In this document: in pieces, positions 1-45,908 of the stretch
Layout of the letters: the number at the start of each line of letters is the position of its first letter
Position numbering within the stretch: the first letter of the stretch is position 1
DNA from: Opitutia bacterium
GTDB taxonomy: Bacteria > Verrucomicrobiota > Verrucomicrobiia > Opitutales > UBA953
Assembly: GCA_947377865.1 (NCBI GenBank)
Contig: CANCHK010000012.1
Span: 1 to 45,908, forward strand
Direction: 5' to 3'
Length of the DNA: 45,908 bases
The notes under the pieces: model-generated
Databases searched by the model: none
Told to the model about the DNA's origin: nothing
Seen by the model: only the letters and a program-made list of their open reading frames with translations
Position numbers and translations under genes: made by a program

Positions 1-31
1 CGGGGGCTGAACCCTCATTCAAAACGACCTC

Positions 32-1189
32 ATGAACCGACCTGCCGTGCTCGCTCTTGAAGATGGAACCATTCTTCGGGGCAGGGCGTTCGGAGCTTCG
101 GCCACCCTCTGCGGCGAAGTCGTGTTCAACACGAGCATGACCGGCTACCAGGAGATCCTCACGGACCCTTCCTACTTCGGCCAGATCGTCACCATGACGA
201 CCCCGCAGATCGGTAACTACGGCGTCAACGAAGATGACTTCGAATCCGCCCGCCCGCACGTCGCCGGTTTCGTCGTGCGCGACCTTTCGCCCATCGTCTC
301 CAACTGGCGCGCCACGACTGACCTGAGCACCTGGCTCGCGAAGTACGGTATCCCTGGCATCGAGGGCGTCGACACCCGCTCGCTCACCAAGAAGCTACGT
401 TCCGCCGGCGTGATGAAGGCCTGCCTCTCCACCGAAGGAATCACCGACGAGGAGGCCCTCAAGCGCGCCCGTGCCTGGACCGGAACCGTCGGAGCCGATT
501 TCGTCAAGGACGTCACCTGCAAAGCACCTTACCACTATAACGCCATCGCTGGCGACTGTGAGGCCTTCACCGTCCCGGGCACGCACCTTAACAAGCCTAA
601 GGCTCGCACTAAGAAGTACCGAATTGCGGCCTATGATTTCGGCGCCAAGACCTCGATCTTCCGTCGCCTCGTCGCCTCCGGTTTCGACGTCCACGTTTTC
701 CCGGCTCGCACCCCGGCTTCCGAGATCCGCGCCTTCAATCCTGATGGCGTCTTCCTTTCCAACGGCCCTGGCGACCCCGCCGCCCTGAAGTACGCCCACG
801 AAGCGGTGGCCGACCTCATCAAGACCTACCCGGTCTTCGGTATCTGCCTCGGACACCAGATCATCACGCACGCCATCGGTGCCACGACCTACAAACTGAA
901 GTTCGGCCACCGCGGCGGTAACCAGCCCGTCAAGAACACCGAAGAAGGGCGCGTGGCCATCACCGCCCAGAACCATGGCTTCGCCTCGAAGCGCGAGGAC
1001 CTCGAGCGCTGCGGCGCCATCGTCACCGAAGTGAATCTGAACGATGACACCGTCTCCGGTCTGCGTCTCAAGGACAAGCCGGTCTTCTCTGTCCAGTATC
1101 ACCCGGAAGCGGGCCCCGGACCGAATGATGCCGACGTTCTCTTTGATCGGTTTTACGAACTGATCGCGAAGAGTAAGGGTACTAAATAA
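32..1189 (+). CDS. carA: Carbamoyl-phosphate synthase small (glutaminase) subunit
   Basis: CarA hydrolyses glutamine and passes ammonia to CarB to make carbamoyl phosphate for pyrimidine and arginine synthesis in the cytoplasm. The 385-residue protein has the usual CarA length. The N-terminal CarA domain covers about residues 1-150, including [10 protein letters not shown] (32-41) and TTPQIGNYG (56-64). The class I glutamine amidotransferase domain covers about 195-380, with the nucleophile Cys272 in GICLGHQ and the His-Glu pair in QYHPEAGPG near residue 358. The ATG at 32 gives a full-length N-terminus. No carB is visible in the window; the next gene is a lipoprotein 10 bp downstream. The call is secure. 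Confidence 0.97.
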
Positions 1190-1199
1190 GCCCAGCGCC

Positions 1200-1712
1200 A
1201 TGGCTGCACGACTCCTCGCAGCCCTTTGCCTCGCGCTCGGTCTCGCCGGGTGCGCCTCTGTCCCGCGTTCGCCGGAGGAGGCGTTGACCCGACTTATCGA
1301 AGGGGCCGTCGCCGGTCGCTCTGCGTCGGATCAGTATCAGAATGTCGACCCTGTCGATGAGGACACCATTGCGCAGTTTGTCTACGTCGAGGAGTGGCTG
1401 GACGTGAATGGCGAGTCCGTCGTCGACGTGCGGCCTGGTGCGGTCCCGGTTGAGGGCTCATTCCGTTTCACGCAATCCGCCGACGGACGTTCGACTTATC
1501 TTATCTCGTACGGCTGGCCTGGTCCGCAGGTGCGTTCGCAGGTGCTGCGTCCTGCGCCCGGCTCGAAGATTATGCTCCTCGGTTGGTCGGATATTCTACC
1601 GTGGGAGCGGCGCGGAGGGGTTTGCGTCATCGAGACGCCACGTGAGATGGCCGACGAAGAGAACCACCCGTGCAAGCAGGCGTTCGTCTTCAAGGTCGAG
1701 GCTCCGCGCTGA
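1200..1712 (+). CDS. Predicted lipoprotein of unknown function
   Basis: The 170-residue protein begins with a short basic N-terminus and a hydrophobic stretch ending in LAGC, a good lipobox with Cys18 as the lipidated residue. The mature part is rich in acidic residues, contains two further Cys (in GGVCVIE and HPCKQAF), and has no domain I recognise. It starts 10 bp after carA on the same strand, so it may be co-transcribed, and it converges on kup with a 9-bp gap. Codon use resembles its neighbours. I infer an envelope-anchored protein; no function can be assigned. Confidence 0.75.
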   Translation: MAARLLAALCLALGLAGCASVPRSPEEALTRLIEGAVAGRSASDQYQNVDPVDEDTIAQFVYVEEWLDVNGESVVDVRPGAVPVEGSFRFTQSADGRSTYLISYGWPGPQVRSQVLRPAPGSKIMLLGWSDILPWERRGGVCVIETPREMADEENHPCKQAFVFKVEAPR

Positions 1713-1721
1713 GCGCAGGCC

Positions 1722-3782
1722 TCAGAGTTCGACCTGCATGCCGAGCTCGACCACGCGGCCGGGCGGTAGATTGAAGTAGGCTGTCGCCGAGAGGGCGTTG
1801 CGGTTCAGCACTTCGAAGAGCTTTTCCTGCACGGCGTTGAGCGAGAAGCCAGTCGTGGCGCGGACAATCGTCTCGCGGCTGAGGAAGTAGGTCGTCTCCA
1901 TCGAGTTCGGAGTGATGCCCAGTTCCCGGTAGGCCGCTTCGAGCACTGGGAAGACGTCCTGCTTCTCGCGGAAGCCGAACTTACCCGTCACGCTGAGGAC
2001 GGAGGGGAATTCCTCGTGGCTCTCGACCTTGCAGAACTTTGGGCCGCGCGTGTTAAAGCTGATGCGCTCGGACTGAGGCACGATGGCGCGGTCTTCGTCG
2101 ACTTTGAGGGTCACAACGATGATGTGGTCGTGAAGGGCCTTGTTATGCTTGAGGTTGTGGGCGAGGGCCATCGGTACCGACTTCGTCGAGCCGGTCATAT
2201 AGACGGCGGTGCCTTTCACGCGGCTGAGCTTACCGGCGACGAAGCGGTCTTCGACGCTGTCCAGGAAGTTCTCGAAGTCATCGATACCTTCGCCTTCGCT
2301 CATCTTCTCCTTCATCACGAGGCGACCCTTGTTCCATACGGCCATGATGTAGTAGACGAGGAAGCCGGCGGCGAGGGGTAGCCAGCCGCTTTCGAGGATC
2401 TTGGGAATGTTCGAGGAGACGAAGACAATCTCGAGCAGGATGACTGGCGCGACGAAGACGTAGGCCGTGACGGACGGGATCTTGAAGCGCTGGCGCAGAT
2501 ATTGGCCGAAGAGGATTGTCGTCACCAGCATCGTTAGGCTCACCGCGATGCCGTAAGCGCTGGCCAGGTGCTCGGAGGACTTGTACTGGAGTACGAGATA
2601 GATCGAGCCGATCATGAGCAGCCAGTTGATGATAGGAATGTAGATCTGGCCGGATTCCTGATCCGAGGTGCGCTCAACGCGCATACGGGGTAGGAAGTTG
2701 AGCTGGATCGCCTGCATCGTGGTCGAGAACGCGCCGGAAATTAGGGCCTGCGAAGCGATGATGGCCGCGAGCGTCGCGATGACGACGAGCGGAATCTGCG
2801 CCCAGTTGGGAGCCATATTAAAGAAGGGGTTGAAGCCGTGTTCGAACTCCGACGCCGGTTGAGCGAGGGCCCAGGCGCCTTGGCCGAGGTAGTTCAGGAT
2901 GAGGGCAGGGAAGACAATGCAGTACCAGCCAGTCCGAATGGGTTTCTGTCCGAAGTGGCCCATGTCCGCATAGAGCGCCTCGGCTCCGGTGACCGCGAGG
3001 AAGACCGCGCTGAGGATGATCATCGCTAGGCCTGGGTGTTCGATGAAGAAGCCGATGGACTCTAGCGGGTTGAAGGCGTGGGCGATCATCCTAGCTTGGG
3101 TCGAGTGCTGGATAAGCGCACCGACCCCGGTGGCGGCGATACAAGCGAACCAGGCGAGGGTGATCGGGCCGAAATACATGCCGACCTTGCCGGAACCGCG
3201 TCGCTGCAGCGCGAAGATACCAATCAGGATGATGACCGCGATCGCCGGGATAAGGATGGTCAGAAAGTGATCGGAGAGGGGCCCCTTGAGGCTCTCGTTG
3301 GCTTCCTTGATGCCTTCCAGTGCGGAGAGGACCGAGATGGCCGGGGTGATGACGCCGTCGCCGAAGAGCAGGGCGGTGCCGAAGACGCCGAGGAGGACGA
3401 GCACGCTGCGGTGCTTACGCTTGGCGTGGATGTGGGTCCGGGCTTCCTCGGTCTTTTCGTCCGCCTTCTCCTTCTTACTGGCCAGGGAGACTAGGGTCAT
3501 GATGCCCCCTTCGCCGTCTTCGTTGGCCTCCATGATGAAGAGGACGTACTTGACGGTCACCACGCAGATCAGAGACCAGATAATCATTGAGACCGCCGGG
3601 ACGACGATCTGGTCCAAGGTGCCGCCGTGATGCAGGCCGTTACGTAGGCATTCCCGGAAGGCGTAGAGCGGGCTGGTCCCGATATCGCCGAAGACCACCC
3701 CGAGCGCAGCGATGGTGGCTGCCATGGTGAGCGGCTGGACGGGGGAAGAGCCTTCGGTCGGCTCTTGGGCAGGCTTGCTCAT
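1722..3782 (-). CDS. kup: KUP-family potassium uptake transporter
   Basis: Low-affinity K+/H+ symporter of the inner membrane. The 686-residue product has the family hallmark GVVFGDIGTSPLYAF starting at residue 28, followed by about twelve hydrophobic segments up to roughly residue 480, including GDGVITPAISVLSALEG and the NWLLMIGSIYLVL region. A soluble C-terminal domain of about 190 residues ends in YFNLPPGRVVELGMQVEL, a typical KUP tail. The start at 3782 leaves the usual short polar N-terminus. The gene is divergent from yajC with a 130-bp gap and convergent with the lipoprotein gene. No c-di-AMP riboswitch is recognisable upstream. Confidence 0.97.
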   Translation of the reverse strand: MSKPAQEPTEGSSPVQPLTMAATIAALGVVFGDIGTSPLYAFRECLRNGLHHGGTLDQIVVPAVSMIIWSLICVVTVKYVLFIMEANEDGEGGIMTLVSLASKKEKADEKTEEARTHIHAKRKHRSVLVLLGVFGTALLFGDGVITPAISVLSALEGIKEANESLKGPLSDHFLTILIPAIAVIILIGIFALQRRGSGKVGMYFGPITLAWFACIAATGVGALIQHSTQARMIAHAFNPLESIGFFIEHPGLAMIILSAVFLAVTGAEALYADMGHFGQKPIRTGWYCIVFPALILNYLGQGAWALAQPASEFEHGFNPFFNMAPNWAQIPLVVIATLAAIIASQALISGAFSTTMQAIQLNFLPRMRVERTSDQESGQIYIPIINWLLMIGSIYLVLQYKSSEHLASAYGIAVSLTMLVTTILFGQYLRQRFKIPSVTAYVFVAPVILLEIVFVSSNIPKILESGWLPLAAGFLVYYIMAVWNKGRLVMKEKMSEGEGIDDFENFLDSVEDRFVAGKLSRVKGTAVYMTGSTKSVPMALAHNLKHNKALHDHIIVVTLKVDEDRAIVPQSERISFNTRGPKFCKVESHEEFPSVLSVTGKFGFREKQDVFPVLEAAYRELGITPNSMETTYFLSRETIVRATTGFSLNAVQEKLFEVLNRNALSATAYFNLPPGRVVELGMQVEL

Positions 3783-3912
3783 GGAGAGTTATTCACACTG
3801 ACAGGTCCGGAGGGGTAATCAAAGCCAATCGGGATGTGCCGGGGCTTGCTTTTTTAACCTTAAATCGCATCTCCAGACGTTCCCTTTACCCGCTTTCCAA
3901 ACAATACGAACA

Positions 3913-4263
3913 ATGAATATCATCCAAACTGTTATCAATCAAGGGTTTGCACAGGCTCAGGGCGCTGCTCCTGGCGCAGGCGAGCAGCCGAGCGGAGGCT
4001 GGACCATCCTGGCCATGTACGCCCTGCTTTTCGTGGGCATGTACTTCCTGCTCTTCGCTCCCCAGCGTAAGCGCCAAAAGGAGCTCGAAAAGCTTCAGTC
4101 CGACCTCGCCGTGGGCGATAAGGTGCTAGCCGCCGGTGGCATCTACGGCCGCGTTGTCTCCATCAAGGACGATCGCGTGACCATCGAGCTCGATTCAGGC
4201 CGAATGACCGTCCACAAGTCCGCCATCATGGGCAAGGATGTCGACGCCGTCGTCCAGGCCTAA
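3913..4263 (+). CDS. yajC: Sec translocon accessory subunit YajC
   Basis: YajC is a small membrane protein of the SecDF-YajC complex that assists SecYEG export. The 116-residue product has one transmembrane helix at about residues 30-49 (WTILAMYALLFVGMYFLLFA). It is followed by the family motif PQRKRQKELEKLQSDLAVGDKV and the conserved GGIYGRVVSIKDD stretch in a small cytosolic domain. The N-terminal 29 residues are Gln, Ala and Gly rich. It lies 31 bp upstream of the preferred secDF start, which is the classic gene order and supports both calls. Confidence 0.95.
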   Translation: MNIIQTVINQGFAQAQGAAPGAGEQPSGGWTILAMYALLFVGMYFLLFAPQRKRQKELEKLQSDLAVGDKVLAAGGIYGRVVSIKDDRVTIELDSGRMTVHKSAIMGKDVDAVVQA

Positions 4264-4294
4264 GGTCGTTCACCCCTCACCCGACCCTGATACA

Positions 4295-7012
4295 ATGACA
4301 TCCAGGACCTGGTTCTGGAAGATTGCGGTTTCGCTCGTCGCCTTGGCAGTCGCCTGGTTCGAGTTCCACCCGATCGCTCCGATCCCTCTCGACCAGTTCG
4401 TGCCCGCGCAGGTCATCGCGCAGAAGCCCGAATTCGACAAGCTCCACGCCGAAGCCCTCGAACGCGTGAAGCATTATAAGGACGCCGCCGTCACTGCCGA
4501 CAAGAAGTCGGTCTCCTACTTCCAGGCACTGCGTGACATCGGCGAAGGCCGTGGCCGCGCCGCTCCGGTCGACTTCCGTCCGTTCTTCTTCACCGAAGCC
4601 CAGATCGTGCGTGAGCCTGACCAGGCCAAGCGCAACGGCATCGTGCTCAAGCAACTGATGGTCGCCTCTCAGGGGCGTCTTAAGCTCGGCCTCGACCTGC
4701 AGGGCGGGGTGTCCTTCACGCTCAAGGTCGACCCGACCGGCGCCGAATCCGGCGAGAAGGGCGCGGGCGATAAGTCCAACGTCTCCCATGCCGAGATGGT
4801 CAATCAGGCCCTCCAGGTCATGGAACAGCGCGTTAACCAGTTCGGCGTCGCCGAGCCGGTCATTCGCCCCGTGGGCGATCTCTCGCTCGAGGTTCAGCTC
4901 CCCGGCGAAGACGCCGCCAACAATCCTGACGTCATCGACGCCCTGAAGAAGCCCGCGAAGCTCGAGTTCCGACAGGTGCACCGCACCGAACGCCCGTCCG
5001 AGACCGACCGTGAGCACGCGCTCCGCTCGCTCTCTGTCGACCCGATGCTCGGCGCCGCCTCCGCGATTTCGACCTACGAGGTGCTCACGCTCCGCGACGT
5101 CGATAATCGCTCCGGTGAGATCCGCATTAACCGCTACTTCGTAAAGAAATCCGCGGACGCCACCGGTAAGATCATCAAGGCTGCCTCCGGCCGCTCTGAT
5201 GACGGCATCTCCTTCTATGTGGACATGAAGTTCACCGACGAAGGCTCCAAGAAGTTCGGTGACCTCACCGCCAAGATCGCCGAAGGCAACTCCCGCTCCG
5301 TCGGTCAGCTCGCTATCGTCCTCGACGGCAAGTTGCAGTCCGCTCCGACCGTGCGCGAAGCCATCCGCAGCACTGGCGCCACCATCACTGGCAACTTCAA
5401 CCGCGAAGAGGTCATTAACCTCGCCAACGTGCTGAACAACCCGCTCGAGTTCCCGTTGATCACGCAGGACGTAACTTCCGTAGGACCGACCCTCGCCAAG
5501 GACGCCCAGGGCAAATCTGTCACGGCCTCGCTCGTCGCCGTCGGCCTCGTTATCTTCTTCATGGTCGGATTCTACGTCTGGGGCGGCTTCATCGCCGTCG
5601 CCGGCATGGTGCTCAATCTCACGATGATGCTCGGTGCCATGGCGTACTTCGGTGCGACCATCACGCTCCCGGGTGTCGCCGCGCTCGTGCTCACGCTCGG
5701 CATGGCGGTCGACGCGAACATCCTGATTCTTGAACGCGTACGCGAAGAAGCCCGCGCTGGTAAGGACCGCGCTGTCTCCCTCCGTGAAGGCTACAACCGC
5801 GCGACCTGGACCATTGTCGACGCCAACCTGACGCACTTGCTCGTGGCCTTGATTCTCGCCTTCATGGGCACGGGTCCGGTTCGCGGCTTCGGCATCACGC
5901 TCATCATCGGTATCTTCACCACGCTCTTCACGACCCTCGTGACCTGCCGTGGTCTCCAAGAACTCGCCCTGTCGCGCGGCATTATGTCCCGCATCTTCGG
6001 CCTGCCGGTCTTCAAGCCGACGCTCGACATCCCGTTCCTGAAGTACGCCCGCGTGGCGTTCATCATCTCGTGGGCCATCGTTGCTCTCGGCATCTCCGAA
6101 CTCGCCTACAAGGGCAAGGAAGCCTTCGGCAAGGACTTCCGTGGTGGCGAATCCACCCTGGTGGCCATCGCTCCCGGCGCCAAAGTCGACACCGGCAAGA
6201 TTGCCGCGTTGGCTTCGTCCATCGGACTGCCTGACACCACCGTCAGCGTGCAGACCCCAGTCGGTGGCGGCGAACCGACCCTCCGTATCGAGACCGAACT
6301 CACCAAGGATAAATCTAAGGGTGAGTTCGCGAACGTCGCGGCCATCGTCGGTGCGATCAAGGCTAAGAACCCCGAGGTCCTTAAGGATCGTACGGCTTCC
6401 GTCGATAAGCTCATGCTCTCGCGCGAAGCCATCGGTGGTTCCGTCAGCGGAGAGCTCCGCTCGAACGCCATCTGGTCCGTCATCCTCGCCTTGATCGGCA
6501 TCGGTATCTACGTGTCGCTGCGCTTTGAGACGGGCTTCGGCGTGGCCGCAATGGTGGCCACCTTGCACGACGTCCTGATGACCGTGGCGCTGTTCGTCTT
6601 CTTCGGCGGACAGTTCAACGCGGCTCTCATCGCGGCGATCCTACTCATCATCGGTTACTCGGTGAACGACACGATCGTCGTCTTCGACCGAATCCGTGAG
6701 GAGCTCCAAAATAATCCCGGCCGCGAGCTTCGCGACGTGATTCACTTCGCTATCAACCGCACGCTTTCCCGTACGATCCTAACCTCCGCGACGGTCTTCC
6801 TCTGCGCCGTGGCCCTCTGGGCCTTCGGCGCCGGCGACGTCCGCCTCTACGGCGAGGTGTTCATCTACGGCGTGCTCACTGGAACCTTCTCCTCGATCTT
6901 CATTGCTAGCCCCATCTTCTACTGGTGGCACAAGGGCGATCGTAAGGGTGTAGACGCTGCGGAACTCCCGCGCACCTACTCCTGGGAGGCTGGCTCCGAC
7001 AAGGACGCCTAA
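4295..7012 (+). CDS. secDF: Fused protein translocase subunit SecDF
   Basis: SecDF uses the proton gradient to pull exported proteins out of SecYEG. One reading frame carries both halves. The SecD part has an N-terminal helix, LGLDLQGG at residues 131-138, a periplasmic P1 region and an RND-type membrane domain with GMAVDANILILERVREE. The SecF part begins near residue 580 (FLKYARVAF), with DFRGGES and NDTIVVFDRIREEL. The ATG at 4295 gives MTSRTWFWKIAVS, leading straight into the first helix, and 905 residues. An in-frame ATG at 4238 overlaps yajC and adds 19 polar residues, so it is less likely. Probably an operon with yajC and perhaps recJ, which starts 15 bp downstream. Confidence 0.96.
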   Translation: MTSRTWFWKIAVSLVALAVAWFEFHPIAPIPLDQFVPAQVIAQKPEFDKLHAEALERVKHYKDAAVTADKKSVSYFQALRDIGEGRGRAAPVDFRPFFFTEAQIVREPDQAKRNGIVLKQLMVASQGRLKLGLDLQGGVSFTLKVDPTGAESGEKGAGDKSNVSHAEMVNQALQVMEQRVNQFGVAEPVIRPVGDLSLEVQLPGEDAANNPDVIDALKKPAKLEFRQVHRTERPSETDREHALRSLSVDPMLGAASAISTYEVLTLRDVDNRSGEIRINRYFVKKSADATGKIIKAASGRSDDGISFYVDMKFTDEGSKKFGDLTAKIAEGNSRSVGQLAIVLDGKLQSAPTVREAIRSTGATITGNFNREEVINLANVLNNPLEFPLITQDVTSVGPTLAKDAQGKSVTASLVAVGLVIFFMVGFYVWGGFIAVAGMVLNLTMMLGAMAYFGATITLPGVAALVLTLGMAVDANILILERVREEARAGKDRAVSLREGYNRATWTIVDANLTHLLVALILAFMGTGPVRGFGITLIIGIFTTLFTTLVTCRGLQELALSRGIMSRIFGLPVFKPTLDIPFLKYARVAFIISWAIVALGISELAYKGKEAFGKDFRGGESTLVAIAPGAKVDTGKIAALASSIGLPDTTVSVQTPVGGGEPTLRIETELTKDKSKGEFANVAAIVGAIKAKNPEVLKDRTASVDKLMLSREAIGGSVSGELRSNAIWSVILALIGIGIYVSLRFETGFGVAAMVATLHDVLMTVALFVFFGGQFNAALIAAILLIIGYSVNDTIVVFDRIREELQNNPGRELRDVIHFAINRTLSRTILTSATVFLCAVALWAFGAGDVRLYGEVFIYGVLTGTFSSIFIASPIFYWWHKGDRKGVDAAELPRTYSWEAGSDKDA

Positions 7013-7026
7013 GGGACGCCCCGCAC

Positions 7027-8739
7027 ATGGCCGCCTGGTCTCACCGGGCTGCGGACGCCGGGCTTGCCCGACGGATCGCGGCCGCGCTGGGGGTTTCCGA
7101 ACCCCTTGCCACTGTCCTCTCCCGCACCTTCGCGGATGAGGCCGAGGCGGAGCGTCATCTCCGCCCTCAGCTCGCCCATGTCTCCGATCCGTTCGCGGTC
7201 GGGGGGCTGCGTGAAGCCGCCGAACGTCTCGTGCTCGCCGCCGCCAAGGGCGAGCGTATCGCCATCCTCGGCGACTATGACGTCGATGGCGTCTCGAGCA
7301 CGGCGATGCTCGTCCACTTCCTCCGCCGTCTTGGCGCGCACCCGGAATATTTCGTCCCTCGCCGCCTCGAGGAAGGTTACGGTCTTTCGATGGCTGCCCT
7401 CGAGCGCGTGCTCGCCGAAGCGAAGCCGCAACTCTTCGTGGCCCTCGATTGCGGCACGAATTCCAAGCCGGAGGTGGATCGCCTTCGCACCGAGGGTGTT
7501 GATGTCATTGTGGTCGACCACCACGTGGCCAAGGTGACCCGCGTCACCTGCACATTGGTCAACCCGCGCGTCAACGACGCCGAAGACGCCCCTTGGCAGA
7601 CGCTTTGCACGGCTGGCCTGGTCTTCAAGCTCGTCCATGGCGTGCTCAAGGTGCTCCGCCTCGCGGGCGACGAACGCGGTACGAGTATTGCGGTGAAGGA
7701 TTATCTCGATCTGGCCGCCCTCGGCACGATTGCCGACCTAGTGCCGCTTCGTGCGGAGAATCGCATCCTCGCCGCCCATGGCCTCAAGGCCCTCGGCGAA
7801 GCCCGACGCCAAGGCGTACGCGCGCTCATCGCCGTCAGTGGCATGGAGCCGGGCGGAATGCTGACTTCTGTCGACGTCTCTTACCGTATCGGGCCGCGTA
7901 TCAACGCTAGCGGACGTCTCGCCGATGCCTCACTGCCTTTGCGACTGCTGCTTTCCGACGATCCTGCTAACTGCCTGCGCGATGCCGCACAGCTCGATGC
8001 CATCAATCGCGAACGCCAGGAGATCGACAAGAAGGTCACTGAAGAAGCCATGGCCCAAGCCAAGGCGATGGGCGACCTCGCCGGGTATGTCGTCCATGGC
8101 GACTGGCATCCCGGAGTCGTCGGTATCGCCGCCGGTAAGATCTGCCGCGCACTCGATCGTCCGGTCATCGTACTCGGTAAGGAAGGGGAGAGCGCTAAGG
8201 GCTCCGGTCGTAGCGTCCCAGGTACCAATCTCGTCGAAGCCCTCGGGGCCTGCGCCGACCTGCTCAAGACTTACGGCGGCCACCCGATGGCCGTCGGCGT
8301 CTCGCTCAACGTCACCGACGTCGAAGCCTTCCGCGCTCGCTTCGCAGCCGCCGTCGAAAGCCAGCGTCTCGCCGGCGTCGTCCATGCGGACGGACGCGAC
8401 ATCGCTATCGCCCATTGGATTAAGCCTTCTGAAGTCACGGATCAGTTGCTCGACGACCTCGACCTCCTGCAGCCGTTCGGCGAAGGGAACTCCGAGCCAG
8501 TCTTCGGCTTCAAGGGCTTCGTCTTCGACCGACCACCCACGCCGTTCGGCGAAGGCAATTTCCGCCACCAGCTTCCGCTCAGCGGAGGTCGTCGCCTGAA
8601 CTTCGTCGCTTGGCGCATGGCTGACCGCATGCCTGAACCCGGCAAGGCAATCGAGATGGCCGTCAAGCTGCAGTGGAATCGCTGGCAGGGACGACGTATC
8701 CCGCAGGCCGAGATCCTCGACTGGCGCTACGCCTCCTGA
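7027..8739 (+). CDS. recJ: Single-stranded-DNA-specific exonuclease RecJ
   Basis: 5'-3' ssDNA exonuclease used in recombination and mismatch repair. The 570-residue protein has the usual length. Visible DHH phosphoesterase motifs are GDYDVDG (82-88), VALDCGTNS (138-146) and the signature VVDHHVAK (162-169). The region around INASGRLADA follows, and the DHHA1 motif GGHPMAVG lies near residue 417. The C-terminal RecJ OB-fold includes LDLLQPFGEGNSEPVF. The ATG at 7027 sits 15 bp after secDF, so the two may be co-transcribed. It converges on the minus-strand gene ending at 8740 with no gap. Confidence 0.96.
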   Translation: MAAWSHRAADAGLARRIAAALGVSEPLATVLSRTFADEAEAERHLRPQLAHVSDPFAVGGLREAAERLVLAAAKGERIAILGDYDVDGVSSTAMLVHFLRRLGAHPEYFVPRRLEEGYGLSMAALERVLAEAKPQLFVALDCGTNSKPEVDRLRTEGVDVIVVDHHVAKVTRVTCTLVNPRVNDAEDAPWQTLCTAGLVFKLVHGVLKVLRLAGDERGTSIAVKDYLDLAALGTIADLVPLRAENRILAAHGLKALGEARRQGVRALIAVSGMEPGGMLTSVDVSYRIGPRINASGRLADASLPLRLLLSDDPANCLRDAAQLDAINRERQEIDKKVTEEAMAQAKAMGDLAGYVVHGDWHPGVVGIAAGKICRALDRPVIVLGKEGESAKGSGRSVPGTNLVEALGACADLLKTYGGHPMAVGVSLNVTDVEAFRARFAAAVESQRLAGVVHADGRDIAIAHWIKPSEVTDQLLDDLDLLQPFGEGNSEPVFGFKGFVFDRPPTPFGEGNFRHQLPLSGGRRLNFVAWRMADRMPEPGKAIEMAVKLQWNRWQGRRIPQAEILDWRYAS

Positions 8740-9558
8740 TCACTTCACGCCCTTGGGTGGAGCGGCCGTGGGGGGTTGCGCCTTAGCTGGTGCGTCGCGA
8801 TCTTCCACGACCTTGAGGGTGATGCGTTTGCTTTCACCTTGGGCTTCCGAGATGAGGTAAAGTTTGCGGACGGAGTTCATGTGGAAGACTCGCCCAGAGT
8901 AGACGAGCCGTTCTTTTTCTTCTTCCGTCGTCAGTATCTGCAGGTCGTAGTACTCGTTGTTCTTGGCACCAGGTCGGGCCGTTTTTGAACCTTTTGGGCC
9001 GATATTCAGGTCTCCTGACGGGAGTCGGATTACGATGGGGAATGAGCAGAGGTTAAGGTATCGGTTACTCCCCATGGGGCTTGAGCCTGGGTTGTCGGAC
9101 AAGGCGACGATGCCGTTCCCTAAGCCAGGTGTTACGAGGAGGATGAGGTGAAGTCTTCCTTCGTTGGCCGGAAGGTCGATCCAGGCAAACGGTGGAGTGC
9201 CCACGGGGGCGTATTGTCTCGTGGAAGTCTTGGCTCTCACTCCTTGGGTCGGTTTGGTTTTCTTCCGATCGTTTTCTTCCTCCTTGGTGCTATCGATGAC
9301 GGAAGGGACCGCGGTGGACTTCATCTCTAGGAGTTCCAGTCGGGTGGGGCCTTGATAGACGACTTCGTCGGTCAGCATGTCCGTGGCAATCACGAGGCCC
9401 TCGGCTTTCTTGTCATGCATGAGCCCGATGTCCATGAGCGGTTGCGTCATCGAGAGGAACTTGAGGCGCGCGTCGATTCTGGGGGCCTCTTGGGCGGGCA
9501 CAGGCAGAAAGGGGAGCGTCCAAGCGGCGAACGCGAACAGGAATATTTTAGATTTCAT
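8740..9558 (-). CDS. Exported protein of unknown function, partner of the giant prepilin-like gene
   Basis: The 272-residue product has a clear signal peptide (MKSKIFLFAFAAW..., probably cut after PAQ near residue 23) and no membrane helix afterwards. The mature protein has a Lys/Glu-rich stretch near residues 90-110. A likely beta-rich core includes FPIVIRLPSGDLNIGPKG and the following YYDLQILTTEEEKERLVYSG. The C-terminal tail is Pro/Ala/Lys rich. I do not recognise a family. Its start codon overlaps the end of the upstream giant prepilin-like gene by 11 bases (ATGAAATCTAA), which points to translational coupling and a shared role at the cell surface. It ends directly against recJ. Confidence 0.7.
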   Translation of the reverse strand: MKSKIFLFAFAAWTLPFLPVPAQEAPRIDARLKFLSMTQPLMDIGLMHDKKAEGLVIATDMLTDEVVYQGPTRLELLEMKSTAVPSVIDSTKEEENDRKKTKPTQGVRAKTSTRQYAPVGTPPFAWIDLPANEGRLHLILLVTPGLGNGIVALSDNPGSSPMGSNRYLNLCSFPIVIRLPSGDLNIGPKGSKTARPGAKNNEYYDLQILTTEEEKERLVYSGRVFHMNSVRKLYLISEAQGESKRITLKVVEDRDAPAKAQPPTAAPPKGVK

Positions 9559-12500
9559 TGGCTTTGAGCCAGCGCATGGAGATCACCTTGAAGCGCCGTC
9601 CGAGTACGTTGTTTACCTTGGTAAGGGCGGTGCTGACCGAGGCGTCGGTCGCAGAGGAAGGGGCGATTTTGAGAGGACGCGGCGCGCTGTTACCCGTCTC
9701 CGGCGCGTTGGTTGGGTCGACGAATTCAGGGAGACGCTGCACAACGACTTCCATCCAGGCCGAACCGGTTTCGCCGCTACTCTGGGCGGCTTCGCCAAAG
9801 CAGCGCAGGGTGAAGGTGTCGGAATGGGTCGTCAGGGCTGAGCCCAGACTTTGTAGAAGGTCCGATTGCAGGAGGTTGCCAGGGGCGGCGAGCGCTGTGT
9901 GGAGTGGGTTAGCACTCAAGACCGGACGGGAGATCTCGACGTTCTCAGGGTTGGGGAAGGTGCCAGCGGTCGCCGTTGCCAACTTGCTTGTGGTTATCTC
10001 GTAATTACCGGTCTTCTTTGAAAGGGGTGAATAGGGCGTGGCTCCCGTGTTATCGCGGTCGGCACGCAGGATGGCGGCCTGTAATGTTCCCGTACGATTG
10101 GCCCATGTGTCGGTTGAAAGGAAACGATTGATGAACTCGGAGAGGCCGAGGTAAGGCGTAGCTGGCTTGGTGAGTCCGCCGAAGAGACGGGCACCTGGCG
10201 TCCTCACGATGTCGCGCTCAGAGCGTTGGCTGAGGCCAAAGCGTAGCTTGTTTTCATCGACGATTGCCTTGGCGAGAGCCGCAATCTGTGTGTCGGAGAG
10301 GTTGGCGAATCCTGACCAGTTGGACGGATCGCCGATGTTGTTCGCTGCTGGCGTAACGGCGCTGGCCTTTCGCTGGATACGCGGGAAGCGGGCATTGGTA
10401 TCGGCTGCGGGGTAGCTCTTGGAGAGATTGGCGATGGCGAAAGCCTTAGCGGAGCCGAGGAGCGAGGTCCAAGCCTCGACCGAGGTAGAATTCACATTAA
10501 AGGCGCCCTTGTTCAGTAGCACTGATGCCGTGCGGCGGTAGTCGGCAAGGGCAGTCTTTAGGGTTTCCGCGTCTTTGCCCGAGCCCTCGAGGCTGAAGCG
10601 CGGATTATCCAGAGGGGTGCCGTCGACCACGAAATTTTTGATGACCTCGGAGGCGGATTTGAGTTCGTGATCGGGGTCGGAGGCGAGTGTCTTGCTGGAG
10701 CTCTTTGTTGTGATGTCCGGGGGCGTCGCCGTCACCGGCGTAACCGCGCCGGCGATTCCCATCTTCATCCATGGGGCGATGCTGGAGAGGAAGAAACCGT
10801 CCCACAGCGCTGCGTTCAGGAGGTAGGTCTCGTCGAGCTCCGTCCAGTTGGCCCCGTTTTCCTGGTAGGCCTTGGAGGCTTCCACGTAGGGACTGGCGAA
10901 GCTGTTGCCGATGCTGAGAAGGGGTTGCTGGTCGCGGACGCCGAGGTTGGCGTGGGCGAAGTGGGCGAGCGACGTCGGTTGGACTAAGGGTATCTCAGCC
11001 AGCACGACGGTGTCGGAGCCGTTGGAGGACATCGAGTAGCCGCCGTAGGCTTTCTTGCCGTTGGTGCCGGGGGGGAATTCTAATAGGTTCTCCCATGCGC
11101 CATTGCGAACGCTGAGCTGGTAGCTCGGGGTGGCGCCTCGATATCCAGCTGAGGCTCCGCTGATTCCAGGTCTCCGCCCTCCAGCGCTAGCGCGTTGCAC
11201 CGCAGCGAGAGGGTTGGAGTGGGTGAGTGAGGGGAAGGGGGCACCAGCGGCATCGGCCGGCTTGGCGGTGATATCAATCACCGAGATTAGATCAGGTTCC
11301 AGTGTGGGTTGGGTGCTTCCGGGGAGTCCGTCCAAGGTCTTGTTGCGGACGTGTCGCCAGCTCAGGAAGAACTTCTCCCCAGGGTTCGGATATTTGGTGG
11401 AGTTAATGTCCGTGAAGACAATCTCCGAGGCTTCGCTGTTGTTGTAGAAGAAATTTGTTTTCTTCAGGGACGCGCTGGTCGAGCTGCTGCTGTCCAGGAT
11501 TAACTCGTCCTTCGGGCGGCAGGCAATGGCGTGGCGTATTCGGATATTATCCGCAGGAATGATTTCCATCCCGATGGGCGATGCGATGTCAAAGGCGGCT
11601 TCGGCGGCCGTGCCAAGATTCCAGTCGAGCACGTTATCACGGAACCCCCCTCGGGTGCTGTAGGCGTTACCCAGCACGATATCCTTGCTCCATTCGCCGA
11701 ACTTGGGTTCGCAGGAGAAGACGCGAAATTCGCCGGGTTCCAATGTGATGGGTGTGATGGGTGTGCTTGTCCCTGCATCGCCTTCGCTCGTGTCGTTGGC
11801 TAGGTAGAGTCGGAAGGTGTCGTCATCGTCTACTTCGCCGCTCTGTCTTTTAAAGAAGTCGGTGAGTGAAGTCTCGAAGATTGCAGGTGAACCGACGCCG
11901 TATTGCTTGAAGCGAAACTTCCACCCAGCGATGTCAGCTACGGACAGGGCGACCCCGAATGGTCGTTTGACCGTGGATCGCGAGGTGCTGGCATCGGGCT
12001 GCCAGGTCATGCGCACGTTGTAAGGATTATGCATCACGACGATTGGCGTGATGTTGATACGAAGGTCGACGGTCTCGACTTGGTACCAGAAGATATTTTT
12101 ACCGATTTTAATCTGTTTCCATTCGAACCACTGCATCTTGTTGACGCTGAAAGCTAGCGAGATGCGTTGTACGTAGGGGGTGGCCGAAACCGCCAGAGGG
12201 CGAGTTACGATACTCCCGGTGTCGCCGTTAAGCATGTCAGAGGCGTTGGGGTTAAGGGCGCCGCTAGAAGTCGTCTGGTCAGCGTTGTAGATGTCAGAAT
12301 AGCCGTAGATGCGGTTGCGCAGGCTGTTGTCAGAGAGTCCGCTGCTATAAGGCGTACCGTTTGGGTGGGCCGCCGCGACGTTGGGCCAGAGTGTCCGGGC
12401 CAGTAATGTCGGGGTCGTTGTGGTGCGATCCCCGCCGGTCGCGGCCGACCAACCGAGGGATTTATAGAGTCGGTGATAGTCTCGCAGTGCCCACCAAGTC

Positions 12501-13639
12501 GGCCCGCGCAGCGTGAGAATGTCACTACTCCCGGAAGGCTTATGGGTATGGGTGAAGATGGGCGCAGCGTAGAACTCTTTGATGCCGAACTGAGTGTTGA
12601 GCACTGGCATTGGCATGTCGGCGAAGGCGGAGACCTCCGGGTCCAAGCCGACGGCGTAATCTCTTCCGACGTGTGTAGCGGCTGCGCCGGCTGCGCCTTG
12701 TCCAAATTCGGTGGCGGCGAACTGGTCGTCGGCCAGCTCGAATGCGGTCGAGAGGTCGCGCTTGAGTCCGCCATGAAGCGAATCCGAAAGGACGCCGGAC
12801 GAGACGGTGGTAATGTCGTGGAAGTGTTTGCGGATATCCGTCGAGCCTGCGGCGAAGAGCGCCGCGTCGACGCCACTGATAAGGGGGGCTTCCTTGAGTT
12901 GGCTGAAGTAATTCAGCTGGGCTGGATTAGCCAGATTTTTGAGGAGCCCTTGTGTGATGGGGCTTCTTACTGAAATGAGTTGCTCGGCATTGTTGGGGTC
13001 TTCCGAGCGGGTCTCGCGCAGGTTGACCCTTGCCTTGATGCCTTCGTCGCCGATCCAATAGGCGTAAGCGCCGGATACATCGTTGTCGGGTAGGCTGATC
13101 TTGGGCAACGAGACGAGCCCGCTGGGCTTGTTGCTGTCGGCAGCGGCCGCGCTGGCGGTGCCAACCAGCGGGACCAACGTGTCGTTGCCTGGGTTATATC
13201 CGGTCTGCCAAGGGGGCCAGTAACCCGAAGGGTACGTCGGCGAGGTGCCTGTCTGGAAGAGCGATACCGATTGCGTGCCGGCTGTTTGGTCGGCGCGACC
13301 TGAGATTAGCCATGAGGGAGGAAGGTCGGGAAAATCCGAACGCCAGACTCCGGTCCACATTGGGTTCCTGACCGTGGCGGTGGTCGCTTCTGGTTGCGTG
13401 ATCTCAGCCCGTGCGGTGGCGCGTCGGTCCGGGCCGGCTTCCTGCTGGAGGTGCGCGAGCGCCAGGCGCATTGAGACGACCGCATTGAGCCGCGCCCGGG
13501 TGGCCAGTTGCTGACTCATCGCCATCCGCGATTCCACGGTGACGAAAGCTGAGATGGTGAGCACAAGCATGACCATGGCTGCCATCATCGTGAGCGACAG
13601 GATGAGGCTGAAGCCGGGTCTACGCTTGGTGTGTTTCAT
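9548..13639 (-). CDS. Giant prepilin-like protein, Verru_Chthon cassette protein A type
   Basis: The preferred start at 13639 (MKHTKRRPGFSLILSLTMMA) gives 1363 residues. It opens with a basic patch, a G-F prepilin-peptidase-like site and one long hydrophobic helix, as in type IV pilin or PilX-like pseudopilins; the usual Glu at position +5 is absent. The post-helix stretch LARLN-like (LATRARLNAVVSMRLALAHLQ) followed by EAGPDRRATARAEI matches what I recall of the Verrucomicrobia-specific cassette protein A family. The rest is a large, probably beta-rich exported region full of Ser, Thr, Asn and Gly. An in-frame start at 13831 would add 64 residues ahead of the pilin motif and is unlikely. The next gene overlaps its end. 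Cassette partners B, C and D are not visible nearby. Confidence 0.8.
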   Translation of the reverse strand: MKHTKRRPGFSLILSLTMMAAMVMLVLTISAFVTVESRMAMSQQLATRARLNAVVSMRLALAHLQQEAGPDRRATARAEITQPEATTATVRNPMWTGVWRSDFPDLPPSWLISGRADQTAGTQSVSLFQTGTSPTYPSGYWPPWQTGYNPGNDTLVPLVGTASAAAADSNKPSGLVSLPKISLPDNDVSGAYAYWIGDEGIKARVNLRETRSEDPNNAEQLISVRSPITQGLLKNLANPAQLNYFSQLKEAPLISGVDAALFAAGSTDIRKHFHDITTVSSGVLSDSLHGGLKRDLSTAFELADDQFAATEFGQGAAGAAATHVGRDYAVGLDPEVSAFADMPMPVLNTQFGIKEFYAAPIFTHTHKPSGSSDILTLRGPTWWALRDYHRLYKSLGWSAATGGDRTTTTPTLLARTLWPNVAAAHPNGTPYSSGLSDNSLRNRIYGYSDIYNADQTTSSGALNPNASDMLNGDTGSIVTRPLAVSATPYVQRISLAFSVNKMQWFEWKQIKIGKNIFWYQVETVDLRINITPIVVMHNPYNVRMTWQPDASTSRSTVKRPFGVALSVADIAGWKFRFKQYGVGSPAIFETSLTDFFKRQSGEVDDDDTFRLYLANDTSEGDAGTSTPITPITLEPGEFRVFSCEPKFGEWSKDIVLGNAYSTRGGFRDNVLDWNLGTAAEAAFDIASPIGMEIIPADNIRIRHAIACRPKDELILDSSSSTSASLKKTNFFYNNSEASEIVFTDINSTKYPNPGEKFFLSWRHVRNKTLDGLPGSTQPTLEPDLISVIDITAKPADAAGAPFPSLTHSNPLAAVQRASAGGRRPGISGASAGYRGATPSYQLSVRNGAWENLLEFPPGTNGKKAYGGYSMSSNGSDTVVLAEIPLVQPTSLAHFAHANLGVRDQQPLLSIGNSFASPYVEASKAYQENGANWTELDETYLLNAALWDGFFLSSIAPWMKMGIAGAVTPVTATPPDITTKSSSKTLASDPDHELKSASEVIKNFVVDGTPLDNPRFSLEGSGKDAETLKTALADYRRTASVLLNKGAFNVNSTSVEAWTSLLGSAKAFAIANLSKSYPAADTNARFPRIQRKASAVTPAANNIGDPSNWSGFANLSDTQIAALAKAIVDENKLRFGLSQRSERDIVRTPGARLFGGLTKPATPYLGLSEFINRFLSTDTWANRTGTLQAAILRADRDNTGATPYSPLSKKTGNYEITTSKLATATAGTFPNPENVEISRPVLSANPLHTALAAPGNLLQSDLLQSLGSALTTHSDTFTLRCFGEAAQSSGETGSAWMEVVVQRLPEFVDPTNAPETGNSAPRPLKIAPSSATDASVSTALTKVNNVLGRRFKVISMRWLKANEI

Positions 13640-13843
13640 GCCGGAACTACCCTCGAGCAGTGTGAATATTAATATACGAGAGAGGCAGGGTTGCAAGGGC
13701 CTACCTTCTTGTAGTGAGCGGCCTGTTATCGGTCCTAATCCGTCATTTAGCCGATAGGCCGATATATTCTTAATCTGACCCAAGAATAAAGGCATGAAAT
13801 AAGTGTTTAAAGTCCGAGGAAGATGCGGCAAGATTCAGCCACG
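13640..13843. promoter_or_regulatory. Divergent intergenic region with weak promoter-like sites
   Basis: This 204-bp gap between divergent genes is visibly AT-richer than its surroundings. On the minus strand, TTGCAA (13696-13691) and TATTAA (13674-13669) are 16 bases apart and could be the -35 and -10 of the giant prepilin-like gene. On the plus side there is an inverted pair TATCGG/CCGATA (about 13728 and 13753) with a further CCGATA nearby, and an AT-rich stretch GATATATTCTTAAT. Assignments are by eye only. Confidence 0.35.
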
Positions 13844-14080
13844 ATGAAAACCCCGCTCCTCGCCTCCGTCTTTCTTCTGGCTGCTATCGCCGTATTCGGC
13901 GCCTCTGCTGGTACTGGAGGTTTCGTTCCCCCGGTGACGACTCCTACCACGACCCCTCCCTCCACCTCCTGTCCCAAGACGGGCTCCAAGGAGACCGAAA
14001 AGAAGGAAGTAGAAAAGAAGGAAGCCCCCAAGAAGGTCGAGAAGAAGGACGACGACAAGTGGCCTGCTAAGCGTTCGTAA
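13844..14080 (+). CDS. Small exported Lys/Glu-rich protein, unknown function
   Basis: The 78-residue product starts MKTPLLASVFLLAAIAVFGASAG, a typical signal peptide. It continues with a Thr/Pro segment (VPPVTTPTTTPPSTSC) containing one Cys, and a highly charged tail made of EKKE/KKVEKK repeats. An in-frame ATG at 13823 would add seven residues; it lies directly against GAGGAAG, too close for normal Shine-Dalgarno use. No family is recognised. The charged tail suggests a surface, cell-wall or polyanion-binding role, which is only inference. An intrinsic terminator follows 23 bp after the stop. Confidence 0.6.
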   Translation: MKTPLLASVFLLAAIAVFGASAGTGGFVPPVTTPTTTPPSTSCPKTGSKETEKKEVEKKEAPKKVEKKDDDKWPAKRS

Positions 14081-14103
14081 TCGTTTTAACGTTCACGCAG
14101 CCC

Positions 14104-14134
14104 AAAGGGTCGGACATCTGTCCGGCCCTTTTTG
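14104..14134 (+). terminator. Intrinsic terminator
   Basis: The stem AAAGGGTCGGAC / GTCCGGCCCTTT with loop ATCT runs into TTTTTGTTT. There is one G-U wobble. It lies just downstream of the small Lys/Glu-rich gene. Confidence 0.85.
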
Positions 14135-14176
14135 TTTCCGCTTGTCGGGTGCCGTAGGTTCGCACGAAGAATGGGT

Positions 14177-14392
14177 ATGCGACACTTAGTCCTGCTCATC
14201 GTCTCCGCCGTTCTCCTCTTTGCCGCCGATACTACGCGCTCCGTGCCGCCGAAAGCTGCGCCGAAATATCAGGACGGCAGCTGCTGCGACAAGGCGGCGA
14301 AGAAGGGCGAGAAGTGCCTCCATCCTTGCTGCGTGAAGGCGGCCAAGGCCGACAAGGTCTGCGATCGTTGCAACGAGCCGGCGAAGAAGTGA
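14177..14392 (+). CDS. Small exported Cys-rich protein, unknown function
   Basis: The 71-residue protein begins MRHLVLLIVSAVLLFAADT, a signal peptide. The mature part carries seven Cys in the pattern CC-x10-C-x3-CC-x10-C-x2-C, spaced by Lys/Ala-rich segments. This could form disulfides or bind metal outside the cytoplasm. In-frame alternatives are ATG at 14171 (adds M-G) and 14132; the latter adds an Arg-rich stretch and overlaps the preceding terminator, so it is unlikely. I do not recognise the family. The exported methyltransferase-like gene begins 34 bp downstream on the same strand, so the two may be co-transcribed. Confidence 0.6.
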   Translation: MRHLVLLIVSAVLLFAADTTRSVPPKAAPKYQDGSCCDKAAKKGEKCLHPCCVKAAKADKVCDRCNEPAKK

Positions 14393-14426
14393 TGCGCCGC
14401 ACGGTCGCGCTTGCGGGCGTCCGGCC

Positions 14427-15185
14427 ATGTCGCAGTCTGGGTTCATGCTGAAGCGTCACCCCTTGCTTTCTTCCGTCCTGCTGCTGGGCGGAGCCGTCCT
14501 CCTTTTCTTCTGGTCGCGTCCAGTCTCCGCCGCCCCTGTGGCGGTTCCGGTGAAATATGAAGCCTGTGCCGCTTCGTCCGATGGCATCGGCAAAGTCTGG
14601 TTGGGCCGCGAAATCGCCCAGGTGATGGGCCATCCTGGCATTGGCTGGCTGGAGCGAACCGATCGCGAGAAAGAAGAGGCGCCTTCGAAGGCGATTGCCT
14701 TGCTGGAGCTGGCACCCGACGCCGTCCTAGCCGATATCGGCGCGGGCTCGGGCTATTATTCTTTCCGTATCGCCCCGAAACTGCCGCAGGGCAAGGTCGT
14801 CGCGGTGGATATCCAGCCGGAGATGCTGGATTTCCTGAAGGTCGAATCCGCCAAGCTCGGAGTGAAGAACGTGCAGCCCCATCTGGGTGCAATCGATGAC
14901 GTGAAGCTCCCCCCAGCCTCGATCGATGCTGCCCTAATGGTCGACGCCTACCATGAATTCGACCACCCGGTGGAGATGCTGGCCTCGCTCCGTTCGGCCT
15001 TGAAATCAAAAGGCCGTATCTACCTCCTGGAGTATCGCGCGGAGGATGACAACGTGCCGATCAAGCCGCACCACAAGATGACCGAGGCGCAGGCCCGCAA
15101 GGAATTCGAAGCCGCTGGCTTCCGATTCGTCGTCAACAAGCCAGACCTGCCGTGGCAGCACCTGCTGATCTTTGAGAAGCCTTGA
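14427..15185 (+). CDS. Exported class I SAM-dependent methyltransferase-like protein
   Basis: The 252-residue protein has an N-terminal hydrophobic signal or anchor (HPLLSSVLLLGGAVLLFFW, about residues 11-29) followed by PVSAAP, a possible cleavage site. A Rossmann methyltransferase fold follows, with motif I ADIGAGSGYYSFRIA near residue 105, the acidic ribose-binding loop VVAVDIQPEML, and post-motif VDAYHEFDHPVEML. The stretch GREIAQVMGHPGIGWLERTDRE precedes the fold and is shared by other exported methyltransferase-like proteins I recall from Planctomycetes and Verrucomicrobia. SAM outside the cytoplasm is not expected, so the location or chemistry is puzzling. The ATG at 14445 is an alternative start six codons in. 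It is preceded by a small Cys-rich exported gene. Confidence 0.8.
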   Translation: MSQSGFMLKRHPLLSSVLLLGGAVLLFFWSRPVSAAPVAVPVKYEACAASSDGIGKVWLGREIAQVMGHPGIGWLERTDREKEEAPSKAIALLELAPDAVLADIGAGSGYYSFRIAPKLPQGKVVAVDIQPEMLDFLKVESAKLGVKNVQPHLGAIDDVKLPPASIDAALMVDAYHEFDHPVEMLASLRSALKSKGRIYLLEYRAEDDNVPIKPHHKMTEAQARKEFEAAGFRFVVNKPDLPWQHLLIFEKP

Positions 15186-15598
15186 GCGCGCTTAGTAGAT
15201 ATGACTGATTCTGCCGACTAAGCCGCGTTTCGTTGAGTTTATTCTGGGTTTATTTCGACACCCTGGCTCGCCATGACGCCATAATCCTCGTCCACGAGGT
15301 GTCGTTTAAATTCACATATCCGATTGTTATACGAGCGTGACCGTCCGTCGATGCAAGCGGTTATCTTTGTCCATGCGGATTTCCGATCCCGTCGTGCGCG
15401 TCGATTAAACGAAATGGCTTCGAGAAGCCGGATTGCCCTGCCGGTCAGTTATCGGTCACGGAACTTCATTTATACTAATTACGTTTGCGGCATCGCCGAA
15501 GGACTTGTCGCAAACGTCATAATCATAAGCCTTCGTTTGTAGTTAAAAACAAACTACAATCTTGATGATCTCGTGAGGTGATCTAGATTGTCTGAGCC
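15186..15598. other. 413-bp AT-richer intergenic region with inverted repeats
   Basis: No convincing gene is present; the one 72-codon frame (15324-15542) has no ribosome binding site or recognisable protein character. Base composition is clearly more AT-rich than the flanks. Structured elements include ACGTTTGCG (15481-15489) with CGCAAACGT (15509-15517), enclosing a smaller CGGC/GCCG hairpin. A second is TTGTAGTT (15537-15544) with AACTACAA (15552-15559) around an A-rich loop. TATACT at 15471-15476 could be a -10 box. The region may hold the promoter and a structured 5' leader of the 15599 gene, or a small RNA. Confidence 0.5.
15187..15230 (+). terminator. Possible terminator hairpin after the methyltransferase gene
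   Basis: An interrupted 9-bp stem, CGCGCTTAG (15187-15195) with CTAAGCCGCG (15218-15227, one bulged C), encloses a 22-base loop. It is followed by TTTCGTTGAGTTT. The loop is long and the T-run is poor, so the call is tentative. Confidence 0.35.
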
Positions 15599-15943
15599 AT
15601 GAAAAACATATCAATGCTCAGTGCTCTTCTCCTCACGCTCTCCGTCTGCGCCGTTTCCGCGGCACCGACGACTGCGACGCGCAACTCGGCCGCCAAGTCG
15701 AAGGCGCCAGTAAAGCAGTCCGTCGGCAGCCCAACGCTGGGTACCTCTGTCCTCTCCGGAGGTGTTCTTCCGGGATCGGCAGGCGTGCCTAAGCCTCTTG
15801 GTGCCGGACAGGTTTTGGTCGTCGGTTCAGGTGGTACCCTCGTCTGGGGCGGGGTTTCATACCCTGCAGGCACTTATGTCGTCGATAAGGATGGAAAGCT
15901 TGTTCTGGATATGAAGATGTCGATGGGGCCGTTCCGGAAGTAA
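15599..15943 (+). CDS. Small exported protein of unknown function
   Basis: The 114-residue product starts with a signal peptide (MKNISMLSALLLTLSVCAVSAAP, cut near residue 22). A Thr/Ala/Lys/Ser segment follows, then a Gly/Val-rich domain with LGAGQVLVVGSGGTLVWGG, a probable small beta structure. The tail KLVLDMKMSMGPFRK is basic. No family is recognised. The ATG at 15599 has no Shine-Dalgarno at normal spacing; GAGGTGAT lies about 17 bases upstream. The long structured leader and the strong terminator after it suggest a single-gene transcript. Confidence 0.65.
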   Translation: MKNISMLSALLLTLSVCAVSAAPTTATRNSAAKSKAPVKQSVGSPTLGTSVLSGGVLPGSAGVPKPLGAGQVLVVGSGGTLVWGGVSYPAGTYVVDKDGKLVLDMKMSMGPFRK

Positions 15944-15964
15944 TCCTTCTCTTTTAGCTCATCG

Positions 15965-15997
15965 AAAAGGCCGGACTATTGTCCGGCCTTTTTTTGC
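15965..15997 (+). terminator. Intrinsic terminator
   Basis: A perfect 12-bp stem AAAAGGCCGGAC / GTCCGGCCTTTT with loop TATT is followed by a T-run. It lies 21 bp after the small exported gene. The opposite strand also reads stem plus T's, so it may serve the minus-strand oxidoreductase gene weakly. Confidence 0.88.
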
Positions 15998-16094
15998 CAC
16001 TAATCGGCGAAAGAGTTTCTCCGAATGCAAAAAAACCAATGTCGGGCTGTCGTGGCCTGATTCTTTATTCACCGTTAAGAACACCAAGGCGCGC

Positions 16095-17582
16095 TTAGGC
16101 GCCGACGCTCTTCTTGATATCCTTGAGCTGCTGGAACTCCGGCTTCGCGGTGTAATACTTGTCGAGCGGGTAGCAGCCCGAGATGAGTCCGTTGCGCGGG
16201 GCGGTCGTGCAGTCGCTAAAAGTGCGGCAGATGAACTTAGTCTCCATCGCGCCGTTCTTCGCGGCATCAGCGAGCATGGCGGGATAGCTGAGCACCGCTC
16301 GGCCCACGCCGATGGCGTCGCTGCCGCCGGTGCGCAGGATGTGCTGTGCGAGGTGTGGGAGGTATTCCTGGACGTAGCTGAGGCCTGAACTCACGACGAT
16401 CATGCCAGCAGGCGCCTGTGCGCGGACCTCGCGGACCACGCGCACCTGACGGGCGACGTCGATAAGCGGGTCGTGCGCCGGCTGGTAGCCGTCGCTGGGC
16501 GGGTAGGCCGCCGGACGCTGGAGGTGGGGGTTATAGTAGGGCGAGCCGGCGGTGGTGTTGAGGATTTTTACGCCCAGTTCACCGAGCAGTTGCACGAAGG
16601 CGAAGGTCTCGGTGAGGTCGATCTCGGTGGGCTTCGCCTTATTGACGCCGAAAGCGTAGTGATAGGGTAGGCAGGCGGAGAAATCCTCGGGGACGCCGGG
16701 ACCGAGCTTGCCGGGCACGCTCAGGGCGGGGTCCGGACGGAAAGGCACCATGTCAAAGAGGCTGAGGCGCACGCCGATGTCGATGGCGTTACCATCGGCA
16801 CGGATACCGGCGATGATGTCGCGCAGGATGCGGGTACGGTTCTCGAAGGAGCCGCCGAACTTGCCCGGACGCGTGAAGGCGCCGAGGAATTCGTGCAGCA
16901 GGTAGCCGTGGCAATGCTTGATGTCCACGAAGTCGGCGCCGCAATCGCGGGCCACGCGGGCGGCCTTGACGTAGCAGCGGATCAACTCCTCGACGTCGGC
17001 GTCGGTCAGCACCTGGGCGTCCGAGGTCACGTTGAACTTCTTGTCCAGGATCGGGTGGCGGTAGGCCACGCGGGATTCCCAGCGCTTCTTGTCATGCGGG
17101 CGGCAGAAACGGCCGGAGTGCGTGAGCTGGAAGCCGATGACCAGGTCGTCGACCGAACCCCAGCGGGCGAGGTGCTCAGCCTTGAGGATACCGACGAGTT
17201 CCGTGATGCCGGGCTGGTTCTGGTCGTTGATGATCAGCTGGTTCATGTTCGCCCGGCCGTCGGCGCGCACAGCCATGGCTTCGGCGCCGCAGATCAGCTT
17301 GGCGCCGCTCGCGCCGAAGCGCTGCCAGCGGCGCTTCATCTCTTCGGAGATGCCGCCGGTGGTGGTGCCGTCCCAGCCTTCCATCGGATGGATGGCGATG
17401 CGGTTGCCGATGGTCTTGCCATTGACCTTCGTGCGGGCGATCGGCTGCGAGAGGGGATTGCCGGCCCCGGCTTCGATGGTGTCCTCAAGTGAGAGATCGG
17501 CGCCGATGCTGGCGCAATGGGCGCGGAAATCAGCGACGGTCTTGAGCGTCGCGACGCGGGTGAGTTTGAAGGGGGTGGTCAT
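16095..17582 (-). CDS. Old yellow enzyme family NADH:flavin oxidoreductase
   Basis: A predicted FMN enzyme with a TIM barrel that reduces an activated alkene or related group. The start at 17582 (MTTPFKLTRVATL) gives 495 residues; the open frame continues upstream to 18128 only as an artefact across the neighbouring gene. Visible motifs are IAIHPMEGWDG (63-72), FQLTHSGR (151-158), the OYE signature KHCHGYLLHEFLG (222-234), then GGSFENRTR (243-251) and the phosphate-binding IGVGRAVLS near 424. A Cys motif near the C-terminus (Cys452, 458, 470) recalls the [4Fe-4S] site of FadH-type enzymes but lacks the second Cys, with Phe nearby. It lies 8 bp after the DapA-like gene, so they form one transcript. 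The substrate is unknown. Confidence 0.85.
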   Translation of the reverse strand: MTTPFKLTRVATLKTVADFRAHCASIGADLSLEDTIEAGAGNPLSQPIARTKVNGKTIGNRIAIHPMEGWDGTTTGGISEEMKRRWQRFGASGAKLICGAEAMAVRADGRANMNQLIINDQNQPGITELVGILKAEHLARWGSVDDLVIGFQLTHSGRFCRPHDKKRWESRVAYRHPILDKKFNVTSDAQVLTDADVEELIRCYVKAARVARDCGADFVDIKHCHGYLLHEFLGAFTRPGKFGGSFENRTRILRDIIAGIRADGNAIDIGVRLSLFDMVPFRPDPALSVPGKLGPGVPEDFSACLPYHYAFGVNKAKPTEIDLTETFAFVQLLGELGVKILNTTAGSPYYNPHLQRPAAYPPSDGYQPAHDPLIDVARQVRVVREVRAQAPAGMIVVSSGLSYVQEYLPHLAQHILRTGGSDAIGVGRAVLSYPAMLADAAKNGAMETKFICRTFSDCTTAPRNGLISGCYPLDKYYTAKPEFQQLKDIKKSVGA

Positions 17583-17590
17583 GGCGAGGT

Positions 17591-18709
17591 TCAGCGAGGG
17601 ATGTTGAGGCGATGGGAGATGCGACGGGTGCGTAGCATCGCTTCGCTCATGCGGGCGGCTTCGTCGGTGCCCCGGACATCCTTGCAGGCCGGGTGCGGTT
17701 CGGGAGAGGCGATGACGCCGAGTTGATGGAGCAGGTGCGCCGTGCTGTGCTTGTAGGCGGCCGCGCTGCCCTTGGCGTCGAGCCGGAAGACCTGGTCTTC
17801 GAGCGACTGGAAGGCTTCGAAGAGTTTGTAGACACGCGTGTCGAAGCAACCAGTCCCCGTGGGGAACTTCTTTCCTGGGGCGCCGTCGTCGAGCCACATG
17901 TCCTTGGCCGCGCAGATTTGCGGGGCGGCACTGCTGGCCGCGCCGATGAGGAGGGGCAGGCCGGTCTTGATCGCAGTAGCGATACCGTAGTCGTCGCCGC
18001 TGTGCGGGGCGAAATCGAGCTTCAGGTCCTTGCACATCGCGGCCCAGTAGAGGAAATGGGGTTCGTCCAGCGTGCTCACCTTGCCGCCTACGAACTTGGG
18101 GTGGATCGCGAGCTGGTGCAGGAGCCAAGGCTCATAGGGCGTGGCCCAGGAGACGAAGGAAGGCTCGAGGGCGTGGACGATGCCGGGTCGAACAAGCCAT
18201 TCGGCGATTTGGTAGTAGCCGTCGCGGCGACGCTCGGGGTCGAGCGAGTTGAGCCACTTCGACGTCATGATCATCACCTCGCAGTTGTCGTGCGCTTGGA
18301 CGAGGTCCAGGAGTGCACGATAGCGCTCGGCCTTGAAGGAGGTGTCGTCCTGCGCACCACGGGCGGTGATGCCGGCGATGAAACGCATGTCGGGGAAGGC
18401 CAGGCGGAATTGGCGGAGCACCTCGGCGTACATCTTGTCGTCGAGGTCGAAGATATAACCCGTATCGGCGTTAAGCACCGGCACGAGTTCGACGCCGTAA
18501 TGATCGGCAGCGGCCTTTTGCCAGCGGATCTCGGAGACGAAGCTCTTCCAGTCCGGCTGGCCGTTCTGGAAGGGCAGGAGTACCGCCGAACATAGGCGGG
18601 CCTTGGTGCGGTGGTCGACGAGGGCTTCCTCGGCCGTCCAGGCCCATTTCGTCGCGGACCAAGGCGTCGCCGGCGTCAGGTCTTCGGGGCGGTCGATCAG
18701 CGGCTTCAT
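17591..18709 (-). CDS. DapA/N-acetylneuraminate lyase superfamily protein
   Basis: Members of this TIM-barrel family use a Schiff-base lysine to cleave or dehydrate 2-keto acids. The 372-residue protein is longer than the usual ~300. The early strand SAVLLPFQNGQPDWKSF (41-57) corresponds to the family TPF motif. FVGGKVSTLDEPHFLYW (206-222) corresponds to the strand with the catalytic lysine, making Lys210 the candidate. HSGDD (236-240) matches the later GDD loop. The usual catalytic Tyr of YNxP is not evident; LEPSFVSWATPYEPW occupies that region. The ATG at 18709 faces the transporter gene across a 118-bp gap. It is most likely a catabolic aldolase or dehydratase rather than true DapA. Confidence 0.75.
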   Translation of the reverse strand: MKPLIDRPEDLTPATPWSATKWAWTAEEALVDHRTKARLCSAVLLPFQNGQPDWKSFVSEIRWQKAAADHYGVELVPVLNADTGYIFDLDDKMYAEVLRQFRLAFPDMRFIAGITARGAQDDTSFKAERYRALLDLVQAHDNCEVMIMTSKWLNSLDPERRRDGYYQIAEWLVRPGIVHALEPSFVSWATPYEPWLLHQLAIHPKFVGGKVSTLDEPHFLYWAAMCKDLKLDFAPHSGDDYGIATAIKTGLPLLIGAASSAAPQICAAKDMWLDDGAPGKKFPTGTGCFDTRVYKLFEAFQSLEDQVFRLDAKGSAAAYKHSTAHLLHQLGVIASPEPHPACKDVRGTDEAARMSEAMLRTRRISHRLNIPR

Positions 18710-18827
18710 GGGACGAAAGCCTTAGCAGGTAATTGGACGCTTGAAAACATTTGTTGCACGGCATGCCGCCAAGCAGAAATCGCCCCTTGAAGGCTTGGGT
18801 TATCTCCTTCTGATGGGAGCACACCCC
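18710..18827. promoter_or_regulatory. Shared divergent control region with palindrome CGGCATGCCG
   Basis: This 118-bp gap separates the two divergent catabolic units. It contains a perfect 10-bp palindrome CGGCATGCCG at 18759-18768, a candidate regulator site, with AT-richer sequence just before it (TTGAAAACATTTGTTG). GGGAG at 18816-18820 is the ribosome binding site that fixes the transporter start at 18828. No regulator gene is encoded in the locus. Confidence 0.4.
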
Positions 18828-20144
18828 ATGCACGACGCCAAAGACACCCGCGACGCAATTACCAAGGGCATGCAGATGACCCTGCTCGCCGGCTTCCTCG
18901 GTTGGATGATGGATGGTTACGAGCAGGCGCTCTTCCCGACCCTCGCCGGGCCGGCACTGAAAAGCATGGTCCCCGTCGATATCGTCGCGTTGGGCGCCAA
19001 GGCAATCAATGGTTGGGTCGGCGGCTGGATGGGCATCATCACCTCCGCTTTCCTCGTCGGCGCTGCGCTCGGTGGTGCGGCCTTCGGTTGGCTCGGCGAC
19101 CGCATCGGACGCGTGAAGGCGATGTCTTTCAGTATCCTCTTCTACTCCATCTTCAGCGGTGTCTGCTATTTCGCGACCGACCCCACGCACCTCGCCGCCG
19201 CGCGTTTCATGGCGGCCCTCGGCATGGGCGGAGAATGGGCGCTCGGCGTGGCGCTGGTGATGGAAGCGTGGCCGGAACGTCATCGCTCCAAGATGGCCGG
19301 CGCCATTGGCATGGCCGCCAACCTCGGCATGGTCCTCGTCGGCTGCATGGCGCTGGCTTACCCGGCCGACGGCAACTCGTGGCGGATCCACTTCCTGATT
19401 GGCGCCTCGCCGGCAATCCTGACCTTGCTGATCCGTCTCTTCGTTCCCGAGTCCGAGAAGTGGGAGCGTTCCGCCGCGAAGGAGGCTGCTTCGGCTACTC
19501 CGGCACGTTCCAAAATCGACGAGGTCTTCAGCGGCGAGCTCCGCGGAACGACCATCGCCGGCATCCTGATGGTATCTGTCGTCTTTGTCGGTACCTGGGG
19601 CGCGGTGCAGTGGGTTCCCCTTTGGATTGGCGACCTCGCCGGACCGGAGAACCCTCGTGCCAAGGCCCTTGCGATGGTCATCGTCTCTGTTGGTGCGTGC
19701 GTCAGCACCGTCGTCGCACCTTTGCTGCTGGCTAGGCTACGTCGACGCCTCGGCTACCAACTGCTTTGCCTCTTCGCCTTAGCCGCCACCATCTGGATCT
19801 ACCGAACGCCCGCAGTCTGGAGCGGACCAAAGCTATTTGATATCTTCCCGTGGGTCATGGCGCTCAAGGTCTTTACCCTCGGGATGGCTGCCACAGCCTT
19901 CTTCGGCTTCTTCCCGCTCTACCTACCTGAACTCTTCCCGACTCGCGTTCGCGCGACAGGGCAGGGCATCTGCTACAATACCGGCCGTCTGGTGGCCGTG
20001 CCGTTTGTGCTCCTGAGCGGCAAGCTGGTCGAGAGTCTCGGTGGTTACCAGCAGGCCGCCGCCGCCATCACGCTTGTCTACGCGGTCGGTCTGTTTGTTG
20101 CCCTACTGGGCAAGGAAACCTCCGGTCAAGCGCTGCAGGACTGA
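18828..20144 (+). CDS. MFS transporter, organic-acid:H+ symporter type
   Basis: A twelve-helix major facilitator carrier, probably proton-coupled and in the inner membrane. The ATG at 18828 is chosen because GGGAG lies 7 bases upstream; starts at 18813 (ATG) or 18741 (TTG) extend the frame into the control region. From this start it has 438 residues. LAGFLGWMMDGYEQALFPTL resembles the first helix of the aromatic-acid/organic-acid symporter group. The loop GWLGDRIGRVKAM is the MFS motif between helices 2 and 3, and FMAALGMGGEWALGVALVMEAW is typical of helices 4-5. The enolase-family gene starts 6 bp downstream, so they form an operon. Substrate is inferred to be an acid of the pathway. Confidence 0.85.
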   Translation: MHDAKDTRDAITKGMQMTLLAGFLGWMMDGYEQALFPTLAGPALKSMVPVDIVALGAKAINGWVGGWMGIITSAFLVGAALGGAAFGWLGDRIGRVKAMSFSILFYSIFSGVCYFATDPTHLAAARFMAALGMGGEWALGVALVMEAWPERHRSKMAGAIGMAANLGMVLVGCMALAYPADGNSWRIHFLIGASPAILTLLIRLFVPESEKWERSAAKEAASATPARSKIDEVFSGELRGTTIAGILMVSVVFVGTWGAVQWVPLWIGDLAGPENPRAKALAMVIVSVGACVSTVVAPLLLARLRRRLGYQLLCLFALAATIWIYRTPAVWSGPKLFDIFPWVMALKVFTLGMAATAFFGFFPLYLPELFPTRVRATGQGICYNTGRLVAVPFVLLSGKLVESLGGYQQAAAAITLVYAVGLFVALLGKETSGQALQD

Positions 20145-20150
20145 TTTCGA

Positions 20151-21557
20151 ATGAATCCCCGCGACGTCCAAATCCGCGCGGTGCGCTGGCATGCCTTGCC
20201 GGTCACCCTGCGACTCCCTCTCAAGTTTGGCCATGAGACCGTCACGAGCGTGGTCTGTGCCCGTGTGTGCGTCACGGTCGAGAAGGCCGACGGCTCCCGC
20301 GCCGAAGGGTGGGGCGAGACCCCGCTCAGCGTCCAGTGGGTGTGGCCTTCGCAGGTTCCTTATGATGTCCGCTCGAAGGCACTGCATGATTTCTGCGACA
20401 CGCTGACCGAGGCTTATGCGGCCTTCGGTGCCCGCGGCCATGCGATGGAGGTCGGCCATGATTTCCTCGAGGAAGCTTTGCCGGGTGTTCTAAAGAAATT
20501 CAACGCCGGTCTGCCCGAGGGCGTCGCGATTCCCACGCTCGCCGCGTTGGTCTGCTGCTCTCCTTTCGATCTGGCCCTGCATGATGCCTATGGCGTGGCC
20601 AATGGCGTGCCGACCTACTCGACCTACTGCGCCCCATGGATGAACCGCGACCTGTCTTCGTTTGTTACGCCGGCCGCCGACGCCACGGGCGTGTCTTTCG
20701 CCGGTCGTTATCCCGCTGACTATTTCCGCTCGCCGGTCACGCCTAAACTCCTCGCCTGGCATCTCGTCGGAGGGCTCGACTACCTCACGCTCGCCGAAGC
20801 CGGCGCGAACAAAGTAGCGGACGGTTATCCTTCCTCGCTCGACGAATGGATTAAGACCGACGGCCTGAAGGCCCTTAAGGTCAAATTACGAGGTAACGAC
20901 GCGCCCTGGGATTTCGAACGCCTGAAGCGTATCGCCGAGATCGGCCTACCGCTCGGCGTCGAACTCTTCACCGCCGACTTTAATTGCACGGTGATGGACC
21001 CGGCCTACGTGAATGGCGTCCTTGATCGCGTGAAGGCCGAGCTACCCGAACTTTGGAAGCGCCTCAGCTACGTCGAGCAGCCGTTCCCGTATGAGCTCGA
21101 GGAGCACCCTATCGATGTCCATTCGGTGAGCCAACGCATGCCGCTCTTCCTCGACGAAAGCGCGCACGATTGGCGCATCGTCCGTCTTGGCCGTGAACTC
21201 GGTTGGACCGGTGTGGCCCTCAAGACCTGTAAGACCCAGACTGGCGCGATCCTCAGCCTCTGCTGGGCTCGCGCCCACGGGATGCAGCTGATGGTCCAGG
21301 ATCTCACCAATCCCATGATGGCTCAGATGACGCATATTCTGCTCGCCGCCCATGCCCCGACGATCGCTGGCGTGGAGACCAATGGCATGCAGTTCTATCC
21401 CGCAGCTTCCGCCGCCGAGGCCAAGGTCCACCCACTCCTCTACTCGCGTCGCGACGGCCAGGTCGACGGCTCCAGCCTGCACGGCCTTGGTTTCGGCTAT
21501 CGCCTCGCTGAAATCGGCCGCGAATTGCCCCCGGTCCGTCGTTCCGCCGGTCGCTGA
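20151..21557 (+). CDS. Enolase-superfamily enzyme, MLE-like
   Basis: Enolase-superfamily enzymes abstract a proton next to a carboxylate and give racemisation, dehydration or cycloisomerisation. The 468-residue protein is long for the family (usually ~370). The N-terminal capping domain includes AEGWGETPL (51-59). In the barrel, LKVKL gives Lys243 and Lys245 (KxK). Mg2+ ligand candidates are Asp276 (FTADFN), Glu309 (YVEQPF) and Asp335 (LDES). Lys358 in ALKTCKTQTG is the candidate opposing base, so this is the muconate-lactonising/dipeptide-epimerase layout rather than the mandelate-racemase His/Asp pair. Extra sequence at about residues 155-235 is unusual. It lies in an operon 6 bp after the transporter. 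Substrate unknown. Confidence 0.82.
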   Translation: MNPRDVQIRAVRWHALPVTLRLPLKFGHETVTSVVCARVCVTVEKADGSRAEGWGETPLSVQWVWPSQVPYDVRSKALHDFCDTLTEAYAAFGARGHAMEVGHDFLEEALPGVLKKFNAGLPEGVAIPTLAALVCCSPFDLALHDAYGVANGVPTYSTYCAPWMNRDLSSFVTPAADATGVSFAGRYPADYFRSPVTPKLLAWHLVGGLDYLTLAEAGANKVADGYPSSLDEWIKTDGLKALKVKLRGNDAPWDFERLKRIAEIGLPLGVELFTADFNCTVMDPAYVNGVLDRVKAELPELWKRLSYVEQPFPYELEEHPIDVHSVSQRMPLFLDESAHDWRIVRLGRELGWTGVALKTCKTQTGAILSLCWARAHGMQLMVQDLTNPMMAQMTHILLAAHAPTIAGVETNGMQFYPAASAAEAKVHPLLYSRRDGQVDGSSLHGLGFGYRLAEIGRELPPVRRSAGR

Positions 21558-21614
21558 GACCAATCGGCTTGCCTGCGGAGGGCGGGGAGGGTTTGTTCAC
21601 GGGACACCACCCCC

Positions 21615-22556
21615 ATGATGCTCCGTTCGCTCCTCCTCTGCCTGCTGTCGCTTAGCGTGTTCGCCGCCGACGCCCCTAAGCGCAAGGTCCTCTTCTTCAC
21701 CAAGTCTTCGGGCTACGAGCACGAGGTCATCTCTTATAAGAAGGGTCAGCCCAGCTTCGCCGAGAAGCAGCTCACCGAAATCGGCGCTGCCAATAACATC
21801 GAATTCGTCTTCTCCAAGGACGGCTCGAAATTCTCCCCCGAGTATCTCGCCCAGTTCGACAGCGTGATGTTCTACACCACCGGCGACCTCTGCTCCGAAG
21901 GCACCGACAAGAATCCGCCGATGTCCCCCGCCGGCAAGCAGGCGCTCTTCGATTTCGTGAAATCCGGCAAGGGCTTCGTGGGCACGCACTCCGCCGCCGA
22001 CACCTTCCACACCGACAACGAAGCCGTGAAGGGTCCGGAGCGTTTCGCCAATCACGGTGACAAGGCCGACGCTTACGTCTGCTTCCTTGGCGCCGAGTTC
22101 ATCCGCCACGGCAAGCAGCAGGTCGGTACGAACAAGGTCATCGACAAGACCTTCCCGGGTTTCGAGAAGGTCGGCGATGCGTTCTCTTTCGAGGAAGAAT
22201 GGTACACCCTCAAGGACTTCCGCCCCGAGATCCACGTTCTGACTGTCTTTAATGACCCCGCCCTCGAAGGTGACGACTACAAGCGCCCGGCCTACCCCAA
22301 CACCTGGGCCAAGAACGAAGGCAAAGGCCGCGTCTTCTACACCGCCATGGGCCACCGTGAAGACGTTTGGACCAACCCGACCTTCCAGCAGATTCTAATC
22401 GGTGGCCTCAGGTGGGCCAACGGCGATGCCAAGGCTCCGGACATGTCCCCGAATCTCCTCAAGGTCGCCCCGGGCGCCATGACGAATCAGCCTTACACGG
22501 CGACACCGGCCCCCAAGCCCAAGGCGCCGGCTAAGAAGACCGAAGCTAAGAAGTAA
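21615..22556 (+). CDS. Exported ThuA-domain protein
   Basis: ThuA domains have a glutamine-amidotransferase-like fold and are common in Planctomycetes and Verrucomicrobia, often beside sugar-catabolism genes; their chemistry is poorly defined. The 313-residue protein has a signal peptide (MMLRSLLLCLLSLSVFAADA). The ThuA core follows from residue 23 (KVLFFTKSSGYEHEVI). It includes VMFYTTGDL, GKGFVGTHSAADTFH, the EEEWYTLKDF segment, and GRVFYTAMGHREDVW near the end. A Pro/Lys/Ala-rich tail (APKPKAPAKKTEAKK) closes it. It follows the enolase-family gene by 57 bp and precedes a terminator-like hairpin, so it is probably the last gene of the operon. Confidence 0.9.
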   Translation: MMLRSLLLCLLSLSVFAADAPKRKVLFFTKSSGYEHEVISYKKGQPSFAEKQLTEIGAANNIEFVFSKDGSKFSPEYLAQFDSVMFYTTGDLCSEGTDKNPPMSPAGKQALFDFVKSGKGFVGTHSAADTFHTDNEAVKGPERFANHGDKADAYVCFLGAEFIRHGKQQVGTNKVIDKTFPGFEKVGDAFSFEEEWYTLKDFRPEIHVLTVFNDPALEGDDYKRPAYPNTWAKNEGKGRVFYTAMGHREDVWTNPTFQQILIGGLRWANGDAKAPDMSPNLLKVAPGAMTNQPYTATPAPKPKAPAKKTEAKK

Positions 22557-22566
22557 GTCCTCACGC

Positions 22567-22590
22567 AGGGCGGGCCGCAAAGCCCGCCTT
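22567..22590 (+). terminator. Terminator-like hairpin without a strong T-run
   Basis: The stem AGGGCGGGC (22567-22575) pairs with GCCCGCCTT (22582-22590) around loop CGCAAA, with one G-U pair. It is followed by GCTAATTTCT, so termination would be weak or protein-assisted. Confidence 0.55.
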
Positions 22591-22622
22591 GCTAATTTCT
22601 AGGCGGTTTCAACTGTCTCCCT

Positions 22623-23885
22623 ATGCGCGACACCCCCGCCGAAGCCACCAAGCTCAGCGAGCTTTCTTCGCACCAGAAGAAGTCTGGCTTCGCGGCCTGG
22701 TTGGGTTGGTTCTTTGACGGCCTCGACCTGCACCTCTACACGCTTGTCGCCACGGTCTTCGTGGCCGAGCTGCTGATGGTCAAGGAGTCTGACCCAGACG
22801 TGGCTCGATATGGCGCAATCGTTCAGGCTGCCTTCCTGCTCGGTTGGGCCTTGGGCGGAGCGTTCTTTGGCGTCATCGGTGATCGTCTCGGCCGCAGTCG
22901 CACGCTTGTCCTCACGATACTGACCTACGCGCTCTTCACCGGTCTGTCGTTCTTCGCGCACACCTGGTGGCAGCTGATGATCTTCCGCTTTCTTGCGGCG
23001 CTAGGCATTGGCGGCGAATGGGCGGTCGGTGCCTCGCTGCTCTCCGAGACCTGGCCGAAGAAGTGGCGCCCCTGGATTGCCGCGGTCCTGCAGTGTGCGG
23101 TCAACTTCGGCATCCTCGCCGCGATCGCGGCCGTCTTCATTCTGCAGCAGTTCCCCGGCTATCAACCGCGCTGGGTATTTCTCATTGGCGTCCTGCCGGC
23201 CTTCGTGACGCTTTGGATCCGCAAGGAGGTCCCCGAGACCGCCGAGTGGTCGGCTGAGAAGGGGAAGCGGGAAGTTCCGTCGATGGCTGGACTGTTCGGG
23301 CGCGATATCCGCCGCACGACATTCATTGCATCGCTGCTCTGTGCAATCTCCCTGACCGGGCATTGGTGTTTCATGTTCTGGCAGCAGGCCTTCATCCGGA
23401 ATCATCCGGCCGTGATTGACGGCTCGCCCGCCTCCAAGGCTAAGGTTGTATCCACCGCGCTCTTCTGGGTTATCTCGGCCTCCGTGGTCGGCAACTTTGC
23501 TTCCGGCTGGGCCGCCCAGCGCTTCGGTTATCGTCGTGCACTAGCGGCGTTCTTCGGCGTCTACTTCGTCCTAATGGCGCTTACGTTCGCCTTTCCTTGG
23601 AGTCTATCAGAGACCTATGTCCTCTACGCTGGCATCGGTTTCTGCCAGGGTGTCTTCGGTCTCTTCACGATGGCTCTGCCGCCGCTCTTCCCGACCTTAC
23701 TCCGCACGACGGGCGCGGGCTTTAGCTATAATATTGGGCGCGTTTTCGCGGCCGTGGGCACGGTCTTCTTCGGTATCTTCGCCAAAGTCGGCGATTTCAG
23801 TTCGGTGCTGCTCTACGCTTCGTTCTTATTCCTGCCCGCCGCGATCCTGGCGATGTGGTTGCCGACCGAAGAGGCTACTTCTTAA
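22623..23885 (+). CDS. MFS transporter, second organic-acid:H+ symporter-type carrier
   Basis: The 420-residue, twelve-helix major facilitator protein belongs to the same broad group as the product of 18828-20144 but is clearly diverged from it. WLGWFFDGLDLHLYTLVATV forms helix 1. GVIGDRLGRSRTLV is the MFS signature loop and FRFLAALGIGGEWAVGASLL is helix 4. PPLFPTLLRTTGAGFSYNIGR near residue 355 is a close counterpart of the other carrier's late helix. It sits 66 bp after the ThuA gene beyond a hairpin, so it may have its own transcript or read through. It overlaps the convergent EVE-domain gene by 11 bp. Confidence 0.88.
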   Translation: MRDTPAEATKLSELSSHQKKSGFAAWLGWFFDGLDLHLYTLVATVFVAELLMVKESDPDVARYGAIVQAAFLLGWALGGAFFGVIGDRLGRSRTLVLTILTYALFTGLSFFAHTWWQLMIFRFLAALGIGGEWAVGASLLSETWPKKWRPWIAAVLQCAVNFGILAAIAAVFILQQFPGYQPRWVFLIGVLPAFVTLWIRKEVPETAEWSAEKGKREVPSMAGLFGRDIRRTTFIASLLCAISLTGHWCFMFWQQAFIRNHPAVIDGSPASKAKVVSTALFWVISASVVGNFASGWAAQRFGYRRALAAFFGVYFVLMALTFAFPWSLSETYVLYAGIGFCQGVFGLFTMALPPLFPTLLRTTGAGFSYNIGRVFAAVGTVFFGIFAKVGDFSSVLLYASFLFLPAAILAMWLPTEEATS

Positions 23886-24336
23886 GTCCGCCTAGTCCCG
23901 CGATTGCCTTGAACTCGGCGGCGGTCACAGGTGTTACGGAGAGCCGGTTGCCAGGGCGCAGGATCAGCATGTCGCTCAACGCCGCAGAGTTGCGCAGGTC
24001 GGGCAGGCTGACGAGCCTTTTGAAGCCTTGATGGAACGAAACCTCGATACAGCTCCAGCGCGGATTGTCCTTGGTCGACTTAGCGTCATAGTAGTCCGAC
24101 TTGGGTTCGAACTGCGTGGGGTCGTCAAAGGCTTCTTTGGAGACCTTGGCCACGCCAATGATGCCAGGCTCGTCGCAGTTGGAGTGGTAGAACAGCACGA
24201 GGTCGCCGACCTTGGCGGAGCGCATGAAGTTGCGCGCTTGGTAATTCCGCACGCCGGTCCAGGGTTCCTTGCCCTTGCGTTCGAGTTCCTGGAAGGAGAA
24301 CTCGTCGGGTTCGGACTTCATCAGCCAGTGGTGCAT
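23875..24336 (-). CDS. EVE-domain (PUA-like) protein
   Basis: EVE domains are PUA-like folds that bind modified bases and are found in small stand-alone bacterial proteins and in human THYN1. The 153-residue protein spans the whole domain. It has MHHWLMKSEPDEFSFQEL at the N-terminus, the characteristic WTGVRNYQARNFMR (26-39), then VGDLVLFYHSNCDEPGIIGVAKV (43-65), and YDAKSTKDNPRWSCIEV. It is cytosolic, with no signal. Its target in bacteria is not settled; a role in modified DNA or RNA recognition is family inference. It ends inside the last codons of the convergent MFS gene. Confidence 0.93.
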   Translation of the reverse strand: MHHWLMKSEPDEFSFQELERKGKEPWTGVRNYQARNFMRSAKVGDLVLFYHSNCDEPGIIGVAKVSKEAFDDPTQFEPKSDYYDAKSTKDNPRWSCIEVSFHQGFKRLVSLPDLRNSAALSDMLILRPGNRLSVTPVTAAEFKAIAGLGGLKK

Positions 24337-24419
24337 GCGGCCAACGTGCAGGGCAGGGCGGCTTTTTCAAGGCAGGGCTGTGGTCTTGCGCTTTCGTCTC
24401 TGAGGAGCCTAATCACCCC

Positions 24420-25223
24420 GTGCGCCTGCTGGACTCCCATTGTCACCCGGAATACGCCCTCAAGGCTGGCCGTCTCGCCGCTTGGGTGGCCGAGTGTCGT
24501 GCGGCCGGCGTCGAGGGCGCCGTCGCCATCGGGACCGACCTCAAAGATTGGTCCGACTACCGTGATCTCGCGGCCCAGCAGCCTGATTTCTTCCGTCACA
24601 CGGTCGGCCTGCATCCCTGCCACGTCGAAGAGGGCTGGGAGGAGACCGTCGCGGCAATCTCGCCGTATTTCGCCGACCACACGCAACCCGCTGCGCTGGG
24701 GGAGATCGGCCTGGACTATTTCCGACTGCCCTCCGACGCCGCGCAAGCCGAGCGCATCAAGGGCTGGCAACAGGAAGCCTTCCGTCGCCAGCTGATGCTG
24801 GCCTATCAGTTCGGTTGTCCGGTGGTCATCCACTCGCGCCATGCCTTCGATGATTGCGTTCGTCTGATCGACGCCAGCGGCGTCGACTGGCGCAAGGTCG
24901 TCTTCCACTGCTTCGTCGAAGGGCCTGATCAGGTCCGTCAGGTCAACCAGCGCGGCGGTCGCGCCTCGTTCACCGGCATCATCAGCTACGCCAAGTCGGA
25001 GGAAATCCGTCAGGCGCTCAAGGCGCAGGGCCTTGCCCGCCTGATGCTCGAGACCGATGCGCCTTACCTCGCCCCGCAGTCCGTCCGCGGTAAGGAAAAT
25101 ACGCCCGCTTATCTTCCGGAAATTTGCGCCAAGGCCGCGGAGCTGCTGGGTCTGCCGGCCGACGAGGTCGCCGAGGTGGCCACGCGCAATGCCCGGGAGT
25201 TCTTCGGTTTCGCCGCAGGCTGA
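24420..25223 (+). CDS. TatD-family metal-dependent hydrolase/DNase
   Basis: TatD enzymes are metal-dependent nucleases of the amidohydrolase fold, involved in DNA repair and fragmentation. The 267-residue protein carries all expected ligands: His7 and His9 (DSHCHPE), Glu95 (LGEIGLDYFR), His138 (VIHSRHAFDD), His163 (FHCF) and Asp213 (ETDAPYLAPQ). The start is GTG at 24420, with GAGGAG at 24402-24407 about 12 bases upstream. The length and C-terminal ATRNAREFFGF match the family. The 60-bp gap to the following acyltransferase gene permits co-transcription. Confidence 0.94.
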   Translation: MRLLDSHCHPEYALKAGRLAAWVAECRAAGVEGAVAIGTDLKDWSDYRDLAAQQPDFFRHTVGLHPCHVEEGWEETVAAISPYFADHTQPAALGEIGLDYFRLPSDAAQAERIKGWQQEAFRRQLMLAYQFGCPVVIHSRHAFDDCVRLIDASGVDWRKVVFHCFVEGPDQVRQVNQRGGRASFTGIISYAKSEEIRQALKAQGLARLMLETDAPYLAPQSVRGKENTPAYLPEICAKAAELLGLPADEVAEVATRNAREFFGFAAG

Positions 25224-25283
25224 CACCACATTGTCACGGGTCCGCCCCCGTCTGTACGCACATCCGTGGCATCATTGCCATAG

Positions 25284-27083
25284 ATGTCACCGCAGCGCGC
25301 CCCCAGCAATACCGACGAACTGAAGGCCAATCTCGGTCCGCTGGCCTGGGCTGAGCCCGTCTTGGACCGTTTCTTCAAGGTGCGCGCCTTCGATGCTTTC
25401 CTCGAGCGGATTCACGTGGCAGGTCGACCTGATTTCTTTACTTCCGCGATGGAGCAGGCGGGGCTTTGCAATACTTGGAGCGACCAATGCCTAGCCCGCA
25501 TCCCGCGTTCGGGTCCTCTCATCGTGGTCGCGAACCATCCCCACGGTCTGGCCGATGGCTTGGTGGCGATGGACTTCCTGCTGCGGGCCCGCCCAGACGC
25601 GCTTGTCGTCGGTAATCGCTGGCTGAGCCAAATCCCTGGGATCCGTCCTTGGTTGATTGAGGTCAATCCGTTCAATCCGAATTCCGCCGATACCAGCAAT
25701 GTCGCCGGTACTCGGCGCATCTTGGCGCACCTGCGCGCGGGTGGCTGTATCCTGACGTTCCCTTCCGGCGAGGTCTCTAGCCTCCGCCTGAAGTCCTGTC
25801 GCGTCGACGATCCGGTCTGGTCGCCGCAGGTGGTGCGGATGGCTCGCAAGGTCGGGGCTTCGATTCTTCCTTTACGAATCGCGGGCCGCAACTCGGGCCT
25901 CTTCCAATCGTTGGGCCTCGTCCACCCTAAGGTTCGCACGATGCTGCTCTTACGCGAGTTCCTGTACCATCGGGGTAAGGTGATCCGGTTGCGCACGGCT
26001 AATCCGGTGACGCCCGCCCAGCTGGCCGATCATCCTGACGACGAAGAGGCCACGAGCTTCCTTCGTCTGCGTTGCGAACTGCTTTCCAGTCGCAGTGAGC
26101 GCGAGAAGGCTGCTGCCGCCAAGCCTCCTGCCGCACAGGCTCCGATTATCGCACCGGTAAACCCTTTGCTGCTGCGGGCCGAACTGCAAAGTCTCCCGCC
26201 CGAAGACCTGCTCCTGACCAGTGGCGACTTCAAGGTCTACCGCTTCCTGGGCAAAGATCTGCCGCACACGTTGCGAGAGATCGGACGCCTGCGTGAGATG
26301 ACCTTCCGTTCCGTGTCCGAGGGCACGGGTCTTGATTGCGACCTCGATGCCTTCGATGCCTGGTATGACCAGATCGTGCTTTGGGACGACAAGGCTTCGG
26401 CGATCGTCGGCGGCTATCGCCTCGGGCCAACCGACCGTATCCTGCCGCTGCAAGGCAAGCATGGCCTCTACACCTCGACCCTTTTCGAATTTAAGGGCGA
26501 CTTCTTCCGTCGCATGGACCCAGCGCTCGAGATGGGCCGTTCGTTCATCCGCCAGGAATACCAGCGCAAGCCGACGAGCCTGCCGCTGCTTTGGCGCGGT
26601 ATTGGACGCTACGTCGTGCGTTTCCCGAAGTACCACCTCCTCTTCGGTCCGGTGAGCATCAATCCTGAGTATGGCCAGGCTTCCAAGGAACTCATCCTTT
26701 CCTATCTCAAGAACAATCGTTCCGCCGACGACCTGCTGCCGCTGGTGCGGGCAAAGAATCCGCCACGATCGATGAGCTTGCACGACGCCGACCTGGACGT
26801 CTTGCAGCGTTGCGCTTTCGACCTTGAGCACGTGTCGAGCCTCGTCAGTGACCTTGAGCCCGACGCCAAGGCCGTGCCGGTACTGCTGAAGCATTACCTC
26901 AAGCTCAACGGCCGTCTTATCGCGTTCAACGTCGACGAAGGTTTCGGCGGTTGCCTGGACGGACTCATCGTCGTGGACCTTACCCAGACGGACCACAAGC
27001 TCCTGGCCGCGTATATGGGCGACGAAGGCGCCAGGCAGTTCCTCGAGTATCACGACTTCGACGGCGCCAAGGCCCGGGCATGA
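25284..27083 (+). CDS. Two-domain acyltransferase, OlsF-like (PlsC-type plus OlsB/GNAT-type)
   Basis: The 599-residue protein joins two acyltransferase modules. The N-terminal one (about 20-260) has VVANHPHGLADG (81-92), the hemolysin-group form of the lysophospholipid acyltransferase catalytic His-Asp motif, and FPSGEVS (159-165). The C-terminal one (about 325-595) is GNAT/OlsB-like, with LREMTFRSVSEGTGLDCDLDAFD, then GGYRLGPTDRI, ALEMGRSFIRQEYQRKP, and LFGPVSI. This order matches OlsF, which makes ornithine lipids by N-acylation (C-terminal half) and O-acylation (N-terminal half). The activity here is inference; another amino-acid or phosphate-free lipid is possible. A Pro/Ala linker sits near residue 280. 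There is no membrane-spanning signal peptide. Confidence 0.78.
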   Translation: MSPQRAPSNTDELKANLGPLAWAEPVLDRFFKVRAFDAFLERIHVAGRPDFFTSAMEQAGLCNTWSDQCLARIPRSGPLIVVANHPHGLADGLVAMDFLLRARPDALVVGNRWLSQIPGIRPWLIEVNPFNPNSADTSNVAGTRRILAHLRAGGCILTFPSGEVSSLRLKSCRVDDPVWSPQVVRMARKVGASILPLRIAGRNSGLFQSLGLVHPKVRTMLLLREFLYHRGKVIRLRTANPVTPAQLADHPDDEEATSFLRLRCELLSSRSEREKAAAAKPPAAQAPIIAPVNPLLLRAELQSLPPEDLLLTSGDFKVYRFLGKDLPHTLREIGRLREMTFRSVSEGTGLDCDLDAFDAWYDQIVLWDDKASAIVGGYRLGPTDRILPLQGKHGLYTSTLFEFKGDFFRRMDPALEMGRSFIRQEYQRKPTSLPLLWRGIGRYVVRFPKYHLLFGPVSINPEYGQASKELILSYLKNNRSADDLLPLVRAKNPPRSMSLHDADLDVLQRCAFDLEHVSSLVSDLEPDAKAVPVLLKHYLKLNGRLIAFNVDEGFGGCLDGLIVVDLTQTDHKLLAAYMGDEGARQFLEYHDFDGAKARA

Positions 27084-27110
27084 AAAAGGGCGGGCCTAAC
27101 GGCCCGCCCT
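27083..27110 (-). terminator. Intrinsic terminator for metY
   Basis: The stem GGGCGGGCC (27088-27096) / GGCCCGCCC (27101-27109) has loop TAAC. Read on the minus strand it is followed by TTTTT (27087-27083), so it is a good terminator for metY. On the plus strand the T-run is absent. Confidence 0.85.
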
Positions 27111-27131
27111 GATTGGTCGATGGTTTGTGGC

Positions 27132-28439
27132 TTAGGCCTTGGCCAGCGCCTGCTCGAGGTCCGCGATGATGTCCTCGATGTCCTCGATACCCACGGAGAG
27201 TCGGACGTAGTCATCGGTCACGCCGGCGCTGTCGCGTTCTGCAGCGGTGAGCTGAGAGTGCGTCGTGGAGGCTGGGTGGATTGCCAGCGAGCGGGCGTCA
27301 CCGATGTTGGCAACGTGGCTGTGCAGCTGCAGGGCGTTGATGAACTTGCTGCCGCCTTCGAAGCCCGACTTGAGTCCGAAGCCGACCAGCGCGCCGTAGC
27401 CGTTGGTGAGGTACTTCTTCGCGAGGTCATGGTATTTCGAGGACTTCAGGCCCGGGTAGTTGGTCCACTTCACCTTGGGGTGCGCTTCCAGGTACTGGGC
27501 GACCTTCAGCGCGTTGGAGCAATGGCGCTCCATGCGGAGGTGAAGGGTCTCGAGGCCCTGCAGGAGCAGGAACGAATTGAACGGCGAGATGCAGCTGCCG
27601 ACGTCACGGAGGAATTGCAGGCGCATCTTCATGATGAACGCGATGTTGGCACCGCCGGCAGGGGCGAAGGCCTTGAAGGCTTCCCAGTGCGGCAGGCCGT
27701 GGTAGGACATGTCGGGCTCGGTGAAACCGGGGAACTTGCCGTTGCCCCAGTTGAAGTTGCCGCCGTCGACGACGATGCCGCCGATGGAGGTACCGTGGCC
27801 GCCGATGTGCTTGGTGGCGGAATGGACGACGATATTGGCCCCGTGTTCGAATGGGCGGTTCAGGTAGGGCGAAAGGGCGGTGTTATCGACGATCAGCGGC
27901 ACGCCGACTTCCTGGGCAATCTTGGCGACTTCGGCGAAGGGCAGGATATTGAGGCGCGGGTTGCCGAGGCCTTCACCGTAGAAGGCCTTGGTGTTCGACT
28001 TCACGGCCTTGCGGAAGTTCTCGGGATCGTCGCCGTCGACGAACGATACCTGGATGCCGAGCTTCGGCAGGGTGTAGTGGAAGAGATTGTAGGTGCCGCC
28101 GTAAAGCTGGGCCACGGAGACGATATGGTCGCCGGCGCCGGCGATGTTCAGGATGGACGCGGTGATTGCGGCCTGGCCGGAGGAGTGGGCGAGCCCGCCC
28201 GAGCCGCCTTCGAGGGCCGCGAGGCGCTGCTCGAGGACATCCGTCGTCGGGTTCATGATGCGGGTGTAGATATTGCCGAGCTCCTTCAGCCCGAAGAGAT
28301 TCGCGGCATGTTCAGTGTCACGGAACTGGTAGCTCGTGGTCTGATAGATCGGGACTGCGCGCGAGCCGGTGGTCGGATCAGGCTTCTGGCCGGCGTGTAG
28401 GGTTTGTGTGCCGAGTCCCGGCTTTTTAGATTCTTTCAT
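27132..28439 (-). CDS. metY: O-acetylhomoserine sulfhydrylase / aminocarboxypropyltransferase
   Basis: A PLP enzyme that makes homocysteine from O-acetylhomoserine and sulfide in methionine synthesis. The 435-residue length fits MetY rather than the ~390-residue MetB/MetC branch. Visible motifs are [20 protein letters not shown] (8-27), [13 protein letters not shown] (58-70), SSGQAA (86-91), [10 protein letters not shown] (184-193), and the PLP lysine Lys210 in [11 protein letters not shown]. The ATG at 28439 gives the usual N-terminus. It is divergent from cysS across 164 bp, where I cannot recognise a SAM riboswitch. It is convergent with the OlsF-like gene through a terminator. Confidence 0.95.
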
Positions 28440-28603
28440 GGGGTGATGTTGGGGTGGTGGTTATCTTAGTTTAAGCCTGCGGAAACAAGACGTAAGCGGT
28501 TTTATGACCTAGCCGGGAGGGGGAGTCTCGAAACTGGCGCCCACGGAGGGGCAACAGAGTTCCGACTCGCCCAGCGGGGGCAAGGTTCGCTAACTCTCCG
28601 CCT

Positions 28604-30034
28604 ATGCCCGTGTTCCTGCATGACACCATGTCCCGCGAGAAGCGGCCGCTGCTCCCGAAGCCCGGCCGCGAGATCTACGGCATGTATTGCTGCGGTCCCA
28701 CGGTCTACGGCCCGGCCCACATCGGCAACTTCCGCACGTTCACCGTCCAGGACGTCCTGCGCCGCACCCTCGAGGTGGGCGGCCTGAAGGTGAAGCACGT
28801 CCGCAATATCACCGACGTCGACGACAAGACGATCCGCGGCGCGCAGGCAGCCGGCCAGACGCTCGGCGACTTTACCAAGAAGTGGACCGAAAAGTTCCAC
28901 GCCGACTGCAAGGCCCTCGGGCTTCTGGCTCCGCACGTTGAGCCTAGCGCGGTCGTGCATATCCCGCAGCAGGTCGCGATGATCAAGGCGCTCGTCGATC
29001 GCGGCCACGCCTATGTCGCCAAGGATGGCTCGGTCTACTTCAAGGTCTGCTCCTGTCCGGACTATGGTAAGTTGAACCACATCGACTTCTCCAAGCTCGA
29101 GACCCAGACCGAGAACTCCGCCGGCGAGGCCAACGATGCCGACGAATACGAACGCGAGTCGGCTTCCGACTTCGCGCTCTGGAAGTCCCGCAAGCCTGAG
29201 GATGGTGCCAACTTCTGGCCCTCGCCTTGGGGCGAAGGCCGTCCCGGCTGGCATATCGAGTGCTCGGCCATGTCGCTCGCCCACCTCGGCGCCACCTTCG
29301 ACCTGCACGGCGGCGGTATCGACCTCTGCTTCCCGCACCATGAGAACGAAATCGCCCAGTCCGAATGCGCCACCGGCGTGAAGGGCTTCGCCGCCCACTG
29401 GTTCCATAGCGCTCACCTGATGGTCGAGGGCGAGAAGATGTCCAAGAGCAAGGGCAACCTCTACACGCTCGACGAACTCGTCGCCAAGGGATTCTCGCCG
29501 ATGGAAGTCCGATACACTTTGATTTCCGGTCACTATCGCAGTTCGCTCAACTTCACCATGAAGGGCGTCGACGATTCGCGCTCCGCCCTCGCTAAGCTTG
29601 AGCGTGGTGCCGATCGACTGCTCGCCGCCGCCGGTTTCACCCGCGCTGAGTTCGCCGCGCCGGTCGCTCAGGAAGTCCAGACCTCCTGGGGTCGCTTTGC
29701 CAAGGCTTGGGAAGTTCTGCAGGATGATCTCAATATTCCCGGCTGCCTCGGTCAGGTCTTCACTGTGCTTGCCGAGAAGGATGAGCCTTCCGCCGAGCAG
29801 GCCCGCCAGGATGTCTCCGGTCTGGCCAAGATTCTTTTCGCGCTTGGACTCGAACTCTTCGTCGTCAAGGCCGAGGTCGCCATCCCTGCGGACGTCGCCG
29901 ACCTTGGGGCCCGTCGCTGGGCCGCCAAGCAGTCCAAGGACTTCGCCGCCGCTGATCAGCTCCGCAAGGACCTCGCTACACTCGGCTGGACGATGTTGGA
30001 CCGTAAGGACGGCTACGACCTGAAGAAGTCGTAA
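28604..30034 (+). CDS. cysS: Cysteinyl-tRNA synthetase
   Basis: Class I aminoacyl-tRNA synthetase that charges tRNA-Cys. The 476-residue protein has normal length. It shows MYCCGPTVYGPAHIGN with the zinc Cys30 and the HIGH-type HIGN (39-42), RNITDVDDKTIRGA, WHIECSAMS, DLHGGGIDLCFPHHENEIAQSE with zinc His residues, and KMSKSKGN. The anticodon-binding C-terminus ends in TLGWTMLDRKDGYDLKK. It is divergent from metY; both belong to sulfur amino acid use. A GC-rich imperfect hairpin (30037-30065) follows the stop before thrS. Long open frames on the opposite strand here are codon-bias shadows. Confidence 0.97.
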   Translation: MPVFLHDTMSREKRPLLPKPGREIYGMYCCGPTVYGPAHIGNFRTFTVQDVLRRTLEVGGLKVKHVRNITDVDDKTIRGAQAAGQTLGDFTKKWTEKFHADCKALGLLAPHVEPSAVVHIPQQVAMIKALVDRGHAYVAKDGSVYFKVCSCPDYGKLNHIDFSKLETQTENSAGEANDADEYERESASDFALWKSRKPEDGANFWPSPWGEGRPGWHIECSAMSLAHLGATFDLHGGGIDLCFPHHENEIAQSECATGVKGFAAHWFHSAHLMVEGEKMSKSKGNLYTLDELVAKGFSPMEVRYTLISGHYRSSLNFTMKGVDDSRSALAKLERGADRLLAAAGFTRAEFAAPVAQEVQTSWGRFAKAWEVLQDDLNIPGCLGQVFTVLAEKDEPSAEQARQDVSGLAKILFALGLELFVVKAEVAIPADVADLGARRWAAKQSKDFAAADQLRKDLATLGWTMLDRKDGYDLKKS

Positions 30035-30103
30035 GAGGGGCAGGGCGTTTGCTCCGTCCTTGCCCTCCGCCTCGGGAGCCCCTAGCGAGTGGGGTATTCC
30101 GCC

Positions 30104-31981
30104 ATGTCTTCCCGCCCGCAGATGACTCCTCTCGAGGAGATTCGCCACTCCGCCGCCCACATGCTGGGCGCCGCCGTGCTCCGCCTGTTCCCTCAGGCCC
30201 AGTTGGATATCGGGCCGCCCACCGACAACGGCTTCTACTACGACTTCGACCTCGACCATACTTTCACGGCCGAGGATCTGGTGAAGATCGAGGAAGAGAT
30301 GCGCCGTATCTCCAAGGAGAACCAGAAGTTCGAACGCTTCGAGTGCACCCGCGAAGAAGCCGAGAAGCTCATACTCGAGCGCGGCCAGAACGCCTACAAG
30401 ATCGGCCGTCTCGGCGACATTCCCGCCGGCGAGACCATCTCCTTTTATAAGAATGGTGAGTTCGTTGACCTCTGCGCCGGTACCCACGTCCGTTACTCCT
30501 CCCAGGTTAAGGCGTTCAAACTCCTGCATATCGCCGGCGCCTATCACCGCGGCGACGAGAAGAACAAGCAGCTCCAGCGCATCTACGGGACCGCCTACGC
30601 GACGAAGGACGACCTCGAGCAGGCCATCGTCCGCGCCGAGGAAGCCAAGAAGCGCGACCACCGCAAACTGGGCAAGGAGCTGAAGCTCTTCCATATCGAC
30701 GAGAAGGTGGGGCAGGGCCTCATCCTCTGGACGCCCAACGGCGCCGTCGTCCGCCAGGAGCTCCAGAACTTCATCTCCGAGCGTCTCTTCCAGACTGGCT
30801 ACAAGCAGGTCTTTACGCCGCACATCGGCAACCTCGACCTCTACCGCACCTCGGGCCACTTCCCTTATTACAAGGACGCCCAGTTCCCGCCCCTCGTCGA
30901 ACGCGAGGCCATGGAGATGCTCGCTAAGGAAGGCTGTGGTTGCGGCGAACTGACCAACCGCTTGGCAGACGGCACCGTGCAGGGTTTCCTGCTGAAGCCG
31001 ATGAACTGCCCGCACCACATCCGCATCTACGCTTCCCAGCCCCATTCCTACCGCGATCTCCCGGTGCGCCTCGCCGAATTCGGCACGGTTTACCGCTGGG
31101 AACAGTCCGGTGAGCTGAGCGGCATGACCCGCGTCCGTGGTTTCACCCAGGACGACGCCCACCTCTTCTGCACCGAAGACCAGGTGCTGCCCGAAGTCCT
31201 CGGTTGCCTCGAGCTCGTCAAGATCGTCCTGAAGACGCTTGGCCTGAACGACTATCGCGTCCGCGTCGGCCTGCGTAATCCCGACTCCGCCAAGTACACC
31301 GGTACCGCCGAGAACTGGGATAAGGCCGAAGCCGCCTGCCGCGCTGCTGCCGCCACCCTCGGCGTCGCTTTCTCCGAAGAGCCTGGTGAAGCCGCCTTCT
31401 ACGGACCCAAGATCGACTTCGTCGTCAAAGACGTCATCGGCCGCGAATGGCAGCTCGGCACCGTGCAGGTCGACTTCAATCTCCCTGAGCGTTTCGACCT
31501 CACCTACAACGGCGCCGACAACAAGCCACACCGCCCGGTGATGATTCATCGTGCTCCGTTCGGCTCCATGGAACGCTTTGTCGGTATCCTGATCGAGCAC
31601 TTCGCCGGCGACTTCCCGACTTGGCTCTCGCCCGAGCAGGTCCGCCTCATCCCGCTGAACGACGACCTCAATGCCGATTGCGAAGCGATGGCCGAGATCC
31701 TCAAAGTCGCCAAGATCCGCTGCAGCGTCGATGGTTCGTCCGACAAACTGGGCGCCAAGATCCGCCGTGCCGAGATGTCCAAGGTCCCGCACATGCTCGT
31801 CGTGGGCGCCAAGGAAAAGGAAGCCGGCCTCGTCAACGTGCGCTCGCGTGCGGATAAGTCCTTCGAAGGCAACCGTACCCTGGCCGAGTTCGTGGCCCTG
31901 GTATCGGCCGAGGTCGCCGAACGTCGCCTCAAGGCGCACGTCCCGACGGCTCCGGCTGCCCCCGCGACTCCGCAGGCCTGA
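30104..31981 (+). CDS. thrS: Threonyl-tRNA synthetase lacking the TGS domain
   Basis: Class II synthetase that charges tRNA-Thr and edits mischarged Ser. From ATG 30104 the protein has 625 residues; a GTG at 30089 would add five. The editing-domain motif HSAAHMLG begins near residue 15, whereas it lies near 73 in E. coli ThrS, so the ~60-residue N-terminal TGS domain is missing. The editing domain also has YDFDLDHTF and HIAGAYHRGDEKN. The catalytic core has motif 2 VYRWEQSGELSGMTRVRGFTQDDAH with an expected arginine, KPMNCPHH with the zinc Cys, and the motif 3 area HRAPFGSMERFVGILIEH. The anticodon-binding domain follows, then an Ala/Pro tail. GGGG lies upstream of the start. Confidence 0.95.
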   Translation: MSSRPQMTPLEEIRHSAAHMLGAAVLRLFPQAQLDIGPPTDNGFYYDFDLDHTFTAEDLVKIEEEMRRISKENQKFERFECTREEAEKLILERGQNAYKIGRLGDIPAGETISFYKNGEFVDLCAGTHVRYSSQVKAFKLLHIAGAYHRGDEKNKQLQRIYGTAYATKDDLEQAIVRAEEAKKRDHRKLGKELKLFHIDEKVGQGLILWTPNGAVVRQELQNFISERLFQTGYKQVFTPHIGNLDLYRTSGHFPYYKDAQFPPLVEREAMEMLAKEGCGCGELTNRLADGTVQGFLLKPMNCPHHIRIYASQPHSYRDLPVRLAEFGTVYRWEQSGELSGMTRVRGFTQDDAHLFCTEDQVLPEVLGCLELVKIVLKTLGLNDYRVRVGLRNPDSAKYTGTAENWDKAEAACRAAAATLGVAFSEEPGEAAFYGPKIDFVVKDVIGREWQLGTVQVDFNLPERFDLTYNGADNKPHRPVMIHRAPFGSMERFVGILIEHFAGDFPTWLSPEQVRLIPLNDDLNADCEAMAEILKVAKIRCSVDGSSDKLGAKIRRAEMSKVPHMLVVGAKEKEAGLVNVRSRADKSFEGNRTLAEFVALVSAEVAERRLKAHVPTAPAAPATPQA

Positions 31982-32056
31982 CCGTCACGTGGTTTTAACG
32001 GACTCCCCGGGGAACTAAGGTTGCCCGGGTGGGTCTTTTGAGCCTATACCCCCATC

Positions 32057-33439
32057 ATGAACCAACCCCGTTCTTCTTCCCGTCGCGAATTCCTAAAGTT
32101 TGCCGGACTCGGTAGCCTCGTCTTCGGCGCCGGCTCGGCCCGCGCTCTTGGCGCCGACGGCCGCGAGGCCTCCGGGAACTCCGCCAAGCGCCAGGCTAAG
32201 AACGTGATCTTCATGGTCTCAGACGGTATGTGCTTCTCGGTGCTCACTGCGGCGCAGACCTACCTGACCCGCACCGAGAAGCGGTCCTCGCACTGGATGA
32301 AGATGTACGGCGAACTCCCAGTCGTCCGTTCGCTTTGCGAGACTGATTCCGCGAGCGGTATCGTGACCGACTCCGCCGCCGCCGCCAGCTGCTGGGGTAT
32401 CGGCGAGCGTATCGACAACGGCGTAATCAATATCACCCAAGATGGACGTAAGCCCGTCACCCTCGTCCAGAAGATGAACGCCGCCAAGAAGCGCTGCGGC
32501 CTCGTCACCACCGCCACCGCCACGCATGCCACGCCGGCGGGCTTCGCCACCACCGTCGCCAAGCGCTCCGACCAGAAGACCATCGCGGCCCAGTATCTCG
32601 AACGCGGCGTGGACGTTGTCCTCGGCGGCGGCACGCAATATTTCAGCGACGACCTCGTTGCGGCCTATCGCAAGGCCGGTTACGGCGTCGCGCTCAACCG
32701 AGGTCAGCTCCTCGCCGATGCTGGTAAGGCTCCGTTGCTCGGCCTCTTCAGCAAGAGCCATATTCCTTTCGAGATTGATCGCCTTAATTCCGCCGAGCTT
32801 AAGGCCTCCACGCCTACGCTCTCCGAGATGACCAAGGTCGCCCTTCAGCGTCTCAGCTCGGCCCCAGAAGGCTTCTTCCTCATGGTCGAAGGCGGACGCA
32901 TCGACCACGCTGCACACGGCAACGACGGCGCCGCTGCGATCCGCGAGCAGGTTGCCTTTGACGAGGCCATCGCGACCGTCCTGGCCTTCATCGATAAGAA
33001 TCCTGACACGTTGCTCGTCATCACCACCGACCACGGCACGGGTGGCTTCAATGTCAACGGCCTCGGCAATGAGGACTTCGATACCTCGGCTCCTTCCTAC
33101 GCTGAATCCTCCCCCGCCTTTGATCGTATGACCGGCTTCACTTCATCTCTCGAGCTGCTCAAGGCCGAGACCAAGGGACTGTCGCCGAAGGATTTTGTCG
33201 CCGCCGCCGAGAAGGTTACCGGCTTGAAGTTCAAGGCCGAGGACCGCTCCAAAATTACCTCCACCAAGACCCTTTCCGAGGCCCTGATGAAGTACACCTC
33301 GATCGGCTGGACCAGCAACAATCACACCGGTGAGATGGTTGAGTTCTGCACTCATGGGCCCGGTTCCCAGCTCTTCACGCCTCACCTGCGTAACGACCAG
33401 GTGCATGCGAACATCCTGAAGGCGACGGGCGTGGCTTGA
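32057..33439 (+). CDS. phoA: Tat-exported alkaline phosphatase
   Basis: A phosphomonoesterase that releases phosphate outside the cytoplasm. The 460-residue protein starts with a twin-arginine signal, SSRREFLKFAGLGSLVFGAG (6-25), predicting folded export. The alkaline phosphatase core has metal ligand Asp56 in MVSDGM, the nucleophile Ser106 in VTDSAAAAS, HATPAGFATTVAKRSD, MVEGGRIDHAAHGND near 277, and TTDHGTGGFN. The last part, NNHTGEMVEFCTHGPGS, carries the final metal His residues. A phosphate-regulated promoter is plausible, but no Pho box is recognised. It is followed by a bidirectional terminator shared with the redoxin gene. Confidence 0.93.
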   Translation: MNQPRSSSRREFLKFAGLGSLVFGAGSARALGADGREASGNSAKRQAKNVIFMVSDGMCFSVLTAAQTYLTRTEKRSSHWMKMYGELPVVRSLCETDSASGIVTDSAAAASCWGIGERIDNGVINITQDGRKPVTLVQKMNAAKKRCGLVTTATATHATPAGFATTVAKRSDQKTIAAQYLERGVDVVLGGGTQYFSDDLVAAYRKAGYGVALNRGQLLADAGKAPLLGLFSKSHIPFEIDRLNSAELKASTPTLSEMTKVALQRLSSAPEGFFLMVEGGRIDHAAHGNDGAAAIREQVAFDEAIATVLAFIDKNPDTLLVITTDHGTGGFNVNGLGNEDFDTSAPSYAESSPAFDRMTGFTSSLELLKAETKGLSPKDFVAAAEKVTGLKFKAEDRSKITSTKTLSEALMKYTSIGWTSNNHTGEMVEFCTHGPGSQLFTPHLRNDQVHANILKATGVA

Positions 33440-33461
33440 GCCGATAGGTAGAAGGGCACAA

Positions 33462-33490
33462 AAAAGGGCGTCCAGCGGACGCCCTTTTGC
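33462..33490. terminator. Bidirectional intrinsic terminator
   Basis: A perfect 12-bp stem AAAAGGGCGTCC / GGACGCCCTTTT has a 3-base loop. T-runs flank it on both strands. It sits between the convergent alkaline phosphatase and redoxin genes and can serve both. Confidence 0.92.
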
Positions 33491-33507
33491 TTGGTCCAAT
33501 TGTCGGC

Positions 33508-34077
33508 TTAGAGCTTGTTGTATTTCACACCGCAGCCGTAGGGCTTGGTGTTGGTGATTTCCGGAGCCTTGCCATCTTTGACGGCCTTGACGGCGGCGAG
33601 GACGTAGTTCGTGGACTTGTCGAGCTCGGTGGCCTTGGTGGAGACGGAACCGCTGTCGATGGCGCCCTTGTAGACGAGGACACCATTGCCATCGATGACG
33701 TAGCAGTGCGGAGTCACTTTGGCTTCGTAGGCGCGTCCGATGCTCTGGTTCGCGTCCTGGACGACGGTACCAGGGTAGTAGGTGGTGCTTTCCTTGATTT
33801 CGGCACCGCCGGTGTTGATGATCAGCCAAGCACCGCCTTGAGCGATAACCTGCTTCTGGAATTCCTGCATCTTGCCGGCGTCGTAGAACTTCTTCACGAC
33901 TGGGCAGCCGGGGTTATACCATTCGAGGACGACGGTCTTGCCTTTGTAGTCGGCGAGGCTGACGGTCTTGCCGTCGAGGGTCTTGCCGGTGAAGTCAGGA
34001 GCAGCCTTGCCGACTTCGGCGGCCGCAAAAGAGGCCACCGCCGCGAGGCAGGCGAGTAGGGAGGTGAGGAGACGCAT
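33508..34077 (-). CDS. Exported thioredoxin-fold redoxin
   Basis: The 189-residue protein has a signal peptide (MRLLTSLLACLAAVASFAAA) and a redoxin/AhpC-TSA-like fold from EVGKAAPDFTGKTLDG. The active-site region is YNPGCPVVKKFY with Cys58 but no second Cys of a CxxC pair, so a peroxiredoxin-like or one-Cys mechanism is more likely than a disulfide isomerase. The fold continues with VTPHCYVIDGNG (Cys125), and the end is KPYGCGVKYNK (Cys182), a tail I have seen in related planctomycete and verrucomicrobial redoxins. The ATG at 34077 is chosen; the open frame to 34326 lacks a signal and overlaps cysE. It acts in the envelope; its partner is unknown. Confidence 0.85.
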   Translation of the reverse strand: MRLLTSLLACLAAVASFAAAEVGKAAPDFTGKTLDGKTVSLADYKGKTVVLEWYNPGCPVVKKFYDAGKMQEFQKQVIAQGGAWLIINTGGAEIKESTTYYPGTVVQDANQSIGRAYEAKVTPHCYVIDGNGVLVYKGAIDSGSVSTKATELDKSTNYVLAAVKAVKDGKAPEITNTKPYGCGVKYNKL

Positions 34078-34237
34078 GGGTGTGGTGGGTAGGATGTTGG
34101 TTGTAGTGGCAGGTTCACACATTTCAACCCCTTCGCGGTCGAGAGGTTCATAATATCTGCTTAAAGAGGCCATTTTTACGCGATTTTGACTCATGGGTTG
34201 CCAAATTGACTGAAAACCCCGAATTAATCCCCCGTCT

Positions 34238-35044
34238 ATGGCTGACGCCCGTTCCATCGCCTTGGTCTGCGCTAATGAAGCTTCCCTTTGGGCGGAGCTG
34301 CAGGCGCGTGCGGCTATCGTGGCCAAGGCCGAACCAGCTCTGGCACCGATGCTGCAGCGCTACGTCCTGGATCGCACAAGCTTCGGCGAAGGCATCATCC
34401 AGCGTCTGGCTGAACGCATCACCCCGACCGGGCAGGATCTGCCTGTCATTCTCCGCGTGCTCGGCGAAGCCGTCGCGTCTGACCCCGAAGTCCTGTCGCA
34501 GATGCGCGCCGATATCCGCGCCACCCTTGAGCGCGATCCCGCGACAGAGCATGCGCTGATCCCGTATCTTTGGTATAAGGGTTTCCATGCCATCTCGGCG
34601 CATCGCCTTGCGCATGTACTCTGGAAGGCTGGCCGCAAGGAACTCGCCATCCATTTGCAGTCCCTCGTCTCTGAGCACCTTGGCGTCGACATCCATCCCG
34701 CAGCCCGTTTCGGCGTGGGCATCCTCCTCGACCACGCCACCGGCTTCGTCGCCGGCGAGACGAGCGTCGTGGCGGACAACGTCTCCTTCCTGCACGAGGT
34801 TACTCTCGGCGGCACGGGTAAGGCCCGCGGCGACCGTCACCCCAAAATTCGGTCCGGTGTGCTCGTCGGCGCTGGCGCGAAGATCCTTGGCAATATCACC
34901 ATCGGCGAAGGCGCCAAAATCGGCGCGGGCTCCGTCGTGCTCAAGGATGTCGCACCCCATACTAGCGTGGCCGGCGTGCCCGCAGTGATGATCGGGCAGA
35001 CTACCGTCGACGCTCCGGCGCTCGACATGGATCACTCGCTCTAG
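34238..35044 (+). CDS. cysE: Serine O-acetyltransferase
   Basis: Makes O-acetylserine for cysteine synthesis. The 268-residue protein has the N-terminal helical SATase domain (about 10-140, including DIRATLERDPATEHALIPYL). A left-handed beta-helix of hexapeptide repeats follows, with GVDIHPAARFGVGILLDHATG, the catalytic His region FLHEVTLGGTGK, and GVLVGAGAKILGNITIGEG. The short tail includes GVPAVMIG. It ends just 3 bp before the histidine kinase gene, so they are probably co-transcribed. Together with metY and cysS it shows a sulfur amino acid theme in this part of the chromosome. Confidence 0.96.
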   Translation: MADARSIALVCANEASLWAELQARAAIVAKAEPALAPMLQRYVLDRTSFGEGIIQRLAERITPTGQDLPVILRVLGEAVASDPEVLSQMRADIRATLERDPATEHALIPYLWYKGFHAISAHRLAHVLWKAGRKELAIHLQSLVSEHLGVDIHPAARFGVGILLDHATGFVAGETSVVADNVSFLHEVTLGGTGKARGDRHPKIRSGVLVGAGAKILGNITIGEGAKIGAGSVVLKDVAPHTSVAGVPAVMIGQTTVDAPALDMDHSL

Positions 35045-35047
35045 GTC

Positions 35048-36766
35048 ATGCCTGATACCCGCCCAGCGCAGGACCGCCCGGGCGATGCTCGCGTCCTAGA
35101 CTGTCTCTACCGCGTCGGCGCTTTCGTCAACTCGACTGAAGACCCGCGCGAGGCCCTCGACTTCATTCTCGCGGAAATCGTCCAGACGCTCGGGGCCTCC
35201 AGCGCTTCGATTGCGCTGGTCGAACCCGCCACCGGCTCGCTCCGCATCGAGGTGAGCAATGGTCTGGATAAGGCTTCAATCAGTCAGGTCATCGACCAAG
35301 GGCAGGGTATCACCGGCTGGGTCGCGCTCTACGCCAAGCCGCAGCGAATCCCCGACGTCTCGAAGGACCCTCGTTACGTCGAGATTCGCAAGGGTATCCG
35401 TTCTGAACTCGCCGTCCCCATGGAGCTCATGGGCAACGTCATTGGCGTGGTGAACTGTGACTCCGATCGCCTAGATGCTTTCAGTGAACAGGACGTCGCA
35501 TTTCTTGCGCTGCTCACCAACGAAGCCTCCAAGGCCGTCGGACGTATCTGGCTACTCCGTCAGCTCCGTTCCAAGGCCGCCCAGCTCGAGGCATTGGTCC
35601 GTGCCGCGCAGGGGCTGGCTCGTGAGCGCGATGAACCGGGCATCTCGCAGGACCTTGCCCGCCATACCCGAGGATTACTGGGTGCGCGTGCCTGTGCGTA
35701 TTACAAGATTGTCGATGACGTCCTCCTGCTCAAGTACCTCGACGGCGAGTTGAGCGGTAGCGAACTCGCCCCAAGCATCGCGGTGAACCAGACCTCGCTC
35801 GGTACCGTCGTAGGCCGAGGCCGCCCAGTCGTCGTGCCCCTGGCGGGTAAGACCGAAGAACATCTTTTCCTCAAGCTCTCCGAGCCCGTCGCCTCTTCGT
35901 CACTCCTCGCCGTGCCTGTGCGCTATGAAGACGATACCTTCGGCGTGCTGATGTGCGTCGCCATGGGCGCCTACCGCTTCTCCGACGACGACAAGCATCT
36001 CGTCACCGCGCTTTCCTCTTTCGGTGCCTCCTCGATTCAGAACGCTCGCCTGTACGCCAAGGTCTTCACAGTCGAAGAAGGGCTGCGTCGTAGCGAACGC
36101 CTCACCGCCCTCGGCCTGCTGTCTGCCGAGGTCGCACATGAGATCCGTAATCCGCTGACGGTGATGAAGCTCCTGTCTGACACCCTTTCACAAGGGATGG
36201 CTCCGGACGACCCCAAGGTGGAAGACCTTGACGTCATGCGCGAAAAAATCGCCCACATGGAAGGCGTGGTCTCTCGCGTCCTAGGCATGAGCAAGGCCCA
36301 GTCGGGCGCTTTCCGTGTGGTTGACCTCCGCAAGGCGACGGAGAACGCCGTGTTGCTACTTCGTCTCAAGCTCCAGCAGCTCGGCGTAAAGGTGGAAGTG
36401 ACCGGCGATGAGGTCATTCCGGCCATCGAGGGGAATCCTGGCCAGATCCAGCAGGTCTTCCTCAACCTGATGATGAACGGCGTCCAGGCCATGACCGGAG
36501 GCGGCCTGCTGTCCTTGCACATCGGCGTCGAGCCTGGCCCACAGGGCGAGGTCGTCGTGATTCGCATCACCGACACCGGCACGGGCATCCCTCGGGAGAT
36601 CTTGCCCAAGATCTTCGAATCCTTTTTCACTAGCCGCGAAGACGGCACCGGTCTTGGGCTCGCTATTGTGAAACGCATCATGCGCGATCACCGCGGCGAC
36701 ATTATCGTCGAGTCCACCGGACCCGGCGGGACGACGTTCAAGTTCTGGTTTCCCGTCGGGAAGTAA
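35048..36766 (+). CDS. Soluble GAF-GAF sensor histidine kinase
   Basis: The 572-residue cytoplasmic kinase has no membrane helix. The first GAF domain is about residues 15-170 (LGASSASIALVEPATGSL, GITGWVALYAKPQRIPDVSKDPRY) and the second about 195-340 (SSLLAVPVRYEDDTFGVLMC). HisKA follows with the phospho-accepting His364 in SAEVAHEIRNPLTVMKLL. HATPase_c has the N-box FLNLMMNGVQAM, G1 box DTGTGIP, and FESFFTSREDGTGLGLAIVKRI. No response regulator gene is adjacent, so the partner is elsewhere. It starts 3 bp after cysE. The ligand of the GAF domains cannot be read from sequence. Confidence 0.93.
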   Translation: MPDTRPAQDRPGDARVLDCLYRVGAFVNSTEDPREALDFILAEIVQTLGASSASIALVEPATGSLRIEVSNGLDKASISQVIDQGQGITGWVALYAKPQRIPDVSKDPRYVEIRKGIRSELAVPMELMGNVIGVVNCDSDRLDAFSEQDVAFLALLTNEASKAVGRIWLLRQLRSKAAQLEALVRAAQGLARERDEPGISQDLARHTRGLLGARACAYYKIVDDVLLLKYLDGELSGSELAPSIAVNQTSLGTVVGRGRPVVVPLAGKTEEHLFLKLSEPVASSSLLAVPVRYEDDTFGVLMCVAMGAYRFSDDDKHLVTALSSFGASSIQNARLYAKVFTVEEGLRRSERLTALGLLSAEVAHEIRNPLTVMKLLSDTLSQGMAPDDPKVEDLDVMREKIAHMEGVVSRVLGMSKAQSGAFRVVDLRKATENAVLLLRLKLQQLGVKVEVTGDEVIPAIEGNPGQIQQVFLNLMMNGVQAMTGGGLLSLHIGVEPGPQGEVVVIRITDTGTGIPREILPKIFESFFTSREDGTGLGLAIVKRIMRDHRGDIIVESTGPGGTTFKFWFPVGK

Positions 36767-37397
36767 GCCAGACCTTGCCCGCCTTGATCAGCACGGGCAG
36801 GAATGAGACGAAGATGACTCCTAGGGTGACCGCGCCGAGGTTCTTGGCCAATGGGGTGTTGCCGATGAGATGGCCGAGCAGCACGAGTGAGCCTATCCAG
36901 ATGACTGCGCCGGCGACGTTCCAGACGAAGAAGCGGCGAGGGGGCATCTTGCCCATGCCGGCGACAAAGGGCACGAAGGTGCGGATGATTGGGACGAAGC
37001 GGGCCATCACGAGCGAGGTCGCACCTTTCTCCGCATAATAGGCCCGGGCGGCCTCAAGGTAGCGTCGCTTGTAGAGCCAGCCGTCATCCCATTTCTCGAC
37101 CCGTTCGCCGAACTTCACGCCCAGCCAGCGGCCAAGTTCGTTGCCGATGATGCCGGCGATGGTCAGCGCGAAGAACAGGGTCCACGGGTCGAGCAGGGCG
37201 GGGCGTTCGCCGTTGGCGATGGTGAGGATGCCGGCGACGACGATCATCGAGTCTCCGGGCAGGAAGAAGCCGAAGAGCAAGCCGGTCTCGGCGAAGACGA
37301 TCAGCGTCATGACAGGGACGCCGCCGATCTTGATCATCTCCTCGACGTTCGACATCGATTGGAGGGCGGTCTTGAGGGTGGTGAACCAGTTATCCAT
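36738..37397 (-). CDS. DedA-family (VTT domain) membrane protein
   Basis: DedA proteins are inner-membrane proteins linked to lipid-carrier flipping and proton-motive-force-dependent membrane homeostasis. From the ATG at 37397 (MDNWFTTLKT) the protein has 219 residues. FAETGLLFGFFLPGDSMIVVAG is the conserved family motif, followed by GIIGNELGRWLGVKFGE, ARFVPIIRTFVPFVAGMGKM with the conserved Arg and Pro residues, and FFVWNVAGAVIWIGSLVLLGH. A GTG at 37463 would add 22 residues not typical for the family. Its 3' end overlaps the convergent kinase gene by 29 bp. Confidence 0.93.
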   Translation of the reverse strand: MDNWFTTLKTALQSMSNVEEMIKIGGVPVMTLIVFAETGLLFGFFLPGDSMIVVAGILTIANGERPALLDPWTLFFALTIAGIIGNELGRWLGVKFGERVEKWDDGWLYKRRYLEAARAYYAEKGATSLVMARFVPIIRTFVPFVAGMGKMPPRRFFVWNVAGAVIWIGSLVLLGHLIGNTPLAKNLGAVTLGVIFVSFLPVLIKAGKVWLTSRRETRT

Positions 37398-37477
37398 GGG
37401 TTCATTAAGGAAGGCGGCGGCGGATTGGCAATCGCCCTTGAAGGAATCGTCCTTTCCCGTCACGGTGGACTCGTCGC

Positions 37478-40159
37478 ATGTCGCCTGAATACGAATCCTC
37501 CTCGGTCCTGCTCCGCCGTTCCGCGTTGCAGAACGGCCTAGCCGGTCAGGCGGCCTTGGAAGGCGAGTTTGTGCCGCGGGCCAAGGTGTTCTTGGCTGAA
37601 GCGCGCGAAATCCAGTTGGCGGCTCATCGCGCTGGCGTCCTCGGCGGCGAGGTCGCGAAGCTCCGCTCCGACGCGATCGATATCCTTTTCGACGCTCTGT
37701 TCCTGAAGGCCGGTCCCGCGGCCTCCGTCATCAGTCTTGTTGCGACCGGCGGATACGGCCGCGCCGAACTTTGCCCGCTCAGCGATGTCGACCTGTTGGT
37801 GCTGGTCCCGCGGCACTCGGCCGCCACGAAGGCGCTCGTGGAATCCATCCTCTATCCGCTTTGGGATCTCGGCCTGAAGGTCGGCCAGTCGGTCCGCACG
37901 GTCACGGAATCCACCAACTACGCGAAGGACGACCTGCATCTGCACGTGGCTTTGCTGGAGACTCGTCACCTGTGCGGTTCGGCCGAGCTTTACGCCCAGC
38001 TCGAAGCCAAGACTGCAGCCCTGCTTTCTGGCCAGGCCTGGAAGCCGTTTGCGCGGGCCATCGTGGAATCTCAGCGCAAGCGTCGCGAAAAGGCTGGGGG
38101 TAGCGCGTACCTGCAGGAGCCTGACCTTAAGAACGGCGTCGGCGCTCTCCGTGATGTCCAAGGCTGCATCTGGATCGCCCGCACGGCCCGCAATGGCGTC
38201 GGCCCGGCCGGCTTGGCGGCTTCTGGTTTTCTGCCCTCGGTCGATTTACAGAAGTTCGAAGAAGCCAAACAGGTGCTTCTCCGCCTCCGTTGCGAGCTGC
38301 ATTTCCAGGTCACGCGCCCCACGGAGCAGCTTTCGCTCGAGCGCCAGGATACGATGTCCCAAGGCCTCGGCTATCGCGGCACGCTGACCGAGCGCATCGG
38401 TGGGATGATGCGGGAGTATTTTGACGCCGCCGACCACGTCCGACGCTGTGCGGAGATCGTCGAAGGCGCCGTCATGGGCGAACCCGAGCCCGAAGGTTGG
38501 GGTGCCCCTTTCATTATGGATGGCCTGCGTGTCGTCCCGGGCGGAACCGTCACCGCAGAACACCGTCTAGTCTTCGAGGAAGATCCAGGACGCCTCGTCC
38601 GTCTTTTCCGTATCTGTCAGATTCACGAGGCTAGGCCGGATCGCGCCCTGTCCTTGCTTGTGCGCGAGCGAGCCCACCTGCTGACTCCTTCGCTCGCCGC
38701 TTCTGAGGAAGCCAGCAGCGCCCTTCGCGCGATGCTTACCGAAGGCGGTCGCGTCTACGGCACCCTCAACGCCTTGCGCGAGCATGGTCTGCTTTATCGC
38801 CTTGTCCCGGAGTTCGCCGGTCTGCACTGCCTCGTGCAGTTTGAATTTTATCATCGTTGGACTGCTGATGTCCATACGCTCCGTTGCCTGAAGGAGCTGG
38901 ATGCCATCTATGCTGGGGAGACGGACGTTAGTCAGCGCTATCGTGCCGTCGTCCTCGGCTCTGAAGCCCCTTCGCTCCTCTACGCCATCCTATTCCTGCA
39001 CGATATCGCCAAGTCTGGCGGTATCGAAGGCCATGCGGAACGCGGCGTGCCCATCGCCGACAAGGTCCTTGAACGGCTAGGCTTCGATGCGCGTGAGCGC
39101 GAGATCGCCGCCGGCGTCATCCGTCATCACCTCGTGATGGGCCTCTACTGGCAGCGTCACGACATCGATGATCCCGCTAACATCGATCGTTTCGCCCGTC
39201 TGATGGGTGACGAGCAGGTCCTGCGCAGCCTCTTCGTGCATACGCGTTGCGACGCACGCGCCACTTCCCCTGATCTCTGGACCGAATTCAAGGACGGCCA
39301 GCACTGGTCGCTCTATCGCCGGACTCTCGCCAAGCTCGCCGGCGAAGCAGAACATGACCATGGGGCCATTGTGGCAACTTTGCGTTCCGCTACCGCTGCC
39401 ATCCTTGGCACGGAGGTCCCGTCTGACGAGATTGAAGCGCATTTCACCACCATGCCGCAGGGCTATTATCTGCATGCTGCGGCCGAGGATGCTGCGCATC
39501 ATCTGCGCATGATCCATCGCCTCATCGCTTCGGTCTCGGAGGCCGAAGCCGAGGTCTCGTTGCGCCCAATCGTCGAGTGGCACGATGACGCTGGCTCGGG
39601 TCAGTCCCTCGTAACCGTCGTCACCTGGGATCGTGCTGGTCTTTTCAGTCGTATGGCCGGTGCCTTCGCTGTCGCCGGAATTAACATCGTCTCGTGCCGC
39701 GCCTTCTCGCGCGACGACGACGTCGCGATCGACTTCTTTAAGGTCGTGTTGCCGGTGGGTAAGGAAATCACCTCCAAAGAGCGCTTCGCCGCAGCCTTGG
39801 CGAAGTCTCTGCTTGAAGGCACCGACCTCGTGGAAGACGTCGCCGCCGAAGAACAGCGTGCCCTTATGACCGCACCGCGACGTAAGGCTTTCGTGCCGCT
39901 CGCCGCCAAGGTAGAGGTCTACTATGAGGTCGAGCTGACCCGCACCGTCATCGAGCTCCAGTGCAATGACCGCTTAGGCCTGTTATTCCGAGTGGGTCGC
40001 GCCATCCGGGAGGCAGGTTATGCCATCACCTTTGCGAACATCGCAACCGAGCAGGGCTTCGCCATCGACACCTTCTACCTTTCCCCCGAGCGCGGCCTGA
40101 CCCGTGACCCGCATCCGCCGGAAGCCCTGGCGGAGGCCTTGCGCGGAGTGGTCTCCTGA
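37478..40159 (+). CDS. glnD: Bifunctional PII uridylyltransferase/uridylyl-removing enzyme
   Basis: GlnD senses glutamine and modifies the PII signalling protein. The 893-residue length is standard. The nucleotidyltransferase motif GGYGRAELCPLSDVDLLVL starts at residue 91 with Asp103 and Asp105. The GlnE/GlnD linker contains YLQEPDLKNGVGALRDVQ. The HD domain has FLHDIAKSGGIEGHAERG. Two C-terminal ACT domains begin near VTVVTWDRAGLFSRMAGAFA and IELQCNDRLGLLFRVGRAI. No glnB or glnK lies in the window. The ATG at 37478 is 80 bp from the divergent DedA start at 37397. Confidence 0.97.
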   Translation: MSPEYESSSVLLRRSALQNGLAGQAALEGEFVPRAKVFLAEAREIQLAAHRAGVLGGEVAKLRSDAIDILFDALFLKAGPAASVISLVATGGYGRAELCPLSDVDLLVLVPRHSAATKALVESILYPLWDLGLKVGQSVRTVTESTNYAKDDLHLHVALLETRHLCGSAELYAQLEAKTAALLSGQAWKPFARAIVESQRKRREKAGGSAYLQEPDLKNGVGALRDVQGCIWIARTARNGVGPAGLAASGFLPSVDLQKFEEAKQVLLRLRCELHFQVTRPTEQLSLERQDTMSQGLGYRGTLTERIGGMMREYFDAADHVRRCAEIVEGAVMGEPEPEGWGAPFIMDGLRVVPGGTVTAEHRLVFEEDPGRLVRLFRICQIHEARPDRALSLLVRERAHLLTPSLAASEEASSALRAMLTEGGRVYGTLNALREHGLLYRLVPEFAGLHCLVQFEFYHRWTADVHTLRCLKELDAIYAGETDVSQRYRAVVLGSEAPSLLYAILFLHDIAKSGGIEGHAERGVPIADKVLERLGFDAREREIAAGVIRHHLVMGLYWQRHDIDDPANIDRFARLMGDEQVLRSLFVHTRCDARATSPDLWTEFKDGQHWSLYRRTLAKLAGEAEHDHGAIVATLRSATAAILGTEVPSDEIEAHFTTMPQGYYLHAAAEDAAHHLRMIHRLIASVSEAEAEVSLRPIVEWHDDAGSGQSLVTVVTWDRAGLFSRMAGAFAVAGINIVSCRAFSRDDDVAIDFFKVVLPVGKEITSKERFAAALAKSLLEGTDLVEDVAAEEQRALMTAPRRKAFVPLAAKVEVYYEVELTRTVIELQCNDRLGLLFRVGRAIREAGYAITFANIATEQGFAIDTFYLSPERGLTRDPHPPEALAEALRGVVS

Positions 40160-40214
40160 GCGTCGTACCACCTTGCTTCGGTCGGGAAATCGCCCAAAGT
40201 AGGGCAGTCCCGCC

Positions 40215-40826
40215 ATGAACAAGCTGCTCAACCTCCTGAAGTCCGGCCTCATCGCCTGCGCACCCTGCGTTCTCCTCCTTGCGGCCGAATCCAAGCCTTC
40301 CACCGAAAAGACCATGACCACTCCTCCCAAACTCGAGAAAGCCACCTTCGGGGCAGGCTGCTTCTGGGGCGTTGAATATCAATATGCCAAGATCCCCGGC
40401 GTCCTCTCGGCCGTCAGCGGCTATGCCGGCGGTAAGATCGAAAACCCGACCTATGAGGACGTCTGCTCGCATACTTCGGGTCATGCCGAAGTCATTGAAG
40501 TGACCTTTGACCCCGCCAAGGTCACCTACCGCACGCTGGTCGAGTATTTCTTCAAGATGCACGACCCGACTCAGGTCAATCGCCAGGGTCCCGACATCGG
40601 CGATCAGTATCGCTCCGTCATCTTCACGCATTCTCCCGAACAGAAGAAGATCGCCGACGACGTGAAGATTGGCCTGACCCTCGCCAAGGCCTTTAGTCGC
40701 CCGATTGCCACTCAGATTGAGACCGCTCCGAAGTTTTGGCCTGCGGAAGAGTATCATCAGAAGCATTACCAGCTGCGCGGCACCAAGCCGTATTGTCACC
40801 TGGTTCCCTTCGCGGAAGAGAAGTAA
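40215..40826 (+). CDS. msrA: Peptide methionine-S-sulfoxide reductase with N-terminal signal
   Basis: Repairs oxidised methionine (S form). The 203-residue protein has the catalytic motif FGAGCFWGVEYQY with Cys49. It continues with the family stretches VSGYAGGKIENPTYEDVCSHTSGHAEVIEVTFDP and FFKMHDPTQVNRQGPDIGDQYRSVIF, and the end YHQKHYQLRGTKPYC. Residues 1-25 (MNKLLNLLKSGLIACAPCVLL...) look like a signal peptide, suggesting export, as in some envelope repair systems. An internal ATG at 40314 would give a cytosolic form without it. It is 3 bp upstream of rarA on the same strand. Confidence 0.95.
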   Translation: MNKLLNLLKSGLIACAPCVLLLAAESKPSTEKTMTTPPKLEKATFGAGCFWGVEYQYAKIPGVLSAVSGYAGGKIENPTYEDVCSHTSGHAEVIEVTFDPAKVTYRTLVEYFFKMHDPTQVNRQGPDIGDQYRSVIFTHSPEQKKIADDVKIGLTLAKAFSRPIATQIETAPKFWPAEEYHQKHYQLRGTKPYCHLVPFAEEK

Positions 40827-40829
40827 GTC

Positions 40830-42188
40830 GTGGCTGAACGGCGCCCTGGGTCGGACGACGCGCTGCCTGGCCTAGGTCAGGGGGTGCCCGATGCCATCCC
40901 AGAGCGCCGCCGTCCGCTGGCCTCTCGCATGCGTCCGCGTAATCTCTCGGAGGTCGTCGGTCATGCTGGCCTGCTCGGACCCGAGGCCTTGTTGCCTCGG
41001 CTGATCAAGGCCGATAACTTCGGCTCGCTGCTATTCTACGGTCCTCCCGGTTGCGGCAAGACCACCTTGGCCGAAGTCATCGCCGCCGAGACTCAATCCT
41101 TCGTCGTCCGCGTTAATGCCGTGCTCTCTGGCACGCCGGAGTTACGCGAAATCTTGGCGGATGCACGGCGCCAGCCTTCGCGTAAGACCGTCCTGGTCGT
41201 CGATGAGATCCATCGGTTCAATAAAGCCCAGCAGGACCTGCTACTGCCCGACGTCGAAGCAGGCGTGGTGCGTCTGATCGGCTGCACGACGCACAACCCT
41301 GGGCTCTATATCGTCCCGGCGCTCCTGAGCCGCAGTCATCTTTTCCGGCTCGATCCTTTATCGCCTCCGGAGATTGCCGCTTTCCTTGGAACCGCACTCG
41401 TCGACAAGGAGCGCGGCCTGGGCGCACTCGGTATCAAGGCCTCGGAGAAGGTTCTCCAGCAAGTTGCCGAGATGGCTTCCGGCGACCTTCGTCGCGCGTT
41501 GAACTGCCTCGAGACCTTGGTACTATCCGCGCCGGCGCTCGGCACCGTGACGGACGAGGCCGTGGCCTCCTTCGCCCGCGAGCGTCGCATCCGTTATGAC
41601 GACGGGGGAGACGATCATTACGATACTGCTTCGGCCTTCATCAAGTCTGTCCGCGGCGGAGACCCGGATGCCGCGCTCTACTGGCTCTTCCTGATGCTCG
41701 AAGGAGGGGAGGAGCCCCGCTTCATCGCCCGTCGTCTCGTCATTTGCGCTTCGGAGGACGTCGGTCTGGCTGATTCCCGTGCTCTAGGCGTCGCCACGGC
41801 GGCCTTTCAAGCTTGCGAGATGGTCGGGATGCCCGAGTGCGAATATGCGCTCGCCCATGCGACGCTCTTCTTGGCGCTCTCGCCCAAGAGCAACAGCACG
41901 ACCGTCGCGATCTCCGAGGCCAAGGACGCCGTGCGCAATATGCCTCGTCAGGAAGTGCCGCTCCACCTCAAGGATGCGCATAACCGCGTGAACAAGAGCC
42001 TCGGGAACGGCGGAACTTATCGCTACAGTCACGATTACCCCGAAGCCATCAGCGGACAGGAATACCTCAGCCGCCCGCTTTCGCTTTATCATCCCGGCGA
42101 TGCCGGCGCCGAGCCGCAGATCGCTGAGAGACTGGCCCGCTGGCGCGATCTCAAGACGGCCTTGAAGAAGAAGGACGGACGCCCGTGA
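40830..42188 (+). CDS. rarA: Replication-associated recombination protein A (AAA+ ATPase)
   Basis: RarA/MgsA acts at stalled replication forks. The 452-residue protein has MRPRNLSEVVGH, Walker A GPPGCGKT (71-78), Walker B with DEIHRFNKAQQDLLLPDVE, and sensor GCTTHNPGLYIVPALLSRS. The family-specific C-terminal region has FIARRLVICASEDVGLAD, LALSPKSNS, and PLHLKDAHNRV. The GTG start at 40830 follows a purine-rich GGAAGAGAAG and lies 3 bp after msrA. The stop overlaps the GTG of dus (GTGA), so msrA-rarA-dus look like one operon. Confidence 0.96.
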   Translation: MAERRPGSDDALPGLGQGVPDAIPERRRPLASRMRPRNLSEVVGHAGLLGPEALLPRLIKADNFGSLLFYGPPGCGKTTLAEVIAAETQSFVVRVNAVLSGTPELREILADARRQPSRKTVLVVDEIHRFNKAQQDLLLPDVEAGVVRLIGCTTHNPGLYIVPALLSRSHLFRLDPLSPPEIAAFLGTALVDKERGLGALGIKASEKVLQQVAEMASGDLRRALNCLETLVLSAPALGTVTDEAVASFARERRIRYDDGGDDHYDTASAFIKSVRGGDPDAALYWLFLMLEGGEEPRFIARRLVICASEDVGLADSRALGVATAAFQACEMVGMPECEYALAHATLFLALSPKSNSTTVAISEAKDAVRNMPRQEVPLHLKDAHNRVNKSLGNGGTYRYSHDYPEAISGQEYLSRPLSLYHPGDAGAEPQIAERLARWRDLKTALKKKDGRP

Positions 42189-43189
42189 GCAAGGTCGCGC
42201 CACGTCTGCCGTGGTTCGGCCCGGGCAAGTTCCCGCTCTACCTCGCGCCGATGGCCCGTCACACCGACGTGGCCTTTCGCCAGGTGTGCAAAGAGCAGGG
42301 TGCTGACGTGATGGTCACAGAGTTCGTCCAGTCCGAGGCGCTCATCCGCGATAATGTCAAAGCGTGGGAGATGGTCGATTTCACCGAAGCCCAGCGTCCG
42401 ATGGGCGTCCAGATCTTCGGCGCCACGCCGGCTTCGATGGCCAAGGCCGCCCGGTTGGTCTGCGATCGTGTGAAGCCCGACTTCCTCGACCTCAATTTCG
42501 GCTGTCCGGCGCATAAGGTCATCGAACAGAACGCAGGCTCAGGCCTACTACGGTGCACGCCTTTGCTCTACGACCTCGTTAAGGCCGTGAAGGATGCGAT
42601 TCCGGATGTCCCCCTGACGGCCAAGATGCGCCTCGGTTGGGATCACTCGACCATCGTGGCCGTGGAAGTCGCTGGGCGCTTGCAGGAACTTGGGGTCGAA
42701 GCCTTGGCGGTCCATGGCCGTACCAAGGAACAAGGGTACTCCGGAGAAGCCCATTGGGGTTGGATCGCCCAGGTCGCCGCGGCGGTCGATATCCCTGTCG
42801 TCGGTAATGGTGACGTGAAGGACGGAGCTTCGGCGATGCTTCGGCGTCGGGAGACCGGTGTCTCTGGGCTGATGGTCGGCCGCGCCGCACTGGGTAACCC
42901 CTGGATTTTTGCACAGATTAAGGCTGCGATGGAGGGCGGGGAAGGGGCCGCCGCTGAAATCGGCATGCAGCAGCGCTGGGATTGCATGATTCGCTTGGCC
43001 GATCTGACGATTGAGGTGCATGCCTCGCGTCTGGGTACGCGCGATGTGCGCTGGATGCTCGACCGCATGCATCCGCTCACCCATGGGCTCCCTGGTTCAC
43101 GTAAACTGCGCGACCGGCTCCGTCACTGTCTGACCTTGGATGACCTTCGACGTCTACGGGACGAGCACCTCGCAGAATCGGTGAAGTGA
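42185..43189 (+). CDS. dus: tRNA-dihydrouridine synthase (DusB-like)
   Basis: FMN-dependent reduction of uridine in the tRNA D-loop. The 334-residue protein shows LAPMARHTDVAFR, MGVQIFGATP, DLNFGCPAHKVIEQNAGSGLL with the catalytic Cys107, KMRLGWD, VHGRTKEQGYSGEAHWGWI, and VVGNGDVKDGASAML. The helical C-terminal tRNA-binding part follows. The start GTG at 42185 overlaps the rarA stop by 4 bases, indicating translational coupling. The paralogue type (DusB against others) is judged from overall motif appearance only. Confidence 0.94.
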   Translation: MSKVAPRLPWFGPGKFPLYLAPMARHTDVAFRQVCKEQGADVMVTEFVQSEALIRDNVKAWEMVDFTEAQRPMGVQIFGATPASMAKAARLVCDRVKPDFLDLNFGCPAHKVIEQNAGSGLLRCTPLLYDLVKAVKDAIPDVPLTAKMRLGWDHSTIVAVEVAGRLQELGVEALAVHGRTKEQGYSGEAHWGWIAQVAAAVDIPVVGNGDVKDGASAMLRRRETGVSGLMVGRAALGNPWIFAQIKAAMEGGEGAAAEIGMQQRWDCMIRLADLTIEVHASRLGTRDVRWMLDRMHPLTHGLPGSRKLRDRLRHCLTLDDLRRLRDEHLAESVK

Positions 43190-43544
43190 ATTAAAACCCC
43201 TATTCGCAAGGCGACGGTGACGGTGTGACGGTCGTGCAACAGAAACCTCATTTTCTTATCTACAGGGGTCCTGTTAATAACCTGTGCAGGGCTTGCTCTT
43301 GTCCCTCCTCGCCGCGCGTTCACAAATGCCACCCGATTCGCACCCCTCGGATCGAAACCGGCCCCTCCTCCGGACACTAAACGGAGGAAACCAATTTTTA
43401 ACGTCTCAACCAACCAATCATCAACGACTTACACGGTATCTGCCATTGGCCACCCATTTGGCACGCAAGCAGTCAAAACCTTAAGTTTGTTTCATTAACA
43501 TCCCTTTTACAAAAATACCTCACTTTCGGGCTTCCAAAGAGCCT
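43190..43544. other. AT-rich dnaA upstream region with DnaA-box-like sites (candidate oriC)
   Basis: This 355-bp gap before dnaA has no gene. Sites one base from TTATNCACA are TTATCTACA (43256-43264), TTATTAACA on the minus strand (43272-43280), and TTGTTCACA on the minus strand (43544-43552, across the GTG start). The segment 43475-43530 is strongly AT-rich (CCTTAAGTTTGTTTCATTAACATCCC...), as expected for a promoter or an unwinding element. Whether it is the origin or only a DnaA autoregulatory region cannot be decided here. Confidence 0.5.
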
Positions 43545-44939
43545 GTGAACAACCTTTCTCAACCCTCCCCCTTTCTCATGTCCCCTTCCGTCAGCCACCT
43601 ATCCCTTTGGGAGACCGCAAAAAGCGAACTCCGTAACACACTTCCTCGCGCCGACTTCGAAACCTGGATCTCTTCTCTGCAGCCCCTGAGCATCATCGAA
43701 GGCAAAGTCCTCGTCCTGGAAGCTCCTTCCGTGCTCACCGAAGCTTGGGTCAACAGCAACTACGCCGAAGTGCTGCGTCGTCAGCTCACGCTCGTCGCTG
43801 GACGTAACATGGATTTCCGTCTGACCGCTTCGATTGACGCTTCCCGCGAAACCGCTCCGGCTCCTGCCCCTGTCGCGCGTTCCTCCCGTCAGGCCGCCAC
43901 CGCTTCGCCGGCTCCGGCAATCAAGGCTACCAACACGTTCGATAATTTCATCGTCGGTCCAGAGAACGAGATGGCCCATGGTGCTTCGCTCGCAGTCGCC
44001 AAGGAGCCCGGCCACTACTACAATCCGCTTTTCATTCACGGTCCGACCGGCCTCGGCAAGACCCACCTGATGCACGCGATCGCCCACTCGGTCTACGCCG
44101 CCAACCCGCAGGCCCGCATCGCCTACATCTCGTCCGAGACCTTCACCAACGATTTCATCCAGGCCCTCCAGACCGGCAGCGTCGCCGCGTTCCGTCGCCG
44201 TTACCGCGAGCTCGACCTGCTCCTCATCGACGACATTCATTTCCTCGCCGGCAAGGAATCCACGCAGGACGAATTCTTCCACACCTTCAACGAGCTGCAT
44301 AACAATCATAAGCAGGTGGTCCTCACGAGCGATCGTCCGGCTTCCGAAATCGCCAAGCTCCAGGAACGCCTCGTCTCCCGCTTCCAGTGGGGCATGGTCG
44401 CTTCCATCCAGGCTCCCGGCCTCGAGACCCGCATCGCGATCCTCCGCAAGAAGGCCGCCGCCCGCGGCCTCGACCTCCAGCCGGAGATCGCTGAGTTCAT
44501 CGCTTCCCGTATCGCCCGCAACGTCCGCAACCTCGAAGGCGCCGTCACCCGTATCGTCGGTCTGACTGGCATGACCCGTAAGCCCCTCGAACTGGCCCAG
44601 GTTGAAAAGCTGCTCCACGACATCCTTGTCGAGGAAGCCAGCCATACCCTCACGGCCGAAGTCATCCAGCGTAAGGTCGCCGAGCACTACCGCATCCAGA
44701 TGTCGGACATGACGTCCAAGCGTCGCATGCAGAATATCGCTTTCCCCCGTCAGGTCGCCATGTACCTCGCCACCCAGCTCACCGGCATGTCCCTCGTGTC
44801 GATTGGCCAGGCTTTCGGCGGTCGCGACCACGGTACGGTCATCCACGCCCGCAAGACGGTCGTGAATCAGATGGAAGTGGATGCTAACGTGCGCCGCACG
44901 GTCGAGTATCTCCGCGCCCAGCTGTCGATGAATCGCTAA
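43545..44939 (+). CDS. dnaA: Chromosomal replication initiator protein DnaA
   Basis: AAA+ initiator that binds DnaA boxes and opens the origin. From GTG 43545 it has 464 residues, normal length; ATG 43578 is an alternative giving 453. Domain I starts LWETAKSELRNTLPRADFETWI. The linker is Ala/Pro rich (about 100-128). Domain III has Walker A GPTGLGKT (166-173), Walker B LLLIDDIHFLAGKE, and NVRNLEGAVTRI. Domain IV has the DNA-binding signature FGGRDHGTVIHARK. GTG is slightly preferred because AAAGAG lies upstream, while the region before ATG is pyrimidine-rich. A DnaA-box-like site spans the start, suggesting autoregulation. Confidence 0.97.
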   Translation: MNNLSQPSPFLMSPSVSHLSLWETAKSELRNTLPRADFETWISSLQPLSIIEGKVLVLEAPSVLTEAWVNSNYAEVLRRQLTLVAGRNMDFRLTASIDASRETAPAPAPVARSSRQAATASPAPAIKATNTFDNFIVGPENEMAHGASLAVAKEPGHYYNPLFIHGPTGLGKTHLMHAIAHSVYAANPQARIAYISSETFTNDFIQALQTGSVAAFRRRYRELDLLLIDDIHFLAGKESTQDEFFHTFNELHNNHKQVVLTSDRPASEIAKLQERLVSRFQWGMVASIQAPGLETRIAILRKKAAARGLDLQPEIAEFIASRIARNVRNLEGAVTRIVGLTGMTRKPLELAQVEKLLHDILVEEASHTLTAEVIQRKVAEHYRIQMSDMTSKRRMQNIAFPRQVAMYLATQLTGMSLVSIGQAFGGRDHGTVIHARKTVVNQMEVDANVRRTVEYLRAQLSMNR

Positions 44940-44963
44940 TTTCCGGTTGTCAGTGATGCAACC

Positions 44964-44995
44964 AGGGCCCGACATGTGTCGGGCCCTTCCTTTTG
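44964..44995 (+). terminator. Intrinsic terminator of dnaA
   Basis: An 11-bp perfect stem AGGGCCCGACA / TGTCGGGCCCT is followed by TCCTTTT, 25 bp after the dnaA stop. The T-run is interrupted by CC but the stem is strong. Confidence 0.8.
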
Positions 44996-45064
44996 GCGGG
45001 TTGGGTGCGCTTAGGGTAGGGGTTGCCACTTGCTACTTGGGGACTTTCCACCTTCATAAGGACG

Positions 45065-45165
45065 TTCCTTCCTAGTCTTTCCCAGGGGAGTCCGCGACCG
45101 GACTGAGATGAGGCTTGGCCTCGAACCCTCGTACCTGATGCGCCTCGGCGCCGTAGGAAGCGGAT
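45065..45165 (+). promoter_or_regulatory. TPP riboswitch (THI element) upstream of thiC
   Basis: The conserved core is visible: GGGGAGTCC followed by GGACTGAGATGAGG, then ACCCTCGTACCTGATGC and GCGCCGTAGGAAG. The P1 stem pairs CTTCCT (45068-45073) with AGGAAG (45155-45160). The element binds thiamine pyrophosphate and lowers expression of the downstream thiamine gene. thiC begins 82 bp after it. No clear terminator hairpin lies between, so control is probably at translation or through Rho. Confidence 0.92.
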
Positions 45166-45219
45166 TGTGCAGCCAACCCCATCCCCGTTTCCGCGAACCT
45201 TATAGGTCCGTGCGGATAG

Positions 45220-45908
<689 letters not shown>

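Follow-up and report, generated by a model that had tools for sequence, protein, structure and literature searches.

Non-phosphorylative pathways for pentoses and hexoses comprise the Weimberg, Dahms and non-phosphorylative Entner-Doudoroff (npED) routes, which, like the locus described here, combine a redox enzyme, an enolase-superfamily enzyme and a DapA-family lyase, with no sugar kinase in the cluster. In certain proteobacterial operons and in the sugar cluster of plasmid pAO1, a DapA-fold protein of the DUF993 family (in S. meliloti SMc04132, structure 4dnh) lies beside a Gfo/Idh dehydrogenase that is 52-67% identical to the verrucomicrobial one. The operons may also hold SPI (a sugar-isomerase-like TIM barrel) and an enolase, and sugar, carboxylate or MFS carriers lie nearby, as MFS carriers do in our locus. 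Two types of old yellow enzyme (OYE) provide a third comparison: the flavoprotein of our locus has the barrel and the His and Tyr of HxxHGY in common with YqjM-type OYEs (1z41, 3gr7), and the Cys-rich tail in common with FadH/BaiCD-type Fe-S OYEs.

The window (the whole stretch of DNA analysed) comprises 45,908 nucleotides from an Opitutia bacterium. Its open reading frames place six genes at 16095-23885 (Table 1), in two divergent units with gaps of 8 bp, 118 bp and 6 bp, just as the preliminary description had it. GC3 values of 0.75-0.86 across the genes back their coding status, as do the relatives. The 118-bp divergent gap does contain the palindrome noted earlier (a perfect 10-bp sequence, CGGCATGCCG, at 18759-18768), but all five relatives aligned are without it, so that it does not point to an operator, and that role was rejected. 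A LysR gene (by Pfam family call) occupies this gap in eight close relatives and in G251. Given the hairpin between the ThuA and MFS2 genes (22565-22592), the transcript may or may not run on into MFS2. The search for terminator-like sites gave 10, where shuffled sequences gave 7.1 on average; a sigma-70 promoter scan of 8.5 kb gave one match against a shuffle mean of 1.4, and so no excess.

Table 1. Genes and divergent intergenic region of the locus (positions in the window).
Feature	Position	Strand	Evidence or remark
OYE-family flavoprotein, 495 aa	16095..17582	-	PF00724 98.6 bits; invariant residue set; adjoins DapA-like gene
DapA/NAL-fold protein, probable remote DUF993 relative, 372 aa, putative Schiff-base Lys210	17591..18709	-	predicted fold, Foldseek, profile match
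Divergent intergenic region	18710..18827	.	LysR gene position in eight close relatives and G251
MFS carrier 1 (MFS1)	18828..20144	+	PF07690 108 bits
Enolase-superfamily protein, MLE-type residues	20151..21557	+	PF13378, invariant residues, PDB profile matches
ThuA-domain protein; pathway membership uncertain	21615..22556	+	PF06283 131 bits
MFS carrier 2 (MFS2); pathway membership uncertain	22623..23885	+	PF00083 and PF07690, 82 bits

OYE and Gfo/Idh beside the DapA-like gene

Eighty DapA-like loci were taken from GTDB, and co-occurrence was counted in a sample of 286 genomes of the class. Identity cut-offs for these counts were chosen after a gap had been seen, and kept 62 of the 85 genomes with a match to the enolase, 62 of 67 for OYE and 16 of 39 for the DapA-like protein. 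Neighbourhoods were fetched for all 15 further DapA-like genomes, and for 20 of 62 OYE, 20 of 62 enolase and 20 of 100 Gfo/Idh genomes.

A well conserved Gfo/Idh dehydrogenase, unrelated to OYE, is found at the same place beside the DapA-like gene. The neighbour is OYE in 38 of the 80 loci (within 39 bp in 36 of them) and Gfo/Idh in 24; none has both, and the 18 with neither partner nearby include some cut by contig ends. Across the 286 genomes OYE is present in 62, Gfo/Idh in 100 and both in none, where about 22 (21.7) would be expected if genomes were independent: their kinship is only partly controlled, which is the main weakness of our reading. All 40 genomes with a DapA-like or DUF993-like gene carry OYE or Gfo/Idh. 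Five genomes with fused forms of OYE (G003, G011, G020, G047 and G239) are outside the OYE count; the first four have Gfo/Idh together with a fused OYE that is 35-41% identical.

We tentatively propose that this OYE subfamily, distinguished by Lys in place of His and the remnant of a cluster (three Cys), may be a non-homologous isofunctional replacement of the Gfo/Idh sugar dehydrogenase, and perhaps of the accompanying SPI as well. The pathway concerned would be widespread but uncharacterised, with the DUF993 superfamily and an MLE-type enolase at its centre. It may instead be, and we rate this too as possible rather than probable, that OYE and Gfo/Idh are not equivalent: two pathways would then have an aldolase-type enzyme in common, and the exclusion would be a lineage effect. 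Among the 42 families with either gene, 38 have only one kind (19 OYE, 19 Gfo/Idh), which favours such an effect, and the fused OYE relative in four Gfo/Idh genomes points the same way. SPI, moreover, is tied to Gfo/Idh: each of the 58 genomes with SPI has Gfo/Idh and none of the 62 with OYE has SPI, so that two different gene sets are being compared. Yet four families hold both kinds, and within these the chance of zero overlap is 1e-4, 0.015 or 0.06, depending on whether 0, 3 or 6 empty genomes per family are assumed. Further, on a quick tree (81 DapA-like proteins, many weak branches) the partner switches at least five times inside one orthologue group, and a GH88-like neighbour is common to both sets: 4 of 20 OYE loci and 10 of 23 Gfo/Idh loci have it nearby, and the best pairs between the sets reach 64-67% identity. 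If OYE and Gfo/Idh do perform the same step, then a class known for C=C reduction has entered sugar-acid catabolism; with the paired genomes, the replacement can be tested by screening a single substrate library with two purified proteins.

Conservation of the gene set

All six genes are found together in 17 of the 80 loci, solely within the window's own clade. Since the flanking genes (MT, EVE and TatD) are also syntenic there, six-gene synteny by itself proves little. The pair of OYE and DapA-like genes is conserved beyond the clade and is the core of the gene set. The enolase accompanies it at the level of the genome: among the 286 genomes it is present in all 16 with a window-type DapA-like gene, where 3.5 would be expected, and in 40 of the 62 with OYE, where 13.4 would be; it shows no association with Gfo/Idh (19 genomes vs. 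21.7 expected). At the cut-off it is missing from 10 of 40 aldolase-type genomes, four of which (G223, G228, G263 and G278) have a 33% homologue.

The enolase gene is for the most part unlinked. The pathway might consist of OYE and the DapA-like enzyme (plus the enolase, encoded elsewhere in most genomes), the arm from MFS1 through enolase and ThuA to MFS2 being adjacent by chance in the clade. We regard this as rather unlikely. Chance adjacency fits the synteny of the flanks and the 20 enolase-centred loci (L209-L228) fetched from the 59 such genomes beyond the clade, none of which has a linked OYE or DapA-like gene; it does not fit the genome-level co-occurrence of the enolase, nor five alphaproteobacterial loci with an enolase homologue, a Gfo/Idh (61-67% identity to its verrucomicrobial counterpart) and DUF993 as consecutive genes. 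Some Alphaproteobacteria have a similar operon of enolase, Gfo/Idh, DUF993 and SPI.

Membership of ThuA and MFS2 in the pathway, implied in the preliminary description, finds little support outside the clade. A close ThuA homologue is linked only within it; beyond it there are a ThuA protein near an enolase homologue in L226 and, in L086 and L096, a 56-57% relative of MFS2 that follows the DapA-like gene at a distance of about 3 kb. A 37% relative of MFS1 directly precedes the enolase homologue in L224. The neighbourhood check suggested earlier has thus upheld the OYE-DapA-like pair and, genome-wide, the enolase, but not the six genes as a set; with the alternation of OYE and Gfo/Idh at the same place, these two results make a stronger case than the original one.

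Enzymes and carriers

The C-terminal domain of the enolase-superfamily protein matches PF13378 (32.4 bits, cut-off 29.4). Residues K243xK245, D276, E309, D335 and K358 are invariant in 14 of 14 sequences, including four from Alphaproteobacteria, and the homologue in L256, L259 and L261 has the same six. They align with like residues of 3ik4, 3u9i and 3s5s, and conform to the pattern (KxK, D/E/D metal ligands, second Lys) that we take to define the MLE subgroup. The MLE-like character claimed earlier is thereby confirmed at the level of residues; as to the dehydration or isomerisation proposed with it, the best specifically named PDB matches are racemases, epimerases and cycloisomerases. Of the 36 PDB sequences matched at E<=1, the top three and several others are named only mandelate racemase/muconate lactonizing, a sugar-acid cycloisomerase (3,6-anhydro-L-galactonate, 5xd7) matches at E 0.22, and none is named as a sugar-acid dehydratase. 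No claim is built on the AF2 model (pLDDT 57.5 with a 14-row alignment).

The best specifically named matches include N-acylamino acid racemases and dipeptide epimerases, as would suit degradation of an amino-acid-like or betaine compound by an MLE-type epimerase, an OYE-type demethylase or dehydrogenase and a DapA-like deaminase. Hydroxyproline-betaine catabolism is the model for such a pathway, and deaminases exist within the DapA family. We nonetheless judge it improbable: neighbours in relatives (Gfo/Idh, SPI, GH88-like proteins, glycerate kinase, sugar ABC transporters) tie the genes to sugar-type enzymes and sugar uptake, and neither a Rieske demethylase nor a proline racemase was found among the selected representative neighbour proteins scanned with Pfam. 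A 3-keto-sugar pathway, conceivable because some DapA-like loci have a 3-keto-disaccharide hydrolase and Gfo/Idh as neighbours, was set aside with no specific support for this gene set. For MFS1 the nearest NCBIfam models are aromatic-acid and sialate symporters, all under cut-off (TIGR00895, 162 bits against 418.55).

The Pfam match of OYE (cut-off 27) covers residues 52-279 only. Its motif, K222-x-C224-H225-x-Y227 plus C452/C458/C470, comprises seven residues that are kept in all 66 distinct OYE sequences of at least 48% identity (the window's own included), as is a Phe at 455. In the window OYE the first His of the HxxHGY region is replaced by Lys222, H225 and Y227 being kept, and the His-His/His-Asn pair that holds the substrate in old yellow enzymes is therefore absent. 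It differs from YqjM-type and FadH/BaiCD-type OYEs in this Lys, in having three Cys rather than the four of the FadH/BaiCD-type [4Fe-4S] motif, and in lacking the FAD/NAD domain of the latter; four Cys are present in Subdoligranulum and fused OYE homologues. Lys in place of His, together with the three invariant Cys, suggests that the active site of this flavoprotein is altered.

Neither a Pfam family (E<=10) nor an NCBIfam family (E<=1) matches the DapA-like protein. PF00701 has matches at three other places in the window's genome, none of them the DapA-like gene: the DapA-like identity given earlier holds for the predicted fold and not for PF00701 membership by score. The AF2 model (pLDDT 88.4) has a DapA/NAL fold, a DapA-type TIM barrel that Foldseek matches to N-acetylneuraminate lyase (5c55_B, E 3.6e-10, TM 0.77 by target), with 4dnh of DUF993 as a further match (E 8.2e-10). 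By Pfam score there is no match to DUF993 (PF06187) itself. A bridging DUF993-like group, N5, scores 28.6 and 24.6 against the PF06187 cut-off of 24, and profile-profile comparison matches the DapA-like protein to N5 (probability 99.2 over 289 columns) and, less closely, to DUF993 (87.9 over 152 columns). In G098, of the same genus, a DUF993-like protein (26-29% identical) occupies the DapA-like slot with all other genes kept. The DapA-like protein is thus probably a DapA-fold remote relative of DUF993, outside the Pfam families.

G208-G209-K210 is invariant in 41 of 41 DapA-like sequences and aligns with G-A-K of N5 (against DUF993 itself, the alignment is off by one residue), making Lys210 the putative Schiff-base Lys. 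Where sequence mapping alone places the region of the catalytic Tyr (YNxP), the DapA-like proteins have ALEPxFVxWATP, and no Tyr there is invariant. The Tyr that DapA/NAL enzymes conserve seems to be absent, which counts against our best explanation.

Proposed pathway and known systems

DUF993 has members in Proteobacteria, Actinomycetota and Verrucomicrobiota among the records sampled here; our search of open-access literature found nothing on the family, and the table passage of PMC12542648 that lists SMc04130-35 gives no function. Nine annotated DUF993 loci were opened, a non-random set of eight picked from a spread list of 60 of 147 records and one (H6) found via the enolase: a glycerate kinase lies near four. 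A DUF4147-type glycerate kinase is absent from 6/6 genomes; a PF02595 kinase is present in 6/6, the window's among them; we give this little weight as support. Annotated plasmid neighbourhoods, read for roles (with four unannotated records read by open reading frames), gave enzyme roles but no substrate that could be settled on. In the pAO1 record (Paenarthrobacter) AldH bears a GO term for xylose catabolism; the word xylose is absent from the available part of PMC10494377. Nothing on this pathway was found in open-access literature for OYE with sugar acid and enolase, DapA-family with SPI and glycerate kinase, or OYE with Verrucomicrobia, nor among the pAO1 matches listed; Opitutae and the PDB codes returned no papers. 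As the preliminary description had supposed, these searches found no characterised pathway with this combination, nor any characterised close relative of its enzymes in the PDB or the literature searched.

We put at about even the chance that the locus is a catabolic module of non-phosphorylative type for an imported carbohydrate acid, with OYE replacing Gfo/Idh. The import and catabolism of an acid proposed earlier is in this form retained (the acid being most likely a carbohydrate acid), though not for all six genes as a set. The pathway that we infer, from each of its reactions and the class of its substrate to the notion that OYE and Gfo/Idh do equivalent work, would run like the Weimberg, Dahms and Entner-Doudoroff type non-phosphorylative routes. 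MFS1, and perhaps MFS2, would bring the acid into the cell; the enolase-superfamily enzyme, with its Lys residues and metal, would take the proton next to the carboxylate, and the acid would be epimerised, dehydrated or cycloisomerised. OYE would then carry out one two-electron redox step, for which relatives would use Gfo/Idh, often beside SPI. Finally, the DapA-like enzyme would form a Schiff base via Lys210 with a 2-keto acid, and cleavage would yield a pyruvate-type acid and a C3 aldehyde or acid that could enter glycerate metabolism. The proposal offers a testable role for DUF993, a family whose structure has been solved (4dnh) but not its function, and ties it to two orphan groups, one of enolases and one of OYEs.

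Set against the Gfo/Idh-DUF993 operons, the locus has OYE in the place of Gfo/Idh, no SPI in the cluster, and a DapA-like protein far from DUF993. From the Weimberg, Dahms and npED routes it differs in having OYE as the redox enzyme, enolase residues of MLE type rather than dehydratase type, and neither a lactonase nor a semialdehyde dehydrogenase in the cluster.

Conservation of the locus

All six ORFs of the preliminary description are present in the sequence, with the strands and the gaps (8, 118 and 6 bp) reported there, and their GC3 values (0.75-0.86), together with the existence of relatives, show that all six are genes. HMM searches bear out five of the proposed family names – the old yellow enzyme (OYE; PF00724, 98.6 bits), the two MFS carriers, ThuA (131 bits) and the enolase-type protein, whose C-terminal domain (PF13378, 32.4 bits) lies barely above the cut-off of 29.4 – but the DapA-like protein has no Pfam match at E≤10 and no NCBIfam match at E≤1. 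Its closest relatives come from MAGs titled Opitutae, Opitutus or Verrucomicrobia; the window's own genome is an incomplete assembly (2.32 Mb, completeness 75.7%).

From a GTDB scan for DapA-like relatives the best 80 loci of 103 were used: titles are mostly Verrucomicrobiota, with a few Polynucleobacter, Pirellula, Roseimaritima or Planctomycetaceae, among other names. Many of the 80 end at contig ends. All six genes are linked in 17, and all 17 belong to one clade of the DapA-like tree (26 rows), which includes the window. Because the flanking genes MT, EVE and TatD, beyond the unit, mostly hold position in this clade as well, synteny of the six is by itself weak evidence. Among the 80, conservation of the set as a whole is confined to the window's clade, but the pair of DapA-like and OYE genes recurs in 38 of the 80. 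A LysR gene lies between the two arms in eight close relatives and in genome G251; in the window and in G098 (same genus) the space is too small for one.

Three further observations concern the window itself. A protein with a methyltransferase domain (PF13847, 59.7 bits), whose N-terminus is hydrophobic and resembles a signal, is kept beside the locus. A 1427-aa ORF has, by eye, a prepilin-like segment close to its start, and the similar ORF family c7 adjoins the locus in 17 of 79 clustered loci. The start of ThuA resembles, again by eye, a signal peptide: ThuA may therefore work outside the cytoplasm and the other enzymes not.

Features discussed, by position in the window or in fetched loci (L)
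Feature	Position	Remark
1427-aa ORF	window 9548-13831	
Methyltransferase-domain protein	window 14427-15185	
ThuA, signal-peptide-like start	window 21615-21680	
GH88-like protein, uncharacterised	L194:209-1630, L204:10845-12290, L244:11028-12410	seen near OYE and near the Gfo/Idh gene, in different loci
DUF993-like (N5) protein of G098	L189:9460-10314	gene order otherwise identical
Fused OYE homologues	L268:5863-8748, L269:6238-9027, L270:4156-6942, L271:3949-6642	34-41% identity to window OYE
Subdoligranulum gut plasmid, OYE homologue region	L229:5352-14153	

Alternation of OYE and Gfo/Idh genes

At the 80 best loci (partners called at identity cut-offs of 50% and 55%) the DapA-like gene has OYE as its redox partner at 38, of which 36 show a distance of 39 bp or less, and the Gfo/Idh-family dehydrogenase c4 at 24 (always within 107 bp). 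Neither is present at 18, and both occur together at none. On a tree of the DapA-like proteins (81 sequences, quickly built, 32 of 78 inner branches open) at least five switches between OYE and c4 partners are needed.

One common set of 286 genomes from the class was searched for the enolase, OYE, the DapA-like protein, the DUF993-like (PF06187) group N5 and c4, which exceeded cut-offs in 62, 62, 16, 25 and 100 genomes. No genome holds both OYE and c4 (21.7 expected), and none of the 40 with a DapA-like or N5 protein lacks both. This exclusion could be explained by lineage, and Fisher values on these counts ignore the relatedness of genomes: 19 families have OYE only and 19 c4 only. Four have both kinds, in separate genomes; the chance of no overlap within these is 1e-4, 0.015 or 0.06 if 0, 3 or 6 empty genomes per family are assumed. 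Against exclusion itself count four c4 genomes (G003, G011, G020, G047) with a fused OYE relative (35-41% identity), left out of the OYE count. The enolase accompanies the DapA-like protein in 16 of 16 genomes (3.5 expected) and OYE in 40 (13.4 expected), and shows no association with c4 (19 against 21.7 expected among the 286). It is missing at cut-off from 10 of the 40 aldolase-type genomes, four of which hold a sub-cut-off 33% homologue. In genome family f10, the match is given with one stop codon for five of six enolase homologues (36-38% identity).

Neighbouring genes give further signs of similar roles for OYE and c4. A GH88-like protein, which matches PF07470 weakly, lies near OYE in 4 of 20 OYE loci and near c4 in 10 of 23 c4 loci, the best pairs between the two sets being 64-67% identical. 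In G098 an N5-type protein, 26-29% identical to the window protein, occupies the DapA-like slot, with OYE, MFS1, enolase, ThuA and MFS2 retained (69-81% identity). Nine annotated DUF993 plasmid loci, a non-random sample, have Gfo/Idh (6/9), the sugar-isomerase-like TIM barrel SPI (7/9) and glycerate kinase (4/9) nearby; five of the six Gfo/Idh proteins are 52-63% identical to c4, and the Rhodococcus one is, by sequence comparison, no c4 orthologue. At three rhizobial loci (ORF clustering) c4 (65-67%), DUF993 and an enolase homologue are consecutive, followed by SPI; Paroceanicella and Nitratireductor have the order SPI-enolase-Gfo/Idh-DUF993-SPI. That OYE is an isofunctional replacement of c4 is a tentative reading, possible rather than probable. 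SPI neighbours c4; the 58 of the 286 genomes that have it all carry c4 and none carries OYE, so OYE would perhaps replace both c4 and SPI.

The DapA-like and enolase-type proteins

The AF2 model of the DapA-like protein (pLDDT 88.4) has N-acetylneuraminate lyase as its top Foldseek match; 4dnh, a DUF993 protein judging from a 387-aa match to a DUF993 member, ranks fourth. By hhalign the family matches N5 (prob 99.2, E 7.6e-20) and, less surely, DUF993 (prob 87.9, Lys off by one position). Across 41 aligned sequences GGK210 and SGDD (237-240) are invariant, and no invariant Tyr stands at the expected YNxP place.

Enolase residues K243, K245, D276, E309, D335 and K358, which we take to be those of the MLE subgroup, are invariant in 14 of 14 sequences (ten Verrucomicrobia, four Alphaproteobacteria). 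Three generically named chains head the PDB profile matches. N-acylamino acid racemase, dipeptide epimerase and muconate cycloisomerase come next, and a sugar-acid cycloisomerase is matched at E 0.22.

A possible sugar-acid route and its OYE

The simplest account, to which we give an even chance, is a module for a non-phosphorylative sugar-acid route. In relatives, ties to carbohydrate enzymes outweigh those to aromatic or amino-acid enzymes. The route would comprise an MLE-type reaction by the enolase-type protein, a single redox reaction with OYE in the place of Gfo/Idh, and a retro-aldol cleavage. Membership of ThuA and MFS2 is doubtful. Searches of open-access papers found no description of the gene set or of DUF993; as far as these reach, the families are known, and their combination and the OYE/c4 alternation are undescribed.

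The OYE homologue of Subdoligranulum (33.7% identity) has, by eye, an IlvD/EDD dehydratase, LacI, SPI, a Zn-alcohol dehydrogenase, an SDR and a fumarate-reductase-like flavoprotein as neighbours, which looks like another sugar-acid setting. This homologue has four Cys, as do the fused forms (about 900 aa), which continue into what appears by eye to be a glutamate-synthase-type FAD/NADPH domain. In 66 of 66 distinct window-type sequences (at least 48% identity) K222, C224, H225, Y227, C452, C458 and C470 are present. Where YqjM-type enzymes have EIHxxHGY, the window OYE has DIKHCHGY, with Lys222 at the position of the first His; compared with the four-Cys forms, it looks from its residues like an Fe-S OYE without one Cys and without the electron-input domain.
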